The translations under genes were made by a program, and so were the position numbers. The notes under the pieces were generated by a model. The model was not told the origin of the DNA, did not search any database, and was given only the letters and a program-made list of their open reading frames with translations. Shown here in pieces: positions 1 to 64,000 of a stretch of 64,000 nucleotides of DNA (position 1 is its first letter; the number at the start of each line of letters is the position of its first letter). The stretch is from Roseibium aquae (GTDB lineage Bacteria > Pseudomonadota > Alphaproteobacteria > Rhizobiales > Stappiaceae): assembly GCF_008711285.1 (NCBI RefSeq), contig NZ_VXDC01000006.1, positions 186,001 to 250,000 on the forward strand. The letters are read 5' to 3'.

Positions 1-184
1 GGGCGATGATCTTCGCACCGAGCTTTTCGGCGAGCGGGCGCACATGCGGCTCCGCCTTTTCATTCAGGTAGGTAACAGCCAATTCCGCGCCTTGCGCCGC
101 GAAGGCCTTGGCACAGCCGTAAGCGATGGACTGGTCATTGGCGATGCCCACGACGAGGGCTTTCTGGCCGGTCAGGTCAAACAT
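1..184 (-). CDS. fabI: Enoyl-ACP reductase FabI, N-terminal fragment
   Basis: The reverse strand encodes about 61 residues starting MFDLTGQKALVVGIANDQSI and running off the left edge. The glycine-rich nucleotide-binding segment GIANDQSIAYG in place of a plain GxxxGxG is typical of FabI, the NADH-dependent last-step reductase of type II fatty acid elongation in the cytoplasm. The ATG at 182-184 is preceded by GGAG about a dozen bases upstream. The catalytic Tyr/Lys residues lie outside the window. FabI is clearly favoured over other short-chain reductases, but only the cofactor-binding end can be judged. Confidence 0.85.
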   Translation of the reverse strand, partial: MFDLTGQKALVVGIANDQSIAYGCAKAFAAQGAELAVTYLNEKAEPHVRPLAEKLGAKIIA

Positions 185-492
185 CAGTCTGGCGAGCTCC
201 GTATGCGAGGCGGGTGTATCTTCGTTCGCATTTTATCGCAGTGCAACATGCCAAGTATGACGCTTTGGTTACTTTTGTCGATTCTAAGCGTTCTTACGCA
301 GGCACGCCCTCGGCATTCCACGTAGCCCCCCAAAACCGGCACGTTAAAAAACAAGAAAACTCAAGTCGGGGCGAATGGTATTGGGCAAAAATACTAATCG
401 TAAAACCACCTTATACTTCCGACTCTGATCTTTGAAACCGCTTGTAAACAATTCAATCTTACGTTTCATGGACAACAGAAAGCGCAATTGCC
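185..492. other. Intergenic region between divergent fabI and the GGDEF-EAL gene
   Basis: This stretch of 308 bases separates two divergent genes and must hold promoters for both. It becomes AT-rich from about 330 onward. I see no convincing ORF, RNA gene or strong inverted repeat in it. Confidence 0.5.
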
Positions 493-3255
493 ATGTCAGT
501 GAAACGCCGAAGCCGAAGCAAAGGACTCAATTTCAAGATCCACGGTGTTGCGGCATGCATCGTTTTCACAGTCATGCAAACGGATCTGGCCCGGGCCGAG
601 CGTCCGCCGGAATTCGGGCTGGACCAGTTCGCGAAATTGAACGACGCCCAGCCCTTTCCGGTTCTCCTGATAGACCCCGCCAGCGGCGACATCACCTATG
701 CCAATCCGGCGGCATCCGAGTTTTACGGCTACACCCGGGAGCAACTGGACAGCCTGGCGATTCAGGAGATCAACCAGCTTACGCCTGAAGAAGTTGCGAA
801 CGAGCGCAAACGAGCGGCCGAACAAAACCGTAAATATTTCATCTTTCAACATAAGCTGTCGGACGGCAGCCTAAGAACGGTAGAAGTCAGATCGATCCCG
901 ATCACTGTCGAGGGTCAACAACTTCTGTTTTCCACGATCAACGACATCTCGGCGCAACGGGAAGCGAATGCCGGTCTTTGGCACTACCAAGAGCGACTCG
1001 AGCGGGCGGTAGAGCAAAAACGTCAGGAGCTCGAAACGCATTACACCCACCAGCGGACGTACTTAGGTGTCGTCGCGGGCCTTTTGTTTTTGCTTCTTGT
1101 CGCGGTCGGGATTTACGCCCGTCTCTTGCATCTCTCGCGCAGCACTGTCCGCGAGGCCAACCGCCATCTTCGGCTGGCCGACCAGGTGTTCGAGAATGCC
1201 AGCGAGGGTATTCTGGTAACAGATGCGAACGCCAGGATCATCCGGGCCAATCCCGCTGTCAGCAAGATTTCCGGATACGACATGGAGGAGATCATCGGTT
1301 CGAATCCGAGGATATTCTCTTCAGGGCGCCAACCCCCCGCGTTTTACAAGGAGATGTGGGAGAGCCTGAGTGGAACGGGAAGCTGGTCGGGCGAATTGTG
1401 GAACCGGACAAAGACCGGAAAGGACTATGTCCAGCGGGCCGCCTTGGCGGCGATCCGTGACGATGACGGCAAAACCACGAACTATGTGGCCGTATTCTCC
1501 GACATCACGGCCCTGCTGAACCATCAAAAAGAGCTTGAGCACACCGCGCATTACGACGCACTGACCCAGTTGCCAAACCGCATGCTCTTGCTCCTGCGCA
1601 TGAACGATGCGATCGAACTGGTCAGATTGGAGGATGCTTGGGGAGCGGTGCTTTTCCTCGACCTCGACGGCTTCAAGACCGTGAACGATCATTACGGCCA
1701 TACCCTGGGCGATGAACTGCTGATCGCCGCATCCCGCCGGATCCTCAGGCATTTCCGGACGGAAGACACATTGGCGCGGCTTGGCGGCGACGAGTTCGTG
1801 GCGGTGGTGGTGGGGCTCGAATCCCCGATGCAGGCTGAGGAACTGGCACGGCGAATACTGGCGGAAGTGGCCAAACCCTTCGAACTGGAAGGCACGAGGC
1901 TCACGATTTCCACCAGTATCGGTGTGGTCACCTTCAACGCCCGGACCGAGACCTCGCCTGACCAATTGCTCCGGCAAAGCGACGCGGCCATGTACCAGTC
2001 GAAGCTGCAAGGCAAGAACCGCTACACGGTCTTCAATCCGAAGACCGAGCTTGCCATCACGACATTCAATAACAAAATCAATGCATTGTCAGAGGCCATA
2101 GACAACGAGGAACTGATCTTTCATTTCCAGCCGAAGGTCGATGTCGTACGCGGCCAAATTCATAGCGCGGAAGCGCTCGTGCGGTGGAACCACCCAACGG
2201 ACGGCCTTCGGCTGCCCGGCAGCTTCCTGGAGGCGACGGAACACCCGGACCTGTCGCGCAAGCTGGACGGCTGGACCTTGGCAACCGCTTTCCAGACCCT
2301 CGAACGTTGGCAGACTGCCGGTCACAGCGTCCCGCTGTCGGTCAATATCGACCCGCGAAATCTGGCCTCCGGATGGCTGCACAATGAGCTGAAAGTTCTC
2401 ATTGGCCGGTTTGAAACTGTCGACCCGAGCTTGCTGGACGTCGAAGTTCTGGAAAGCACCGACGCAACCCGTGACCGGAAGGTCGGCGATGCGATCCTGG
2501 ATTGCAACCGCCTAGGCGTGACCTTCTCGATCGACGATTTCGGAACAGGCTATTCGACCCTGACGCATTTGCGGAACTTGCCGGCAACCCACGTTAAGAT
2601 CGACCAGAGTTTTGTTCAGAACGCAATCAACAACCTTGAGGACCTGGCGATCGTCGAGGCCGTGCTCGGGCTTGCAACAACCTTGAACCGGGAAGTGATT
2701 GCCGAAGGCGTCGAAACCAAGGACCACCAGAACCTGCTGATCAGCATGGGTTGCTCTCTGCTTCAGGGCTATTCACTGGCCCGCCCGCTGCCCGAAACGC
2801 ACTTCTTGTCCTGGCAAGCCCAATTCGTGCCGGATCCGGACTGGGCGCGTCTCATGTCGCTGTCCAAGCGCCACGCAAAACTGCTCTATTTCCAAGTCGA
2901 ACTGCGGAATTGGGCCATGGCGATCCGCAGCGGCCAGCAACCGGACACCCCCCTGCCCTGCTTCTCGGGAACAGAAAACCTTCACAAAATCTATTGGCCC
3001 TGGCTGAACAAGCAGGGAATGAGTCTGTTTTCAGACAGCCCGCACTACGCGGTTTTGCTGCAACACGCGGGCGAGCTTCGCGTTGCCACGGCCCCATGCC
3101 TGACCGAATGTCCGCAAGACAGTAGCCGATGCCGAACCGAAGTGCTCCAGCTCGAAGAACTGGCGGACATCTGTGTGTCCACCATTGACGACATCATTCT
3201 CCGCCGGCCTGAAATCGTTGATCTGGCACCACCGCAAAGCGTGTTCTTGCGCTAG
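493..3255 (+). CDS. Membrane PAS-GGDEF-EAL cyclic-di-GMP signalling protein
   Basis: A 920-residue bifunctional c-di-GMP protein. The order is an N-terminal hydrophobic segment (about 15-35), a PAS domain (about 48-155), a transmembrane helix (about 190-212), a second PAS (about 228-345), a GGDEF domain with intact RLGGDEF near 430, and an EAL domain with EALVRW near 560, DDFGTGYS near 680 and AEGVET near 736. Both catalytic signatures are intact, so synthesis and hydrolysis are both possible. The last ~110 residues hold a His/Cys-bearing helical segment faintly like a CZB zinc-sensing domain. The first PAS lies between two hydrophobic segments and so is probably periplasmic. The gene is followed by a convergent hydrolase 10 bases away. 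Confidence 0.9.
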   Translation: MSVKRRSRSKGLNFKIHGVAACIVFTVMQTDLARAERPPEFGLDQFAKLNDAQPFPVLLIDPASGDITYANPAASEFYGYTREQLDSLAIQEINQLTPEEVANERKRAAEQNRKYFIFQHKLSDGSLRTVEVRSIPITVEGQQLLFSTINDISAQREANAGLWHYQERLERAVEQKRQELETHYTHQRTYLGVVAGLLFLLLVAVGIYARLLHLSRSTVREANRHLRLADQVFENASEGILVTDANARIIRANPAVSKISGYDMEEIIGSNPRIFSSGRQPPAFYKEMWESLSGTGSWSGELWNRTKTGKDYVQRAALAAIRDDDGKTTNYVAVFSDITALLNHQKELEHTAHYDALTQLPNRMLLLLRMNDAIELVRLEDAWGAVLFLDLDGFKTVNDHYGHTLGDELLIAASRRILRHFRTEDTLARLGGDEFVAVVVGLESPMQAEELARRILAEVAKPFELEGTRLTISTSIGVVTFNARTETSPDQLLRQSDAAMYQSKLQGKNRYTVFNPKTELAITTFNNKINALSEAIDNEELIFHFQPKVDVVRGQIHSAEALVRWNHPTDGLRLPGSFLEATEHPDLSRKLDGWTLATAFQTLERWQTAGHSVPLSVNIDPRNLASGWLHNELKVLIGRFETVDPSLLDVEVLESTDATRDRKVGDAILDCNRLGVTFSIDDFGTGYSTLTHLRNLPATHVKIDQSFVQNAINNLEDLAIVEAVLGLATTLNREVIAEGVETKDHQNLLISMGCSLLQGYSLARPLPETHFLSWQAQFVPDPDWARLMSLSKRHAKLLYFQVELRNWAMAIRSGQQPDTPLPCFSGTENLHKIYWPWLNKQGMSLFSDSPHYAVLLQHAGELRVATAPCLTECPQDSSRCRTEVLQLEELADICVSTIDDIILRRPEIVDLAPPQSVFLR

Positions 3256-3265
3256 GTTCCATGTC

Positions 3266-4162
3266 CTAATGCAGCGAAAACATCCAGTTCAGGACGCTGC
3301 GCCAATCCGTCATCCGGATCGGCGTCCCGTGGGAGCCGGTGTCGAACAAGGTAAAGCGGATCGGATAGCCCGGTGCGATGGATCGGATCTGGTCAAAGAA
3401 CCCCGCCTTCTGCCGCCAGTCATAGACGGCATCGTCGCTTCCATAGGACATGTGGATCGGGATGCGGCGCTGCAGGACCGACGGGTTGAGAACCGCGGGG
3501 TCAGCGGGAGACCCGAGCAGGATCAGGCCATCGATCTGGGCGGCATACCGGGGGGTCTTCAGAAGGTTCCAGCAGATGATCCCGCCCATGGATCCGCACG
3601 CCACAACGACCTTGGCATTGGGGGACACCATCTTCTGGTGCTGCACGAGCGCCGCGACATCCGCCGTTCCCCGCGCCCCGAAATCAGAAAACTCCGCCGA
3701 CAGATAGGCCCCGCCATTGCGGACCATCAGATTCTGGATGCGATTGAAGTTCCCGCCAAAGGTGACGTCGTTCACACCTTGAAACCGGTTGCCGCCTTGA
3801 CCGTGGACGTAGATAACCGACGCTGACGCGCCCCCGCGGACCTTTCCTACGCCCATGAAATTGACGGTCCGGCCGTTGGCCTGCAAATCGTAGCCCTGCC
3901 GCGAACGCCGGGGCTGGTAGGAGACGTAATTGCCAAAAACCTCGCGTTCTGGAACCTTGTCGCGGCCATGCAGATCCCGCTGCTTCGAATATTCGACGAC
4001 GAGAAAATCGCCGTTCCGGGAGGTTTCAAGGATGCGCTTGTAGGAGAACAGGCGGTCCTTGAAGGGCGCGAGCGTCTGCCCCGCAACGGGTCCCGACGCG
4101 CCAAGCAACAGACCGGCCATCAGAAGGATGGTTTTCGCAGACCGGAGTTTCAGCACTGACAT
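3266..4162 (-). CDS. Secreted alpha/beta-hydrolase-fold protein
   Basis: About 298 residues with a signal peptide (MSVLKLRSAKTILLMAGLLL then ASGPVAG). The fold is indicated by VIYVHGQGGN (oxyanion strand), the nucleophile elbow ACGSMGG, an acidic-site candidate SDDAVYDW and a late histidine in TGSHGTP, in the order Ser-Asp-His. The elbow reads C-G-S-M-G, not the usual G-x-S-x-G. I chose the ATG at 4160-4162 because a GGGG ribosome site precedes it and the signal peptide starts there; an in-frame ATG at 4198 and a GTG at 4210 give longer forms. The substrate is not evident. The gene is convergent with the GGDEF-EAL gene. Confidence 0.75.
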   Translation of the reverse strand: MSVLKLRSAKTILLMAGLLLGASGPVAGQTLAPFKDRLFSYKRILETSRNGDFLVVEYSKQRDLHGRDKVPEREVFGNYVSYQPRRSRQGYDLQANGRTVNFMGVGKVRGGASASVIYVHGQGGNRFQGVNDVTFGGNFNRIQNLMVRNGGAYLSAEFSDFGARGTADVAALVQHQKMVSPNAKVVVACGSMGGIICWNLLKTPRYAAQIDGLILLGSPADPAVLNPSVLQRRIPIHMSYGSDDAVYDWRQKAGFFDQIRSIAPGYPIRFTLFDTGSHGTPIRMTDWRSVLNWMFSLH

Positions 4163-4497
4163 GAGCGGCCCCCTGCTTGGATGCGGATCGCCGGGCATGA
4201 ACGGCGACACTCTCTCCCCTACCCGTCATCGCGAAAACCTTCAAGGCGGTATGGACCTTAAGCCCCGGCGGCTCGATCTCTGCTTCGAAGCCTCATCAAC
4301 GACCATGCGCATATATATCACTTGTCGATAATACGAATATTATTTCGTGTTTTACCGGCGGTCTTTTTGTCATTTTTCTATCGGTATTTTTTGTTTTTTC
4401 AATCTTTGGGCAATTTAATAGATTATTAACCATGATTTACTGAAACTGCGAAGCAAGGTTGCCAGAACAGCGGCCGGGTCGGTTCAGGAGAACATGT
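4163..4497. other. AT-rich divergent control region with inverted repeat
   Basis: This 335-base region is much more AT-rich than its surroundings, especially from 4310 to 4440. It contains ATAATA and TATTAT as 6-base arms around CGAA at 4328-4343. It must drive the ParA-like gene and, on the other strand, the hydrolase. No gene is visible. Confidence 0.45.
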
Positions 4498-5205
4498 ATG
4501 CCCATCATTTCTTTTGCAAATGCCAAAGGTGGCGCTGGAAAAACGACCGCCGCACTCCTGCTTGCGACGGAAATCGCGTCCCTGGGGAAAACCGTCACGA
4601 TTTTCGATGCCGATCCCCAGAAATGGATCTCGAAGTGGTCTGAACTTACCGGAAAACCCGACAATATCACGGTCGTGAGTTCGGTCTTTCCCGCGACAAT
4701 TTCGGGACAGATCCACGATGCGGAAGCAACGTCCGACTACATCATCGTCGATCTGGAAGGCAAGGAGAACCTGATGGTGGCAAATGCCATCTCCGTCTCC
4801 GATCTCGTCGTGATCCCCATCCAGGGCTCCTCCATGGACGCGCGCGGCGGCGCGAAAATCCTGAGACTGATCTCGAAACTCGAAACCATTGTACGCAAGG
4901 ATATCCCGCACTGCGTGGTTCTGACGCGCACCAACGCCGCCGTCACCACACGGGCGATGAAGGCTGTGCAGGATTCACTGAAGACCAATGGCGTCGATGT
5001 CCTGTTCACGCCGATCGTCGAAAGGGCGGCCTATCGCGATCTGTTCGAATTTGGGGGCGGACTTGCGGATCAAGATCCCGCGCTCGTCAGCAATATCGAA
5101 AAGGCGCGGGAAAACGCCCTGCGTTATACGGCTGAAATTCTGGAAAGGACGGTTGATCTTCCCAAGAAACACTCCTGGTTCCAGACCTTCAGAAAAGCGT
5201 CATAG
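4498..5205 (+). CDS. Orphan ParA/VirC1-like P-loop ATPase
   Basis: A 235-residue MinD/ParA-superfamily ATPase. The deviant Walker A KGGAGKTT lies at residues 9-16, followed by DADPQKW and a Walker B-like YIIVDLEG. The start at 4498 is supported by AGGAG at 4486-4490; a longer frame from 4459 is less likely. No parB, repB or parS-like sequence lies nearby, so this is an orphan member resembling VirC1 or plasmid ParA proteins more than the chromosomal ParA. It may position a cellular cargo or be left over from a mobile element. The promoter region upstream is unusually AT-rich. Confidence 0.8.
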   Translation: MPIISFANAKGGAGKTTAALLLATEIASLGKTVTIFDADPQKWISKWSELTGKPDNITVVSSVFPATISGQIHDAEATSDYIIVDLEGKENLMVANAISVSDLVVIPIQGSSMDARGGAKILRLISKLETIVRKDIPHCVVLTRTNAAVTTRAMKAVQDSLKTNGVDVLFTPIVERAAYRDLFEFGGGLADQDPALVSNIEKARENALRYTAEILERTVDLPKKHSWFQTFRKAS

Positions 5206-5271
5206 GAAACAGGTTACTATCACATCACATTAGAAGTAATTCCAAAACACGTGCACCTCCCCATCCCAGAT

Positions 5272-5306
5272 GGCCGGGCGATGAAAACCGCCCGGCCGAT
5301 CCTTTT
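5272..5306 (+). terminator. Rho-independent terminator downstream of the ParA-like gene
   Basis: The 9-base arms GGCCGGGCG (5272-5280) and CGCCCGGCC (5289-5297) are perfectly complementary around an 8-base loop and are followed by GATCCTTTT. The rest of 5206-5533 shows no gene. Confidence 0.7.
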
Positions 5307-5533
5307 CGGGCCAGCCTTTTTCAAGGCGCGGCTCCTTCCGGAGATGCCGTCCCGGGCTTTGGGCCTCCAGCCTTGAAAATCGGCTCTGGAAATCGCGCGG
5401 ATTCCCTTTTATGGCTTGCGCTGACGGTAACAGTGTATCCGCCTCAGCGACGGCATTGCGCACGCGTCCCGATCCTTGACAAATCAGAGAGATCGAAGCG
5501 ACGCGAACCCGCGGGCGGACCAGGGAGAACTTC

Positions 5534-7144
5534 ATGTCAGCTGCCAATGGGCTGAATGGCGAGGCGCCTTACGCCAAACGCCGGACCTTCGCGATTATCT
5601 CGCATCCGGATGCGGGCAAGACGACGCTTACGGAAAAGCTGCTTCTGTCGGGTGGCGCGATCCGTGCCGCCGGTCAGGTCAGGGCCCGCGGTGAACGCCG
5701 CCGCGCCCGGTCGGACTGGATGAAAATCGAACAGGAACGGGGCATTTCCGTCTCGTCCTCGGTCATGACGTTCGAGCGCAATGGCATCATCTACAACCTT
5801 CTGGACACCCCGGGTCACGAAGACTTTTCCGAAGACACCTACCGCACGCTGACGGCCGTGGACGCCGCGATCATGGTCATCGATGCCGCCAAGGGGATCG
5901 AGAGCCAAACCCGCAAGCTTTTCGAGGTCTGCCGCCTGCGGGACATTCCCATTATCACCTTTGTGAACAAGATCGACCGGGAAGGGCGGCATGCCCTGGA
6001 AATACTGGACGAGGTTCAGGAGGCGCTGGCGCTCGATGTTTCGCCCATGACCTGGCCGGTGGGCATGGGGTCGGACTTCTTCGGGGTCTATGACTGGCAA
6101 AAGAAGCTCTTCTACACTTCGGATGGCGAACGCGGCGGCGCTTTCACACAAACCAAGACGGTCTCCGGCCTGGACGATCCCATTTTGACCGGCACCGTGT
6201 TCGACCGCATCATGGACGAGTTGCAAGAAAATGTGGAACTGGGCGCTGAAGGCTACGCCGCTTTCGACAAGGACGCCTTTCTGGAAGGCCATCTGACACC
6301 CGTTTTCTTCGGCTCGGCCCTTCGCGACTACGGGGTCGAGGAACTTCTTGATTTCATCGCCGCGCATGCACCGGCCCCGCATTCCCAGGCTGCGACCGGG
6401 GGCCGGACGATCATGCCGGAAGAGGACAAGGTCACAGGATTTGTCTTCAAGGTGCAGGCCAACATGGACCCGAAGCACCGGGACCGGATCGCCTTCGTGC
6501 GCTTGTGTTCCGGCACGTTCAGGCGCGGCATGAAGCTCAAGCATGTACGGGCAGGCAAACAGATCGCCGTCTCGGCCCCGATCTTCTTCTTTGCCGAGGA
6601 ACGCGAAATCGCCGATCTCGCCTATCCGGGAGATGTCATCGGCGTTCCGAACCACGGCCAGTTGCGCGTCGGCGACACACTGACGGAAGGCGAGGAGATC
6701 CACGTTACCGGACTGCCCGCCTTTGCACCGGAAATCCTGCGCCGGGTCCGTTTGTCCGACACGATGCGGGTCAAGCAAATGCGCCAGGGCTTGCAGGATC
6801 TCGCCGAAGAAGGCCTGGTCCAGATCTTCAAGCCGGATATTGGCTCAAACTGGATCGTCGGTGTCGTGGGCGTCCTGCAATTGGATGTGGTTGTCGACCG
6901 GCTGAAGGCCGAGTACGGAACGGAGATCGGTTTCGAGGCCGTCAACCTCTCCACGGCGCGCTGGATCGAGACTGATCAGGCCACGCTCCAGAAAATGATC
7001 GAAGCCCATCGCATGTCGATCGCCAATGACCGCGATGACAGGCCGGTGTTCCTGTTCAAGAATGCCTGGGAAGTCGGTTACATCACGGACAAGTATCCAG
7101 ACGTGACGTTTCGCGAGACCCGCGAAATTGTCTACGAAGCCTAG
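5534..7144 (+). CDS. prfC: Peptide chain release factor 3
   Basis: A 536-residue translational GTPase that recycles RF1/RF2 from the ribosome after peptide release. The G1 motif HPDAGKTT is at residues 20-27, with switch II DTPGHEDFSEDTYR and NKIDREGR (NKxD) in order, then the beta-barrel domains ending in the RF3-type stretch VFLFKNAWE. The length fits RF3 (about 530) and is too short for EF-G. Start MSAANGLNG is preceded by GGGAG. The gene stands alone, with a terminator upstream and a repeat element downstream. Confidence 0.96.
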   Translation: MSAANGLNGEAPYAKRRTFAIISHPDAGKTTLTEKLLLSGGAIRAAGQVRARGERRRARSDWMKIEQERGISVSSSVMTFERNGIIYNLLDTPGHEDFSEDTYRTLTAVDAAIMVIDAAKGIESQTRKLFEVCRLRDIPIITFVNKIDREGRHALEILDEVQEALALDVSPMTWPVGMGSDFFGVYDWQKKLFYTSDGERGGAFTQTKTVSGLDDPILTGTVFDRIMDELQENVELGAEGYAAFDKDAFLEGHLTPVFFGSALRDYGVEELLDFIAAHAPAPHSQAATGGRTIMPEEDKVTGFVFKVQANMDPKHRDRIAFVRLCSGTFRRGMKLKHVRAGKQIAVSAPIFFFAEEREIADLAYPGDVIGVPNHGQLRVGDTLTEGEEIHVTGLPAFAPEILRRVRLSDTMRVKQMRQGLQDLAEEGLVQIFKPDIGSNWIVGVVGVLQLDVVVDRLKAEYGTEIGFEAVNLSTARWIETDQATLQKMIEAHRMSIANDRDDRPVFLFKNAWEVGYITDKYPDVTFRETREIVYEA

Positions 7145-7203
7145 AGCAATTTCAGTAAAAGTTGGAGACTTTTACGCTCGCGAAATCGCGTAAAACAGGA
7201 ACA

Positions 7204-7245
7204 TAGAGCATTTCAAGTGATTCAGATTTCACGAGAAATGCTCTA
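7204..7245. repeat. Palindromic intergenic repeat element (GAGCATTTC type)
   Basis: Perfect 11-base arms TAGAGCATTTC (7204-7214) and GAAATGCTCTA (7235-7245) flank a 20-base centre. A related half-copy TAGAGCAATTTCAG begins at 7142. I recall similar GAGCATTTC palindromes scattered between genes in Rhizobiales, which suggests a dispersed repeat family; the hairpin could also end prfC transcription. Confidence 0.6.
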
Positions 7246-7415
7246 GATCAGCGTCAAGGCGGCCGCCGGTCATCCCCGAGCGTCCGCCACGGCGTCAGCG
7301 CCTTTGGGCCATCGCCCGTTTCCGGAGCGCTGCCCCCGCCCGGGGACCGGCCGCCATTGCTGCGCTTGGGCACAGGCCTTGCCTGTTCAGGGAAATCAAT
7401 CCGGCCCGCCACATG

Positions 7416-7450
7416 GTAGAATTACCAGTATTCCTTAAGGGAATTCTACC
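7416..7450. promoter_or_regulatory. Nine-base inverted repeat upstream of the CHASE4 cyclase
   Basis: GGTAGAATT (7416-7424) and AATTCTACC (7442-7450) form perfect arms around 17 bases that include the near-palindrome TTCCTTAAGGGAA. The position, about 160 bases before the cyclase start, fits an operator or a hairpin. Confidence 0.35.
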
Positions 7451-7606
7451 CTTTCCCTTCACACTTCATGAACCAAAACGTTGAGTTATCTAATTATTCA
7501 ACTGGAGATGGAATTTTTTCATCAATATTTCGGTTGTTTTGAATAACGTTCTAGCCGGACCGCCCCCTGGCGGATACCGTTTTGAAACCGATCCAGTCGA
7601 AGCAAC

Positions 7607-9121
7607 GTGAGCATCTGTTTGACGACCAACCGGACATTGGCAGGTTCAAAGGCTTCTTTGCCATTTCTTGCGCATCCCCCCGATATCCTGCCCCAGACTT
7701 CGCCCAAAAAACGCATCTCCGGGTTGTTCATGCCGTTCTGGACGGTGTTTGCCCTCGGCGCTATCGGTTTGCTGGCCTTCGCGACAATCCTGATGATGTC
7801 CCTCGATCGCCAGGCGGTCGCAACATCGAAACAGATATTCACATCAGCCATTGCGGACCAAAAACACAGTCTTGCAAACATCGCGATGGAATATGGCTTC
7901 TGGGACGCCATGGTCGAAAACACGGTCTTCGAGCTGGATCCGGAGTGGGTGAAAAACAACGTTGGGACCTATATTTACGATCAACTCGAACTCTATGGAA
8001 TGCACGTTCTCGACGGCCAGAACCGCACCCGCCTGTCCCTCGTCGAAGGTGCGTTTTCCGATGCCGATCCCACCGCTCTCTACGGCCAACAGCTTTCGGT
8101 TCTGGCGGCCCGGGCCCGAGACATTGATCACGATGCGGACCCGATCGCCGTGACGGCGATCATGGGTGACCTGGCGCGATTGTACTTGGTCGCCGCCGTC
8201 CGGCTGACGACCTATGAATCCACGACAAAGATCGGCACGGATCACGTTCTGATCGTCAGCCGGGAACTGCATGGACAAGCCCTGTCCGATCTCGAAGCCC
8301 GATACGATCTGCCAGACCTGAACGCGGCCGACGAACCGGCCGGTCCATTTGACGCTTCTTACGAAATCCGCGGCCCTGACCGGGCGGTCCGGGGATACTT
8401 TGTCTGGAGGTCTCCCCTGCCGGGCTCGAAGCTGCTGCCGTACATTGCCGTGACGATCATATTGATCTACACGGCCATGTTTCTGGCGGCCCGAATGTTC
8501 CTGCAACGCACTGGAACGGTCGTCGCAGCGCTGGAGAGCGCGCAGATCGAAGCCCGGACAGCAAACGAATTGCTCGCGCAAAAGCTGCTGACGGATCCCT
8601 TGACCGGACTTGGGAACCGGCGCGCCCTCGATCAGCAGCTGAACGATCTGGAAAACAGCTCTCCGTCGGACAATGGCGCGGCGCTGCTCTATGTCGATCT
8701 GGATCACTTCAAGGAAGTCAACGATACCCATGGCCACGAGACCGGCGATGCGGTTCTGCAACACACGGCCCAAAGCCTGAAGCGGCTTGCGCCGGACGCC
8801 TCCGTATTCCGGCTGGGAGGCGATGAATTCGTCATGATCTTCGACGACAAGCCGCGAAACGCGGTGGAAGAGGTCACGGCGAAGATCGTCTCGGAGCTTC
8901 AAAGGCCGCTGATCGTGGGGGACCGGACCTGCACGTTCGGCGCAAGCATCGGGATCGCCTTTCAGGCCGACTCAACCAACCTGCTCCGCCATGCGGACAA
9001 CGCGCTTTATGCGGCAAAACGAGACGGCAAGGGACGCTATGTGGTTTACGATCCCAATCGCTCTTCGCGGCCGGCCGGTTCACAGCCGGCCCGGGCTTTG
9101 CCACCTGGACGATCCGCGTAA
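7607..9121 (+). CDS. CHASE4-domain diguanylate cyclase
   Basis: Up to 504 residues. A transmembrane helix (about 42-66) leads into a periplasmic CHASE4-type sensor containing EYGFWDAMV, a second helix (about 277-300), a short coil, and a GGDEF domain with DPLTGLGNRRALD and intact RLGGDEF near 404. It should make c-di-GMP at the membrane in response to an extracellular cue. The start is uncertain: GTG at 7607 gives a 41-residue cytoplasmic lead, while ATG at 7730 (MPFWTVF) begins at the first helix. There is no EAL domain. It is not in an operon with the convergent minCDE. Confidence 0.87.
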   Translation: MSICLTTNRTLAGSKASLPFLAHPPDILPQTSPKKRISGLFMPFWTVFALGAIGLLAFATILMMSLDRQAVATSKQIFTSAIADQKHSLANIAMEYGFWDAMVENTVFELDPEWVKNNVGTYIYDQLELYGMHVLDGQNRTRLSLVEGAFSDADPTALYGQQLSVLAARARDIDHDADPIAVTAIMGDLARLYLVAAVRLTTYESTTKIGTDHVLIVSRELHGQALSDLEARYDLPDLNAADEPAGPFDASYEIRGPDRAVRGYFVWRSPLPGSKLLPYIAVTIILIYTAMFLAARMFLQRTGTVVAALESAQIEARTANELLAQKLLTDPLTGLGNRRALDQQLNDLENSSPSDNGAALLYVDLDHFKEVNDTHGHETGDAVLQHTAQSLKRLAPDASVFRLGGDEFVMIFDDKPRNAVEEVTAKIVSELQRPLIVGDRTCTFGASIGIAFQADSTNLLRHADNALYAAKRDGKGRYVVYDPNRSSRPAGSQPARALPPGRSA

Positions 9122-9168
9122 CGGGCACCGGCCCCGCCAGTCGCGACAAGCCGCGATCCCGGTATCGC

Positions 9169-9432
9169 TCAGGATGCCTTCTTTTCCTGAGGCAGTTCGA
9201 TATCGATCCCCAGCGTCATGACGTCGCCCGTGCGATCCATCTCCAGCCGCACGGAATCGACATCGATATCGACCCGCCGCTTCACCACTTCGAGAATGTC
9301 CTCGCGCAAGGAGGAGATCAAAGCGGCATCGGCCCCGTCGTTGGTCCGTTCATGGGCAAGCAGGATCTTCAGGCGGTTTTTGGCGACGGTGGCGCTCTCC
9401 CCGCGGCGGCCAAAGAGGTTGAGGAGGTTCAT
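9169..9432 (-). CDS. minE: Cell division topological specificity factor MinE
   Basis: 87 residues. The N-terminal NLLNLFGRR is the membrane-targeting segment, and ATVAKNRLKILLAHER is the MinD-binding helix, followed by the dimerisation domain. MinE displaces MinD from the membrane and drives pole-to-pole oscillation so that division occurs at midcell. It overlaps the end of minD by 4 bases, and the C-terminal EKKAS is short as usual. Confidence 0.96.
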   Translation of the reverse strand: MNLLNLFGRRGESATVAKNRLKILLAHERTNDGADAALISSLREDILEVVKRRVDIDVDSVRLEMDRTGDVMTLGIDIELPQEKKAS

Positions 9433-10250
9433 GCCGCCCTCCCTTTGAACAGCTTGCCGAACAACCCTTTTTTCTCGCTCGGAATCGTGACCGGGAGATC
9501 CTCGCCAAGGAGACGTTGCACGGCCTCCGTATAGGCCCGCGCCGGGGCGCTGTTTTCATCGGACATCGTCACCGGCATGCCGACATTCGAAGCCTTGAGA
9601 ACGTCCTTGCTTTCGGGCACGACGCCGATCAGCGGAACGGAGAGAATGTCCACCACGTCGTCCACCGCCAGCATGTCGCCCGACTTTGCCCGCTCGGCAT
9701 CGTAGCGGGTAATCAGCAGGTGCTTCGGCATCCGCCCGCCCTGCTCTGCCACGGCGGTCTTGGCGTCCAGAAGACCGATGATCCGGTCACAGTCGCGGAC
9801 CGACGAGACTTCCGGATTCGACACGATGATCGCCTCGTCGGCATAGCGCATGGCGAGCGTGGCGCCGCGTTCAATCCCGGCCGGGCTGTCGCACACGATC
9901 CAGTCGAAATACATCCGCAATTCGCTGACGACGCTGGCCACGCCCTCATCCGTCAGAGCGTCCTTGTCACGCGTCTGGGACGCGGGAAGAAGGTAGAGGT
10001 TCTCCAGACGCTTGTCGCGCACCAGCGCCTGCTTGATGGTCGCCTCACCACGGACAACGTTCACCAGATCGAACACGACCCGGCGCTCCGCCCCCATGAT
10101 CAGGTCGAGATTGCGCAGACCGACATCGAAATCGACCGCACAGACCTTGTATCCCTGCTTGGCCAACGCGGTTGCGATCGCGGCCGTCGATGTGGTCTTG
10201 CCGACGCCGCCCTTGCCCGATGTAACCACCAAAACCGTGGCATTGCTCAT
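9429..10250 (-). CDS. minD: Septum site-determining ATPase MinD
   Basis: 273 residues with the deviant Walker A SGKGGVGKTT (about 11-20), DFDVGLRNLDLIMG and DSPAGIERGA (Walker B region). The C-terminal KKGLFGKLFKG is the amphipathic membrane-targeting helix. It binds the membrane as an ATP dimer, recruits MinC, and is released by MinE encoded just downstream with a 4-base overlap. Confidence 0.97.
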   Translation of the reverse strand: MSNATVLVVTSGKGGVGKTTSTAAIATALAKQGYKVCAVDFDVGLRNLDLIMGAERRVVFDLVNVVRGEATIKQALVRDKRLENLYLLPASQTRDKDALTDEGVASVVSELRMYFDWIVCDSPAGIERGATLAMRYADEAIIVSNPEVSSVRDCDRIIGLLDAKTAVAEQGGRMPKHLLITRYDAERAKSGDMLAVDDVVDILSVPLIGVVPESKDVLKASNVGMPVTMSDENSAPARAYTEAVQRLLGEDLPVTIPSEKKGLFGKLFKGRAA

Positions 10251-10311
10251 GATATGATCCTATGTTTCTGGGGCTGCCGGAGACGGGACTTGGGAAGAGC
10301 CCCCACTCTGG

Positions 10312-11097
10312 TCAGCCCAGTTTTTCAAACACCAGCGTTTCGTCTTCAAAACGGATCTGGGCAGGCGTGTTCATCCAGGCGTCCTCGAAATCGTCGGCGA
10401 CCTTGTAAAGACCGTTGATCGATACGAGTTCGGCATCCAGCTTGCCGCAGAAAATGCGGGCGTTCTCGTCGCCCGCAACGCCGGCCAAGGCGCGGCCCCG
10501 CAGCGCGCCGTAAATGTGTATCGACCCGCCCGCGATCACCTCGGCTCCGGAACTGACAGACCCGATCACCGTCACATCCCCGCCCGGGTGCATGATCCGC
10601 TGACCGGACCGGACGGGTTCGCTGATGACAATCGATGACCCCGATCCAAAGGATTCGCCAGACGCGCGTTCCCCGGCGAGGGCCGTTTTGCCGTCCAAAG
10701 GCTCTGCAACTCCGGAGCCCGCTTTTTTTCTAGGGGCAGGTTGATCCGCGCCGTCTCCGGATGCACCGTTCTCAACGTCTCCAGCCGGAGCGTCGGGCAC
10801 GCTAACGTCGGATGTCAGGCGGCCTCCGGAAAAGCTCGGCGGCATTCCGGGTTTCAGCCGGCTTCCCGCCACGCCGTCGATGCCCATCACCCGGATCGTG
10901 CGCTGCGCCATTCCGTCCAGAATGGTCTCCAGATCTTCGATCGCGATTTTCTGACCCCGGACATCCAGAATGATCGGCCGGTCGATGAAAAAGCCAGGCG
11001 AACGCGCAATGATGCGGTCGATCTCGCCAAACCATGCATCCAACGGCGCATCGGGCGTCAAAACAATCGCAATGAAGGACTTGCCCTTGAATTTCAT
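10312..11097 (-). CDS. minC: Septum site-determining protein MinC
   Basis: 261 residues. The N-terminal domain (about 1-105) is the FtsZ-antagonising part, a Pro/Gly/Asp-rich linker follows, and the C-terminal beta-helix contains [23 protein letters not shown] and ALRGRALAG, the MinD- and septum-binding face. It is first in minC-minD-minE, with 61 bases before minD. Confidence 0.96.
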
Positions 11098-11388
11098 GAA
11101 AGGGTTCGAAGCTCTCGCAAATCAGATGATAATTTCGTTAAAACTAACATCAGGATGACGCCATAATGGGGCGCCGATCGGTTTTCCACTGATATAAGCG
11201 ACAATAAACACCGGGATCCGGCAGCAAATGTCGCCTTTGGCGGGGTTTCACCGCCCAAGGCCGGCCAACAAGGCGCATGGCCGTGACGGCATTTTCGCAG
11301 GGGAAAGGACACTCATCCCCATTTGGGAATAGTTGTTTGCAGTCCCACAACTATTTTGCGGCAAACTGGTTCAGAGTTGGAGGATTCC

Positions 11389-12588
11389 GTGACCCGCATC
11401 GCAACCGGCTGCAGTGCCGACCCAGACACGAATACCGCCGTGCAGGCCTGCCTCGACACGGTCCTGGATCAGTTGTCCGGTGAACCGCATTACCTGATGG
11501 TTCACGCGAATTCGGCCTATGACCGCGATCACCTTCACAAGGCCCTGCGGGAGCGGCTGCCGGAAACCTCCATACATGGAGCCACCTCCTGCCTCGGGGT
11601 GATGACCGACAAGGCTCTGTGCAATGCACCTGCCAACGGCATGGGTGTTTGGGCCGTGACCGATGACGGCGGCGACTTCGGCACCGGCATGGCCGAGATT
11701 GGCGAAAATGCCCGGCAATCGGCCGCAAACGCCGTCCTCAGCGCTTTGGCGGACGCTGGCCGGACTGGGGAAATTCCCCAGATCGTCTGGATCAGCGCCT
11801 CACCGGGACAAGAGGAGGATATTCTCGCGGGAATTCAGGATATCGTTGGAACCGATGTCGCCATTGTTGGTGGCTCGGCCGCCGATGACGAGATCGCCGG
11901 CCAATGGTGGATGTTCACACACCAGGGAACCTGCTCCTCTGGGATTGTCGTCAGCGTGCTGTTTACCTCCTTCTCGATCGGGACGGCGTATCACAGCGGA
12001 TATAGCCCTTCGGGCAAGCATGCTGTCGTAACCAAGGCACACGGGCGTATTGTCGAAGAACTGGATGGCAGGCCGGCCGCCGAGGTCTATTCCGAGTGGA
12101 CGGGTCAAACCTTTGCCACAAGCGGAACCGATCCGGTCAATGTGCTCGGCTCGACCACACTGCAACCGCTCGGGCGCGAGCGCGGAAATCTCGCAGGTTC
12201 TCCCATTTATATCCTCAGCCATCCGGAAACCGTGCGCCCGGATGGCAGCATCAGCCTGTTCACCGACATATCGGTTGGAGATGTGCTCCATCACATGACC
12301 GGAACGGTGGAATCGCTGATCGAGCGCCCGGTGAACGTGTGCGCGTCCGCCATGGAAATGGCTGAACTGGATCAGGGCGATATAGAGGGCGGGATCATCG
12401 TCTATTGCGCGGGCTGCATGCTGACCGTCCGGGACCGGCTTCCCGAGGTCCGTGACAACCTCTTGAAAACATTGCCGGGCGTGCCGTTCATCACGACCTT
12501 CACGTTTGGAGAGCAGGGGCCCGTTCTGGATGAGGTCAACCGCCACGGGAACCTCATGATTTCCGCGGTGCTCTTGGGAGATCATTGA
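11389..12588 (+). CDS. FIST-domain sensory protein
   Basis: About 399 residues with FIST N-terminal (about 25-200) and FIST C-terminal domains. Family-like stretches include HGATSCLGVM, VGGSAADDE and the C-terminal CAGCMLTVRDR and FTFGEQGP. FIST domains are proposed small-ligand sensors. I chose GTG at 11389 because GGAGG lies at 11379-11383; an upstream start at 11323 lacks such a site. Its stop overlaps the start of the following histidine kinase (TGATG), so the two are translated together, which supports a sensor-kinase partnership. Confidence 0.87.
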   Translation: MTRIATGCSADPDTNTAVQACLDTVLDQLSGEPHYLMVHANSAYDRDHLHKALRERLPETSIHGATSCLGVMTDKALCNAPANGMGVWAVTDDGGDFGTGMAEIGENARQSAANAVLSALADAGRTGEIPQIVWISASPGQEEDILAGIQDIVGTDVAIVGGSAADDEIAGQWWMFTHQGTCSSGIVVSVLFTSFSIGTAYHSGYSPSGKHAVVTKAHGRIVEELDGRPAAEVYSEWTGQTFATSGTDPVNVLGSTTLQPLGRERGNLAGSPIYILSHPETVRPDGSISLFTDISVGDVLHHMTGTVESLIERPVNVCASAMEMAELDQGDIEGGIIVYCAGCMLTVRDRLPEVRDNLLKTLPGVPFITTFTFGEQGPVLDEVNRHGNLMISAVLLGDH

Positions 12589-14006
12589 TGACCGAACGGG
12601 CCGCGGACCTCCGCGATTCGCTGGTGGAACTGGACCGGCTGCGGCGGCGCGAGGTGCTTCGCCGGCGCGAGAGCGAAAGCATGCTTCAGGCGCTCAAGGT
12701 TCTCGCCGACCAATCCGATGATTTGCAACTGCCGGCCGCGATGCTGGCAGCGCTGCGGGACATGTTCGCCCTCGACGGAGCCGCGATCCTGAAGGACATC
12801 GGCGCCATCGGGCTGTCGAGCGCTCAAGTCCCGGAAACCAGAGCGATCCAGGCCCTTCCCGAGCGCACCTGTTTCGCCGTTTGGCGAACGCTCCCCGAAT
12901 TCAAAAGCTATATCAGCAAGAACCCGCGGCTCATACCCGACAGCCGCAAGGTGCCCGCTCTGGCCGAAAGACTGGAAAATCACGGCTCTTACATGCTCGG
13001 CGGGCTGAACGTTTCGGAAGACCGGGCGTTGATGGTGGTGTACCGCGCCGCCGCCCGCGACAGCTTTTCACCGGACGAACTCGGCCTTTTCCGGCGGATC
13101 CTGCCTCTCGTCGAACAGGCCCTCGTAAGGCAGCGGGAGCGCATCGTACGGGACCGGCTCGAGCACGAATTGCGCGAAAAGCAGAAAATGGAAAGCCTCG
13201 GAACGCTGGCCGGCGGCATCGCGCATGAAATCAACACGCCGCTCCAATATGTGACATCCAATCTGAGCTATCTCGATGAGGCGGCGCGCAAGCTGCTCGC
13301 CTTCGCGGAGAACCTGAAAAAGCTGGCCGAGTATCCGCCGCGCACCCAGGGCCTTCACGATCAGATCGAGCACCTGAACGATCTTTGGGAGGAAATCGAC
13401 GGCGATTTCCTGCGCGAGGACCTTCCGGACGCCTTCGAGCAATCGCGGGACGGTCTGGACCGTATCAGCCGGATCGTGCAGGCGATCCGCGAGTTTTCCC
13501 ACCCCTCCTCGGACCAGGAGGGGGACATCGATCTGAACCATGAGGTTGAAACCGCTCTCATCATTGCGGGCAACCAGTGGAAGCACATTGCCGAATCAAC
13601 CACTGACCTGGATCCGTCCTGCCCGCAGATTTTGGGCGCCTCGGACAATATTCGCCAGGCGCTCGTCAACCTTCTCGTGAACGCGGCCCATGCCATCGAG
13701 GACCGGCTTGCGTCCGGCGACAAAACCCCGGGCCTGATCCGGATCGGCACCCGCGTGTCGGACGATAGCGTTATTGTCTCGGTTTCCGACAACGGAATCG
13801 GCATGAGTGAAGACGTGCGGCACAAGATCTTCGATCTGTTCTTCACGACCAAGGCACCGGGGCGGGGCACAGGTCAGGGGCTGGCGTTGTGCTACACCAT
13901 GATCCAAAATCTTGGCGGCCGGATCGATGTGAAGACGGAAGAAGGAAAAGGCAGCTGCTTCTATTTGCATCTGCCTCTGAAAACCTGCGGAACCGAAGCC
14001 GCCTGA
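12588..14006 (+). CDS. Soluble histidine kinase partner of the FIST protein
   Basis: 472 residues without transmembrane segments. A short N-terminal coil precedes a GAF-like domain (about 30-180), then a coiled-coil and the H-box GGIAHEINTPLQ with the phospho-accepting His near 213. The ATPase domain carries the N box NLLVNAAHAI, G1 DNGIGMS, the F box FFTTKAPGRGTGQGL and a terminal KGSCFYLHLPL. A long insertion after the H-box (acidic, WEEIDGDFLREDLPDAFEQS) is shared with the kinase at 14324-16276, so the two are paralogues. No receiver domain is fused; the likely targets are the response regulators 3-8 kb downstream. Confidence 0.9.
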   Translation: MTERAADLRDSLVELDRLRRREVLRRRESESMLQALKVLADQSDDLQLPAAMLAALRDMFALDGAAILKDIGAIGLSSAQVPETRAIQALPERTCFAVWRTLPEFKSYISKNPRLIPDSRKVPALAERLENHGSYMLGGLNVSEDRALMVVYRAAARDSFSPDELGLFRRILPLVEQALVRQRERIVRDRLEHELREKQKMESLGTLAGGIAHEINTPLQYVTSNLSYLDEAARKLLAFAENLKKLAEYPPRTQGLHDQIEHLNDLWEEIDGDFLREDLPDAFEQSRDGLDRISRIVQAIREFSHPSSDQEGDIDLNHEVETALIIAGNQWKHIAESTTDLDPSCPQILGASDNIRQALVNLLVNAAHAIEDRLASGDKTPGLIRIGTRVSDDSVIVSVSDNGIGMSEDVRHKIFDLFFTTKAPGRGTGQGLALCYTMIQNLGGRIDVKTEEGKGSCFYLHLPLKTCGTEAA

Positions 14007-14323
14007 GAGGGGCAGTGCTGTCAACCGCGGGTGTAGGCCGGCGGCTTGACACGTCCGGGCAAACCCGCAGGCCGGGATGCAAGTCCGCTCATTTTCCAGA
14101 CCATTTTTCCCAGACGATTTCTGAGACGGCCGGCCGTGAACTTCCGGTCGTTCTGTCAACGCGCCTCCGTGGCAGCGTTACATGGCGGGAGATTGACGAC
14201 CAACGCCCGGACCGATGAAGCCAGCTATCGCTGCATGAAGTGCCACATTTTTCGAACCTTCAGGCCCGGCCGCGGCAGGCCCGGCGGTGATGGGCGATCT
14301 CCCACTGGATGACCCCGCCCCCC
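14007..14323. other. Intergenic region between convergent kinases
   Basis: This 317-base gap has no persuasive gene. A short frame ending near 14312 contains YRCMKCHIF, which hints at a zinc ribbon, but composition and context do not support it. Some GC-rich inverted stretches may terminate the two converging kinase genes. Confidence 0.4.
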
Positions 14324-16276
14324 TCAGGCGGCCTTGCCCGCGGATGGACTTGCGTGTTCGGCGACCAACGGCTCCACCGGCAATTGAATGGTGAATTCAG
14401 CCCCCTTGCCCGGTGCGGAGCGGACGCTCAAACGGCCCTTGTGCTTAAGCTCAACGATTGATTTGCAGATCGACAGCCCCTGCCCCGTGCCCTTGCCGGG
14501 CGCCTTGGTTGTGAAGAACATGTCGAAGATCCGCCGGGCCGTCGCCGCGTCCATCCCCGGGCCATTGTCGATCACCTTGATAAAGCAACTGTCGTGCGTT
14601 TTGGAGAGCTGAACGCGGATTTCCCCTTTGCCGGTCTCGTAGTCGTGGGTCTGTGCATATTCGCCGATCGCATCGGCCGCGTTCACGATCAGGTTGATCA
14701 CGACCTGCGAGATGTCGCCCGGGTAACAGGGGATGGTCATGTCCGGCTCGCTGGCCTCGATCTTCAGATCGGCGGCATGGCGCCATTGCGAGCGGGCGAC
14801 CGTCGCTGCGGTTTCCACCAGCCGCTCCAGATCAACCTCCTGCTTCTCGGAATCGTCCGGATGCGCGAACTCCTTGATTGAGTGGACGATTTTGCCGATC
14901 GACGCCACTCCATCGCCCGCCTCCGAAAGCGCGGCGGGAATCTCTTCCTTCAGGAACTCCCAATCGAGTTCCTCAAGCTCGGCAAGAACGCCGGCCCGGT
15001 CAAGTTCCGGCAGTTTGTCGACAAACCCCATCACGTCCTCGAAGGCGCCCCGCAGAAACTTGAGATTGTCGCCGATGAATTGTGTCGGAGTGTTGATTTC
15101 GTGAGCGACACCGCTGGCCAATGTGCCGAGCGACTCCAGCTTGTGCGTCTCCATGAGTTCTTGCTGCAGGAGCCGGTTCTTCTCATTCGCCTGATAGAGC
15201 TCCGTCACATCGGTATCCACCATGACCATCCCGCCAGAGGGCACCGGCCGCTGGGTGTGCATCATCACTCGGCCGTCGGGCCACGCGCTTTGCCATGTTT
15301 GTTCCGTTTGCGTCTCGAAACGCTGCAAACGCTCCTCGAGCAGTTTCTGAGCCGATTCCCCAATCGACGACGGCGCGTTGGCGACAAGACGTAAAACCAC
15401 ATCCTGAAAGGCGCAGCCGGTGACCGGATTATCGGAAAAGAGACCGTAAACGCTCATGGCCGTCCGGTTGACAAAGGTCAAACGCCCGTTTTCGTCGGTA
15501 ATGAAAACCGCCTGCGGAACGCTGTTGATCGCGTTGTGCAGCAAGCTTTCGGCGAACAGCCGGCGGGCCTCCGCCATATCGCGCTCGCTTTCCGCCTGAT
15601 CCGCGTATTCCGCCAGGGCGCGGGACATCTGGTTAAAGGCATCCGCCGTCACCGCCATCTCATCCTTGCCATTAATCTCGATCTGATAGCCGAAATCACC
15701 CGCCGCAACTTTCTGGGCGCCGTCCTTCAACCGGTAGAGGTTGCGGGTCAGGAAGGACCCGAGCAAGAATCCGAATACCGCGACAAGCACGACAACAGCG
15801 GCCGCGATGGCCACCATACGCTTGGTTCCCGCGGCCAGAACATGGTTCAGCACATCCGTGGACAATCCGATGGCGACAGTTCCGAAATTGGCGCCGCCGA
15901 CGAGGATCGGGGCCTGGATATCGATCCTGTCGTCATCGGCTGCCAGGTTCTGCTCATTCTCAAACGGCCGGGACAGCAGGACCGAGGTGTCTCCCCCCTC
16001 CGACAGAACCAGACCGTTGTTGTTGCGGATCTGAATGTAGAGAAGCCCCTCGTTGTTGAGGCCTTTCTCGACCAACGCATCCAGGGTCGCAAGGTCAAGC
16101 GAAACGACCGCATCGGCTGTCATGGATGCCAGCAGTTCCACCGTGGTCTCGGCCCGGGTCATCAGTTCGCGTTCATTGGAACTGCGGAGATCTTGAAGGC
16201 TTGTCACAATCATGAACCCAAGAAGAACGACTTGGATCAGTCCCACGCCTAAGAAGGTTTTCAGCCGGAATGACAT
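14324..16276 (-). CDS. Membrane HAMP-PAS histidine kinase
   Basis: 650 residues. Helix 1 (about 8-28), a periplasmic domain with a CHASE8/dCache-like look (about 30-150), helix 2 (about 155-178), HAMP (about 180-235), a PAS (about 255-370) and the H-box SGVAHEINTPTQ with His near 392. The ATPase domain includes NLIVNAADAIGE, DNGPGMD and FFTTKAPGKGTGQGLS. The post-H-box acidic insertion matches that of the FIST-linked kinase. Its first 16 bases overlap the end of the PhnD-like gene, so the binding protein probably presents ligand to this kinase. Confidence 0.92.
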   Translation of the reverse strand: MSFRLKTFLGVGLIQVVLLGFMIVTSLQDLRSSNERELMTRAETTVELLASMTADAVVSLDLATLDALVEKGLNNEGLLYIQIRNNNGLVLSEGGDTSVLLSRPFENEQNLAADDDRIDIQAPILVGGANFGTVAIGLSTDVLNHVLAAGTKRMVAIAAAVVVLVAVFGFLLGSFLTRNLYRLKDGAQKVAAGDFGYQIEINGKDEMAVTADAFNQMSRALAEYADQAESERDMAEARRLFAESLLHNAINSVPQAVFITDENGRLTFVNRTAMSVYGLFSDNPVTGCAFQDVVLRLVANAPSSIGESAQKLLEERLQRFETQTEQTWQSAWPDGRVMMHTQRPVPSGGMVMVDTDVTELYQANEKNRLLQQELMETHKLESLGTLASGVAHEINTPTQFIGDNLKFLRGAFEDVMGFVDKLPELDRAGVLAELEELDWEFLKEEIPAALSEAGDGVASIGKIVHSIKEFAHPDDSEKQEVDLERLVETAATVARSQWRHAADLKIEASEPDMTIPCYPGDISQVVINLIVNAADAIGEYAQTHDYETGKGEIRVQLSKTHDSCFIKVIDNGPGMDAATARRIFDMFFTTKAPGKGTGQGLSICKSIVELKHKGRLSVRSAPGKGAEFTIQLPVEPLVAEHASPSAGKAA

Positions 16277-17136
16277 TGGGATGCTCCTTCAGACCGGATG
16301 TCGGTTTGCTCCTTGGAGAGGTTCAGCGCGCGAACATCGTCCCAGTCATCGTCGCCGGCCCGCACCACGCCCTTCATGGCCAATCCCTCCAGAATCCGGG
16401 TGTCATCGAACCCGGCCATAACTTCTGCGAGATGGTCAACGACCTCGGGATCGACGCGAGGCGCGGCCGCAAACGCATGCGGGGTGTATGCAGCCGTCTC
16501 ATGGAACACGTGCAATCTCGATTTCAGGTCTTCCGGAAGACTTTCGAAGGTCCGCAGCACACCACCGCCGGCCGGGAACAGTCCGATGTCCACCGCCCGG
16601 TAGACCGAATCGTGAGATTTCACATAGACCGGCTCGATCTCGATCCCCAGAGCAGCCATTTCCGCGCGCGGCAGCACGCTCGCGCCAAATGCGGCGGGGG
16701 ACGGAAAGGCTACTTCGGCCTTGTTCAAATCCTCCAGGCTCTGGATGCCGCTGTCCCGCCGGGTCACCAACACCCCTTTCAGGGCCTTGTCCGCCTGCTT
16801 GGCGAAGGCGCGATATCCGGACGTGTCGTGGAACGCGACATAGTGATAGGGGTTCATGTAGGCGATGTCATAGGCGCCTTCCAAAAGGCACAGCTCGAAT
16901 GTCGGTATATCCTTGGCCGTCGCAAAAGTGATCGACAAGCCCGTGCGTTCCTCGAGCGCGTTCAAGAACGGCACCCACATTTCCGCAAGCCGGGTGGCCG
17001 ATTGTTGGGGAACCACCCCGAAGAACAGCGTGTCCGCCCGTGCCGGAAGGCTCGAGATCGCCTGAAGGCAGGCGGCCAACATCAGCCCAAGAGAGAACTT
17101 GGCGCCAAAACGGGATTTCGATCGAACTCGCAACAT
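16261..17136 (-). CDS. PhnD-like periplasmic binding protein linked to the kinase
   Basis: 291 residues: a signal peptide (cleavage about ARA-DTLFFG), then FFGVVPQQSATRLAEMW and YDIAYMNPYHYV, the hallmark of the PhnD/TauA-type phosphate-phosphonate binding family. No ABC permease or ATPase gene is present, and the stop codon overlaps the kinase start by 16 bases. By analogy with solute-binding proteins that act as co-sensors (TorT/TorS-like), it probably detects an oxyanion or organic ligand for the kinase. Start chosen at 17136, with GGAAG upstream. Confidence 0.85.
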   Translation of the reverse strand: MLRVRSKSRFGAKFSLGLMLAACLQAISSLPARADTLFFGVVPQQSATRLAEMWVPFLNALEERTGLSITFATAKDIPTFELCLLEGAYDIAYMNPYHYVAFHDTSGYRAFAKQADKALKGVLVTRRDSGIQSLEDLNKAEVAFPSPAAFGASVLPRAEMAALGIEIEPVYVKSHDSVYRAVDIGLFPAGGGVLRTFESLPEDLKSRLHVFHETAAYTPHAFAAAPRVDPEVVDHLAEVMAGFDDTRILEGLAMKGVVRAGDDDWDDVRALNLSKEQTDIRSEGASQCHSG

Positions 17137-17237
17137 GGTCTCACTTCCGGTCTTGATGTCTACTATGCCCGCAAGGCACGCAGGAAAAACTCCTATCCGG
17201 GACCACAGTCGCAACAACGTTCCCACAAGGTGAATAT

Positions 17238-18443
17238 TTAGCCAACGGCGCGCTGCGGAACGGTATTGAGGGGCGCATCCACGTCCCGCCAGATCTCGAA
17301 CTCCAGATCCGAAGCGGAGATGGAATTGAGCATTTTCAGTCGCTTGAGCGTCACCGCGCTGATCTGGTTCCCGGCAGCGAGCAACAGCCGGCCCGATGGG
17401 TCCCTGATCTCGCGCGCGAGCGTATCGCCAGGCGTCAAATGGTCGACGCCAACCTTGTGCCGCGCTGACCCGAGGCCGGCGGAAAAGCGTTCGTCGCCGC
17501 CCAGGACACCGCAAATGGCCTCCCAGATCAGCGGATCATACCGGGCCATTTTCGGCTCCAGCAGAGCGAGACAGTCCCGGAACACCGGTTTCTGACCCGC
17601 CGAGACTTCCGCCAGATCGATCAAGGGACAAAGGATCCGCGCGGCTTCGGGCAGCGCGTCACCGGCGATCTCATCGTTCGGGAAACCACTGCCGTCAAAG
17701 CCTTTCCGGCAGTATTTGATGGCCTCCGCGACCCCTTCCATGCGTGGAATGGGCCGCAGGAGATCGCTGGCTTGCGAGAGCGCGCTTGTCACGAGTTCCC
17801 GTTCATCCCCGGACAGATCATCACCACTCAAATAGCGGTCGGCAACAAAGTCGGGAAGCGTCAGGCAGCCCAGGGAACTCAGCATGCCCGACACGCTGAT
17901 CTCGAGAGAGGCATCGGAAGCAACCACCTTGCCGACCTTGCGGGCCCATCGGTGCATCAAGGTCGCGCGTTCATGAGCCAGCGGCCTTGAGACGGCCAGG
18001 ACTTCGACAAGGACCTTGATACTGGCAGACAGGGACTGCTCCAGAAGTTCCCGCTCGCCGACCAACTCCTGATGCCTCTTCAGGCTGTCCTCGATGGTCT
18101 TGATCAGAGTATCTGAATTGCAGGGTTTTGTGATGAACCGGAAAATGCTTCCATTATTGACAGCATTCACAGCGGTCTTCGGGTTGCCATCGCCTGTCAA
18201 CATCACCCGGATAGTGGCCGGATTTTTCCGCGCAATCAGGCTCAGCAGCCGGATGCCGTCCATTCCCGGCATGTTCTGATCGCTGACAACGACCGCAAAA
18301 GGCCCTCCCTGCCGCATCTTTTCGAGCGCATTCTTTGGGCCATCGGCCAGAACGAGGTCGACAACCCCGCGCAGCGTCCTGCGAACCGAACTCAAGATGT
18401 GGACGTCGTCATCCACAAACAGCACTTTGCGGTTTTCTGTCAT
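17238..18443 (-). CDS. Response regulator with degenerate HD-GYP domain
   Basis: 401 residues. The receiver domain (about 6-120) has FVDDD, the phospho-acceptor Asp in VVSDQNMPGMDG and the Lys in TKPCNSD. The C-terminal half resembles RpfG-type HD-GYP phosphodiesterases, yet the metal site is lost: where HD is expected (LLHDIGK) it reads MLSSLGCLTLP, and where HHERWDGSGYP is expected it reads YCRKGFDGSGFP. It is thus probably catalytically dead and acts by binding. The start overlaps the stop of the HDOD regulator (ATGA). Confidence 0.83.
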   Translation of the reverse strand: MTENRKVLFVDDDVHILSSVRRTLRGVVDLVLADGPKNALEKMRQGGPFAVVVSDQNMPGMDGIRLLSLIARKNPATIRVMLTGDGNPKTAVNAVNNGSIFRFITKPCNSDTLIKTIEDSLKRHQELVGERELLEQSLSASIKVLVEVLAVSRPLAHERATLMHRWARKVGKVVASDASLEISVSGMLSSLGCLTLPDFVADRYLSGDDLSGDERELVTSALSQASDLLRPIPRMEGVAEAIKYCRKGFDGSGFPNDEIAGDALPEAARILCPLIDLAEVSAGQKPVFRDCLALLEPKMARYDPLIWEAICGVLGGDERFSAGLGSARHKVGVDHLTPGDTLAREIRDPSGRLLLAAGNQISAVTLKRLKMLNSISASDLEFEIWRDVDAPLNTVPQRAVG

Positions 18444-19453
18444 GCAGCAACCTCCATACCCTCCGGCCGGCTGGAACGGACTGCCTCGGCGATCAGCTCT
18501 GGCCATCTGGTAAATTCCGCATTGGGCTCCAAGAGGCTGAGAGTCCGCAATGCGGAGGTCAAAACCTCCGGCAGACCAAACAAAACGGAGACATAGGCGG
18601 CGCGCCGGGCCACGTGTCCCAGGGGCGCCTCGGGATCGACCACCGTCGAGCGAAGGCAAAGGCCGGAAATGTAAACGGCGTTCACCTCGTCCGGTGTCAG
18701 ATCCAGTTCCTCGGATGCCTGAACGGCGGCGTTCGCCAGGGCGGATGCCGTGCCTGGCGCCACCGCCTCGGGCAACCCGTCAGGGGCCGGCTGCCCGAGG
18801 CGGTTGACCGATTCCAGCTCCGCCAGGCGTTCCAGGCCGATATGAGACACAGCCCGGCGGATGCTGCAGGTCGAAATCGAACGCTTGAAATAGGTCGAAT
18901 TCGCCATCTGCAACACGCGCAAGGAAAGGCTCGGATCCCTTTTGACGATGCCCGCGACATCATTCACCGTCGCGGTCTCGTCGCTCAGCTTTGCTTGCAG
19001 TTCCCCCAGCAGGAAGGCCGGCGTGTGCAGATTGTCGAGCAAGGCCATTCCGCCTCCGCGGAGCAGGTCCTCATCGCGCCCGCGCGCCTCGACAACCTGC
19101 TTTATGACAGAGATCAGGGCATCCGGCGTGCAAGGCTTTGCAAGGAAGCGATGACTGCGGCCGACGATGCGGTAAATCTCGTCGAGCTTGGCTTCACCGG
19201 ACAACACGATCCGGATGATTTCGGGATGATATTCGGAAATCCACTCGAGCAGGCGCGTTCCGTCAACCTCCGGCATACGCATGTCCGTAACGATCAAATC
19301 CACACGTTCTCTGGTGATGATCTTGACCGCCTCGACTCCTCCAGCGGCAAAATGGAGTTGCCAGTCGTCGCGGAATGCGCGGGTGTGTCTTTTGACACCG
19401 CGAAGGATCAACGGTTCGTCATCTACGAAAAGAACGCTGATTTTGTTTGTCAT
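18440..19453 (-). CDS. Response regulator with HDOD output domain
   Basis: 337 residues. Receiver (about 5-120): FVDDEP, acceptor Asp in IVTDMRMPEVDG, Lys in AKPCTPD. HDOD domain (about 145-330) with IVKRDPSLSLRVLQMANS and AVSHIGLERLAEL. HDOD domains are non-catalytic relatives of HD hydrolases that often work with c-di-GMP and two-component networks. It precedes and overlaps the degenerate HD-GYP regulator, so this pair forms one transcription unit. Confidence 0.9.
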   Translation of the reverse strand: MTNKISVLFVDDEPLILRGVKRHTRAFRDDWQLHFAAGGVEAVKIITRERVDLIVTDMRMPEVDGTRLLEWISEYHPEIIRIVLSGEAKLDEIYRIVGRSHRFLAKPCTPDALISVIKQVVEARGRDEDLLRGGGMALLDNLHTPAFLLGELQAKLSDETATVNDVAGIVKRDPSLSLRVLQMANSTYFKRSISTCSIRRAVSHIGLERLAELESVNRLGQPAPDGLPEAVAPGTASALANAAVQASEELDLTPDEVNAVYISGLCLRSTVVDPEAPLGHVARRAAYVSVLFGLPEVLTSALRTLSLLEPNAEFTRWPELIAEAVRSSRPEGMEVAA

Positions 19454-19633
19454 TGAACACGCCTCGGTCAGATCGTCATGATTATGACTTGATGTATCGT
19501 GACCGGAGTGAGGCGCCCATCCCCATATGGGTACGACTCAACCTCACCGTCGAAATGTGCGGGGTCCGGCGATAACCCTGCGAGAAAGGAACCGGGTCGG
19601 ATCGTCGATGGAGCCCGCCTTGGCCCCGTTCTT

Positions 19634-20623
19634 CTAGCCGGTCTTGCGGCGCGCCCGGATCAGACTGGCCGGCGTGCTCAGAATAAGCTGCACCAGATCG
19701 ACCTGGCGGTTCACGCCCGTCTTTTGAAAAATGCGCTTGAGGTAGGTCCGCGCGGTCTCGACCGTGACCTTGCTGCTTTTGGCCGCGGCTTCGATGGTTC
19801 CACCACATGCAATTGTTTGAACCAGCGCCGCTTCAACACGGGTCAGCCCAAACAATTCCACAAGACTGTCAACCGACGGAGGCTCGAACCGGTCAGGTGC
19901 CGACAACAAGATCGCAGCACGCCCGGCTCCAAGCGGCATGACAACAACCTTCAGCTCGTCGGCTTCGTGGTCATCCAGCAATTTCACAAAGCGCGGCGCG
20001 ATGTCAGCGGACTGGATTGCCGAGTCAACGGCCTTGCTGAGCGCGTCTTGGCCCTTGGCGGTCTTGACCCGCAAATGTCCACGCGGATCCAGAACCACAA
20101 GACTGCTCGACTTTGCCAATTCATCGGCGCTGTCATTCAAATAGGCGACTTTGAGGTCCCGGCCGACAACGACCACCGCAGCCGACAAATGCGCCAGGGC
20201 CGCGCTGGCCAGATCGCCCGGATTGTCGCGGGTCAGATTCACAGCGGCCAAGGCGGCATCGATCGCCTCCACCAGATCCTCGGTGCTGGTCGGTTTGGTG
20301 AGGAACCGGAAGACCCCGGCCGAATTAATGGCAGTCATGGCCGAATCCAGATCGCCATTGCCGGTCAGAAGAATGTACTCGGTGTGGGGCGGACCAAACT
20401 CCTGGATCTGCAGGATCATTTCGAGCCCGGTCAGGCCGGGCATGCGCAAATCACTCACCACCACATCGAAGGGCTGCTCACGGAACCGCTCAACGGCCGC
20501 CACCGGGTCGCTTTCATAGTGCATGGACCAACGTCCCGACTGGGCACGCAACACGCGCCGCAGGGAACTGAGCATTCGCTCTTCATCATCCACAAAGAGG
20601 ATTCGGGATATCGACTGGTCCAT
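19634..20623 (-). CDS. Response regulator with LuxR-type DNA-binding domain
   Basis: 329 residues: a receiver (about 8-125; FVDDEE, acceptor Asp in VVSDLRMPGLTG, Lys in TKPTSTE), a middle PAS-like segment (about 145-245), and a C-terminal LuxR-type helix-turn-helix (LTRVEAALVQTIACGG then TVETARTYLKRIF). This is the only DNA-binding regulator in the signalling block, and so the likely transcriptional output of the two kinases. It lies upstream of the HDOD regulator with a 180-base gap. Confidence 0.9.
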   Translation of the reverse strand: MDQSISRILFVDDEERMLSSLRRVLRAQSGRWSMHYESDPVAAVERFREQPFDVVVSDLRMPGLTGLEMILQIQEFGPPHTEYILLTGNGDLDSAMTAINSAGVFRFLTKPTSTEDLVEAIDAALAAVNLTRDNPGDLASAALAHLSAAVVVVGRDLKVAYLNDSADELAKSSSLVVLDPRGHLRVKTAKGQDALSKAVDSAIQSADIAPRFVKLLDDHEADELKVVVMPLGAGRAAILLSAPDRFEPPSVDSLVELFGLTRVEAALVQTIACGGTIEAAAKSSKVTVETARTYLKRIFQKTGVNRQVDLVQLILSTPASLIRARRKTG

Positions 20624-20725
20624 GGGCCCGTCTTAGCACCAAATGTGTAAATCAATCCTCCACACGGGATGGGCCGACGGCCCTGTTGCTGGAAAATCGC
20701 CGGCACTGCCGCTGCGTTGCTGGGC

Positions 20726-22714
20726 CTAATGAAGGCTTGGTTCCAACGGCTCCTCCAATGACCGCGACGTGAGAACGAAGGGGGATGCATTCAGGTCCTC
20801 AAATGACATTGGCTTGCTGTAGAAATACCCTTGGGCAACCTGATAGCCGAGCGCCGCGAAGACATCGCGCTGATCCGCGGTCTCGATCCCCTCGACCGTC
20901 AGTCGCGCGTCCATCGTGTTGGCAAGCGAGCGAACGGTCTCGACAATCGACCGTGCACGATCATTCGCTATGGCTTTTGCGACAAAGCTTCTGTCGATCT
21001 TCAGTTCGTCCCAGTCGAACTCGGTCAGATAGGACAGGGCGGAATAGCCCGTGCCGAAGTCATCGAGAGAGATCGCAACCCCCATCGCCTTGATCTGCTC
21101 CAGCGTTTGGCGCACGCGTTTCGTATCGCCGATAATGACGGACTCGGTCACCTCCAGCTTCAACCGGTCCGGCTGAAGGCCGGTTTCGTCCAAAACCTCG
21201 CGGGTGAAGCGGGGCACATCGTCATTCAACACCTGCAGAACGGACAGATTGACGGACACGGTTGGGCGTCCCCGCATGGATGCCGCATCCTGGCAAGCCG
21301 TGCGCAATATGTGACGGCCGATATCGACGATGCCGCCGGCGCTTTCCGCGGCCGTGATGAACTCAAGCGGAGGAATCATGCCAAGCTCAGGATGTTTCCA
21401 GCGCGCGAGAGCCTCCATCCCGACCATCTTTCCGCTCTTCATGTCGAACTGGGGCTGATAGACAGGATAGATATCGGCGTTGCGGATCGCGGTCTTGAGG
21501 TCTTCCTCGATCCTCCGGCGGCGGCGCAGTCCGGCCCGCAAATCAGGGGTGAACTGGACCAGGCTGCCTGATTCCTTCAACCGGGCTTCATGCAGTGCCA
21601 ATTCAGCGTTCAAGGCAAGATCCCGATCACTGATACCGCCCTTAGGAGCCAGCGCCAGCCCGGCACTTCCCGACAAACGTGCGCTCATATAGGCGTTTTT
21701 CTGCGGCGCCTTGATCACTTCAAGCAGCAAAGCCGCAGTCTTGCTCAACTCGGACGCACTGCCCCCGCCCCGCAGGAGAGCCATGAATGTCGTGTTTCCG
21801 GTGCGGGCCAGCATGTTGCGCGAATCCAGAGCTTTCAGGCTCATCGACAACCGCTCCGCCACACATTCGAGAGTGCTGTCCCCCACCTGAAACCCGTATT
21901 GCTCATTGATCTGCTTGATGCCGTCGATTTTGAGCGCGACCAGCGCGAACCGCTCCGCATCGTCCACCGCCTCAAGCGCATCTGAAATGTTACGCATGAA
22001 GGCGTCGCGATTGGGCAGCCCTGTCAAGCGGTCATGATCGGCTGCGAACGCCGCCTTGTCAGAGTGTTCAGCCGCCTTCCGCCTGATCCGGCTCATGGCA
22101 GCGGACTGATAACCGGTCATCAGGAAGAATGCCGCCGCGATCCCCGCAATACCGAGAGCCAATCCCATCTGGATGTCCGCCTCGCGCATCAGGACGGCAC
22201 GGGTCTGGTTCCGGCTTTCCACCAGGGCCGTATCCATGGCAATGGCGAGCGTCATGTCCTGCGCGTCTATGCGCTCCATGGCGCTGGCAAGGCGCCGTTT
22301 GGAATGTGGCGCCTCCAGATGAACGATGGGGTGCCGCAAAGCCTTGACCTCTTGCAGAACCCGCGCGACCTCCGTGCCAGCCGCATGGACAACAGTGGAG
22401 GAACCGTTGGTCAACAGCATCTCAACGGCACTCGTGCAGGCGATGAACTGCTGAAAGGCGTGCTGCACATCCGCGATGTGATCGGCCGACCCAGGCGTTG
22501 CAAAAAAACGGGTGACGGACAGCTGAAACGCGGCCAGTTCACGGCGCACGTCGGCGATCATGAGGAGCGCCTCCTGGTCGTCAACCTTTTCGATCGCTAT
22601 GTCGGCAGCGTCATAGATATAGGCTCGGCCGAGAAACAAACCCGCCGCGCCGAGCAAGAGCACCAGCCCAAGGGCCTTGATCGGCCGGGTCAGCAGCGTG
22701 GTGAAACTCAACAT
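20726..22714 (-). CDS. Membrane EAL phosphodiesterase with inactive GGDEF
   Basis: About 662 residues: helix (about 12-33), periplasmic helical sensor (about 35-185), second helix (about 187-207), a GGDEF domain and an EAL domain. The GGDEF signature is replaced by ARTGNTTF, so cyclase activity should be absent. The EAL domain keeps GMEALARWKHP, VTESV, DDFGTGYS and VEGIET, so c-di-GMP hydrolysis is expected. I start at the ATG at 22712-22714, just before the first helix; 22762 gives a longer form. It lies 100 bases downstream of the LuxR-type regulator in gene order on the same strand, and may belong to its regulon. Confidence 0.9.
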   Translation of the reverse strand: MLSFTTLLTRPIKALGLVLLLGAAGLFLGRAYIYDAADIAIEKVDDQEALLMIADVRRELAAFQLSVTRFFATPGSADHIADVQHAFQQFIACTSAVEMLLTNGSSTVVHAAGTEVARVLQEVKALRHPIVHLEAPHSKRRLASAMERIDAQDMTLAIAMDTALVESRNQTRAVLMREADIQMGLALGIAGIAAAFFLMTGYQSAAMSRIRRKAAEHSDKAAFAADHDRLTGLPNRDAFMRNISDALEAVDDAERFALVALKIDGIKQINEQYGFQVGDSTLECVAERLSMSLKALDSRNMLARTGNTTFMALLRGGGSASELSKTAALLLEVIKAPQKNAYMSARLSGSAGLALAPKGGISDRDLALNAELALHEARLKESGSLVQFTPDLRAGLRRRRRIEEDLKTAIRNADIYPVYQPQFDMKSGKMVGMEALARWKHPELGMIPPLEFITAAESAGGIVDIGRHILRTACQDAASMRGRPTVSVNLSVLQVLNDDVPRFTREVLDETGLQPDRLKLEVTESVIIGDTKRVRQTLEQIKAMGVAISLDDFGTGYSALSYLTEFDWDELKIDRSFVAKAIANDRARSIVETVRSLANTMDARLTVEGIETADQRDVFAALGYQVAQGYFYSKPMSFEDLNASPFVLTSRSLEEPLEPSLH

Positions 22715-22979
22715 GGTCAAAACCTTCGGATCTGGCGCCCGCGCGGGCTTCACCCCATGCACAGGCTTTGGTCAATGCCGTCAAATTATGTAAAATCCCA
22801 CAGATCGATATCCTCATTTGAGGACGTTCTACCTGACCGGCCCGGCATGGTTGAGAAAAGCCTAATGCGGGTATCGCGGGGTTTTGCTGGTGGCGGAATG
22901 GCCAACCCGCCCCAAGCGAAACCATAGCGCGCATGGGATGTTCACGGAACGGACACCGATCTGTCTTACGCTCGCGGGC

Positions 22980-23873
22980 ATGAACAAGGACGTCCTCCTC
23001 CTGACCCAGGCGCTGGCCTTCGCCGCCCGTGCGCACTGCAACCAGCGCCGCAAGGGCCCGGCGCAGGAGCCCTATATCAATCATCTGATCGAGGTCATGG
23101 ACATTCTCGCCGCTGCCACCGGCGCCGAGGACACCGAGTTGCTGGTGGCCGGCCTTCTCCATGACACACTCGAAGACTGCGATGTAGGCGAAGCGGACCT
23201 CACCGCGCAGTTCGGGGAGCGCGTCAACCGCATGGTCCGGCAGAACACCGACGACATGTCGCTGCCAAAGGCCGAACGCAAAGCCCGCCGCATCGCGGCC
23301 ATGCTCGAAAAGCCGGCCGACAGCCGGATGGTGAAACTGGCCGATGTGATTTCGAATATGCGCGCCGTGGCAAGTTCACCGCCGGCCGGCTGGACGCAAG
23401 ACCGAAAACTTGCCTATCTGGCCGATTGCCGCGCCTTGCGCGCGGCGGCACGGGGCACCCACACGAAACTCGAAGAGATGTTCGACCACACCGCCTACAC
23501 GGTCGAGGCTGTCTTGAGCGGAAAAATCGACGGTGAACCGGCAGGGCTCGAGGAACACCACCTGGATCACAGGATTGGCGACCAGGTGCACAAGGTCTAT
23601 CTTGCCAACACGCGGATTGAGACCTTCGATACGGCGCTGGTCGAGCGGTTCGCCAAGGCCATCGCCGAAACCTTCCCGACCGTTGTCGTTCAGGAAGCCC
23701 ACGGGTTTTACGATGGCGTGATGCGCCCGATCCTGATTGCCCGGTTCCGGGCGGGGGAACCGGATGAAGTCGTGTCCCTGGCCCAAAGGCTGTGCCTCGC
23801 CTTTCATCAACGGTTCATCGGCATTGAAGTGGGCGGCCGGTATATCCGCGTCCATTCCGACGACACGGGCTGA
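22980..23873 (+). CDS. HD-domain protein, MESH1/SpoT-like (p)ppGpp hydrolase candidate
   Basis: 297 residues. The first ~170 match the small alarmone hydrolase type: ALAFAARAHCNQRRKG, PYINHLIEVMDIL, LLHDTLEDCDV and the later MVKLADVISNM, giving the metal-binding H...HD...D pattern. There is no synthetase or TGS domain, so it could only degrade (p)ppGpp or a related nucleotide. An extra C-terminal ~110 residues are unfamiliar. Start MNKDVLLL fits the family; ATG at 22938 is an alternative. Confidence 0.78.
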   Translation: MNKDVLLLTQALAFAARAHCNQRRKGPAQEPYINHLIEVMDILAAATGAEDTELLVAGLLHDTLEDCDVGEADLTAQFGERVNRMVRQNTDDMSLPKAERKARRIAAMLEKPADSRMVKLADVISNMRAVASSPPAGWTQDRKLAYLADCRALRAAARGTHTKLEEMFDHTAYTVEAVLSGKIDGEPAGLEEHHLDHRIGDQVHKVYLANTRIETFDTALVERFAKAIAETFPTVVVQEAHGFYDGVMRPILIARFRAGEPDEVVSLAQRLCLAFHQRFIGIEVGGRYIRVHSDDTG

Positions 23874-24013
23874 GACCCGGCCCGCGGGCTCGCACGGGGT
23901 CCGTGCCAGAAATTCGAAAATTCGGAAATTCGTCTTTCGCGGTCCCTCCATCCATCCTGAATGGTGCATGCGCCGGTTTTTTGGTATGAGACCCGACGCT
24001 CAGGAGCCCTTGC

Positions 24014-25231
24014 ATGACACCCGACCAGGCGCCCGATCTGGAAGCCCGTTTCCAGCAGGACATTTCCAACCTAATTGGTTGGCTAAGACGCGACGCGTTG
24101 CCTTTATGGTCCAAGGCTGGCCGCAACGCCGATCATGGCGGCTATGTCGAGCGGCTTGACCAGGGGGGCAGACCCTCTTTGAATGATCCCGTGCGTTCGC
24201 GCGTGCCGCTGCGCCAGCTCTATTGCATGGCCAAAGCCGGGACCCGCGGTTTTCTGGGATCCGGAGACTGGGCAGCCGCGTGCCTTGCGGATCTGGCCTG
24301 GTTCGAACGGGTGTTTCGCCGCAAGGACGGCTTTTTCGGGAACCTGGCGTCCTCCGATGCGGTGCTGATCGATCCGAGCTTCGATCTTTACAATCAGGCA
24401 TTTGCCCTTTTCGGCTATGCCGCCGCTGCCCGGGCGATCGAGAGCGCGCGCGGCGAACTGGAACACCGCGCCCTTGGCCTTTTGCATGCCTTGATCCAAG
24501 ACTACAAACACAAGGTCGCGGGATTTGAAGAAACTGTTCCGCCGTCGGCGCCGTTGCGATCCAATCCTCACATGCACATGCTGGAAGCCTGTCTGGCCTG
24601 GGAGGAGATATCGGACACCCCGGATGTATGGGTCCGGCTGGCCGACGACATCGTCGCGATGGCCTTCGACAGACTGATCGATCCCGAAACCGGAGCCCTG
24701 CACGAGTTCTTCGATCGCCAGTGGGTTCGTCTCACGGGAGAAATGTGCGCCGTGGAACCGGGTCACCAGTTCGAGTGGGCCTGGCTGATCTGGCACTGGG
24801 CCACCCGCCGGGATCAGCGCGCAGCCCACAATGTCGCGTCGCGGCTGTTCCAGATTGGCCGTCAGAACGGGGTCTGCCCGATCCGCAAGGTGGCGGTCAT
24901 GCGCTTGAACGGCGATCTTTCCATCGCAGATCCGGTGGCCCGGCTCTGGCCGCAGACCGAATGGCTGAAGGCAGCCTGCACTCTGGCGCGCACCAGCCAC
25001 GGGGAAGAACGGCAGGCCTATCTGGCAGAGGCCCGGGCCGCGTGCCACGCGCTGAGGCTTTTCCTGGAAACGGACACTCCCGGCCTGTGGTTCGACAAGA
25101 TGATGCCCGATGGGAGCTTCATCGCGGAACCTGCCCCCGCCAGCAGTTTCTATCACATCGTCTGCGCCATCTTCGAAGCTGCCGATACGGCCGGACAGCT
25201 TGAGCGGCGACTGCACGGGTCGGCAGCTTGA
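24014..25231 (+). CDS. N-acylglucosamine 2-epimerase (AGE) family sugar isomerase
   Basis: 405 residues with the alpha/alpha-barrel pattern of AGE/YihS proteins. Visible signatures are GGYVERLDQGG near the N-terminus, RQLYCMAKA, NPHMHMLEACLAWEE, EPGHQFEWAWL and WPQTEWLKA; the histidines in HMHML and GHQFEW are the family's catalytic and substrate-binding ones. It should interconvert an aldose/ketose or epimerise a mannose- or glucosamine-type sugar; the exact substrate cannot be told. It is monocistronic with about 200 non-coding bases after it. Confidence 0.88.
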   Translation: MTPDQAPDLEARFQQDISNLIGWLRRDALPLWSKAGRNADHGGYVERLDQGGRPSLNDPVRSRVPLRQLYCMAKAGTRGFLGSGDWAAACLADLAWFERVFRRKDGFFGNLASSDAVLIDPSFDLYNQAFALFGYAAAARAIESARGELEHRALGLLHALIQDYKHKVAGFEETVPPSAPLRSNPHMHMLEACLAWEEISDTPDVWVRLADDIVAMAFDRLIDPETGALHEFFDRQWVRLTGEMCAVEPGHQFEWAWLIWHWATRRDQRAAHNVASRLFQIGRQNGVCPIRKVAVMRLNGDLSIADPVARLWPQTEWLKAACTLARTSHGEERQAYLAEARAACHALRLFLETDTPGLWFDKMMPDGSFIAEPAPASSFYHIVCAIFEAADTAGQLERRLHGSAA

Positions 25232-25429
25232 TGAGATTTCCCGGCCGCCGCCACTGAAGGCAACCCCGCGGGTCCGGCGGCCGGATCGACCGGACTTGGA
25301 ACGGCTCCCGGCCAGATCGAAGCGGAACGCTCCAATCTGACTGGAAAAATGCTCACCCTTTTAAGGTGTTGAAGCATCTTTGGCTGCTTCGATTGATCGC
25401 GAAGCGATCCAACCTTGCCCGGAGACCCT

Positions 25430-25870
25430 CTAGAAGGACATGACCCGGGTATCGTCCGCCATGATGGACTCCGCCATTTCGGGTGGTTTGGCCACAGTGA
25501 CGCCATCCAGCAGCGCCTCCGGACCGGTGCCCTTGTTGGGCAGATAGATCGCACAGACCTCGACCTTGCCGCCGGCTTGCATGATCTTTTGCATCAGCCC
25601 CTGGGGGCTCATGTCCCTTGGTGCCTGACCGGCGGTTGCGCTTGCCGGCGCGTCTTTCAGCGCCAAGTCCCCGGCCGGACCGCACAGGAGGATCTGGGCG
25701 GACGCGTTTTGCTGGATCGCCTGCATGGTCAGGACCATGGCCATCAGTTGGGTCTGGGGCTCGGGTGCGGTCAGGATCGTGACCAGCTTGTCCGGCCCGT
25801 CGGCCTTTGCCGGTGCCAGGGCAAGCAATGCGCTCCCCACCAGGGCGGCTGCGAATGTCTTCAGGTTCAT
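25430..25870 (-). CDS. Periplasmic DsrE-family protein
   Basis: 146 residues with a signal peptide (cleaved about AKA-DGPDK). The remainder has the DsrE/TusD-like fold pattern (KLVTILTAPEPQTQLMA, ILLCGPAGDLAL, VEVCAIYLPNKG). DsrE relatives carry persulfide sulfur on a cysteine, and two candidate cysteines are present. It ends the cyd-sqr operon, 24 bases after the TDT gene, which suggests it receives or traffics sulfur from the quinone oxidoreductase product. Confidence 0.8.
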   Translation of the reverse strand: MNLKTFAAALVGSALLALAPAKADGPDKLVTILTAPEPQTQLMAMVLTMQAIQQNASAQILLCGPAGDLALKDAPASATAGQAPRDMSPQGLMQKIMQAGGKVEVCAIYLPNKGTGPEALLDGVTVAKPPEMAESIMADDTRVMSF

Positions 25871-25894
25871 CGTTTTCTCCTTTTCAAAGAGGGG

Positions 25895-26884
25895 TTATTC
25901 CGGAAGGCAGATTTCTCTGCGAAGGATCGCTTTGCCGGTTCGCACCAGAAGAAGGGCAATGATCGCAATCAGCAAAGCCAGCACCAATGTCCCAAGCCCG
26001 CGGTAAGTCGCCGACCCGGTCTCCTGGGCATGAACGAAACTTGCGATCGAAAGCGCTGCGACGGGGAAGGACAAAGCCCACCAGGACAGCGCAAACGGGA
26101 TGCTTCGGAAACGCTGGGCCTGCGTCACAACAATCAGGAAAAAGACATAGCCCAGGCTGAGGAGGATCTGCCCGAACGGTCCCGGGTCCGGCACCAGATG
26201 GCTCCACGCCACATAGGCGACCGCCGGCGGGGCGATCAGGATGGTCAGGGTCGGCACCAGCCGTCCGGGCAAGGGGTCATGAAAGACCAGGCGGTTCATC
26301 ACCAGGGTCAAGAGTACAAGCCAGAACAGAAGGCCCGCCGAGAAGAACAGCCAGGACAGATCGGTATAGCCCAGTTCGACCCCGGCTATCGGCACGAGCA
26401 CATTCCCGACCGCGGGGATGAACCAAGCCGGTGACAAATGCGGTGTCTGGAAGGGCCGGTGGCTGATCCAGCTTCCGATCACGGCCAGCGACAAGACTCC
26501 TTGGACACTGACGCCAATCAGCCAAATGGCCTCGGCCGCGACCGGGGAAATCGGCAGCAGCGCTGTAGCCAACAGGATCGTCGAGATGGAGATGGCCGGG
26601 AAGAAGGCAACCTTGACCGGATGGTTCCACTCGGCAACCACGGCAGACGGCATGCGGATCGCCTTGGCCAGATAGCCAACCGCCACAGCGGCCAGCAGCA
26701 GACAGGAGACGAGCAGGGCGAACCCGGACACCGTTGCGGGAAAGCCCCAGGCGCGCTCTGCGCCGCGCAAAGCCAGCGTCAATCCCAACATGCCCATGCC
26801 GATGGCAAAGAAGGTGACCGGATAGTGTTCCAGACGGGTCAATGCCCCGTCTGGAACCTGGGTATCGGGCGTGGTGGAGGACAT
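25895..26884 (-). CDS. TDT/SLAC1-family anion channel or sulfite exporter
   Basis: 329 residues, about ten hydrophobic helices, beginning with EHYPVTFFAIGMGMLGLTLA and FPATVSGFALL, typical of the TehA/Mae1/SLAC1 group. Members move anions such as nitrate, malate, tellurite or sulfite (yeast Ssu1). Given its place between the sulfide oxidoreductase cluster and DsrE, sulfite or thiosulfate efflux is the best guess, not shown. Start 26884 has GAGAAG upstream; a GTG at 26896 would add four residues. Confidence 0.8.
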   Translation of the reverse strand: MSSTTPDTQVPDGALTRLEHYPVTFFAIGMGMLGLTLALRGAERAWGFPATVSGFALLVSCLLLAAVAVGYLAKAIRMPSAVVAEWNHPVKVAFFPAISISTILLATALLPISPVAAEAIWLIGVSVQGVLSLAVIGSWISHRPFQTPHLSPAWFIPAVGNVLVPIAGVELGYTDLSWLFFSAGLLFWLVLLTLVMNRLVFHDPLPGRLVPTLTILIAPPAVAYVAWSHLVPDPGPFGQILLSLGYVFFLIVVTQAQRFRSIPFALSWWALSFPVAALSIASFVHAQETGSATYRGLGTLVLALLIAIIALLLVRTGKAILRREICLPE

Positions 26885-26892
26885 GGGTCTTC

Positions 26893-27252
26893 TCACCAGC
26901 GCGGTTGGGGTTTGCCACGGATCAGGGACTGAAGCGTGTAGACCAGGATCGCCATTCCGATGGCACCCACCACACCGACAGCAAGATACACGATCACGTC
27001 GATCGGACCGCCCAGATCGCTGATGCCGGAGTGGGTCATCACCTGAACAAACCAGATCGCGGCCACGGCACCGACCGGCATCGACAGTTGCGCCAGAAGA
27101 AACTTGCGCATGGACATGGACCGGTCACGGATCAGGACATAGAGATAGGCGGCGGTGATCGCCACCGCGACAAGCACCATGGCCCAGAACACGAAGGGTC
27201 CGAAAACCTCTTCGAAAACGGCAATCATCATGCCGGGTGTCAGCTCTTTCAC
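26893..27252 (-). CDS. Small four-helix membrane protein, DUF5368-like
   Basis: 119 residues with about three to four hydrophobic segments (VFWAMVLVAVAITAAYLYVL, MPVGAVAAIWFV, VIVYLAVGVVGAIGMAILVY). I recall such proteins as DUF5368 and as neighbours of sulfide oxidoreductases and TDT exporters, but am not certain. It has 28 bases before it and 8 after it within the operon, so it is co-expressed with sulfide oxidation. Confidence 0.7.
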   Translation of the reverse strand: MKELTPGMMIAVFEEVFGPFVFWAMVLVAVAITAAYLYVLIRDRSMSMRKFLLAQLSMPVGAVAAIWFVQVMTHSGISDLGGPIDVIVYLAVGVVGAIGMAILVYTLQSLIRGKPQPRW

Positions 27253-27280
27253 GGATCTTTCCTCCTCTTGGACGGCAGGG

Positions 27281-28606
27281 TCACGCGCGCCCGCGCAGCA
27301 TGGCGTTGTAGGTTGCCTTGAGCGCGATTTCCTTCATCAGCCAGGACACCCACAGCTCCTCCAAGGGTGCAATGACACCGGGAAAGGACGGCGTAAGATT
27401 GTTGTCGTAGTCGAACTCCACCAGCATGGCCCGGCCAACGCGGGTGATCAGCGGACAGGACGTGTAGCCGTTGTAGGTTTCGGTTCCCTCGCGGCCGGCG
27501 ATCTCGGCGACCAGATGATCCTCCACCACCGGAACCTGCCATTTGACGCTGGCCGCGGTCTTTCCCTTGGGCACACCGGCCACGTCGCCAACGGCGAAGA
27601 CATCGGCATAGCGGGTATGGCGCAAGGTCGCCTTGTCGACCTCGACCCAGCCCTCTTCGACCCACTTGCCCGTCTTCCAGGACAGCGGGCTGTTCCTCAC
27701 CACATCATGGGCGCGCATGGGCGGGACGACATTGGTGAAATCGAAGGGCAGTTCGACAGCGCCTTCCGGGGTGTTGAAAGTGGCGATCTTCCGTCCCGGA
27801 TCAATGGCCGTCATGACGTGATTGTAGACACTCTTGACCCCGCGATCCTCATAGAGCATTCGCACCTTCTCGTTCACAATGGGAACGGAGAAGAAGCTTG
27901 CGTTGTGGGCGGCATAGACCATCTCGACCTTGCCGCGATTGCCTTTGCGCCGTGCGTAGTCTTCGGTCAGAAAGGTGTATTTGAGCGGCGCACCGGCGCA
28001 TTTCATTTCCGTCGCCGGCCGTGTGAACAGCGCAACGCCGCCTTCATCGGTAAACCGATCCATGGCAGCCCAGGTTTTGGCCGCGTAGTCCGGCCCTGCG
28101 TAGACCGACCCGATGCCGTTGGTGCCGATCAGATCGACGGACATTCCGTCGATGGCGTCGTAATCGAGTTTGAGCCCGGTCGCGACGACCAGATAGTCAT
28201 AGTCGAGTTTCGTGCCACCGGACGTCGTCACTGTCTTGGCTTCCGGGTCGATCTCCTCGGCGCTTTCCGCGATCCAGTTCACCGAACGCGGCAACCAGTC
28301 CGTGGTCTTGGTCACGGAATAGCCGGAGGGCTTGAGACCGGCAGCAATCAACGTATAGCCAGGCTGATAGTAATGATCCTGACGCGGATCGAGCAATGTG
28401 ATCTCAGCCCCGTCGAGCCGGTCCGTCAGCCGGTTGGCCAGCGCCGTTCCAGCCGCACCAGCCCCGAGAATGAGAATCTTGGCCTTGGTCTCGACCGGAG
28501 CGGCAGAGGCTGGCGCAGCGGTCAGACCGGATCCGAGACCAACAGCACCGCCGCCAAGAGCGGTGAGTTTCAGAAAATTTCGCCGATCGATAGAAGTCTT
28601 ATCCAT
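27281..28606 (-). CDS. sqr: Type II sulfide:quinone oxidoreductase with Tat signal
   Basis: 441 residues. An RRNFLKL Tat signal (about 8-14) and hydrophobic stretch precede the FAD-binding ILILGAGAAGTALANRL. The redox cysteines occur as EMKCAGAPLKY and YTSCPLITR, which match the mitochondrial SQOR/type II enzymes; the third cysteine of type I SQRs is absent. The enzyme oxidises sulfide to persulfide and reduces quinone. The twin-arginine signal implies a periplasmic location. Its start overlaps the cydX stop by 8 bases, tying sulfide oxidation to a bd-type oxidase, an enzyme class resistant to sulfide. Confidence 0.88.
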   Translation of the reverse strand: MDKTSIDRRNFLKLTALGGGAVGLGSGLTAAPASAAPVETKAKILILGAGAAGTALANRLTDRLDGAEITLLDPRQDHYYQPGYTLIAAGLKPSGYSVTKTTDWLPRSVNWIAESAEEIDPEAKTVTTSGGTKLDYDYLVVATGLKLDYDAIDGMSVDLIGTNGIGSVYAGPDYAAKTWAAMDRFTDEGGVALFTRPATEMKCAGAPLKYTFLTEDYARRKGNRGKVEMVYAAHNASFFSVPIVNEKVRMLYEDRGVKSVYNHVMTAIDPGRKIATFNTPEGAVELPFDFTNVVPPMRAHDVVRNSPLSWKTGKWVEEGWVEVDKATLRHTRYADVFAVGDVAGVPKGKTAASVKWQVPVVEDHLVAEIAGREGTETYNGYTSCPLITRVGRAMLVEFDYDNNLTPSFPGVIAPLEELWVSWLMKEIALKATYNAMLRGRA

Positions 28607-28754
28607 GGCGCCCCCTCCCCGTATCGGAGGTCTCACCCCTTGCCTGAGCGTCAGCGAACACAGCGTTGTCCTGCTGGAACTCAAGCCACATCGCGTTCAC
28701 CACGGCGAACATCGCGGCAGCGAACAATCCCAATATCCAGGCAAAATACCACAT
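28599..28754 (-). CDS. cydX: Cytochrome bd small subunit CydX
   Basis: 51 residues beginning MWYFAWILGLFAAAMFAVVN and continuing AMWLEFQQD, the standard CydX pattern of one helix starting MWYF(A/S)W and ending in a conserved Glu. GAGGAGG lies a few bases before the ATG at 28752-28754. It sits 17 bases after cydB and overlaps sqr by 8 bases. The C-terminal tail (about 31-51) is longer than usual and may partly reflect coupling to sqr. CydX stabilises the haem d site of the oxidase. Confidence 0.9.
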   Translation of the reverse strand: MWYFAWILGLFAAAMFAVVNAMWLEFQQDNAVFADAQARGETSDTGRGRHG

Positions 28755-28771
28755 CGTTTCCTCCTCTTTTT

Positions 28772-29923
28772 TCAGTAAACGGTGTCCGTGTTGGACCGCA
28801 CTTCCTCTTCGGTGACCTTGCCCCAGAGCACCTTGTAGACCCAGGCGGTGTAAGCCAGGATCAGAGGCATGAAGATCACCGTCGCCACCAGCATGACAAA
28901 CAACGTCAGATGCGACGATGAGCTATCCCAAACCGTGAGCGAAGATTTCGGGTCGATCGACGAGGGCAGGATGAACGGGAACATGGTCAGTCCCACGGAC
29001 GAAATCATGCCGAAGATCGCGAGCTTGGAGCTCAGCAGGGTCGAAACTTCCCGGCCTGCCCGCAGCCCGAGAAAGGTCAGGACCGCGCCGACAATTCCCA
29101 GAACCGGAGCGATCGCGATCCAGGGCCGCTCGGCATAGGCCGCCAGCCAGCTGCCGCCCTTCGCGACCTCGGAAAAGAGCGGGTTGGACGGACCATCCGT
29201 CACGCTGGGGCTTGTGAACGCATAGCCGTCCAACCCGATGGCCAACCACAGGCCGGCGAGGAGAAAGCCGAGCAAAGACCCGGCCGCCGCGTAGCTGCCA
29301 TAAACGCGCGCCCGCTCGCCGACGACACCGTCGGCCTTGAGCGACAGCCAGGCTCCGCCATGCATGATCAGCATGGCAAGCGACGTCAGCCCGGTTAGAA
29401 GCGCAAAAGGATTGAGAAGACCGAAGAAGGAGCCCTCATAGAGCGGCATCAGATCTTCGGTGAACCGGAAGGGCACGCCCTGCAGGACATTGCCGACCGC
29501 CACACCGAAAATGAGCGCCGGAACTGCACCGCCAATGAACAGGGCCCAGTCCCAGGTCTGCCGCCAGCGGACGCCGTCCCGCTTGGACCGGTACTTGAAG
29601 GCGACCGGCCGCAGGATGAGAGCGGCGAGGATGAGGAACATTGCCATGTAGAAACCGGAAAAGCTCACCGCGTAGAGCGGCGGCCAGGCGGCAAAGATCG
29701 CCCCGCCCCCGAGAATGAACCAGACCTGATTGCCCTCCCAGACCGGGCCGACCGTGTTGATCGCCACCCGGCGTTCGAGATCGGTTTTCGCAACGAAGGG
29801 AAGCAGTGCGCCCACCCCCATGTCGAAGCCGTCGGTCAGGGCGAAGCCGATCAGGAGAACGCCCAGCAACAGCCACCAGATGACGCGCAGGACTTCGAAA
29901 TCGATGAGTTCGTGCAAGATCAT
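28772..29923 (-). CDS. cydB: Cytochrome bd ubiquinol oxidase subunit II
   Basis: 383 residues, about nine hydrophobic helices. Signatures are VIWWLLLGVLLIGFALTDGF, DMGVGALLPF, RRVAINTVGPVWEGNQVW and FSGFYMAMFLILAALILRP. It pairs with CydA to form the quinol oxidase in the inner membrane, reducing oxygen to water with high affinity. It starts 5 bases after cydA. Confidence 0.96.
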   Translation of the reverse strand: MILHELIDFEVLRVIWWLLLGVLLIGFALTDGFDMGVGALLPFVAKTDLERRVAINTVGPVWEGNQVWFILGGGAIFAAWPPLYAVSFSGFYMAMFLILAALILRPVAFKYRSKRDGVRWRQTWDWALFIGGAVPALIFGVAVGNVLQGVPFRFTEDLMPLYEGSFFGLLNPFALLTGLTSLAMLIMHGGAWLSLKADGVVGERARVYGSYAAAGSLLGFLLAGLWLAIGLDGYAFTSPSVTDGPSNPLFSEVAKGGSWLAAYAERPWIAIAPVLGIVGAVLTFLGLRAGREVSTLLSSKLAIFGMISSVGLTMFPFILPSSIDPKSSLTVWDSSSSHLTLFVMLVATVIFMPLILAYTAWVYKVLWGKVTEEEVRSNTDTVY

Positions 29924-29928
29924 AGGAC

Positions 29929-31533
29929 TTACTCCGCAGGCTGGAGACCGGCTGCCGGGGCAGCCCGTGAAGCTGAAGGGGCGGACCCTGAGACCCCCGC
30001 CGTTTCCGGCACGTCGAGATAGGGTCCCTTGCGGATGTATTTGATCATCAGGCCCATCTCGATCAGGAACAGCACGCTGTAGAGGGCAATGAACCCGGCG
30101 AGCGTGATGGCGACCTGGGTGATGCTCAGGTGCGAGACCGACAGCGCCGTCGGCAAAACACCGTCTACGGTCCAGGGCTGGCGGCCATATTCGGCGACGA
30201 ACCAGCCGAGTTCGGCCGCAATCCAGGGTGCCGGGATCATGATCACGGCCAGATAAAGGGCGGGCCGCGGGAAGGTCATCTTCTTGAAGCTTGCGACAAA
30301 GAAGAAATAGGCCATGACACCGATGAAGGCGAAGCCGAGGCCGACCATGATGCGGAAGGCCCAGAACAGCGGCCAGACGGTGGGCACCGTGTCTTCCGCG
30401 GCCTTGGCGATGTCCGCCTCGGTGGCATCGCGCGGATCATCGACATAGCGTTTCAAGAGATAGGCGAAACCGAGATCCTTGCCATGCTGCTCGAACAGGG
30501 CGGTCGCATCGGCCGGCGCATGCTTCGGGTCCTTGCGGATATCCATGAGCGCGCCATAGGCGATGATCCCGGAACGGATGCGTGTCTCGGCATCCTCGAC
30601 CAGTTCCGCAATTCCCGGAATTTCTTCGGTGAGCGAGCGCGTGCCGATCAGGCCCATCGCATAGGGAATGTGAATCGCATAGTGCGTCTCGCGTGCTTCT
30701 TGATCGGGAAACCCGAAGGCGGTGAACGAGGCGGGAGCCGGCTCGGTCTCCCACATGGCCTCGATGGCGGCGAGCTTCATTTTTTGCGAGTGCGTCACGG
30801 AGTAACCGCTTTCGTCGCCCAGAACGACGACGGACAGCGCCGAGGCCAGCCCAAAACTCGCGGCAACAGCGATCGACCGGCGGGCAAGCTCCGTGTGACG
30901 CTCTTTCAGCAGATACCAGGCCGACACGCCCAGCACGAAAACGGCCGCCGTGACATACCCGGCAGATACCGTGTGGACGAACTTGGCCTGCGCGACCTCG
31001 TTGAAGACGACATCATAAAAACTGGTCATCTCCATCCGCATGGACAACGGATTGAACTGTGCACCAACCGGGTTCTGCATCCAGCCGTTGGCGATCAGGA
31101 TCCACAGGGCGGAGAAATTCGAGCCGATCGCAACCAGCCAGGTGACCGTGAGGTGACCGACCTTGGACAGCTTGTCCCATCCGAAGAAGAACAGGCCGAC
31201 AAAAGTCGCCTCCAGGAAGAACGCCATCAGCCCCTCGACCGCCAGCGGCGCCCCGAAGACGTCCCCGACATAGTGGCTGTAATAGCTCCAGTTCATTCCG
31301 AACTGGAATTCCATCGTGATCCCGGTGGCAACGCCCAGAACGAAGTTGATCCCGAACAGGGTTCCCCAGAACTTGGTCATCTGCCGCCAGATGAGACGGT
31401 TGGTCATGACATAGACCGTCTCCATGATGGCGATGATGATGGACAGCCCCAATGTGAGGGGCACGAAAAGGAAGTGATACATTGCTGTCATCGCAAATTG
31501 CAGGCGCGACAGCTCGACGACATCCAGATCCAT
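29929..31533 (-). CDS. cydA: Cytochrome bd ubiquinol oxidase subunit I
   Basis: 534 residues. Haem ligands are visible as the N-terminal LSRLQFAMTAMYHFLFVPLT (His about 20) and the later Met/His positions; GRQPW, the canonical motif after the Q-loop, is present in AEYGRQPWTVDGVLPT. The Q-loop is of the long type, with SQKMKLAAIEAMWETEPAPA and a stretch close to the enterobacterial CydA sequence (DDPRDATEADIAKAAEDT). It heads the operon, with GGAG before its ATG and an NsrR-type operator 17-39 bases upstream. Confidence 0.97.
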   Translation of the reverse strand: MDLDVVELSRLQFAMTAMYHFLFVPLTLGLSIIIAIMETVYVMTNRLIWRQMTKFWGTLFGINFVLGVATGITMEFQFGMNWSYYSHYVGDVFGAPLAVEGLMAFFLEATFVGLFFFGWDKLSKVGHLTVTWLVAIGSNFSALWILIANGWMQNPVGAQFNPLSMRMEMTSFYDVVFNEVAQAKFVHTVSAGYVTAAVFVLGVSAWYLLKERHTELARRSIAVAASFGLASALSVVVLGDESGYSVTHSQKMKLAAIEAMWETEPAPASFTAFGFPDQEARETHYAIHIPYAMGLIGTRSLTEEIPGIAELVEDAETRIRSGIIAYGALMDIRKDPKHAPADATALFEQHGKDLGFAYLLKRYVDDPRDATEADIAKAAEDTVPTVWPLFWAFRIMVGLGFAFIGVMAYFFFVASFKKMTFPRPALYLAVIMIPAPWIAAELGWFVAEYGRQPWTVDGVLPTALSVSHLSITQVAITLAGFIALYSVLFLIEMGLMIKYIRKGPYLDVPETAGVSGSAPSASRAAPAAGLQPAE

Positions 31534-31549
31534 GGGTAGGCTCCGTTTT

Positions 31550-31572
31550 AATGTGTATTTCAGATACACCTT
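31550..31572 (-). promoter_or_regulatory. NsrR-type operator of the cyd-sqr operon
   Basis: Half-sites AATGTGTATTT and AGATACACCTT are separated by one base. The core GTGTAT and ATACAC (31553-31569) is a perfect inverted repeat. Read on the minus strand it closely follows the NsrR consensus of two 11-base halves AAGATGYATTT. It lies between the likely promoter and the cydA start, so binding would repress. Confidence 0.65.
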
Positions 31573-31796
31573 AGAAAGACAGCTAACACCGACCCAGGCG
31601 CAGGACCATACGTAGAAACATTCATTTTTTCGAAATTAATAAACTCTCCCTGATTTCATGTGCTTCGTCACATGTACGGGCAAATCCGGACTCGGTTGGG
31701 CGCTTGGGCCTCATGCGCTAAGAACCCAACCGATGCCCCGGATGGCTTTGCTCCGACCTTGCGAAACCCGCCTGGCCGCTTGAATCGGAACGTCAA

Positions 31797-31819
31797 AAGA
31801 TATATTTGGGACTCATATT
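31797..31819 (+). promoter_or_regulatory. Second NsrR-like site, before nsrR
   Basis: AAGATATATTT (31797-31807) matches the NsrR half-site at 10 of 11 positions; the other half, GGACTCATATT, matches about 6 of 11. It ends 20 bases before the nsrR start, which would give autoregulation. Weaker than the cydA site. The rest of 31573-31796 shows no gene. Confidence 0.4.
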
Positions 31820-31838
31820 CTCGATGGAACCAACTGCC

Positions 31839-32294
31839 ATGCGCCTGACGACCCGGACCAACCTTGCCATGCGAATCCTCATGTTCTGCGGGGTTCACCC
31901 CGACAGGATCGCAACAAAAGGGGAAATCGCGCGGGCCTGCCATGCACGGGAATCGCATATCGCCCAGGTGGTCAACATGCTGGCGCAAAGGGGGTATTTG
32001 ACGACAACCCGTGGCCGCGGCGGCGGCATCATGCTCGCCTCCCCGCCGGCTGCGATCAATGTCGGCGAGATCATCCGGACCATCGAACCCACCTCCGAAT
32101 TCGCCGAGTGCTTCAAAAGCGAGGGCAACACGTGCCCGCTGACGCCCGCCTGCCGCCTGAAGTCCGCTCTCAGCGTCGCGCTCGGCGCGTTTTACGGCGC
32201 CCTCGAAGGCCTCACTCTGGAAGATCTGGTGGGCGGCAATACCGGACTTGCGGATCTTCTGTCCCTGACCCCGCCGGCCGGCGCCGCCGCCTGA
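31839..32294 (+). CDS. nsrR: Rrf2-family nitric-oxide sensor NsrR
   Basis: 151 residues. The winged helix (about 1-70) starts MRLTTRTNLAMRILMF and includes VVNMLAQRGYLTTTRGRGGG. Three cysteines, in AECF, NTCPL and PACRLK, reproduce the spacing of the NsrR Fe-S ligands, and TPACRLKSALS is near-identical to the enterobacterial protein. Nitric oxide destroys the cluster and lifts repression. I chose ATG 31839 by family; ATG 31824 would add five residues. It is divergent from cydA and shares the control region with it. Confidence 0.85.
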   Translation: MRLTTRTNLAMRILMFCGVHPDRIATKGEIARACHARESHIAQVVNMLAQRGYLTTTRGRGGGIMLASPPAAINVGEIIRTIEPTSEFAECFKSEGNTCPLTPACRLKSALSVALGAFYGALEGLTLEDLVGGNTGLADLLSLTPPAGAAA

Positions 32295-32313
32295 CGACCA
32301 CGCCCCTTCGCGG

Positions 32314-33228
32314 TTATCTTGCCGCCCGTTGCCCACGGGCAACGACCGTGGCCATAACCTCGGCGAGGCGGGAAATCTCTTCTTTTCGCGGGGAGTGTTT
32401 CCGGCAGGCCAGCGCGACCTTGCGCGGCAACGCGCCCTCCAGCGGCACCAGTTTGACGTCATAGCCGCGGGTTACCCCCGCGCGAATGGCAAGATCGGGA
32501 AGCAACGTCGTTCCCAATCCCTCGGCCACCATGGCCACGAGCGTGGGCAAGCTGGTCGCTTCGAAACTGCGGTCCTGGGCCGGACCGTTCCGGCCGAATG
32601 CGGACAGGGCATGGCGCTGCAGGCAATGCCCCTTTTCCAGAAGCATCATTTCCAGTTCCGCAAGGTCCGTCTTGGCCAGGCAATCGCAAGCCGCCAGTTC
32701 ATGGGACGCAGGCACCGCCAGTTCATACCCATCGTCGAACATCTCAAAGACGGCCAGATCACCCAAGTCATACGGCAGGGCAATCAGGATGGCATCGAGA
32801 CGGCCGGCCTGCAGCGCGTCGAGCAAATCATCGGTCACCGCCTCGCGCACATAAAGGCGCAAGTCCGGGTAGCGCTTCTGGATATCCGGCAAGACCTGCG
32901 GCAGGAGATAGGGCGCCAGCGTCGGAATGGCGCCGAGCCGAAAGTCACCCGAAAGCGCCCCTTTCTGGCTTTTCGCGTAATCGACGAAGGCCCTTGCGTC
33001 GGACAGGATATCCCGCGCCCGGCGCGCCAACTCCCGGCCGACCGGGGTCAGAGTGACGCTCCGCCGGGTCCGTTCGGCAACGCTCACGCCGAGCCCCGCC
33101 TCTAGTTCCTTGATTCCGGCACTCAGCGCGGACTGGGTGACATGGCAACGCTCGGCCGCGCGCCCGAAATGAACCTCTTCATCCAGGGCCGCGAGGAATT
33201 CAAGATGTCGTAGGTTTGGACGATACAT
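32314..33228 (-). CDS. OxyR-like LysR regulator lacking the second redox cysteine
   Basis: 304 residues. LysR helix-turn-helix at about 1-60 (HFGRAAERCHVTQSALSAGI), effector domain after 90. The stretch LLEKGHCLQRHAL corresponds to the OxyR peroxide-sensing cysteine 199 region and EATSLPTLVAMVAEGLGTTL follows as in OxyR, but the partner cysteine nine residues later is replaced by Phe in ALSAFGRNG. A thiol-oxidation or alternative-cysteine mechanism is implied. It is divergent from the peroxiredoxin gene, its likely target. Confidence 0.82.
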   Translation of the reverse strand: MYRPNLRHLEFLAALDEEVHFGRAAERCHVTQSALSAGIKELEAGLGVSVAERTRRSVTLTPVGRELARRARDILSDARAFVDYAKSQKGALSGDFRLGAIPTLAPYLLPQVLPDIQKRYPDLRLYVREAVTDDLLDALQAGRLDAILIALPYDLGDLAVFEMFDDGYELAVPASHELAACDCLAKTDLAELEMMLLEKGHCLQRHALSAFGRNGPAQDRSFEATSLPTLVAMVAEGLGTTLLPDLAIRAGVTRGYDVKLVPLEGALPRKVALACRKHSPRKEEISRLAEVMATVVARGQRAAR

Positions 33229-33336
33229 GGGTCCGCTAATCGAATTTGGTGATCACAGAGGACAGTTATATTCGTTTTTCTTTAATTTCAAAAACACGCA
33301 TATTCAGGCCATCGCATTCAACCGATGGAGCCTCTC

Positions 33337-33987
33337 ATGACCATATCGCCTGACAGCCGGCCAGTCTTCCCCGAACTGAACAAGCCCGCGCCGGCCTTTA
33401 CCGCCCCCACGACCCACGGCCCGATCAGCCTGTCGGATTATCGCGGCAAATGGCTGGTGCTGTTCTCGCACCCCGCTGATTTCACGCCCGTGTGCACGAC
33501 TGAATTCATCGGTTTTGCCCAGGCCAAACCGGAATTCGACCGTCTGAATTGCGCGTTGCTCGGCCTGTCGATCGACAGCCACTATGCGCATATCGCCTGG
33601 ATGCGGAACATTGAGGAAAAATTCCAGGTCGAGATTCCATTCCCCATCATCGCGGACCTGTCCATGGAAGTCGCCAACGCCTATGGCATGATCCAGGTCG
33701 GCGCATCGGATACCTCCGCCGTGCGCGCCACCTTCATCATCGACCCGGACGGCGTCCTGCGGGCCATGGCCTATTATCCGATGACGAACGGCCGGTCCGT
33801 CGCGGAATTCGTCCGCCTCGTGGAAGCGCTGCAAACCTCGGACGCCAACAAGGTCGCGACACCGGAAAACTGGCATCCCGGCGATGAGGTGATCGTTCCG
33901 CCGCCTGCCACAGCGGATCTGGCCAAGACCCGGGCCGGCGAAGGCTACAACTATGTGGATTGGTACTTCTCCAAGCGGGCCCTGTGA
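33337..33987 (+). CDS. Peroxiredoxin, 1-Cys (Prx6/AhpC-TSA) type
   Basis: 216 residues with the thioredoxin-fold peroxidatic motif HPADFTPVCTTE (Cys about 53), Arg in VRATFIIDPDG, and the Prx6-type C-terminal extension (WHPGDEVIVPPP, NYVDWYFSKR). No second cysteine in a resolving position is apparent. It reduces hydrogen peroxide, organic peroxides or peroxynitrite. Start at 33337 uses GGAG at 33327-33330; 33325 adds four residues. Divergent OxyR-like gene upstream suggests induction by peroxide. Confidence 0.92.
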   Translation: MTISPDSRPVFPELNKPAPAFTAPTTHGPISLSDYRGKWLVLFSHPADFTPVCTTEFIGFAQAKPEFDRLNCALLGLSIDSHYAHIAWMRNIEEKFQVEIPFPIIADLSMEVANAYGMIQVGASDTSAVRATFIIDPDGVLRAMAYYPMTNGRSVAEFVRLVEALQTSDANKVATPENWHPGDEVIVPPPATADLAKTRAGEGYNYVDWYFSKRAL

Positions 33988-34243
33988 ACAGCCGGCAGGG
34001 TCTGGCCGGAACGCGGCCTGCCCCTGCCCCTGCCCCTTCTCCGGCCCCTGACATTGGCGATGGGGCGTGCCGACCGGCTTGGATCGGCGGGCGGTAGACC
34101 GGCAACGGTTCCCGCCCGCTGTCTTGCGCCAAGTGTCCACCGTGGTCCAGGATATGGGGAGAATTACAAACTTGACTTTTCTATTCCAGTTAATAATCTG
34201 CCCGTAAAGGTGAGGATTTTCGTCAAGTTAAAGAGACGCTGGA

Positions 34244-34558
34244 ATGCTGGTCTGCAGCTGCAACGTAATATCGAAACGGGACATTGAAGAGGTGGTTCGG
34301 TCGTTTCTGGCGGTCGACCCCTGGCAGCTGATCACACCGGGCAAGGTCTATCACGCGCTGCAAAAGCGCGGCCGTTGCTGTGGGTGTTTTCCGAACCTCA
34401 TCAACATCATCGTCGCAGAGATCGAGAACCACCACCGGCAAGCAGAAACCCCGGAAGCCGATATCCTGCCATTCCTCGCGCAATTGAGATCCGAATACGA
34501 GCGGACCCAGGACCTGCGCAAACAGGCCGTGTCGAGACGACGCGCGCTCGCCTCCTGA
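34244..34558 (+). CDS. bfd: Bacterioferritin-associated ferredoxin (BFD-like)
   Basis: 104 residues. Four cysteine ligands in the Bfd arrangement, C4-x-C6 and C45-x2-C48 within RGRCCGCFPN, hold a [2Fe-2S] cluster that passes electrons for iron release from bacterioferritin. C46 is an extra cysteine. The C-terminal 35-40 residues extend beyond the core and are charged. No bacterioferritin gene is adjacent. The AT-rich sequence before it may hold an iron-responsive promoter, but I cannot identify a clear Irr, RirA or Fur box. Confidence 0.8.
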   Translation: MLVCSCNVISKRDIEEVVRSFLAVDPWQLITPGKVYHALQKRGRCCGCFPNLINIIVAEIENHHRQAETPEADILPFLAQLRSEYERTQDLRKQAVSRRRALAS

Positions 34559-34736
34559 CGTTCCGCTTCATGCGTTGACCTGCGGTTCGGCAACACGTCT
34601 TGCCATCTTGGACACGGGCACACCTACCCATGCGGAACTTGCGGAGGGGCTCACCCTCATGGTCCATTTCGAAGCGGAAAACCGCGCGGTTTTCTGACCT
34701 GGCAGGTCTTTTCAATTTGGTAAATACAGGGATAAG

Positions 34737-34812
34737 TGGTGCCCAGAGCCGGAATCGAACCAGCGACACGCGGATTTTCAATCCGCTGCTCTACCAACTG
34801 AGCTATCTGGGC
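34737..34812 (-). tRNA. tRNA-Phe (anticodon GAA)
   Basis: Read on the minus strand, a 76-base cloverleaf: acceptor GCCCAGA pairs with TCTGGGC, D-arm AGCTCAGTTGGTAGAGC, anticodon stem GCGGA/TCCGC around TTGAAAA with anticodon GAA, T-arm GGTTCGATTCC, and encoded CCA. Confidence 0.98.
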
Positions 34813-35168
34813 ATTTCACTGGCGCGGATCAAGTCCCGCCGCTGAAGTGCCGCCGTTATAGAGGCTGGTTTTGAGCTTGTCCAGCACCCCGGCAAAGCTT
34901 TTTTGATTTTCTTTGTGCTTGTGCAGCTCGTCTGGGGAAAAGCCTAGACCCTTGTTTTCAATGTCGATTTATCGCTGCGCGGCACCTTGTCCAGACCATA
35001 TGGCCGCCAGGGCTCTCTCCGGTGCCCAAGGCACGCCCGATCCCGTCTCTCCCCGGTTCAACGGGCGACGGCCTCGCGCCCACAGGCCCGGTTTGACGGG
35101 CCCAGCCATGCCCCATGGGGAACGTGAAGGGACCCGTTAGACCGCGCGGTGGGAACAGATCCGGCTCT
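34813..35168. other. Intergenic region between yacG and tRNA-Phe
   Basis: Apart from the tRNA promoter at 34855-34883, this gap of about 355 bases holds no evident gene. Its AT-rich part (34890-34975) lies upstream of the promoter. Confidence 0.45.
34855..34883 (-). promoter_or_regulatory. Sigma-70-type promoter of tRNA-Phe
   Basis: On the minus strand, TGGACA (34878-34883) and TATAAC (34855-34860) are separated by exactly 17 bases and lie about 43 bases before the mature 5' end. Two near-consensus hexamers at ideal spacing make this a likely promoter. Confidence 0.6.
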
Positions 35169-35363
35169 CTATTTCGGATCCTCTGGATCCTCGATGTCAT
35201 CGGTCTCGACGACCGGCACCGTGTAACTTTCATTGAACCAGCGGTGCAGGTCGATATCGGCGCACCGCTTGGAGCAGAAGGGATAGGCATCCGGCGTCGA
35301 AAGTTTCGAACAGATCGGACACGGACGCATGCGGCGTCCCGATGAACTCGTTTCTTCGCTCAT
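35169..35363 (-). CDS. yacG: DNA gyrase inhibitor / zinc-binding protein YacG
   Basis: 64 residues. MRPCPICSKLS and YPFCSKRCADIDLHRW give the C-x2-C and C-x3-C zinc site and the DLxxW signature of YacG, which binds GyrB in E. coli. The ATG at 35361-35363 has AAGGA six bases upstream; ATG at 35369 sits directly against that site. Members often lie beside maf as here. Confidence 0.9.
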   Translation of the reverse strand: MSEETSSSGRRMRPCPICSKLSTPDAYPFCSKRCADIDLHRWFNESYTVPVVETDDIEDPEDPK

Positions 35364-35426
35364 GGCCATTCCTTGTGTTGAAAGGGGCGGTCCGGGCTTG
35401 GCGTGCGGACCACCGGCCAGCCCCGG

Positions 35427-36056
35427 TCAGGCGGCGGCGTCCGCCCAGCCCGCGCGCACCGGAAAGCCCGCGCCCGACAGCAAGGCTACTGTTTCCCCGA
35501 GGGGCAATCCCATCACCGCCGGGTAAGATCCTGTCAGCTTCACCACGAAACTTCCCGCCAAACCTTGAATGGCATAACCGCCCGCCTTGCCGCGCCACTC
35601 TCCGGAGGCCAGGTAGTCGTCCACTTCGGAGCGGGACAGGCGTTTGAACCGCACGCGGGTCTCGACCAGCTTGGAGCGCACGGCCCCTTTCGGCGTTGCC
35701 AGCGCAACCCCTGTGAAGACACGATGGCCCCGGCCCGACAGAAGGGAGAGGCATGCAAGCGCCTGATCCGACAACTCCGCCTTGGGAAGCACCCTGCGCC
35801 CGACCGCCACGACCGTATCGGCTGCCAGCACGAGCGCGGGTTTCAGATCGTCGGACTTGTCGGCGATTTTCCGCACAGCCTCGGCTTTTTCCCGTGCCAG
35901 ACGGCCGGCAAGCGCCCGCGGGGTCTCGAACCGCCTCGGTGTTTCGTCGAGATCGGCCGGGATCAGATGATCCGGTTTAAGCCCGATCTGCTCCAGCAAC
36001 GCCAAACGGCGCGGCGATGCCGATGCCAAAATCAGGGGAGGAGGAGGCGTGGCCAT
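35427..36056 (-). CDS. maf: Maf-family nucleoside triphosphate pyrophosphatase
   Basis: 209 residues with [18 protein letters not shown] at the N-terminus (SxSxRR), the acidic [19 protein letters not shown] and the [13 protein letters not shown] signature. It removes non-canonical or methylated nucleotides (dTTP/UTP or 7-methyl-GTP type). It lies between yacG and infA on the same strand. Confidence 0.94.
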
Positions 36057-36094
36057 GGGCGCGGGTGTCTTTTCGTCCGTGGACTGCGAAACCG

Positions 36095-36313
36095 CTACTT
36101 GAAACGGTAGGTGATGCGGCCCTTGGTGAGGTCGTAAGGGGTCATCTCGACAAGCACCTTGTCGCCCGCCAGCACCCGGATCCGGTTCTTGCGCATGCGC
36201 CCGGCGGTGTGGGCAATGATTTCGTGGTCATTTTCGAGCTTGACGCGAAAGGTCGCGTTGGGAAGCAGTTCCGTGACCACGCCCGGAAACTCCAGAGCTT
36301 CTTCTTTTGCCAT
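36095..36313 (-). CDS. infA: Translation initiation factor IF-1
   Basis: 72 residues, nearly consensus: an S1-type OB fold with [41 protein letters not shown] (as [16 protein letters not shown]) and [15 protein letters not shown]. It binds the ribosomal A site during initiation. Single ORF in an alphaproteobacterial core order. Confidence 0.98.
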
Positions 36314-36424
36314 ATGATATCCTGATTGAGGCGTTCAGATGAGCGGCGAACCTAACGGATCACGATGGGAAAGTGAACCGCAGAATTCCGCTCGTTCCGG
36401 TAAAATACAAGCGGCGCGGAAACG

Positions 36425-36877
36425 CTAACCGCTGGGGGACGGCGCCCAGTCGAGGCGCTTCTTGATACGGGCCATCAACTGGTCGCGGACGCCGCGATAA
36501 CTGTTGAGTATTTGCTCCCGGCTGCCGGTTGCCAAGGTCGGATCCAGCGTCGGCCAGTATTCCACGTCGACAGCTTCCGCACGGGTGATGTCGAGCGCTT
36601 TGTGATGGGCTTCGGGCGCGAGCGTGATGATCAGATCAAAGCCGGATTCGTCCAACTGTTCGAATGTCTTGGGACGGTGGCTTGCCATGTCGATACCGAT
36701 TTCCGCCATCACCGCATCCACGAACGGGTCGAGTTCGCCTTGGCGCACGCCGGCGGACCGGACATAGATCTCCCGTGGAAAAAGCGTGCGGGTGATGGCC
36801 GCCGCCATGGGCGAGCGGACGGAATTCATGCCGCAGGCGAACAGGACGGCGGACGGGCGGAAAACTGCCCCGACCAC
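36425..36877 (-). CDS. Low-molecular-weight tyrosine phosphatase / ArsC-like protein
   Basis: 150 residues. The phosphate loop FACGMNSVRSPMA fits C-x5-R-S, and the acid YWPTLDPT lies late as in LMW-PTPs. Homologues in this position of the hisD-infA cluster are annotated as low-molecular-weight phosphatase or arsenate reductase-like. No ars genes are nearby, so protein dephosphorylation is more plausible than arsenate detoxification. It starts 6 bases after UPF0262. Confidence 0.88.
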   Translation of the reverse strand: MVGAVFRPSAVLFACGMNSVRSPMAAAITRTLFPREIYVRSAGVRQGELDPFVDAVMAEIGIDMASHRPKTFEQLDESGFDLIITLAPEAHHKALDITRAEAVDVEYWPTLDPTLATGSREQILNSYRGVRDQLMARIKKRLDWAPSPSG

Positions 36878-36883
36878 GCGCCG

Positions 36884-37387
36884 TCAGCCCTTCCAATGCA
36901 AGGCGTAAACGAGTGTGAACAAACGGCGTGCAGTGGCCATGTCGACACCGATCTTCCCATTCAGCCGTTCCATGAGAATGGCCGACCCTTCGTTGTGGAC
37001 CCCTCTGCGCCCCATGTCGATGGCCTCGATCTGGCTCGGGGTCGCCGTGCGGATCGCCTCGTAATAGCTCTGGCAGATCAGATCGTAGTCCTTGACGATC
37101 TTGCGGAGCGGCGTCAGCGACAGAACATGGGTCACCACGGTCGAGCCATCCTCGGTCTTGATCTCGAAGACCAGCTTCTTTTCGATAACCGAAAGGCACA
37201 ACACGTAATTGGAAGGCGGATGCCCCTGGGGCTGGAAGACGTTTTCCTCGATGAGATCGTAAATCGCGACGGCCCGGTCATGCTCCACATCGGGCGTGGA
37301 GCGCGCGATCGACGCCTCATCCAGTATGACGTCGACCAGTTTTCCGGTTTCACCGGCCTGCGATGAGGTCTCGTCCGCCTCGGTCAT
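36884..37387 (-). CDS. UPF0262 family protein
   Basis: 167 residues. Recognised by position next to hisD and by stretches such as [19 protein letters not shown] (as [18 protein letters not shown]) and [13 protein letters not shown] at the end. The function is unknown; the family is confined largely to Alphaproteobacteria and is syntenic with hisD. 14 bases separate it from hisD. Confidence 0.88.
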
Positions 37388-37401
37388 GATTCTCCGTCCG
37401 T

Positions 37402-38697
37402 CTAAAGGTTCAGTCTGATGGAAACAGACCGCGCGTGTCCGGACAAGCCCTCGGCTTCACCAAGCGCGATGGCCGCCGGCCCCAGGGCACGCAAGGTTTC
37501 GGGGGTACACTTGAGAACCGAGGTGCGCTTGACGAAATCAAGGACTGACAAGCCCGAGGAAAACCGCGCGGAACGGGCCGTCGGCAGGACATGGTTCGAC
37601 CCGCCGACATAGTCGCCGATCGCTTCCGGCGTGTGCCGGCCCAGGAAAACCGCCCCGGCATTCAAGACCTTGTCGAGCAGCTTTTCCGGCTCGGCCACCG
37701 CCAATTCCAGATGTTCGGCGGCAATCCTGTTGACCAGCGGCATGGCCCCTTCAAGGTCCTCGACCGTTATGATCGCTCCAAAGCCGGTCCAACTGGCGCG
37801 GGCCACCTGTTCGCGCGGCAGGCGGGTCAACTGGCGTTCGACAGCCTCGGCCACCGCCTCGCCGAAGCCGGGATCGTCGGTGATCAGAATCGATTGGGCG
37901 TTGGTATCATGTTCGGCCTGCGCCAGAAGATCGGCCGCGATCCAGTTCGGATCATTTTCCCCGTCCGCCACCACCAGCACTTCGGACGGGCCCGCAATCA
38001 TGTCGATGCCGACCGTTCCGAACACCCGCCGTTTGGCGGCCGCGACGAAGGCATTGCCGGGTCCCACGATCTTGGCCACGGGAGCGATTGCCGCCGTTCC
38101 ATAGGCCAGCGCGGCAACCGCCTGAGCGCCGCCGATCTTGTAGATCTCCGTAATGCCCGCAATGGAAGCTGCCGCCAGAACCTGCGGGTTCAACACACCG
38201 TCGGGACTGGGCACGACCATGACGATCCGCTTCACTCCGGCAACGTTCGCCGGTACGGCATTCATGAGAACCGAACTGGGATAGCTCGCCGTGCCACCCG
38301 GCACATATAGTCCCACGGACTCCACCGACGTCCACCGGGACCCCAGTTCCACACCGATCGGGTCCGTGTAGCGATCATCCTTGGGAAGCTGGCGCGCGTG
38401 GTGGGCGGCGATCCGGTCATGGGCCAGTTGAAGCGCGTCGCAGACCTCCTTCGGGACCCGGTTCACCGCATCGGCGATCTCCTGCGGGGTGACGACCAGT
38501 TCGGCCATGCTTGCGACGGCCAGACGGTCGAATTTTGCCGTGTAGTCGATGACGGCCGCATCGCCGCGGGCGCGCACATCCTCCAAAATGGCGCGGACCG
38601 TCTGGTCCACATCCTCCGAAACCTCTCTTTTGCCGGACAGAAGAGCAGCGAAACGGGCTTCGAAATCGATGTCGGTCTGGTTCAGGCGGGTGACCAC
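37402..38697 (-). CDS. hisD: Histidinol dehydrogenase
   Basis: 431 residues. Signatures [46 protein letters not shown] and [15 protein letters not shown] are those of HisD, which performs the last two NAD-linked oxidations of histidine synthesis using a zinc held by the HDT/AEH residues. A typical length. Followed closely by UPF0262. Confidence 0.98.
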
Positions 38698-38759
38698 GCA
38701 ATCAGCTCCTTGGATTTTCGGTGTGCTTGGCGAAACGGCCGGAAATACAGATTGGCCGG

Positions 38760-39197
38760 TCAGGACAGATCATGCGACGGGCGGTTCGGCGTGGCCCAGG
38801 CCGCACCAAGGTCGCTGAGCTGGACCTCGATGCATTCGACCTCCATGACGATAGAACCGCCACCGGCAAAATCGAGACGCAGGCGGCCCGAGGGGGCGTC
38901 ATCTTCCTCGAATGTTACCGCGAGCAATTCGAGAACCGCGTCTTTCGCGCCCTGCCGGATCTGGGTGGCCTTCATCGCCTTGACGCGCGCGACCGCAAGG
39001 GCGGAGCGCCTGCGTTCGTGATCCCGCGTGCGCGTGTCCGCTTCCTTGTCCCAAACGAACCGGTTCATGATGAAGACGGCGCGATTTTCCTTGTGCAGGT
39101 AGCGAACATCGCCCACCAGCATGACCGCGTCCTGAACATGCGCCGAAATCACTTTCAGGTCGTCTTCATCCAGGGCGGAAAGCTTCAACTGATCCAT
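38760..39197 (-). CDS. DUF2948 family protein
   Basis: 145 residues from MDQLKLSALDEDDLKVISAH, the usual N-terminus of DUF2948. Further typical parts are QDAVMLVGDVRYLHKENRAV and the acidic-rich middle. The function is unknown. A longer form from ATG 39251 has a stronger ribosome site (GCGAGG) but adds 18 residues outside the family; the choice is open. It is in the hisD cluster as in other Rhizobiales. Confidence 0.85.
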   Translation of the reverse strand: MDQLKLSALDEDDLKVISAHVQDAVMLVGDVRYLHKENRAVFIMNRFVWDKEADTRTRDHERRRSALAVARVKAMKATQIRQGAKDAVLELLAVTFEEDDAPSGRLRLDFAGGGSIVMEVECIEVQLSDLGAAWATPNRPSHDLS

Positions 39198-39470
39198 CTT
39201 GTCCAAATACGCATCCGGCAGGTCTGAAAAGCGCGCGAGGACACTGTGCATGAGCCTCGCCTTGGTTCGAAGTGTTGACCTAGCGGGGAATGCCGCTTTT
39301 GTCTATGTTCAAGGCACAGGGCGCTGCGCAAGTGTCCGCCGAAAAGGCCGGACTTCAACAAAGACCATTCAGCGCCGCTTCCTGCGCCGGACAGGGGCCA
39401 CCGGCCGCTCTTGGGGAAAGCCCGCCCGAACTTTCCGGACAAGGCGCGTGTTGTGATGGTGGCCCGGCCC

Positions 39471-39698
39471 TCACGCATCCCCGCCGGTCTCATGCGGGGG
39501 GAAGGGCGGGCGCTGCGGGCGCGGGACAAGCCGGAAATAAATGAAACGGCTGACCCAGAGGCCGAAAACCACGAGGAACAGGCCCAATGTCGGCCCATAA
39601 GGCATGGGGACGAGAAAAACCGCTGCGAAGCCGCACAGGATGAAGTCCAGCAGGATAAAAAGACGAAGGCGGCGGGCGGATCGCGGGGACATCTTCAC
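39471..39698 (-). CDS. Small two-helix membrane protein
   Basis: 75 residues with two hydrophobic segments (LRLFILLDFILCGFAAVFLV and LGLFLVVFGLWVSRFIYF) and a Pro-rich tail. The GTG at 39698 is preceded by GGAGG at six bases, an excellent site, which is why I accept this gene. No function recognised. It lies upstream of DUF2948 on the same strand. Confidence 0.65.
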   Translation of the reverse strand: MKMSPRSARRLRLFILLDFILCGFAAVFLVPMPYGPTLGLFLVVFGLWVSRFIYFRLVPRPQRPPFPPHETGGDA

Positions 39699-39827
39699 TT
39701 TTCACCTCCAGTCAACCGCCGGCCGCGCGGCCGGCTGGTCTGCGGGAGCGGTTGTCATCGCCCCTTGTCCTCACGCACAGTGCGGTCAAGCCTTCTTGGC
39801 CATCGCCGGAACCGGAGACCGACAAAC

Positions 39828-40322
39828 GTGCGCAGCAATTCCCGCCCTTTCCTCATCATGTGCCTCGTTACCCAATTTGTGGCGGCCATCGCAAGTGGCA
39901 AACCGGCCGCCGCGGAAACGGTGCGTTCCCTGCTTAGCCAGACGGTCTATACACCCGCGTACTCCAGGGTGTTTTTGACGCAGAACCGCTCTGAACTGGT
40001 GGCGGCGACATTGACCGTTCACAATGTGGACCCGGAGCGGACCATTCAGATCGACCGCGTCGACTACCACGACCAGGATGGCAAGATCATCAAGTCCTTC
40101 ATCGACACAGAAATCACTCTGCCGCCTTTCGCCTCGAAAGACTTTCTGGTTCCGATGAACGACACAACCGGGGGCACGGGGGCGAACTTCCTCATGGTCT
40201 GGTCGTCCGAGCGGCCAGCCCTCGAGCCCATCGTTGAAGCCCTGATCATCGGCGGCAGCGGCACCGCCGGACTGGCCTTTACCACGACGGGAAAAATCAT
40301 CGGCAGCCGTGCGGCCGAGTGA
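39828..40322 (+). CDS. Exported DUF3124-family protein
   Basis: 164 residues with an N-terminal signal (RPFLIMCLVTQFVAAIA, cleaved near AAA-ETVRS). The mature part contains VYTPAYSRVFLTQNRSELVA, TLTVHNVDPERTIQIDRVDY and LPPFASKDFLVP, which I associate with DUF3124. Start taken as GTG 39828 with GGAG upstream; ATG at 39858 would shorten the signal. Convergent with murA. Confidence 0.75.
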   Translation: MRSNSRPFLIMCLVTQFVAAIASGKPAAAETVRSLLSQTVYTPAYSRVFLTQNRSELVAATLTVHNVDPERTIQIDRVDYHDQDGKIIKSFIDTEITLPPFASKDFLVPMNDTTGGTGANFLMVWSSERPALEPIVEALIIGGSGTAGLAFTTTGKIIGSRAAE

Positions 40323-40381
40323 CCGGACCGGCGAAACCGGCAAGGGCCGGACATGCCGGCGGCAAATGATGCGCGCAGCGC

Positions 40382-41671
40382 CTAGCCCGAGATGCGCTCG
40401 ATCCGCGCACCGCAGCGCGAAAGCTTGTCTTCCAGCCGCTCAAACCCGCGATCGAGGTGATAGACCCGGTTGATTGTCGTCTCTCCCTTGGCCGCGAGCC
40501 CGGCGATGACCAGCGAGACCGATGCCCGCAAGTCCGTGGCCATGACAGGGGCCCCCTTCAGTTCGGATACGCCATCCACCGTGGCGGTGCGGCCATCCAC
40601 ATGGATCTGCGCGCCAAGACGGGCCAACTCCTGAACATGCATGAAGCGGTTCTCGAAGATGGTTTCGGTGATCCGGCTCGCCCCGCCGGCCATGGTCATC
40701 AAGGCCATGAACTGGGCCTGCAGGTCGGTGGGAAAGCCCGGAAACGGCTCCGTGGTCACATCCACCGGCTGAATGCCGTTTCCATTGCGGTATATCTTGA
40801 GGCCTTCCGGGGTTTCGGTAATGTCAGCGCCGGTTGCGCGCAATGTTTCAAGGGCCGCGTTCAAAAGATCCGCCCGCGCGCCTTTCAGTAGCACATCGCC
40901 GCCCGTCATGGCGACCGCCATGGCATAGGTTCCGGTTTCGATCCGGTCGGGCAGCACCGCGTGATGGGCGCCGTGCAGCCGCGGAACGCCCTGGATCCGG
41001 ATGGTGGACGTGCCCTCGCCTTCGATCCGGGCTCCCATGCTCTTGAGGCAATGGGCAAGATCGACCACTTCCGGCTCCCGCGCGGCATTGACGATTTCGG
41101 TTTCGCCCTGCGCCAGCGTCGCGGCCATCATGATGGTGTGGGTCGCGCCGACAGATACCTTTGGAAACTCCACACGGCCGCCGGTTAGTCCGTTGGGCGC
41201 GCGAACAACGACATAGCCACCCTCGATCTCGATATCGGCGCCCAGGGCCGCCAGACCATCGATGAAGAAGTCGACTGGCCGGGTTCCGATCGCGCATCCG
41301 CCCGGCAAAGACACCCGCGCCTCGCGCATGCGCGCCACAAGAGGACCGATGACCCAGAAGCTCGCCCGCATCTTCGAGACCAGTTCATAGGGAGCCGTCG
41401 TGTCCACGATCTCTCGCGCCGTCAGATGCACGGTCTGCCCATCGAGCGCATCCTGGCCATTGCGTTTGCCGTTCACCGAGTAATCGACGCCGTGGTTGGA
41501 CAGGATCTGGGTCAGAAGCGCGACGTCGCGCAGCCGCGGCACATTGGCGAGCGTCAAGGTTTCGTCGGTCAGGAGCGAGGCGATCATCAGGGGAAGCGCG
41601 GCGTTCTTCGCGCCGGAAATCGGAATGACGCCATGAAGCTCCGCGCCCCCGGTGACCTTGATGCTGTCCAT
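40382..41671 (-). CDS. murA: UDP-N-acetylglucosamine 1-carboxyvinyltransferase
   Basis: 429 residues. [30 protein letters not shown] and the fosfomycin-target cysteine in [11 protein letters not shown] are the MurA hallmarks. It adds enolpyruvate to UDP-GlcNAc, the first committed peptidoglycan step. The Cys is retained, so no intrinsic fosfomycin resistance is predicted from it. A small basic gene lies directly upstream on the same strand. Confidence 0.98.
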
Positions 41672-41883
41672 ATGTTCTTCCCCTGCCGGCGCGGTCTCTG
41701 GCAGAAACCGCCACTTTAAAACCGGCCCGTTCAAAAATCGTCAGACCGCCGTCTACCGCCAAGATGTGGCCCATGCAAGGCAGGGGCTGGGCAATCCTGT
41801 GTTGGAAAAAGCATGCACCGGAACGCGGAGACCGCGCAAGGCCCGCTCTCCGGCCTGCCGGAACACGGCTCATAATCCGCCTG

Positions 41884-42033
41884 CTAGCGGGGGCCGTCTT
41901 TCTTGGCCGCAGCTTTGCGGCGGCGCAAATTCGCTCTCAAGGCGTCCGAGAGCCGTTCTTCACGGCCTTTTTCCTCGGGTTTACCAGGTTTTGGGTCGGG
42001 CTTTTGCGAAGGGTCCGCTTTGTCATTGTTCAT
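41884..42033 (-). CDS. Conserved 49-residue basic protein upstream of murA
   Basis: The short frame MNNDKADPSQKPDPKPGKPE continues as REERLSDALRANLRRRKAAA and ends KKDGPR. The acidic-proline head followed by an (ERL..ALRANLRRRK) helix is a pattern I know from small conserved alphaproteobacterial proteins. No strong ribosome site is visible. The function is unknown; nucleic-acid or ribosome binding is a guess from the charge. Confidence 0.6.
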   Translation of the reverse strand: MNNDKADPSQKPDPKPGKPEEKGREERLSDALRANLRRRKAAAKKDGPR

Positions 42034-42466
42034 TTTGGTGTCCATTGCGCTGTATTGGGGTCTTGTTATTCGTATTGTGGAGGGATCGCGAGCCCGTTTC
42101 AGTCTGGCCGGCCGATGGTCCCTGCCGGTCTATTTGCCGCCCGGCGCGCCTAGGTGCAAAATCTTTTCCACAGGGCAGACCATCCGACCGGGCGGAAACG
42201 GACCTGAACAGCCCCTTGAACGGACCGGGCGAAGGCGGCGTGAACGGACTGGAGCCAGGCCGGAAACAAGGCCGGATCCTGTGCAGCGATGGACCCTTCT
42301 CCGTCCCCTGCCTTGCGGCGGACAGGCGGAAATCGATGGCCCTGCCGGGCCGCGCGAAAAAAAACCTGCCGCCCTGTTGCGCACCTCAGGTCTTTATGGC
42401 AAAAGCCGCGTCATTCCGGCAGAGCGCGAACGCGCTGGCCGGGCGTTTTGTCTTCATCGACAACCG
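42034..42466. other. Non-coding gap before tRNA-Thr
   Basis: About 430 bases with several open frames but none with family resemblance or a convincing ribosome site. It must contain the promoter of tRNA-Thr; I see no clean consensus. Confidence 0.4.
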
Positions 42467-42541
<75 letters not shown>

Positions 42542-42630
42542 CTTAACCATCTGAATTCCCATTAAGTATTTGCAATTGGGCCGTTTTTCTACAAAATGCG
42601 TCTACAAAGCCGCATACAAAAACGACTTCC

Positions 42631-44229
42631 ATGCCAAGCAAGATCAGACACCTCCATCAAGATGCCCGCGGTCGTTATCACGCTCGAATGGGCGTTCCCA
42701 AAAATCTTCGTAGCCAGATCGGTAAACGTGAATTGATAAAGGCGCTGGGCGGAGATCGCAAAGTCGCCTTGCGGGCCCTTCCTGGTGTTATTGCTGGTTT
42801 TCAAGCAATTTTGGAATCAGCACGCAAAGAGGTTAAGTTACAATCTGCAGATGAAAATGCGACCATGCTCTCCAAGAGGCCTTTGACCATCGAGGCGATC
42901 GCTGCCAAGCATTACTCGCAAAAAATGGCGCTCGACGACGAGCTCCGGGGTTTGCGTGCGGGGTACGCAAAGGTCGGCATAGACGACGGCTATATCTCTG
43001 ATTTGAAATCGATCTACGCAGGATCTTCATCTAACGAATTAATCAAAGACGTCCTTGGCGATGAACTGCAGCAATATCGACTTCGCGGTTACTACTCTGC
43101 CAGTATCGGCAGCGCCGAGTGGCGACGACTTGCCTCCCGCATAGCGTTGGCCGAGCTTGAAGTTATAAAACGAATGTTTGAGCGTGATGATGGAGCATTT
43201 GTCAGCGACACGCCCGATTGGCTAAAAGAAAAACATGATCATACCGAAGCGCCTAAGTCACCAATTCAAGATGCAGGCCATGTACGATACGGCCTTCTTG
43301 ACCTGTTCAAGATGTGCCGCCGCGCCAAAACGGGTAGCGAACAACTTCTTGACAGAACGTCAAAGGCCTACGCTAAACCGATAAATGACTTTATCTCTTT
43401 CGCTGGAATAGATGACGCTTCCAAGATTACCAATCTACACATCAGCAAGTGGGTCGATCATCTACAATTTGAGGTTGGACTAGACCCAAAGACAATAAAG
43501 GCTCGTTATCTACCAGCCGTTAAACACACGTTGCGCTGGGCGGCGAACCAGGGGCACATCGATCCGGTCGTCTTAACGGCATCGGTAACTGTGCCCAAGA
43601 AAAAGGTCGATCGCGACAAGGGATACACGGAAGCGGAAGCCGCAGCGGTTCTTGTGCATGCGATGAACTATAAGCGCCAACAAAACTCACGGGAAAGCCA
43701 GCAGTTATCGGCCGCAAAGCGCTGGGCGCCCTGGCTAGCCTACTACACAGGTGCTCGAATTGGGGAAATCGCACAGCTTCGCAAGCAAGATATCCGAACA
43801 GAAAACGAGATAAACTATATACACATAACGCCTGAGGCGGGCACAACGAAGTCAGGCCTATGGCGCGATGTGCCCCTACACTTCCAAATCATAGATCACG
43901 GTTTTCTGGAATTCGTCGAAAAGGCTCCGGATGGCCCACTCTTCTACCCAAATACTACAGCCAATGAGGACGCCATCAAAGCAACCGAAAAGATTGCTCA
44001 ACGCATCGGCAAGTGGATTAAAGACGCTGGATTAACCCCAAGTGGCGTTGCGCCAAATCATGGCTTCCGTCATACGTTCAAAACGCTCGCACGGCGATAC
44101 AACATTCCGATCGAATACATGCACGCGATTCAAGGGCATGCCACAACTAGCTCTGGACAAGAGTATGGCGTCGTCGATCTTAAGACAATGTCGCGCGAAA
44201 TTTCCAAGCTTCCGCCTGTTAAAATATGA
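42631..44229 (+). CDS. Tyrosine recombinase (phage/ICE-type integrase)
   Basis: 532 residues. The catalytic domain shows Arg in YTGARIGEIAQL, His-x2-Arg in HGFRHTF, His in QGHAT and the nucleophile Tyr in GQEYGVVD, i.e. the complete R..HxxR..H..Y set. The N-terminal half has a core-binding SAM-like domain (about 240-330) and a DUF6538-like head (MPSKIRHLHQDARGRYHARM). It is more AT-rich than neighbours, and lies immediately beside tRNA-Thr with transcription away from it. Confidence 0.95.
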   Translation: MPSKIRHLHQDARGRYHARMGVPKNLRSQIGKRELIKALGGDRKVALRALPGVIAGFQAILESARKEVKLQSADENATMLSKRPLTIEAIAAKHYSQKMALDDELRGLRAGYAKVGIDDGYISDLKSIYAGSSSNELIKDVLGDELQQYRLRGYYSASIGSAEWRRLASRIALAELEVIKRMFERDDGAFVSDTPDWLKEKHDHTEAPKSPIQDAGHVRYGLLDLFKMCRRAKTGSEQLLDRTSKAYAKPINDFISFAGIDDASKITNLHISKWVDHLQFEVGLDPKTIKARYLPAVKHTLRWAANQGHIDPVVLTASVTVPKKKVDRDKGYTEAEAAAVLVHAMNYKRQQNSRESQQLSAAKRWAPWLAYYTGARIGEIAQLRKQDIRTENEINYIHITPEAGTTKSGLWRDVPLHFQIIDHGFLEFVEKAPDGPLFYPNTTANEDAIKATEKIAQRIGKWIKDAGLTPSGVAPNHGFRHTFKTLARRYNIPIEYMHAIQGHATTSSGQEYGVVDLKTMSREISKLPPVKI

Positions 44230-44300
44230 GTTTTCGGTGCAGTCGCGGTACCCGCAACGTTTTAGACACCCCGGCCGGACGAACACCATGTGTGTTGATT

Positions 44301-44342
44301 TTCATCGAGAACTGACCCGGTATTTCCACCGAGAATTGACCC
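44301..44342. mobile_element. IS21-like terminal repeat remnant
   Basis: TTCATCGAGAACTGACCC (44301-44318) and TCCACCGAGAATTGACCC (44325-44342) agree at 15 of 18 positions and recur at a 24-base interval. Tandem CGAGAAYTGACCC-type repeats are what I recall from ends of IS21-family elements. No istA or istB remains. Confidence 0.4.
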
Positions 44343-44432
44343 GCCTTTTTGTGTACGGAACGGCGGTTGCGCCGCGGTCAAGATTTTGGTTTATCGAGAG
44401 GGTCGATCACCCCTGCATCAGTAGCAGGTCGG

Positions 44433-44555
44433 ATGACGGTCATCGAAACCGTCAAGATGAACGGGCTCGATCCACAGGCCTATCTGACCGATGTTCTCGA
44501 TCGCATCCACGATCACAAGATCAACCGTCTCGACGATCTGCTTCCCTGGAACTGC
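44433..44555 (+). pseudogene. C-terminal fragment of an IS66-family transposase
   Basis: The frame reads [36 protein letters not shown], the characteristic C-terminal tail of IS66 TnpC proteins. Only about 40 residues survive. Confidence 0.7.
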
Positions 44556-44775
44556 GTGATGTTCGAGCGGCGCGTGCCGACGCAGAATTTCAGCTCCAAC
44601 GTTTCGAGCTTGTATCCAACGGCCAGAATGTGCATCGCGCATCTTCTTGCGTTGCGCTGTTGATGATCGATCATCGCGCAACACCGCATGGAAAGCGGCT
44701 GGTAAATTAAGTCAGTGATGATTTACCTTTTCAGATATGGAAACGCAAGCCATGGCACGCAGCAAAGACCCAGGT

Positions 44776-45042
44776 TCAGCCCCGGGCCTTGGCATGCTCC
44801 ACATACTGCCGCAGAACGTCGGCCATCGCGCTGGTGTGTTTCCTGGGGAACTTCTCCTTGAAGAAGCTGATCACCTCCGGATCCAGGCGCAGGCTTGCCA
44901 CCTGCTTGGTCTTGGGAAGAACCACCCTGGCATCGGCCCAGAACGCTTCGTCTGTTGCCGGAATGTCGGAAAAATCGATGTCCTCGTCGTCCAAGGTCTC
45001 GAATTCGGCTTGCGTCATGGGCTGCTTATATCTTCTTGGCAT
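44776..45042 (-). CDS. brnA: BrnA-family antitoxin
   Basis: 88 residues from MPRRYKQPMTQAEFETLDDE. The acidic N-terminus DIDFSDIPATDEAFW and the C-terminal ribbon-helix-helix (SLRLDPEVISFFKEKFP, MADVLRQYVEHA) fit BrnA. It neutralises BrnT and binds the promoter of the pair. It overlaps the end of brnT by 17 bases. Confidence 0.85.
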   Translation of the reverse strand: MPRRYKQPMTQAEFETLDDEDIDFSDIPATDEAFWADARVVLPKTKQVASLRLDPEVISFFKEKFPRKHTSAMADVLRQYVEHAKARG

Positions 45043-45304
45043 CGTGATAGACCTTTCTCTCTGCGCGATTGGCGGCACGCGCTGAAATCAGACGGCAGGT
45101 GCCATTGCGGTCTGTGTGAACGACGGTGGTGATGATCATCGATCTGATCATCCCAATCGTGATTTCGCGGCGCTCGCCATAGTCGAAGCGCGTGTCTGTT
45201 TTTGTGATGTGCATACCATCGAACACATGCTTGGCGTCATCAAACGAAATACCATGCTTTTCGATGTTGGCTTTGTTCTTGTTCTCGTCCCACTCGAACT
45301 GCAT
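45026..45304 (-). CDS. brnT: BrnT-family ribonuclease toxin
   Basis: 92 residues: MQFEWDENKNKANIEKHGIS, FDDAKHVFDG, YGERREITIGMI and the tail LISARAANRAERKVYHDA are the BrnT pattern, with the expected conserved His/Arg residues. It is an RNase-like toxin of a type II system. A second start at 45328 adds eight residues. The toxin precedes the antitoxin, as is usual for this family. Confidence 0.87.
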   Translation of the reverse strand: MQFEWDENKNKANIEKHGISFDDAKHVFDGMHITKTDTRFDYGERREITIGMIRSMIITTVVHTDRNGTCRLISARAANRAERKVYHDAKKI

Positions 45305-45333
45305 GGCGTCTCTCGTTTGCGTCTTCATAAGAT

Positions 45334-45352
45334 GTATTACATTATGTAATAC
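45334..45352. promoter_or_regulatory. 19-bp palindromic operator of brnTA
   Basis: GTATTACAT and ATGTAATAC are perfect 9-base arms around one T. The element is directly upstream of brnT in an otherwise AT-rich promoter, the position where BrnA is expected to autorepress. Confidence 0.6.
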
Positions 45353-45579
45353 TATTCAAGAGAAGAACGGTGGAATCGAACAAGCGATTTTAAGAGTCGC
45401 TGACGCGCGTTTTCGTTTTCATGTGTGATTGTCTATCGAAGACGCTTGGCGCGCGCTGAGCACGTGTTTCTGTGCGATCTTGAATCGCTTTGACGTGTTG
45501 CCTCAACGTATTTTTAGCAAATTTCCGCTTGTATGCCTGCTATACACGCTCGTGTTGGATGCACAAACTGAGGTAGAAA

Positions 45580-45774
45580 ATGGTCAAGGGTAAAATCGTA
45601 TTCAAAGGCAACTTCTGGGAGTTCTTTTTCATGGCCATCGGCCTGATGATCCTTTCGATCATCACCTTCGGGCTGTTGCTGCCGTACCTGTTCTATTGGC
45701 AGCTGAAATATTTCTTCAACAACATGGAAATCGAAATGTACGACAACCGGGCGTCCGTGCCCCAGGCCTATTGA
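45580..45774 (+). CDS. Small membrane protein with DUF898-like appearance
   Basis: 64 residues: an N-terminal strand-like VKGKIVFKGNFWEF, a hydrophobic helix MAIGLMILSIITFGLLLPYL and a FYWQLKYFFNN segment. The W..K.F..N/.. pattern resembles DUF898/DUF6693-type membrane proteins, but I am not sure. It is convergent with the WGxF operon. Confidence 0.55.
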   Translation: MVKGKIVFKGNFWEFFFMAIGLMILSIITFGLLLPYLFYWQLKYFFNNMEIEMYDNRASVPQAY

Positions 45775-45788
45775 AAAGCGCGGATCAG

Positions 45789-46139
45789 CTAGAACAGGCC
45801 CCAGTCCGGATTGTCCAGCTGATCCGCTGTCGGCTTTGTGCGATTGGCCAGCCGCTTCCTGGTTTGAGCGGCTGCCTCCTCCAGGCGCAGGTCTTGCAGG
45901 CCCTTTTCGAACAGGCTTTCGGCGATTTGCGCGGTCTTGGCGATCCCGTGAACGACAAACTTGCCGGCAGGGTCGAAATGACCGGTCAGATATTCCTGGT
46001 GCCCCGATCTGTAGCTCACCAGCAGGCAATGAAATTCCAGGCCGCTGTCCAGAATCTCGCGCCTTGAAACATCGTAGCGCAGCATGCCGTTCTGAAGCTC
46101 GGCGTTGATGTCGTAGGTTCCGGTCAAAACAGACCCCAT
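45789..46139 (-). CDS. Unknown WGxF-tailed protein D (last gene of coupled operon)
   Basis: About 112-116 residues, not recognised. A beta-rich N-terminal part (ELQNGMLRYDVSRREILDSG, YRSGHQEYLTGHFDPAGKF) is followed by a charged helix (KTAQIAESLFEKGL to RKRLANRTKP) and the tail QLDNPDWGLF-stop. The start is either ATG 46137-46139 or TTG 46125-46127, which overlaps the previous stop as TTGA. It is the last gene on this strand, so its WGLF tail cannot be explained by a downstream ribosome site. Confidence 0.65.
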   Translation of the reverse strand: MGSVLTGTYDINAELQNGMLRYDVSRREILDSGLEFHCLLVSYRSGHQEYLTGHFDPAGKFVVHGIAKTAQIAESLFEKGLQDLRLEEAAAQTRKRLANRTKPTADQLDNPDWGLF

Positions 46140-46438
46140 GTCGGCTGTGCCTCGATCTTCTTTTCCAGGGCGCGGCGCTCCGCTTCACGCTTGTCGATTT
46201 CCATCTGGCCTTTCTTCATGGCGCGAGCGGCTGCGCATTCTGCGGATTTTCGGGCGGTTTCAATGAAATTCTGCGTGTCGATCCGAACAGGCTCCTTGTC
46301 TTCGAAGACCCGGTAGATATCGAAGTGGCCAAAGCCATGTGCATCGCTGGCCTGTGCAACGACCACGCGATCACCTCGTTCCGGGTGCGCTGCATAGCTG
46401 GCGACAAGAACGTTCTTGAGAAATTCCGGCATATTCAT
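46124..46438 (-). CDS. Unknown WGxF-tailed protein C
   Basis: 104 residues starting MNMPEFLKNVLVASYAAHPE. Middle part GDRVVVAQASDAHGFGHFD and YRVFEDKEPVRID, then a strongly charged helix (ARAMKKGQMEIDKREAERRA) ending EAQPTWGLF-stop. The start ATG shares its A with the previous stop (TGATG). No family recognised. It overlaps or abuts protein D. Confidence 0.7.
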   Translation of the reverse strand: MNMPEFLKNVLVASYAAHPERGDRVVVAQASDAHGFGHFDIYRVFEDKEPVRIDTQNFIETARKSAECAAARAMKKGQMEIDKREAERRALEKKIEAQPTWGLF

Positions 46439-46734
46439 CAAAACACGCCCCACTGCGGATTGAGCTTGTCCTGCTCCAGCTTTTTCAGGCGCTCACGTTC
46501 CTTAAGCTCTCGCTCGATCTTCATGTGGTAGGCCTGGTTCAGCTCGATGATGAGGTTGTTGGCGCGCTTGGTCGCTTGCTGTGGATCATGGCACTTGTAG
46601 ATCATCGGGCCTGGGAGATCGGCGCCGTTGATATGCGCCTCGACCCAGTAATGCGGCTCGCCGTCCTTAAGCGCCGACTTGGCCTGAACGACAGAGCCGT
46701 CAAGTGACACGTCCTGGCAGAAGATGTCCGCCAT
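46438..46734 (-). CDS. Unknown WGxF-tailed protein B
   Basis: 98 residues beginning MADIFCQDVSLDGSVVQAKS, with HYWVEAHINGADLPGPMIYK, then a charged helix (KIERELKERERLKKLEQ) and NPQWGVF-stop. The reading frame is continuous with the N-terminal part of protein A upstream, so an uninterrupted 214-residue frame (46438-47082) also exists; the TGATG junction and the tail of A argue for a separate protein starting at 46734. Confidence 0.7.
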   Translation of the reverse strand: MADIFCQDVSLDGSVVQAKSALKDGEPHYWVEAHINGADLPGPMIYKCHDPQQATKRANNLIIELNQAYHMKIERELKERERLKKLEQDKLNPQWGVF

Positions 46735-47082
46735 CAGAACGCGCCCCAGGCCGGGTTCCCGGTCATGGCTTCCCGTTTCGATGCCTGCTGCCGGGCCCTG
46801 GCTGTCAGACGCTTGTGCTTGACCGCCGTCCCGCTCGGCCCGCCGTTTCATGTCCGCGACCGTTTCCAGGTGCCGCTCCACTTCCCGCTCGACACGCCAA
46901 TCCATCTGGAACTGCTTGATGCGCCGGAGAACAGGCACACGGCGCAGGATGCTTTTCTGCCACCAGGGCGTGACATAGATCGCCGCGAACACCAGTTTGC
47001 GCACGATGTCCTCATGCCAGGTCTGTGCGATCAGTTTGCCGCCACCATCGACGGCGGCATAGGTCGAAGGGGTTTTCCTCAT
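46734..47082 (-). CDS. Unknown WGxF-tailed protein A, with apparent +1 frameshift
   Basis: The first ~85 residues (MRKTPSTYAAVDGGGKLIAQ, a hydrophobic LVFAAIYVTPWWQKS, and the helix VEREVERHLETVADMKRRAE) read in one frame. Near 46821-46831 a shift of one base into the next frame gives VKHKRLTARARQQASKREAM and TGNPAWGAF-stop, ending exactly at a TGATG junction with protein B. Without the shift, the frame reads into B. The shift could be a mutation, a sequencing error or programmed. Confidence 0.5.
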
Positions 47083-47168
47083 GACGCTGCCTCGCGCAGC
47101 GCCAGGCTTTCAGCGTGAGCACGGGCCTTCTCCAGCGTCTGATAGCCCACGCCTGTGCCGTCCACCAT
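47079..47168 (-). CDS. Possible tiny coupled ORF before protein A
   Basis: A 29-residue frame MVDGTGVGYQTLEKARAHAE continuing SLALREAAS-stop, whose TGA overlaps the ATG of protein A (ATGA). The same frame stays open upstream (PVNSRFGRVF) without a standard start. The coding look and coupling support it weakly; it may be the tail of a decayed gene. Confidence 0.35.
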   Translation of the reverse strand: MVDGTGVGYQTLEKARAHAESLALREAAS

Positions 47169-47215
47169 GAAGACACGCCCGAAGCGCGAGTTGACCGGCC
47201 GAATAGCGGCTGGTT

Positions 47216-47806
47216 TCAGTCGCAGCGGTAGCGGCCCTTGATGTGATTGTTGTAAAACTTGCCAGCGCTTTCGGCCCGAACCAGATCGTAGACTTCGTAG
47301 CCTGTAACATCACAGTACCGATATGCTCCGTTGGGAAAGACGAAGATCACGTCCATGTCTGGGATATATTCCTCAACGTTGATGTCATAATCGATGTCCC
47401 GATCGCGGCGATCCGTGCAAGAGGGAGAGCCATCTTCCTCAATATCGAAGCCGCAAGTGATATCCATGTCGCTTCCGAGATATTCGATTTCGATCCAGCC
47501 CTCTTCGATATAGATTTTTTCAATCCAGCTGCTGGTGAAATTGACTTCGGAAAAGGACCCAACATCGACATAGCTGCCGTTGGCGAGCTGAATGACTTCT
47601 TCTCTATGGAGACCCCACTTACGCGGGTTCTTTTCGGGTATGCCGATGCCATTCACGACACGGACGACTGGCTCAGGCTCTTCCTCCTTAAACCAGCCTG
47701 TTTTGGCCGCGAATTCCATACCTCCCGTGATGACACCCGTGCCTATGATGGCAAAAATAAAAATGCCGAACATCGAGCTGTCATCGTCTTTCTTTTTATC
47801 CGTCAT
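47216..47806 (-). CDS. Unknown membrane-anchored acidic protein
   Basis: 196 residues: a charged N-terminus (MTDKKKDDDSS), one hydrophobic segment (MFGIFIFAIIGTGVITGGM), then a strongly acidic, probably periplasmic domain with Cys residues (ITCGFDIEEDGSPSCTD, YRYCDVTG) ending GRYRCD. An internal KNPRKWGLHRE faintly resembles the C-terminal motif of proteins A-D. The start overlaps the previous stop (TGATG). No family recognised. Confidence 0.65.
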   Translation of the reverse strand: MTDKKKDDDSSMFGIFIFAIIGTGVITGGMEFAAKTGWFKEEEPEPVVRVVNGIGIPEKNPRKWGLHREEVIQLANGSYVDVGSFSEVNFTSSWIEKIYIEEGWIEIEYLGSDMDITCGFDIEEDGSPSCTDRRDRDIDYDINVEEYIPDMDVIFVFPNGAYRYCDVTGYEVYDLVRAESAGKFYNNHIKGRYRCD

Positions 47807-48096
47807 CAGTCGCATACCTGAACGTTTGACCCGTACCGGCGGCATGTTCGGTTGTAATATTTTCCATCGATCGTGCCGGTCGTGACAGATCGATCGCCAT
47901 AGTCCTGGGTGGTGAAGTTGAACCGCTTGCCGTCCGCGGTGCCGGAGGTAACCGTTGTGCTCCCAACGCGCGAGGAGCTGGTGTAGTCGGACGACTTGGG
48001 ATGCACCGGCATGCCGTAAAGGTCAGGGTTGTTTTGTCCGCCGGCGAACGCTGGGAGCGTCATGGCGACAAGCGCGACAAGGGCTGCACGGATCAT
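47806..48096 (-). CDS. Small secreted protein of unknown function
   Basis: 96 residues with a clear signal peptide (MIRAALVALVAMTLPAFAGG). The mature part is Thr/Ser/Gly-rich (TTVTSGTADGKRF, VTTGTIDGKYYN) with two Cys near the end (NRTCRRYGSNVQVCD). It overlaps the upstream ORF by ATGA and the downstream one by TGATG. No family recognised. Confidence 0.65.
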   Translation of the reverse strand: MIRAALVALVAMTLPAFAGGQNNPDLYGMPVHPKSSDYTSSSRVGSTTVTSGTADGKRFNFTTQDYGDRSVTTGTIDGKYYNRTCRRYGSNVQVCD

Positions 48097-48308
48097 TCCG
48101 CCTCCTGCAGGAAATAGGTGTTTTCAGGCACATCGTCAGCGTCATGCCAGGCGCGAATCTGATCCGCAGCATGCGGAATACTGACAGCGGATCCAACTTT
48201 CTCAAGCACTGGAATGTCGGCGCCGCCTGCGCTTGTGAAAAGGTTCTGGCGCTTCAAGATGGTGATGCTGCCAAAAATCTGCGGCGTTCGCATATTGAGA
48301 CGTGCCAC
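48093..48308 (-). CDS. Unknown small protein, first gene of the coupled operon
   Basis: 71 residues from a GTG at 48308, or 66 from ATG 48293: MRTPQIFGSITILKRQNLFT, then VLEKVGSAVSIPHAADQIRAW and PENTYFLQEAE. It ends in an ATGA overlap with the secreted protein gene. The transcript is divergent from cas3, with 149 bases between them. Confidence 0.55.
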   Translation of the reverse strand: MARLNMRTPQIFGSITILKRQNLFTSAGGADIPVLEKVGSAVSIPHAADQIRAWHDADDVPENTYFLQEAE

Positions 48309-48457
48309 AACAAAAAGGCACCGGACCTCCTGAACACTTGATTTGATTTTGTATTCAATACTTCAAGCGATTGTTTTCTGGCTGCTTTTATAGCAGCATA
48401 CTTAAAGGTGTACTCTTCGAATTTTAAGAGCCAGTATCAAGGTTCCCGGATGAGACA
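48309..48457. promoter_or_regulatory. Divergent promoter region of the WGxF operon and cas operon
   Basis: The 149-base, AT-rich segment holds small inverted repeats: GTATT/AATAC around one C at 48350-48360, GCTGC/GCAGC in the stretch around 48382-48397, and CTCTT/AAGAG around 48414-48431. Any could be a regulator site, none matches a known consensus. Confidence 0.4.
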
Positions 48458-50953
48458 ATGACTGCTTGGGGAAAATCGGACGGTGAAACTGGCGCGCGGC
48501 ATCACTTGGCACACCATAGTGCAGATGTCGCGGCCGTATTGATTGCGCTGCTCGAGACGCCGACGTTTCGCGCCAGAGCTGAGGCGGCGGCAGGGCAGCC
48601 CTTGTCGCCACAGGAAATTTCATGCTTGGGTGCGCTTTCTTTCCTGCATGATATCGGCAAGCTCGCGACCGCATTTCAAATTAAGGCATGGCATGGCAAC
48701 TCAGGCATAACACCGCGAGGGCATGTACAATGCGGCTGGCTTTGGCTCAGACAGGATGATGCAACTAATGCCCTAGATGGAAACGCTCTGTATTTAGCGC
48801 AATGGGGGCCTGACCTTTTAGTTTGGTTTCGTCTAATTTTTGCCCATCACGGTCGCCCAGTACCAATCCCCGACGAAAATTGGGGCCGTGATGCCTTCGC
48901 ACCGCTATCGGGCTATAACTGGAGGGACGAAGAGCGGTCGATGGGCAAGGCCCTGATTAAATGGTTTCCAGAAATCAGCGATCATGCGCCCCCGCCCCTC
49001 ACACATGAGTTCGCACATTTCTTCGCTGGGCTTCTGGCTCTTGCGGACTGGGTTGGGTCGGATCGGCAGGTGTTTGATTTCATCGAAGAGTTTGATCCGG
49101 CCTACTGGACCATAGCCACTCAAAAAGCGCGGCGACATTTGCGCGACATTGGCCTTGATACATCCGACACGCGACTGGCCGGACCGGCGACTTGGCCACT
49201 GTTGTCCGATCATCCCGCGCCGCGCCCGGCACAGCGGATTGTCGCAGACGTTGAAACCTCCGAAAAGCTGATCATCCTTGAGGCCGAGACAGGTGCGGGC
49301 AAGACCGAGGCGGCACTTTGGCGATTCGCAAAGCTTTTCGAGGCCGAAGAAGTAGAGGCACTTTATTTCGCGGTACCGACGCGCGCGGCAGCGCGACAGT
49401 TGCAGGCCCGGGTCAACACCGCCCTAAAGCGGATGTTTGCTGATCCTGTTCCAGAGGCAATACTGGCGATACCAGGGCAGGCAAAGGCAGGCGAGGCGCT
49501 AGGCCACCGCTTGCCGGAATTTCGCATGCGTTGGGACGATACCGACGAAGTTCGCCCGGCCCGATGGGCCGCAGAGCATGCCACTCGGTTTCTCGCGGCG
49601 CAGATTGCCGTGGGAACTGTTGATCAAGTCATGATGGCGGGCCTTAAAGTAAAGCACGCGCATCTACGCGGCGCGGCGTTATCGCGGGCGCTCATTGTAA
49701 TCGATGAGGTCCACGCATCAGATGCCTGGATGACCGAAATCCAGCGATCGCTCGTTGCAGACCACCTTGCCTTGGGTGGACATGCAATGCTGATGTCGGC
49801 GACCCTGGGCTCAGTGGCACGTGCCGCTTGGCGGAGCGAAGAGCTACCATCACTAAAAATGGCACAGGTTATGGCTTATCCCGCCGTATGGACAAAATCC
49901 GAGTGTTTTCCTGTACATGATGTAGACACAACCCGGAAGACCGTTTCTATCCAGCCTCAATGCGGCTGGAGCGGATCGCAAGCTAGCCAGCTGGCAGTTG
50001 CGGCAGCCCGCTTGGGCGCGCGCGTTTTGGTGATCCGCAACACGGTCGACCGAGCACGCGAAACTTGGCGCGCCTGTGCCGATGTTAATCCTGAACTGAT
50101 CTTTTCCTTAAACGGCATCCCCACGTTGCACCACAGCCGGTTTGCTGCTGAGGATCGTGCGAGGTTGGATGCGCGGGTCGAGGAGGCACTCGGCGCAAAG
50201 CGCGGCACGGGCGGGATGATAGTAGTGGGCACGCAAACGCTCGAACAGTCACTAGATATCGACGCTGATTTTCTTATCACTGACCTCTGCCCGATGGACG
50301 TCTTGCTGCAACGCATCGGGCGCCTCCATCGGCACACGCGCGTCCGGCCACCGGGTTTTGAAACGGCTAAGACGATCGTGCTGCACCCTGGAAGCGGCCT
50401 TGATGCGCTGACGCACATGCCCGAGAATGGCCTTGGTGCTTTCGGTAAAAATGCGTCGCTTTCGGGCGTATACCTCGACGTACCCGGTCTAGCGGCAACG
50501 CTGGCCGAGGTTGTCAACAGCCCGAAATGGAATATCCCGGACATGAACCGCCAGCTCGTTGAAAGCGCAACACACCCAGAACGCTTAGATCAGATTGCCC
50601 GGGAAAACGGCTGGGAGGACTATCGCCGCCGCGTCACTGGCAAGGCCATCGCGGAGACACAAGGTGCGAAATTGGTTACTCTCGACCGCACATTGGAATT
50701 TCCCAGCCTATTCCCGGACGACGAGTTCATTGGCACGCGCCTCGGAGAAAAAGGCGCGATCCTCGCCCTGCCTGAGGGCACGATCGGACCTTTCGGACAC
50801 CCAGTTAAGACAATGGCCTTGCCGGTTCACTGGTCACTCGGGTTGACCGGTGACGAAGAAGTGATCGTTGATGGCGATGGCCCCTTGAGGCTGTCTGTCG
50901 GGGAAAAGCAGTTTCAATACGGGGCCGACGGCCTCACCAAGGTCGAGGAGTGA
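48458..50953 (+). CDS. cas3: CRISPR-associated helicase/nuclease Cas3 (type I-E)
   Basis: 831 residues. The N-terminal HD nuclease has LSFLHDIGKLATAFQ and an early His pair; the SF2 helicase has Walker A ETGAGKTEAALW, VIDEVHASD (DEVH), LMSATLG, and QTLEQSLDIDADFLITDLCP with QRIGRLHRH. It is recruited by Cascade and degrades target DNA. It heads a unidirectional operon; the next gene starts within 5-11 bases. All motifs appear intact. Confidence 0.96.
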   Translation: MTAWGKSDGETGARHHLAHHSADVAAVLIALLETPTFRARAEAAAGQPLSPQEISCLGALSFLHDIGKLATAFQIKAWHGNSGITPRGHVQCGWLWLRQDDATNALDGNALYLAQWGPDLLVWFRLIFAHHGRPVPIPDENWGRDAFAPLSGYNWRDEERSMGKALIKWFPEISDHAPPPLTHEFAHFFAGLLALADWVGSDRQVFDFIEEFDPAYWTIATQKARRHLRDIGLDTSDTRLAGPATWPLLSDHPAPRPAQRIVADVETSEKLIILEAETGAGKTEAALWRFAKLFEAEEVEALYFAVPTRAAARQLQARVNTALKRMFADPVPEAILAIPGQAKAGEALGHRLPEFRMRWDDTDEVRPARWAAEHATRFLAAQIAVGTVDQVMMAGLKVKHAHLRGAALSRALIVIDEVHASDAWMTEIQRSLVADHLALGGHAMLMSATLGSVARAAWRSEELPSLKMAQVMAYPAVWTKSECFPVHDVDTTRKTVSIQPQCGWSGSQASQLAVAAARLGARVLVIRNTVDRARETWRACADVNPELIFSLNGIPTLHHSRFAAEDRARLDARVEEALGAKRGTGGMIVVGTQTLEQSLDIDADFLITDLCPMDVLLQRIGRLHRHTRVRPPGFETAKTIVLHPGSGLDALTHMPENGLGAFGKNASLSGVYLDVPGLAATLAEVVNSPKWNIPDMNRQLVESATHPERLDQIARENGWEDYRRRVTGKAIAETQGAKLVTLDRTLEFPSLFPDDEFIGTRLGEKGAILALPEGTIGPFGHPVKTMALPVHWSLGLTGDEEVIVDGDGPLRLSVGEKQFQYGADGLTKVEE

Positions 50954-50957
50954 CGCG

Positions 50958-52463
50958 GTGCGGATGAACCTTTTGACCGAACCACTAATCCAGACGGACA
51001 AACAGATGCTGAGCCTTCCGGGCCTTCTTGCGGCGATGGCGCGGGGCGAGGTGGCGTCCTTTCCTGCCCTCCGACCGCATCAACGGCCCGCATGGCACAT
51101 GTTTCTGGTGCAATTGGCGACGCTTGCGTTGTCCAACGCTGGAGTGACCGACCTGCCCGATAATGAGGACAGTTGGAGCGCGGCACTCCGAGGTTTGACC
51201 GCCGACTTTCCCGACGACGCGCCATGGCACCTTGTCGTCGAGGATCGCCGCAAGCCTGCCTTCTTCCAGCCGCCCGACCCCGGCGGACTCAAATGGCAAG
51301 AGGTGACAACGCCGGATGCGCTAGACATGCTGATCACCTCGCGCAACCACGACCTCAAGCGTAAAATCGCCTATGACGCCGCGCCACAGGACTGGATATT
51401 TGCGCTGATCAGCCTGCAAACTATGGAGGGCTTCGGCGGTGCGGGAAATTACGGCGTTGCTCGAATGAACGGAGGTTCGTCATCGCGCATCATGATCGCG
51501 CTTGCTCCAATCACAGGCGGTGGCTCGGTCATCGACACGTCAGCGTGGTGGCGACGCGAGGTGAAGCATCTGCTTTCGGGGCGCAGCGGGCTGAGCGGCC
51601 AAGCACTGCTATGGTGCCGACCTTGGCCCGAAGGGCAGCTACTTGATCTGATAGGACTCGATCCGCTCTTCATCGAGGTCTGCCGCCGCGTGCGCCTTGT
51701 AAATGGCGACACCGGGCTACACGCACAGCGCACGACGTCCAAAGCCGCGCGCATTGCCGCGAAAGAGGCTAATGGCATGACCCAAGACCCTTGGGCGCCG
51801 GTTCATCTGGCGGAGGCAAAAACTCTGACATTGGGCGAGCGCGACTGGACTTATGGCCTGCTCAGCGAGCTATTATACAGCGGAAAATGGCAAGAGCCCC
51901 GGCTCGTAAATGAGACGGTGAAGGAAAAAAATGAATCGATGGTGCTGGTTGCCGAAGCGTTCGCACGGGGCAATTCCAAGACCGATGGCTTTAAATCCCG
52001 CGTCATCCCGGTGCCCAAGGCAGTGCGCAAGGAAATGTTCGGCACCAGGGCGATCGACTTGTCGGATGAGCAGATCAAGACCATAGATCAATTCGACAAG
52101 GCGCTGCGTGACGGGTTGGCGTTGATAGCAGCACAGGGCGATCGCGAAAAACGAGGCAAGGCCGAATACGCCCGCACTGCGCCTGCCCGTGCAGCACTGC
52201 ATCGGCTGGCCGATTCTCTTTTCTTTCCAGCGCTTTGGGACAAGCTCGCAGCCGGCTCTGAAGATGGTCGGAAAGAGGCTCACATGCGCTTTGTCCGTCG
52301 CTTGGCGCAGGCCGCGCGGGAAGAATTCAACCGCGCCGTGTCCGGCATTCCCTGTGCGCAGATCATGCGACCCCGTGCCGAGGTACGTGGCCGCGCGGAG
52401 CTGAATGCAAGACTAACAAAGATTTTCAAAGACATTGGTGTGAAGGAATTCGAGAATGTCTGA
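50958..52463 (+). CDS. casA: Cascade large subunit Cse1 (Cas8e)
   Basis: 501 residues from GTG 50958 (or ATG 50964). Typical Cse1 features are NLLTEPLIQ near the start, SLPGLLAAMARGEVASFPAL, the NGGSSSRIMIALAP segment and a C-terminal four-helix bundle. It recognises the PAM and recruits Cas3. It overlaps cse2 by 8 bases. Confidence 0.93.
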   Translation: MRMNLLTEPLIQTDKQMLSLPGLLAAMARGEVASFPALRPHQRPAWHMFLVQLATLALSNAGVTDLPDNEDSWSAALRGLTADFPDDAPWHLVVEDRRKPAFFQPPDPGGLKWQEVTTPDALDMLITSRNHDLKRKIAYDAAPQDWIFALISLQTMEGFGGAGNYGVARMNGGSSSRIMIALAPITGGGSVIDTSAWWRREVKHLLSGRSGLSGQALLWCRPWPEGQLLDLIGLDPLFIEVCRRVRLVNGDTGLHAQRTTSKAARIAAKEANGMTQDPWAPVHLAEAKTLTLGERDWTYGLLSELLYSGKWQEPRLVNETVKEKNESMVLVAEAFARGNSKTDGFKSRVIPVPKAVRKEMFGTRAIDLSDEQIKTIDQFDKALRDGLALIAAQGDREKRGKAEYARTAPARAALHRLADSLFFPALWDKLAAGSEDGRKEAHMRFVRRLAQAAREEFNRAVSGIPCAQIMRPRAEVRGRAELNARLTKIFKDIGVKEFENV

Positions 52464-52986
52464 CGACGGTGAAGAGGTGGCGCGCCGCGCATTGGCCATT
52501 GCGGGCGAGCTTGCGCGTGTTGATCCTGGCGAGCGCGCCGCCGCTCGCCGAATGGGCCCAGAGGGTGCCGCGTTGTTCTGGCGCCTCTCGGCACGGCACG
52601 GGATCGCCCGACACGAAGAAGAGAAATGGCGCCGCATTACAAAGTTTCTGGCACTGCTGACCCCAGCCAACGCAACCGACAGCGTGCACCAGAGCAGGCG
52701 TGATTTTGGCGCGGTGTTAGCCGACGGCGGTGATGAGTGGGCGCGACTGGACAAGCCCGCATTGTCCGAACAACGCCTCGCAAGGCTTCTTGCCGCGCGG
52801 GGGCAATCGCGGCTCGACGCGCTAGAACGAGCGGTACGCGCGTTGGCACGCAACCGTCCGAAGGTGGATGCGCCAAGCCTCGCTTGGGCCGTTCTCAACG
52901 ACGATACCCGTGCCATCGCGCGCGCTTATTACGCCCGATTCGACCGCAGCGCCGATTTAAACGAAAAGGAAAAGACCGATGCCTGA
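52456..52986 (+). CDS. casB: Cascade small subunit Cse2 (Cas11e)
   Basis: 176 residues, Arg/Ala-rich and helical (RRALAIAGELARVDPGERAA, WRRITKFLALLTPA, LARLLAARGQSRLDALERAV). It stabilises the crRNA-target complex as a dimer. The gene overlaps casA and cas7 by 8 bases each, supporting coupled translation. Confidence 0.9.
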   Translation: MSDDGEEVARRALAIAGELARVDPGERAAARRMGPEGAALFWRLSARHGIARHEEEKWRRITKFLALLTPANATDSVHQSRRDFGAVLADGGDEWARLDKPALSEQRLARLLAARGQSRLDALERAVRALARNRPKVDAPSLAWAVLNDDTRAIARAYYARFDRSADLNEKEKTDA

Positions 52987-54118
52987 TCCGAGGTTTCTGC
53001 AAATTCACTTTTTGGCACCCTATACTGCAGCGCTGCTCAACCGAGACGATGCCGGACTTGCAAAACGTCTTCCCTATGGCGGCGCGTTGCGAACGCGCGT
53101 GAGTTCGCAATGCTTGAAGCGTCACTGGCGGCTGGCGGATGATCCGCACGCACTCGCGACAATAGACGGGGCCGATGCGGCCTATCGTTCTCGCGAAATC
53201 GTCGAGCACAAGGTGTTTGGTGACTGGGCCGCTGACGTTGACGACAATGTTGCGAACGAAATCAAGGACGCCTTGTTAAAAGTCGTCTACGGTGACAAAG
53301 GGACCGATAAAAAATCTCGCCAGACGCTGTTGCTGGGCGAGGTCGAGGTCGCTTACCTGACCAAGCAGGCTAGAGCGCTCGTTGCGGAGGCCGCCGGCGA
53401 CAAGAAGGCGGCGAAGGAGATCTCGGCCGCCTGGCTTAAGGAACACAAGGCCAATCTCAAGGCCCTGAGCGAGGGTGCGAAACTCCCCGGTGGCCTTACC
53501 GGCGCACTGTTCGGGCGCATGATGACCTCCGACCCGCGCGCCAATATCGACGCGGCCGTGCATGTGGCCCATGCCTTCACGGTTCATGCCGAGGAGGCAG
53601 AGAGCGATTATTTCATCGCCGCCGACGATCTGGCACGTGAAGAGGATACCGGCGCGGACACGATTCAGGAAACCGAACTCACCTCCGGCCTCTTTTATGG
53701 TTATGTCGTGGTGGACATCCCGGGCCTGCTGGGAAATCTTGGTGGCGATGCGGAAATGGCTGGTGCGGTATTGCACAACGTCGTGTACTTGATCGCTGAG
53801 GTTTCGCCAGGAGCCAAGCTAGGCTCGACCGCGCCCTATAGCCGCGCCTCGCTGATGCTGCTGGAAGCCGGCGACCGGCAGCCGCGCTCCTTAGCCGAGG
53901 CGTTCCGCAAACCATGCCCGCCCGAAACCGGGCAGGCCGTGGCGGCTTTGTCGGACCATCTAGGCGCCCTCGACGCCGCCTACGCGACGGGCGAGATCCG
54001 CTGCGTAATGACCCTGGCCAATCAAGATGTGCCGATGGCCAAGCGCGGCACGCTAGCCGATCTGGCAGCCTTCGCGCGCGACCTTCCGACACGCCTCGGC
54101 GGACCCGCCGCGGCATGA
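52979..54118 (+). CDS. cas7e: Cascade backbone subunit Cas7e
   Basis: 379 residues starting MPDPRFLQIHFLAPYTAALL, with NRDDAGLAKRLPYGGALRTR and VSSQCLKRHWR, the classic Cas7e/Cse4 N-terminus. Six copies coat the crRNA. Ends in an ATGA overlap with cas5e. Confidence 0.95.
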   Translation: MPDPRFLQIHFLAPYTAALLNRDDAGLAKRLPYGGALRTRVSSQCLKRHWRLADDPHALATIDGADAAYRSREIVEHKVFGDWAADVDDNVANEIKDALLKVVYGDKGTDKKSRQTLLLGEVEVAYLTKQARALVAEAAGDKKAAKEISAAWLKEHKANLKALSEGAKLPGGLTGALFGRMMTSDPRANIDAAVHVAHAFTVHAEEAESDYFIAADDLAREEDTGADTIQETELTSGLFYGYVVVDIPGLLGNLGGDAEMAGAVLHNVVYLIAEVSPGAKLGSTAPYSRASLMLLEAGDRQPRSLAEAFRKPCPPETGQAVAALSDHLGALDAAYATGEIRCVMTLANQDVPMAKRGTLADLAAFARDLPTRLGGPAAA

Positions 54119-54804
54119 GCTATGAATGGCTTCATCTGCGCCTTGCGGCGCCCCTCATGGCCTTCGGTGGTGTCGCCATCGATCATGTCGGGCCCACACG
54201 GGAATTTCCCTCGGCCTCCGCGCTGACCGGGCTTCTGGCCAACGCGCTGGGGTATCGGCGCGAAGACGGCGCATGTCATCAGGCGTTGCAGGACAGGCTG
54301 ATTTTCGGCGCGCTGTCAGTCCTGCCCGAGGGGCGCAATATGCCACTGGCGGTTACCGACACCCAGAACGCCAAGCTGGAAAAATCGGACCGTGGCTGGA
54401 CAACATTGGGGGCACCTGAAGGACGGGCGGGCGCGACTTATGACAGCCCCCACCGCCGCCGCCGCGACTATCTGGTCGATCACGAGACCCGCGTCGTGCT
54501 CAGGCTGGCAGCAGGTGAGGGCCCCACGCTAGAGAATGTAGCGACGGCGCTTGATCGGCCCGCGCGCCCACTCTTTATCGGGCGCAAATCCTGCCTACCG
54601 GCATCGCCGCTGTTGCAAGGTGATGCCGAGGGGGCAACCGCCTATGCCGCGCTTCTGAGCCTGGGGCTCCATGGGCATGCGATATGGCCCGATGAGGGAG
54701 AAGGCCCTGACGGCGCCCTACGCTATGACATAGCGGACCTGCGTAACTGGCACAGTGGCCTGCATGGCGGCAGTCGTGTCGTGATAGAGGGCCAAATCCT
54801 ATGA
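54115..54804 (+). CDS. cas5e: Cascade subunit Cas5e
   Basis: 229 residues from ATG 54115 (MSYEWLHLRLAAPLMAFGGV), with DHVGPTREFPSASALTGLLA and a Gly-rich RAMP fold. It binds the crRNA 5' handle. A longer upstream frame in the same phase is the out-of-frame read of cas7 and is rejected. Starts and ends in ATGA overlaps. Confidence 0.94.
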   Translation: MSYEWLHLRLAAPLMAFGGVAIDHVGPTREFPSASALTGLLANALGYRREDGACHQALQDRLIFGALSVLPEGRNMPLAVTDTQNAKLEKSDRGWTTLGAPEGRAGATYDSPHRRRRDYLVDHETRVVLRLAAGEGPTLENVATALDRPARPLFIGRKSCLPASPLLQGDAEGATAYAALLSLGLHGHAIWPDEGEGPDGALRYDIADLRNWHSGLHGGSRVVIEGQIL

Positions 54805-55535
54805 CCCTGCAATTGATAGAAATGCCGCTGTCGTTGTCGGCACTGCACAGCTGGGCCGGGCAACGCAATGTTGGGTACGGCCTATTCGACGAAGGTGCGG
54901 TCCTGCATCACATTCTGGGAGAGGTATTCGGTCCTGCCGTGTTGCAGCCTTTCCGCTTGCTGGTTGCGCCGCGCGCGCGGACGGGCACGCTTTATGCCTA
55001 CAGCACCGTTGCGGCGGAAGACCTGCGCGCTGAGGCGGCACCGGTGCTGGGGCCGTCCGAAGCTGGGGTCCTGTCGCTCGATGCCTTGCGTTCGATCGCG
55101 CGACCCGAAACGACCTGGCGAGAGGGGATGCGCCTTGGTTTCGACCTCAAGTGCCGACCCGTGGTGCGCATAGCCTCACCGCTTAAAGGCAAGGACATAC
55201 GATTTGCCAAGGGCGCCGAGTTGGACGCATTCTTGGCTGAGTCGATGCGCAACGACCATGCTCGGTCGCGCGAGGATGTTTATTTTGATTGGCTTGCAGC
55301 GCGTCTTGCACCGGTCGCCGATCTCGAACGGGAGGCATCACGATTGCACCAGTTCCGGCGCGTGCGAAGCCTGCGTCGCGGGCGGCAGGTGGAAGGCCCA
55401 GATGTCGTTATCCATGGTTCCTTGACCGTCTGTGACCCGCAGGGTTTTGCCCGCCTGCTCGCGCGCGGGGTCGGGCGACACCGCAGCTACGGATACGGAA
55501 TGCTGCTTTTACGACCGCCGCAACGAAAGGCGTGA
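54801..55535 (+). CDS. cas6e: CRISPR RNA endonuclease Cas6e
   Basis: 244 residues. LSALHSWAGQRNVGYGLFDE, AVLHHILGEVFG near the N-terminus contains the catalytic-site His typical of Cas6e, and the C-terminal RLLARGVGRHRSYGYGMLLL is the Gly-rich loop. It cuts the pre-crRNA at the base of each repeat hairpin and stays in Cascade. Confidence 0.94.
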   Translation: MTLQLIEMPLSLSALHSWAGQRNVGYGLFDEGAVLHHILGEVFGPAVLQPFRLLVAPRARTGTLYAYSTVAAEDLRAEAAPVLGPSEAGVLSLDALRSIARPETTWREGMRLGFDLKCRPVVRIASPLKGKDIRFAKGAELDAFLAESMRNDHARSREDVYFDWLAARLAPVADLEREASRLHQFRRVRSLRRGRQVEGPDVVIHGSLTVCDPQGFARLLARGVGRHRSYGYGMLLLRPPQRKA

Positions 55536-55539
55536 GCGT

Positions 55540-56415
55540 ATGTTGAAGGGACGGCTTGGGCTGGACAGCGCGAAGGTGCCCCATGCCGACCGGGCTGGAT
55601 GCCTTTACCTAGCGCGTGGCGCGCTGACGGCCCGGGACGGGACACTTGCCTTTTTGCAAGGCGCGCGGACCGAGGTCGATGCGCTTGACCCTGGCGATTA
55701 TGCCATTCCCCTGCAAGGCGTGTCGATCATACTACTCGGACCTGGGTCGACCGTCAGCCATGACGCCTTGCGTCTTATTGCCCACGCACGCACTGCGCTG
55801 GCCGCTGTTGGCGAAGATGGGGTGCGCATGTATACCGCGCCGCCGATGATGCCGGATCGCTCTGGTTTGGCACGGCTTCAGGCAAAAATTTGGGCTGATG
55901 ACGACCTGCGCCTGATGATCGCCCGCCGCATGTATGCCCTGCGCCTTGGCGAGGTGCTGCCGCACCGAGACTTGAACGTGTTACGCGGGATTGAGGGCGC
56001 CCGGATGAAGGAGTCCTATGCACTATGGGCGAGACGTATCGGCATCGACTGGCGCGGACGCCGATATGATCGTGATAATCCCAATGCAGCGGACCTGCCA
56101 AACCAAGCGCTGAACCATGCCGCCAGTGCGTTAGAGGCGGCCGCGGCGATCGCTGTGACCGCGACCGCCACGATCCCTCAACTGGGCTTTATCCATGAGG
56201 ATGCCGGACAGTCCTTTGTGCTCGACATTGCCGACCTTTACCGGGACACTATTGTGATCCCCTGCGCGTTCAAGGCAGCGCGCCGTGTCTCCGAGAACTA
56301 TAATGAAAACATTGAGCGCACGACCCGGCGACTCACCGGAAAGGAACTTTCCGACAAAAAGATCATCCCCGAAATGATTGAACGGATAAAGGCACTGATC
56401 GAGGGACGGGACTGA
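55540..56415 (+). CDS. cas1: CRISPR integrase Cas1e
   Basis: 291 residues from ATG 55540 (MLKGRLGLDSAKVPHADRAG). The metal-binding residues fall at Glu152 (RGIEGARMK), His219 (GFIHED) and Asp232 (IADLYRD), a uniform +11 shift from E. coli E141/H208/D221. Forms the spacer-acquisition complex with Cas2. Joined to cas2 by an overlap of one base. Confidence 0.96.
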   Translation: MLKGRLGLDSAKVPHADRAGCLYLARGALTARDGTLAFLQGARTEVDALDPGDYAIPLQGVSIILLGPGSTVSHDALRLIAHARTALAAVGEDGVRMYTAPPMMPDRSGLARLQAKIWADDDLRLMIARRMYALRLGEVLPHRDLNVLRGIEGARMKESYALWARRIGIDWRGRRYDRDNPNAADLPNQALNHAASALEAAAAIAVTATATIPQLGFIHEDAGQSFVLDIADLYRDTIVIPCAFKAARRVSENYNENIERTTRRLTGKELSDKKIIPEMIERIKALIEGRD

Positions 56416-56708
56416 TGCCCCTGACCATCATCGTAACTCGAGACGTAGAGGCCCGCTATCGCGGTTTTCTCACCTCTGTCATGTTGGAGATATCGGCCGG
56501 TGTCTATGTCGCACCGGACATGTCCACGGGCGTGCGGGATCGTGTTTGGAATGTTTTGACCAGTTGGTGGGACGCGCTGCGCCGCGGTTCACTTGTGATG
56601 GTCTGGCGCGACAAAACAGTGACCGGCCATCTGCAGATCAAAACGCTAGGTGAACCGCCAAAGCAAATCGTTGATGCCGATGGCATCTTGCTCGTTAAAC
56701 GCGAGTGA
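56415..56708 (+). CDS. cas2: CRISPR acquisition protein Cas2e
   Basis: 97 residues: MPLTIIVTRDVEARYRGFLT, MLEISAGVYVAPDMSTGVRD, VWNVLTSWWDAL and TLGEPPKQIVDADGILLV fit the Cas2e (CRISPR-Cas2 type I-E) subfamily. It dimerises and bridges two Cas1 dimers. The array begins 64 bases after it. Confidence 0.95.
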   Translation: MPLTIIVTRDVEARYRGFLTSVMLEISAGVYVAPDMSTGVRDRVWNVLTSWWDALRRGSLVMVWRDKTVTGHLQIKTLGEPPKQIVDADGILLVKRE

Positions 56709-56772
56709 GGCCCTAGCCATTCACCCGCACGCTCTTTGACAATCAAATATAAACAAGCAATTAATTGCGAGA
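56709..56772 (+). promoter_or_regulatory. CRISPR leader
   Basis: The 64 bases between cas2 and the first repeat become AT-rich from 56740. They contain a boxA-like element (56730-56741) and a 12-base palindrome GCAATTAATTGC (56757-56768) ending five bases before repeat 1. A stretch CAAGCAATTAATT (56754-56766) is one mismatch from an IHF site on the reverse strand. Confidence 0.75.
56730..56741 (+). promoter_or_regulatory. boxA-like antitermination element in the CRISPR leader
   Basis: CGCTCTTTGACA matches the boxA seen in alphaproteobacterial rRNA leaders (TTCTTTGACA type; E. coli GCTCTTTAACA). BoxA recruits the Nus complex and protects untranslated RNA from Rho; it has been described upstream of other CRISPR arrays. 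Confidence 0.55.
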
Positions 56773-58871
56773 GGTTCCCCCGCACCCGCGGGGATAGACC
56801 CGAATACCACGGCGCAATCCATTCCCCCGCCCAGGTTCCCCCGCACCCGCGGGGATAGACCCCTCCATGCACAAAGAAAAGCGCATGACGGTACGGTTCC
56901 CCCGCACCCGCGGGGATAGACCCTTCTGTTGACGGATGACAGTTTCCGCACGCGTGGTTCCCCCGCACCCGCGGGGATAGACCCAAAAACGCGCACCGGT
57001 CACGCAAACAGCGCTCGGTTCCCCCGCACCCGCGGGGATAGACCCAGCCGGGACGCCTCCTCACACTGCGCGCGGGTGGTTCCCCCGCACCCGCGGGGAT
57101 AGACCCGTGTAAGTGATGGTGACGGGCTCTTGAAACTTGGTTCCCCCGCACCCGCGGGGATAGACCCACCGCTTGAGGGCCGCGGCCAAGCGCGGGATCG
57201 GTTCCCCCGCACCCGCGGGGATAGACCCACGTCCGCAGGCCCGACCCGCGTGTCCAATATGGTTCCCCCGCACCCGCGGGGATAGACCCGACGATAGCGT
57301 CTGGCGTCTGGACGTTCTCTAGGTTCCCCCGCACCCGCGGGGATAGACCCAGCATCAAATGCGGGCGATGGACACACCGGAGGGTTCCCCCGCACCCGCG
57401 GGGATAGACCCCCGCCGCAGTCTCCCGCGACGGGTCGTTTGGTGGTTCCCCCGCACCCGCGGGGATAGACCTTCACCAACTTGGACGTCGCGTTGGGAGT
57501 GGATGGTTCCCCCGCACCCGCGGGGATAGACCCCCCGCCAAGAAGAAGCGGCAGCCCGTGCTAGGGGTTCCCCCGCACCCGCGGGGATAGACCCATCCCC
57601 CCGAACATAAGGGCCGAGCCAAGGATGGTTCCCCCGCACCCGCGGGGATAGACCCGTGGTCACGCAAGACGGCGAGCCGGTCATTCTGGTTCCCCCGCAC
57701 CCGCGGGGATAGACCCGCTATGCAAGCCGCTTTACGTGCAAATGGGATGGTTCCCCCGCACCCGCGGGGATAGACCCGGCTATCGTGTCCAGATCGTCGG
57801 CGTCATAGAGGTTCCCCCGCACCCGCGGGGATAGACCCGACAATCTCCGCGCGGTTCATCGGTTATGCCAGGTTCCCCCGCACCCGCGGGGATAGACCCG
57901 ACTGACACGGAGTGCCTCCGACGAGAACATCGGTTCCCCCGCACCCGCGGGGATAGACCCGGACTTGGCAAATTCCTTGCGCAATTCTTTGAGGGTTCCC
58001 CCGCACCCGCGGGGATAGACCCGGGATGCTTCGTATCACGGTCGCGGAAGCCAAGGTTCCCCCGCACCCGCGGGGATAGACCCGGGCCGGAAGACCGAGA
58101 GAAGGTCGCCAAATGGGTTCCCCCGCACCCGCGGGGATAGACCCCTCACCCCATCCAACAACAGCCACCTTCAGAAGGTTCCCCCGCACCCGCGGGGATA
58201 GACCCGCACTGGATGCCCCTGCAAGAACCACCGGAGGGGTTCCCCCGCACCCGCGGGGATAGACCCGTAAGCGCCTGCGCCCGTCAGTCTTTCCCGGCGG
58301 TTCCCCCGCACCCGCGGGGATAGACCCCCCTGGGTGGCGGCGATCAGCTTCGAGGTTCAGGTTCCCCCGCACCCGCGGGGATAGACCCCGGGCCGGATAA
58401 TCAGGCTGTCCTGCAAGTCGGGTTCCCCCGCACCCGCGGGGATAGACCCCGGCCTCGCATTTGATCAGATCGCCGGGGTTAGGTTCCCCCGCACCCGCGG
58501 GGATAGACCCTGGATCGAAGACGCTTGGTACAACGACGAAGAGGTTCCCCCGCACCCGCGGGGATAGACCCGACGATGATCCCTACCTGATCGCCGTCAG
58601 CCCGGTTCCCCCGCACCCGCGGGGATAGACCCCGCTATCCGCGCATGAAGCAACGGACAGGATTGGTTCCCCCGCACCCGCGGGGATAGACCCCGGCATG
58701 ACGGCTTCAGCGTTTGGCTTGGCCGGGTTCCCCCGCACCCGCGGGGATAGACCCCGGGCCGGAGTGCGGTGGTAAGGCCCGGTTCCGGTTCCCCCGCGGA
58801 GATACCCCCCCTCGCACAGTGGTCGTCATGGATTGCTGTCGGGGTTCCACCGCACTCGCGGGGATATTCCC
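56773..58871 (+). CRISPR. Type I-E CRISPR array, 33 intact and 2 decayed repeats
   Basis: Intact 29-base repeats begin GGTTCCCCCGC and end ATAGACCC, with a hairpin CCCCGC/GCGGGG around ACCC. They start at 56773 and recur every 61 bases with 32-base spacers, except one 33-base spacer (57961-57993). The 12th repeat (57444) ends in T in place of C. The intact set ends at 58754; a repeat at 58787 has lost part of its stem, and a last one at 58843-58871 has several substitutions. Orientation follows cas transcription, with the leader at the cas2 side. The decayed end is the old end. Confidence 0.99.
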
Positions 58872-59167
58872 CCGCCGAATCCACGCAGGGGTGGGTCTAA
58901 ACATGGGTCAGTTCTAAGTGAAAAAATTAGGCCTTACCAAGTCAGTTCTCGGTCAAAAGTAACAGACATGACAAATGTCGGTACTGCTGTGAGTGCTATT
59001 TCCAGGGTTCTGATTTTCATCGCTGTGATCCTTTTTCATGGTTTCAAACCACAATGCGATATGACGCCAGAAGCGCGGCGCCAAAAAGAAATTCTTTTTA
59101 GCTATTCTTGATGGCATTTTGCATTTTTTATTAGTAAAATATTGATAGTTCAGAAATTGAGGAACCA
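58872..59167. other. Trailer after the CRISPR array
   Basis: About 296 bases, AT-rich after 58915. A possible 47-residue membrane peptide gene lies at 58968-59111; otherwise nothing is recognised. Confidence 0.4.
58968..59111 (+). CDS. Possible 47-residue membrane peptide
   Basis: The frame MTNVGTAVSAISRVLIFIAV continues ILFHGFKPQCDMTPEARRQK and ends ILFSYS. One hydrophobic helix and a basic tail are present. The ribosome site is poor, so this could be chance. Confidence 0.25.
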   Translation: MTNVGTAVSAISRVLIFIAVILFHGFKPQCDMTPEARRQKEILFSYS

Positions 59168-59527
59168 ATGTCAAATAATAAGTATACCGTCACGCTTGAA
59201 GACAGCACTGCAGACATCATCAACAGCATGTCAGAAAAATCTGGCATCCCAGCCGCAAAAATCATCCGCAACCTTCTAATGTTGAATTCGTCTGACTTGT
59301 ATTTCTTCTCAGTTTGGTTTGGCAGGCTCAAAAGAGGAACAGATCAGTATATTTGCGGCCGTCATACTCTAATGCATCCAGGTCCAGGGTCACTGATGAG
59401 GGATGCCCGGCAGTATGAGGCCAACAATGGGAACAAGATCCTTATCGGAATGGAAGCTCTTGCAGTCGATCCAAATTGCGAAGGCGTCCTTGTCGTCAAA
59501 GCGGACAACACGGCTAGCAACACATGA
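59168..59527 (+). CDS. Hypothetical protein with ribbon-helix-helix-like start
   Basis: 119 residues. The first ~40 (KYTVTLEDSTADIINSMSEK, SGIPAAKIIRNLLML) look like a MetJ/Arc-type RHH strand and two helices; the remainder (YICGRHTLMHPGPGSLMRDA, VLVVKADNTAS) is unfamiliar. GAGGAACC precedes the ATG at a good spacing. No partner gene suggests a toxin-antitoxin role. Confidence 0.6.
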   Translation: MSNNKYTVTLEDSTADIINSMSEKSGIPAAKIIRNLLMLNSSDLYFFSVWFGRLKRGTDQYICGRHTLMHPGPGSLMRDARQYEANNGNKILIGMEALAVDPNCEGVLVVKADNTASNT

Positions 59528-59992
59528 TCGCCATGATTGCTGATTGGTTGGCCATTCTTGGCCAGCCACTCCTGGAGCTTACACACCACCTTCGCATCCA
59601 CCGCGCTCTAATCCGAACTAGGGTGGGATTGCGCCGCAAGGCAAAGCTGCCAACTACCCGCAACGATCTGCCAGAAACCAATGACAATGCAATCTCATCG
59701 GAATCAGATCGCGGTGTCGCGTAAGAAGTGTCTTGTTCCTGTCCAATCTTTAGCCCGCGATTTTGCGTCGCCGTGTGAACACCGGTCCACACGGCGATCT
59801 ACCCCAGTTGTCTGCAAGGTCTGGGCGGCTTAGCAGGCAATATGCGTGCGCGTTTCATGTCGCGTTTTTTGCCAAAATCTAACACGAGCAATTTCTCGCT
59901 ATATAGACTTGTGACACCGCTTCCAATGTTGGAGCCAACATCCACACTGGGCAGTCCGCGTGCTCAACCGGAACCTTTCAACGAGACCCTTC
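59528..59992. other. Low-information stretch
   Basis: 465 bases with short frames on both strands but no family resemblance. The AT-rich part at 59870-59910 probably contains the promoter of the next gene. Confidence 0.4.
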
Positions 59993-61063
59993 ATGGACGA
60001 CTTTGATCCCGATCACCGCAAATCGAACACGCCCCTTTCTGATGCGAGAGGTAAGCCTGGCTTGCCCCCTGGGGTGAAGGAGATCGATTACAGCTTTATT
60101 GACCGCGCTTGCGAAGCCATTGGCCTCCACAAAGTCGATAAGGAACCCGCGAACACCGAAAGCGTACCGGATGTGGATGCGGACCCGAACGTAGAAGGCA
60201 ATCAACAAGCCCTCCCATCACCTAAAGACGGCTTTTTAGCCTCTTGCAAAAAGAGCGAACCTTGGGCCCCATTCGATGATGTCGAAAAGACCAAGGCGCG
60301 CATGGAGCGATATTCGTCGTCCGACCTTCTGGACAGTCTTTCCGACTTCAAGGACCTGATCGACAGTTCATCCGATGCCGAAGCTTTCACTAAGACAACT
60401 CGCAAAAGCTTCATCGCGGCCAATATCGTTTTGAACGAGCGTGTTCGCGCTGCGAACGACCCTGCCCCCGCTCCTGCCTTTCGGCCACAGCCAAAACGCA
60501 ACAAAGCGCCGAAGGGTCACGCTGCAGATCTGTCGAATATCGTCCGCGTGATCGACATGCACTTCTGTTGGATGATAGGACATCGTCCGGCAGGCCGGCA
60601 CGTTGTCGCGATTTTTGGTCAGTGTTTTGACTTCGACGAGGCATACCGCTTTGTTACAGCGCGGGGCAGAAATGAAAAGAAGCTCGGTCATCTCGGCCTT
60701 GTCGACACGCTGGGTGCCGGTTATTGCAGGTTGGGCAATGCGTCCTTCAAGACCGAGGGGGATCGATCGATATGGCGCTACGTCATTCGCAAACGCGAGC
60801 AATACCGGTCGGATCTAATCAACACGCAACTGAAGGCCAGCGTAAACCGCGAGGAATGGGCCAACCTTTTGGCTTCAGGTTATCTGCTAACACGCCACGA
60901 CATTGCAATTACCGGGCAGAAGCTGATGACGATCATGCATCTTCTCGGTCAAACAAATGGTGATCGTCCAACGCGTTACATGCAAAAGTATGGAGCCGCA
61001 TGCCGGGCGCTTGGAATCTCGAAACCGGATCATCAGAGCAGGAGCGCAGCAGCGACCGGGTAA
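59993..61063 (+). CDS. Hypothetical island protein of 356 residues
   Basis: Starts MDDFDPDHRKSNTPLSDARG. The first ~180 residues are hydrophilic and low in order (Ser/Asp/Lys-rich), and the last ~170 appear folded (VRVIDMHFCWMIGHRPAGRH, GQCFDFDEAYRFV, LGAGYCRLGNASFKTEGDRS). No signal peptide, no membrane segment, no motif I recognise. A start 33 bases upstream is possible. Typical of island cargo genes. Confidence 0.6.
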   Translation: MDDFDPDHRKSNTPLSDARGKPGLPPGVKEIDYSFIDRACEAIGLHKVDKEPANTESVPDVDADPNVEGNQQALPSPKDGFLASCKKSEPWAPFDDVEKTKARMERYSSSDLLDSLSDFKDLIDSSSDAEAFTKTTRKSFIAANIVLNERVRAANDPAPAPAFRPQPKRNKAPKGHAADLSNIVRVIDMHFCWMIGHRPAGRHVVAIFGQCFDFDEAYRFVTARGRNEKKLGHLGLVDTLGAGYCRLGNASFKTEGDRSIWRYVIRKREQYRSDLINTQLKASVNREEWANLLASGYLLTRHDIAITGQKLMTIMHLLGQTNGDRPTRYMQKYGAACRALGISKPDHQSRSAAATG

Positions 61064-62605
61064 GAACAGAGCAAACACAGCGCACCATCATAGCAAATTC
61101 GCTGGAACCGCGCAGAAACTCTGAGTTTTTTGACGATGCAAGGTCTCCTAAGAAGCAAGGTGTTAGTGACTACGTCAACATGTAAGAAACTGGAAAAGCC
61201 CTTCGGGCTGGGAGCTGCGCTCCGGCCGTCGCCTGCGGCTCCGGACCTGCGCTTGCTCCCGGAATTACTATCGTTCCGGGACAGAAAAAAGAAGCCACAG
61301 GAGAAGCAGGATAATTGAGACCCACCGGCTCACGCCTTCGGCGCTCGCGGTGGTCTCGTAGTGAACGTCAACCCATCCGGGATCAACAAAAGCACCTTTC
61401 GTTTGGCAAGATACATAGAGAAGCCGCGGTCGCGCCTGCGGCGCTTCCTTGCTTCTCAATCCCGGTCAAGCTGAGCGCTGTCTTCAGGAAGCTTGAAAAC
61501 ACCCACGGGGAGATGGTCTCCGACTCGTACGGGCTGTGCCAGCCCCTTTGAGCGTTCTTTGACAATGTTGGTCTTGCCGTCCCCGTTCCGGGGCTTGGGT
61601 TTGGCATCACGCGCCTGGGGGTCAGTGGTTTGCACCCCGCACGCCATCCAGCCGGCACGGCATATATTCCGCCCACCACACTGTGAACGACTCGCCAAAG
61701 CCATTCTCGAGTCCATCAGCGCGCGGCAGACATGCAAAGCTACCGACACTGCACCCAAACACAAACGCGCGCCTGTGACCCTCCCTGTTGATTCTTGGCG
61801 TACGTCGAATGATCAGGCGATCCTTGGTGTGTACGGCGCGCGATTAACATCAGGCGAACCAAGGCTCCGATCGCATAAGTGGAAAATAGGCCCCTTCCCT
61901 TCGGCTGCAGCTGAGGACCCGGCCAACTGCCCCACCGGGACAATCAAAAATCGGCACGATCTATTTTGAGTGAGTATCTTGCCGGATCGAGTTGGGGTCT
62001 GTTCGCATACAGAACCCGCTGATTTCTGCTGATCCTCACCAGGAGATCGGCGGCAGTATCTGAAACGCGGCGCTCAAAACCGGAAAACGAGTTGACTTAA
62101 CTGGCACATATTTGAACTTTTGGGACTAGGGCAGATCACGAAAGACGCACCTAGTACGCTTAATACGCCCAAAAAAGTTCACTGAGCAGGCGTCACACTC
62201 GACGTTATTGAACATTTGGCAACTTGAAGTTCCGGGGATCCGACCAACAATATTGATCGACGCCCGAGGCATCCCCATCGCCCTCTTGCCCGTTCACTAG
62301 GACTTCCATCCTGCGGGCGGATGGGGCTGCTACCAAGGAGGGTGCCGATTACTTCAGCCATTCTCAATGATGTCGAACTGGGGCGGAATGTAGCCAATCG
62401 CTGCGGGTTTAAGGAACGGCACGTATAGGGCCGGGAATGAACCACCGGGTCTCGGATAGTAGACCAAGAACCGGACTAATTTTGACTTCCGTCCTAGTCC
62501 TATTGCCGTCCGGCGGAGGGGATGAGTCTGGGGTCTAACGTTCTCCAAGTCTGTCGGACTTGTTGCAGTTCGAGCTTGATCCAGATTTCTATTTACAACA
62601 ATAGC
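61064..62605. other. 1.5-kb non-coding mosaic with boxA-like element
   Basis: No intact gene is persuasive. The first part (61190-61460) holds recurrent GC-rich segments (GCCTGCGGCTCCGG, GCCTTCGGCGCTCG, GCCTGCGGCGCTTCC) and a hairpin CCCGGAA/TTCCGGG near 61257-61278. A boxA-like GTTCTTTGACA lies at 61554-61564. Beyond 61970 nothing is recognised. Such GC-rich mosaics are familiar from alphaproteobacterial plasmids and conjugative islands. Confidence 0.5.
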
Positions 62606-62913
62606 TTAAAAGAAATCTTCCTTGAAGCGGTCCATCTGATGCATCCGCTCGTGGAGGATGGTGGAAATTCCGATGTCGCCGTTCGGCAATCGTCGCCAGT
62701 ACACGAAATGGCTCTCGTAGCGGAAGAAGTATCCCTCGACCCCGAACTCGGCCGGCACAGACCCCGACATAACGCCGCGTTTCTCGATCTGATCGAAGGC
62801 GACGAACAAACCGGTGATGTAGATCTCGGTTTGCGCCTCGCCCAGCGGTCGCGGGTGTATCGGTAGATCTCGTCGAGGCGCAGTGAGGTCGCCTCCTGGA
62901 ACTGGACCGCCAT
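62606..62913 (-). pseudogene. ParE-family toxin with a one-base deletion
   Basis: The N-terminal part MAVQFQEATSLRLDEIYRYT, RDRW and the C-terminal part EAQTEIYITGLFVAFDQIEK to ILHERMHQMDRFKEDFF lie in adjacent frames. The break is at a short G run near 62841-62843, where TGGGCGAG appears to lack one G. Restored, the product would be about 102 residues of the RelE/ParE fold. It starts 5 bases after parD. Confidence 0.8.
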
Positions 62914-62917
62914 GGGC

Positions 62918-63175
62918 TCAGGCCCGGTTCCGCGCGATCACCTCGACTGCGGTTAGCTGTTGATACGACTCCTCCAAGACTGCGAAGGCATGAGTCAACT
63001 CGGCCTTAAGACGGTTGAAAGCCTCCTGCTCCGCCCTCTCCTTGTCACGCCGGATCAAGTCCTGGATATACTCGCCGACGTTCTCATAGGCGGCGCCGTC
63101 CTCGCCGACATTCGTCGCAACGAACTCGCTGAGGGCGCCGCTCACGCGAACGGTCATGATGGTGGTGCGGGACAT
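62918..63175 (-). CDS. ParD-family antitoxin
   Basis: 85 residues: MSRTTIMTVRVSGALSEFVA, ENVGEYIQDLIRRDKERAEQ is the ParD/CopG-type ribbon-helix-helix, followed by a helical toxin-binding tail. It is upstream of the broken parE. With the toxin frameshifted, it may serve only as a repressor or as an anti-addiction module. Confidence 0.85.
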   Translation of the reverse strand: MSRTTIMTVRVSGALSEFVATNVGEDGAAYENVGEYIQDLIRRDKERAEQEAFNRLKAELTHAFAVLEESYQQLTAVEVIARNRA

Positions 63176-63393
63176 GCATCTTTCCTTCGAGCGGATTTGA
63201 TCAAGATAACCAACACTTCACACGAAACAACAACTGCGTGCGTACGGTCGGCCTGTGGATGTCACTAACGAAACCGTTTAGTTTAAACTTCTGAGTCGTG
63301 ACAGCGCGGGCCTACTGTCAGCGTGGGTCAATCGATCCGCCATCTGATCGGCAGCAGTGGTCTGGATCCCGGCTGAGGGAGGGGCCTGGTATC

Positions 63394-64000
63394 ATGGAAC
63401 ATTCAATTACCCGACGCATGCTTTTAGGATCGGGAATTGCGGCCTTTCTAGCCAGCAGCGCGCGCGCGCAACCGGCCTTTCGCCTCGGGCTGACGCCGGT
63501 GTTTCTCGACAACGACGCCGCTGTAATTGACGGCCTAAGCCGCGCCTTGTCGCACGGGATGGGACGCGAGATCGAATTGGTTCAGCGCCGCACTTATCAG
63601 GAAATCACCGGCCTCCTATTGGAGCGGAGTGTCGATGCGGCATGGCTTTGCGGCTATCCCTATCTCCAGCACGACGATTTGTTAGGTCTTGTCGCCGTCC
63701 CCGTCTGGCGAGGTGAACCGCGCTACCGGTCCTACCTCATTGTCGGAACCGAGGACGGGGCGAAAAACTTGACTGACCTGCGGGGTGGCACGCACGCATT
63801 CTCTGACCCGGATTCGAACTCAGGCTATCTTGTGACTGCGACCAATCTGCTCCGGAAGGGAGAACAGGTCGAGAGTTTCTTCAGCCGATCCATTTTCACC
63901 TTTGGCCACCGCAACGTCGTGCGCGCGGTGGCGGATGGCCTAGTGCAATCCGGCAGCGTCGATGGCTATGTCTGGGAAGCGCTCGCGGTGATCGAGCCGG
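63394..64000 (+). CDS. PhnD-like periplasmic binding protein, 3'-truncated by window edge
   Basis: About 202 residues visible, open to the end of the window. It starts MEHSITRRMLLGSGIAAFLA, a Tat-like twin-arginine signal ending near ARA-QPAFRLG. The mature part LGLTPVFLDNDAAVIDGLSR, AAWLCGYPYLQ and GGTHAFSDPDSNSGYLVTAT is the phosphate/phosphonate-binding PhnD pattern. Such proteins occur with ABC permeases or sensor kinases, whose genes would lie beyond the edge. Confidence 0.85.
   Translation, partial: MEHSITRRMLLGSGIAAFLASSARAQPAFRLGLTPVFLDNDAAVIDGLSRALSHGMGREIELVQRRTYQEITGLLLERSVDAAWLCGYPYLQHDDLLGLVAVPVWRGEPRYRSYLIVGTEDGAKNLTDLRGGTHAFSDPDSNSGYLVTATNLLRKGEQVESFFSRSIFTFGHRNVVRAVADGLVQSGSVDGYVWEALAVIEP

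Follow-up and report, generated by a model that had tools for sequence, protein, structure and literature searches.

A C-terminal aromatic-glycine tail on four consecutive genes of a Roseibium aquae tRNA-Thr island and on small proteins of large cobS/cobT phages, a candidate docking peptide

In phage T4, the clamp-binding tails of gp43, gp55 and gp33 are short motifs that dock to one clamp hub, as do the PIP boxes of eukaryotes. The consensus is Q-x-L/M-x-F for the beta clamp and Q-x-x-h-x-x-F-F for PIP. Extreme C-terminal peptides that recruit partners are also found at the tip of SSB, whose acidic tail ends in I/L-P-F (DDDIPF), and in the XB tails of ClpX adaptors. Finally, the ssrA tag, which ends in A-A, is added by tmRNA.

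The tail reported here has the general form [WFY]-G-x-[F/W]-COOH, frequently preceded by [N/H]-P-x. As clamp-binding tails are already known, we would classify it as a variant of hub-and-tail docking: the principle itself is not new, and the novelty lies in its unusual scale and its lineage dialects. It resembles the T4 clamp tails and PIP boxes in that unrelated proteins carry a short, often C-terminal, aromatic or hydrophobic motif for one hub, here a putative one, but it differs from them by its aromatic-G-x-F/W residues, by the many more proteins concerned per phage and by long consecutive runs of tagged genes. We rejected its assignment as a beta-clamp or PIP motif: position -4 is aromatic, -3 is G and -1 is F or W, and a Q at -7 is found only in gene C described below and in none of 71 tags. 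The SSB tip and the XB tails are alike in being extreme C-terminal peptides that recruit partners, but their sequence differs; the tag is not an SSB tip, as its residues are different and the SSBs of the phages RHEph10 and nickie end otherwise. Nor is it of the ssrA type, since each gene encodes its own tag, which ends in F or W (in nickie, in W or F followed by A, G or S).

The tail was noticed in a window of 64,000 nucleotides of Roseibium aquae, the whole stretch of DNA that was analysed. Translation of its minus strand between 45789 and 47082 confirmed four tandem genes, A to D, with a common seven-residue C-terminal tail. Gene B (46438..46734) encodes 98 amino acids ending NPQWGVF (tag at 46441-46461), gene C (46124..46438) encodes 104 amino acids from the ATG at 46438 and ends QPTWGLF (46127-46147), and gene D (45789..46139) encodes 116 amino acids ending NPDWGLF (45792-45812). 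In gene A (46734..47082), whose body starts at 47082, the tail NPAWGAF (46737-46757) lies one base off the frame of the body and, as the earlier note had stated, can be reached only after a one-base frame correction. As sequenced, the body frame of A has no stop before B and forms an ORF of 214 amino acids (46438-47082). In the 37-codon tail of A, third-position GC peaks in the tag frame (0.86); this codon bias is compatible with a frame break, by sequencing error or mutation, and falls short of proof. The bodies of the four proteins do not resemble one another, the best pairwise E being 0.61 with the tags of B to D cut off and A taken as its first 81 residues.

The genes are tightly packed. 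Both B and C start within a TGATG overlap with the preceding stop, and the start codon of D sits in the tag codons of C (ATGGGG), which gives D the N-terminus MGSVL; D itself stops with TAG, and no overlapping gene follows it. Several phage ORFs (in the loci L194 and L114) likewise start MGxVL. In Pfam, neither B, C, D nor the A-B reading frame has a match above cut-off, the best being DUF7910 for C with 19 bits against a required 35, and the AlphaFold model of D alone is too poor to judge its fold (pLDDT 50). D was rejected as a WGR protein: phmmer links it to one phage WGR protein (E 0.0042, one domain), and a 22-member family profile, searched with 10,029 decoys, disagrees. The bodies of A to D gave no convincing match in the tagged phages presented below, the weak matches of C and D (E 0.006-0.007) spanning the tag. 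Protein searches of plasmids and viral contigs found no relative of B or D, the search with D yielding six pattern-matching stretches and not one relative, and the operon DNA matches neither plasmids nor phages.

The earlier note called the run of four tails beyond chance, and the counts bear this out. The N form of the pattern occurs three times in the window (A, B and D), against a mean of 0.04 in shuffled sequences, none of 100 shuffles reaching three; the Q form occurs once (C), which 3 of 100 shuffles equal. Over the whole genome (4,403,029 bases, 37 contigs), the pattern MANCCNNNNTGGGGNNNNTTYTRR, which stands for N/Q/H/K-P-x-W-G-x-F followed by TAA, TAG, TGA or TGG, has four matches, all of them in A to D and all with a stop, so that these are the sole stop-anchored [NQHK]PxWGxF ends of 4.4 Mb. 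The backwards control of this pattern and the F/Y form followed by TAA or TGA both gave no match in the same genome. Another 86 genomes of the family yielded 17 matches, spread over 16 genomes; every one of them ends in TGG, i.e. tryptophan, and none is anchored by a stop. In an order-level draw of 397 genomes that includes the source genome, nine hold matches with TAA or TGA, and more than one such match was found only in the source genome and in one other, whose three matches have positions identical to those of the 109,453-base contig of Faunimonas pinastri (Hyphomicrobiales). The motif is thus rare at random C-termini at each of these levels, a point on which the earlier note had made its claim depend. 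On a chromosome of another member of this order, a serine-recombinase-like ORF ends NPNWGRF (L078, 706-1524); it is a lone tagged gene and may be a chance end or a captured tag.

Outside this genome, the tag recurs on dozens of proteins with unrelated bodies in a single group of phages and phage-plasmids of large size (82-121 kb), which includes Rhizobium phage RHEph10, Pseudomonas phage nickie, Stenotrophomonas phage BUCTxx99, Escherichia coli phage Cyrano and elements of Sphingomonas, Roseospira and Faunimonas. Viral contigs and genomes were scanned with the NP-W form together with the TGATG overlap, which is thus built into the hits. Among 2.9 million viral contigs, 21 stretches were found, 17 of which are C-termini of real-sized ORFs with mostly unrelated bodies (four of the 17 being one identical protein); the remaining stretches (L024, L031, L034 and L039) share one short chance frame and were dropped. 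Among 84,980 genomes, 48 stretches were found, and seven are tagged C-termini. These seven come from four genomes, each of them alphaproteobacterial (Sphingomonas sp. NFR04, Ca. Sphingomonas excrementigallinarum, Roseospira marina and Faunimonas pinastri), and the contigs concerned bear phage genes. The other 41, which have no start-to-tag ORF of 60 codons, were left out (L099 and L108 among them run off the sequence edge and may yet be tagged ends), and further retrieved stretches without a tagged ORF were set aside (L204, L206, L210-L212, L219 and L222-L224).

The named phages RHEph10, nickie, Cyrano and RHph_X66 were reached by homology. Some tagged ORFs may be chance ends in the following counts per element: seven in RHEph10, eight in Sphingomonas NFR04, ten in Ca. 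S. excrementigallinarum, ten in the element G504, 12 in 104 of the 109 kb of BUCTxx99 and six in 99 of the 112 kb of nickie. Those of RHEph10 are chiefly of the FGRF type, and those of nickie read [WF]Gx[WF][AGS], with one extra residue past the aromatic. Two tagged ORFs were found in the 49.5 kb read of RHph_X66 and two ends WG[ST]W in the 49 kb read of Cyrano, which has both CobT and CobS and represents the SSU5-like type. The element B1VFA, described as phage-plasmid-like (PMC12509600), matches CobT and CobS of RHEph10. As in the window, small proteins are tagged in cobST phages and phage-plasmids of the RHEph10, nickie, SSU5-like and BUCTxx99 types; the window copy differs by its location on a chromosomal island.

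Tagged genes do cluster as neighbours elsewhere, which the earlier note had proposed to check: consecutive runs comprise ten genes in the contig L205, nine in BUCTxx99, eight in G504 and its near copy L226, and five in Ca. S. excrementigallinarum. Runs of eight to ten genes include BRCT-like proteins (L205 2115-4921, L226 4007-6353, L241 27312-30074), and a UvsW-type helicase lies near the tagged runs of L205 and its relatives. BUCTxx99 had been a candidate for a tagless cobST phage of the group. In one half of its genome, the annotated small genes indeed carry no tag except for one likely chance end; in the other half, nine consecutive genes of a block of small overlapping genes next to a helicase have YGxW ends, and one further tagged gene, located elsewhere, has the end ETYGGW, which refutes that reading. 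On the reading preferred here, the operon of the window would consist of phage-type tagged genes sitting on a tRNA-Thr island. As to the claim that a system with this arrangement is undescribed, an open-access literature search gave no fitting tag or motif, but the arrangement itself is present in known cultured phages.

The 120 tagged ORFs, a few of which are chance ends, fall into 60 body clusters. Two bodies were recognised, a WGR domain, which scores 21 bits in Pfam, just below the cut-off of 22, and is annotated as such in RHEph10 and RHph_X66, and a BRCT domain (29 bits against a cut-off of 21). The model of the WGR family comprises a folded body, a loop and a helix (149-173) after which the tag follows, the same build as that noted earlier for A to D, where the tag comes after a charged helix. 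In a structure search of the PDB with this model, the WGR domains of PARP2 and PARP3 were among the best matches (E about 1e-3). The tag of this family is thus predicted to be exposed beyond the folded body.

For 19 tagged body families from phages, 79 of the 80 homologues present among 13,907 ORFs of the retrieved loci retain the tag (22 of 22 in the WGR family), a count that is partly circular as many contigs were originally found through the tag. The lone untagged homologue (L201, 214-690) ends SSRFPS. Regarding the earlier question of whether homologues lack the tail, the phage families thus keep it, but homologues of A to D themselves were not found. In an alignment of 21 WGR proteins, the linker between the conserved body and the tag varies in length; its rows were taken from tagged ORFs, a choice that in part accounts by itself for the invariant G and F and that the count of 79 in 80 avoids. 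De novo C-terminal pair statistics, abandoned as a tag detector, did single out the nickie motif, but yielded little with greedy two-strand ORF calls. Restricted to the major strand, the top pair beats all 100 permutations only in nickie, Sphingomonas NFR04 and Roseospira, and fails to do so in RHEph10, Faunimonas, M099, Ca. S. excrementigallinarum, X66, Cyrano and others. We relied instead on direct counts, on retention in homologues and on the dialect test that follows.

Each phage spells its tag alike across unrelated genes. For 100 tags from 17 sources, identity within a phage is 0.735 at position -4 (0.356 when permuted), 0.864 at -1 (0.622) and 0.233 at -2 (0.094), values that none of 2000 permutations reached. 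Some records had been found by their tag, and the test was therefore repeated on the 47 tags of seven phages reached through homology only: identity was 0.893 against 0.506 at -4 and 0.808 against 0.529 at -1, neither reached in 2000 permutations, and 0.226 against 0.123 at -2, reached once in 2000. Excluding all NPx[WF]GxF tags (86 tags left) likewise gave no permutation in 2000 at each position. Even related phages differ: all ten tags read YGxW in G504, all ten read YGxF or FGxF in its relative L205, whose helicase is 75% identical, and both spellings occur in G505. The window spelling, WG[LVA]F, is nearest to that of the Faunimonas element, where two proteins end NPDWGLF like D. Such dialects are compatible with a putative reader that changes along with the phage; copying of tag cassettes within a genome could also add to them, or make them.

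From these sequence comparisons, we lean towards the tail being a C-terminal docking peptide, i.e. a short linear motif, read by one putative hub that is encoded by the phage rather than by the host. The earlier note held that a tag common to unrelated proteins points to one partner, and a single putative partner does appear to be the simplest explanation. The peptide would consist of an aromatic residue, a glycine, any residue and an F or W with a free carboxylate, often after N/H-P-x, and would be presented on a charged helix. By reading it, a single hub would bring each tagged body, WGR, BRCT or other, to the same machine. A phage-encoded hub seems the more likely since dialects are specific to each phage; candidates would be CobT/CobS, which combine vWA and AAA+ modules, or a protein of the replication core or replisome. 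If so, dozens of unannotated phage proteins would gain one common handle and could be sorted into one functional class, and cultured phages such as RHEph10 would gain a testable organising principle.

The earlier note had suggested looking for a gene always present with tagged clusters. CobT and CobS are both found in the seven large tagged elements first counted (with fragments included, CobT in 12 of 12 and CobS in 10 of 12) and in all ten tagged records of 82-121 kb, hence in 17 of 17 large elements, and also in G504. The survey covered 23 records, the rest of 34 stretches being repeats, records of RHEph10 or NFR04, or without tagged ORF. Among the other 13 records, three fragments are positive and ten negative for CobST; of the latter, six are tagged fragments of 5-13 kb, three are contigs lacking any tagged ORF, and the last is a 76-kb contig whose only tagged end, HPFWGTF, is probably fortuitous. 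G505, a tagged fragment of 41 kb, has no CobT_C. But other core genes are just as constant: SSB, DNA polymerase, primase, DnaB, RecA and an exonuclease are equally universal in ten tagged genomes, too many for the hub to be named from gene content. The main replication proteins of RHEph10 and nickie, SSBs included, carry no tag. Among ORFs of at least 55 amino acids in cobS/cobT-type viruses outside the group, the core tag is absent from the whole of ICP2, from 50 of the 58 kb of CRP-810 and from the parts read of P-SSM2 (49 of 252 kb) and HVTV-1 (50 of 102 kb). That CobT/CobS would read the tag is speculation on our part, and the pair is a candidate only; the role proposed for viral cobST in a published study is cobalamin synthesis together with host CobN (PMC8651126). 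A tag-reading role might bear on why many tailed viruses carry cobS/cobT.

Other explanations have to be weighed, with confidences that overlap, as they are not mutually exclusive. We give hardly any credence to the idea that what is conserved at the gene junctions is the nucleic acid, a DNA or RNA element such as a recombination site or a device for translational coupling, with the peptide as a by-product. Many tags do overlap the next start, although the scan pattern required the TGATG, the start of D lies inside the tag of C, and 66 of 71 tags use TTC for the final F, so that wobble is not free everywhere. On the other hand, these 71 distinct tags, which come from 29 clusters, show 1.89 bits at the third codon position of P and 1.82 at that of G, and the codons for W (TGG), F (TTY) and Y (TAY) interchange at -4; D, moreover, bears its tag before a TAG stop that no next gene overlaps. 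Since the wobble bases of P and G vary freely and the aromatics interchange, the peptide appears to be what is conserved, and codon use indicates selection on it and not on the DNA. The tag could also be a sorting signal, either a degron recognised by a phage or host protease or a mark that directs packaging into virions, which we judge improbable. The free C-terminal residue does belong to the motif and an HslV-family peptidase is annotated in RHEph10 (L069, 3557-4009), but none of the seven tagged ORFs of RHEph10 is annotated as structural, and the nickie tags, one residue longer past the aromatic, are unlike a fixed degron.

A rather doubtful alternative keeps the docking peptide and assigns the hub to the host, where the beta clamp, RNA polymerase or an AAA+ protease could be the reader, in which case the island operon would work without a phage. 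WGR and BRCT modules would suit DNA-bound host machines, and the source genome has no further tags; no phage of the tagged group and no phage-type CobT were found in it, its one CobT_C match (E 1.5e-113) being taken as a chromosomal gene. That no such phage was found counts against a phage hub and towards either a host hub or a relic. Dialects that differ even between the related G504, L205 and G505 speak against a host reader, as does the near absence of the tag from bacterial genomes outside phage elements. Under the phage-hub reading, A to D would be phage-type genes captured on the tRNA-Thr island, and would act upon entry of a phage of the tagged group, because no phage-type CobT was found in the source genome; most plausibly, they would occupy or redirect the phage hub. 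Alternatively, the operon may be a relic, the dead remnant of a phage element, only the phage copies being of importance, a lesser possibility that is compatible with docking. A is frame-broken relative to its own tag, and B and D have no homologue in plasmids or viral contigs, but B, C and D are open with their tags kept, and the codon bias of the tail of A is still visible in its own frame. As no hub gene adjoins the operon on the island and the genome has a single CobT_C match, three options are left for the operon: roughly, action on incoming phages is quite possible, and a hub that is a host protein, or a relic, are each a lesser possibility. An elaboration that we find unlikely is that a phage-encoded reader, perhaps CobS/CobT, would recognise a lineage-specific C-terminal password on changing host-takeover proteins, and that the forged passwords of the island would jam or exploit it.

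The island itself is bounded by tRNA-Thr (42467..42541, plus strand), whose 3′ 24 bases (42518-42541) are repeated 29.8 kb away at window+72288..72311 (L184, 8288-8311); these repeats are likely attL and attR. It carries a tyrosine integrase (42631..44229, plus strand) and a BrnT-BrnA toxin-antitoxin pair (44776..45328, minus strand), and no phage genes were recognised adjoining the operon. The tagged code can thus occur on a bacterial island without a phage. A DUF898-like small membrane protein (45580-45774) is convergent with the operon. Upstream of A, on the minus strand, lie a KTSC-domain protein (47216..47845, E 9e-9) with a membrane-type N-terminus by eye, a small protein (47806..48096) with a signal-like N-terminus by eye and no Pfam match, and a 71-amino-acid ORF (48093..48308) that overlaps the next start. 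The suggestion that the upstream secreted and membrane-anchored proteins belong to the tag system was not supported, a KTSC match being found in none of 15 tagged records or genomes. The operon is, as had been observed, divergent from CRISPR-Cas: the type I-E cas genes (48458..55535) are on the plus strand, with cas3 domains and cas7 above NCBIfam cut-offs and cse1 and cas6 below, followed on the same strand by an array (56773..58753) of 33 exact repeats and 32 spacers. A functional tie did not emerge, CRISPR-Cas being just an island neighbour; the longest match of the 32 spacers to the retrieved tagged loci is 17 bases, with a best E of 0.011, among the matches listed. In this 29.8-kb island (window 42467-64000 and L184 1-8311), the type I-E CRISPR-Cas system is found together with arsenite oxidase genes, and the arsenite oxidase part also has a sensor kinase and a regulator, forming a two-component system, and MoeA.
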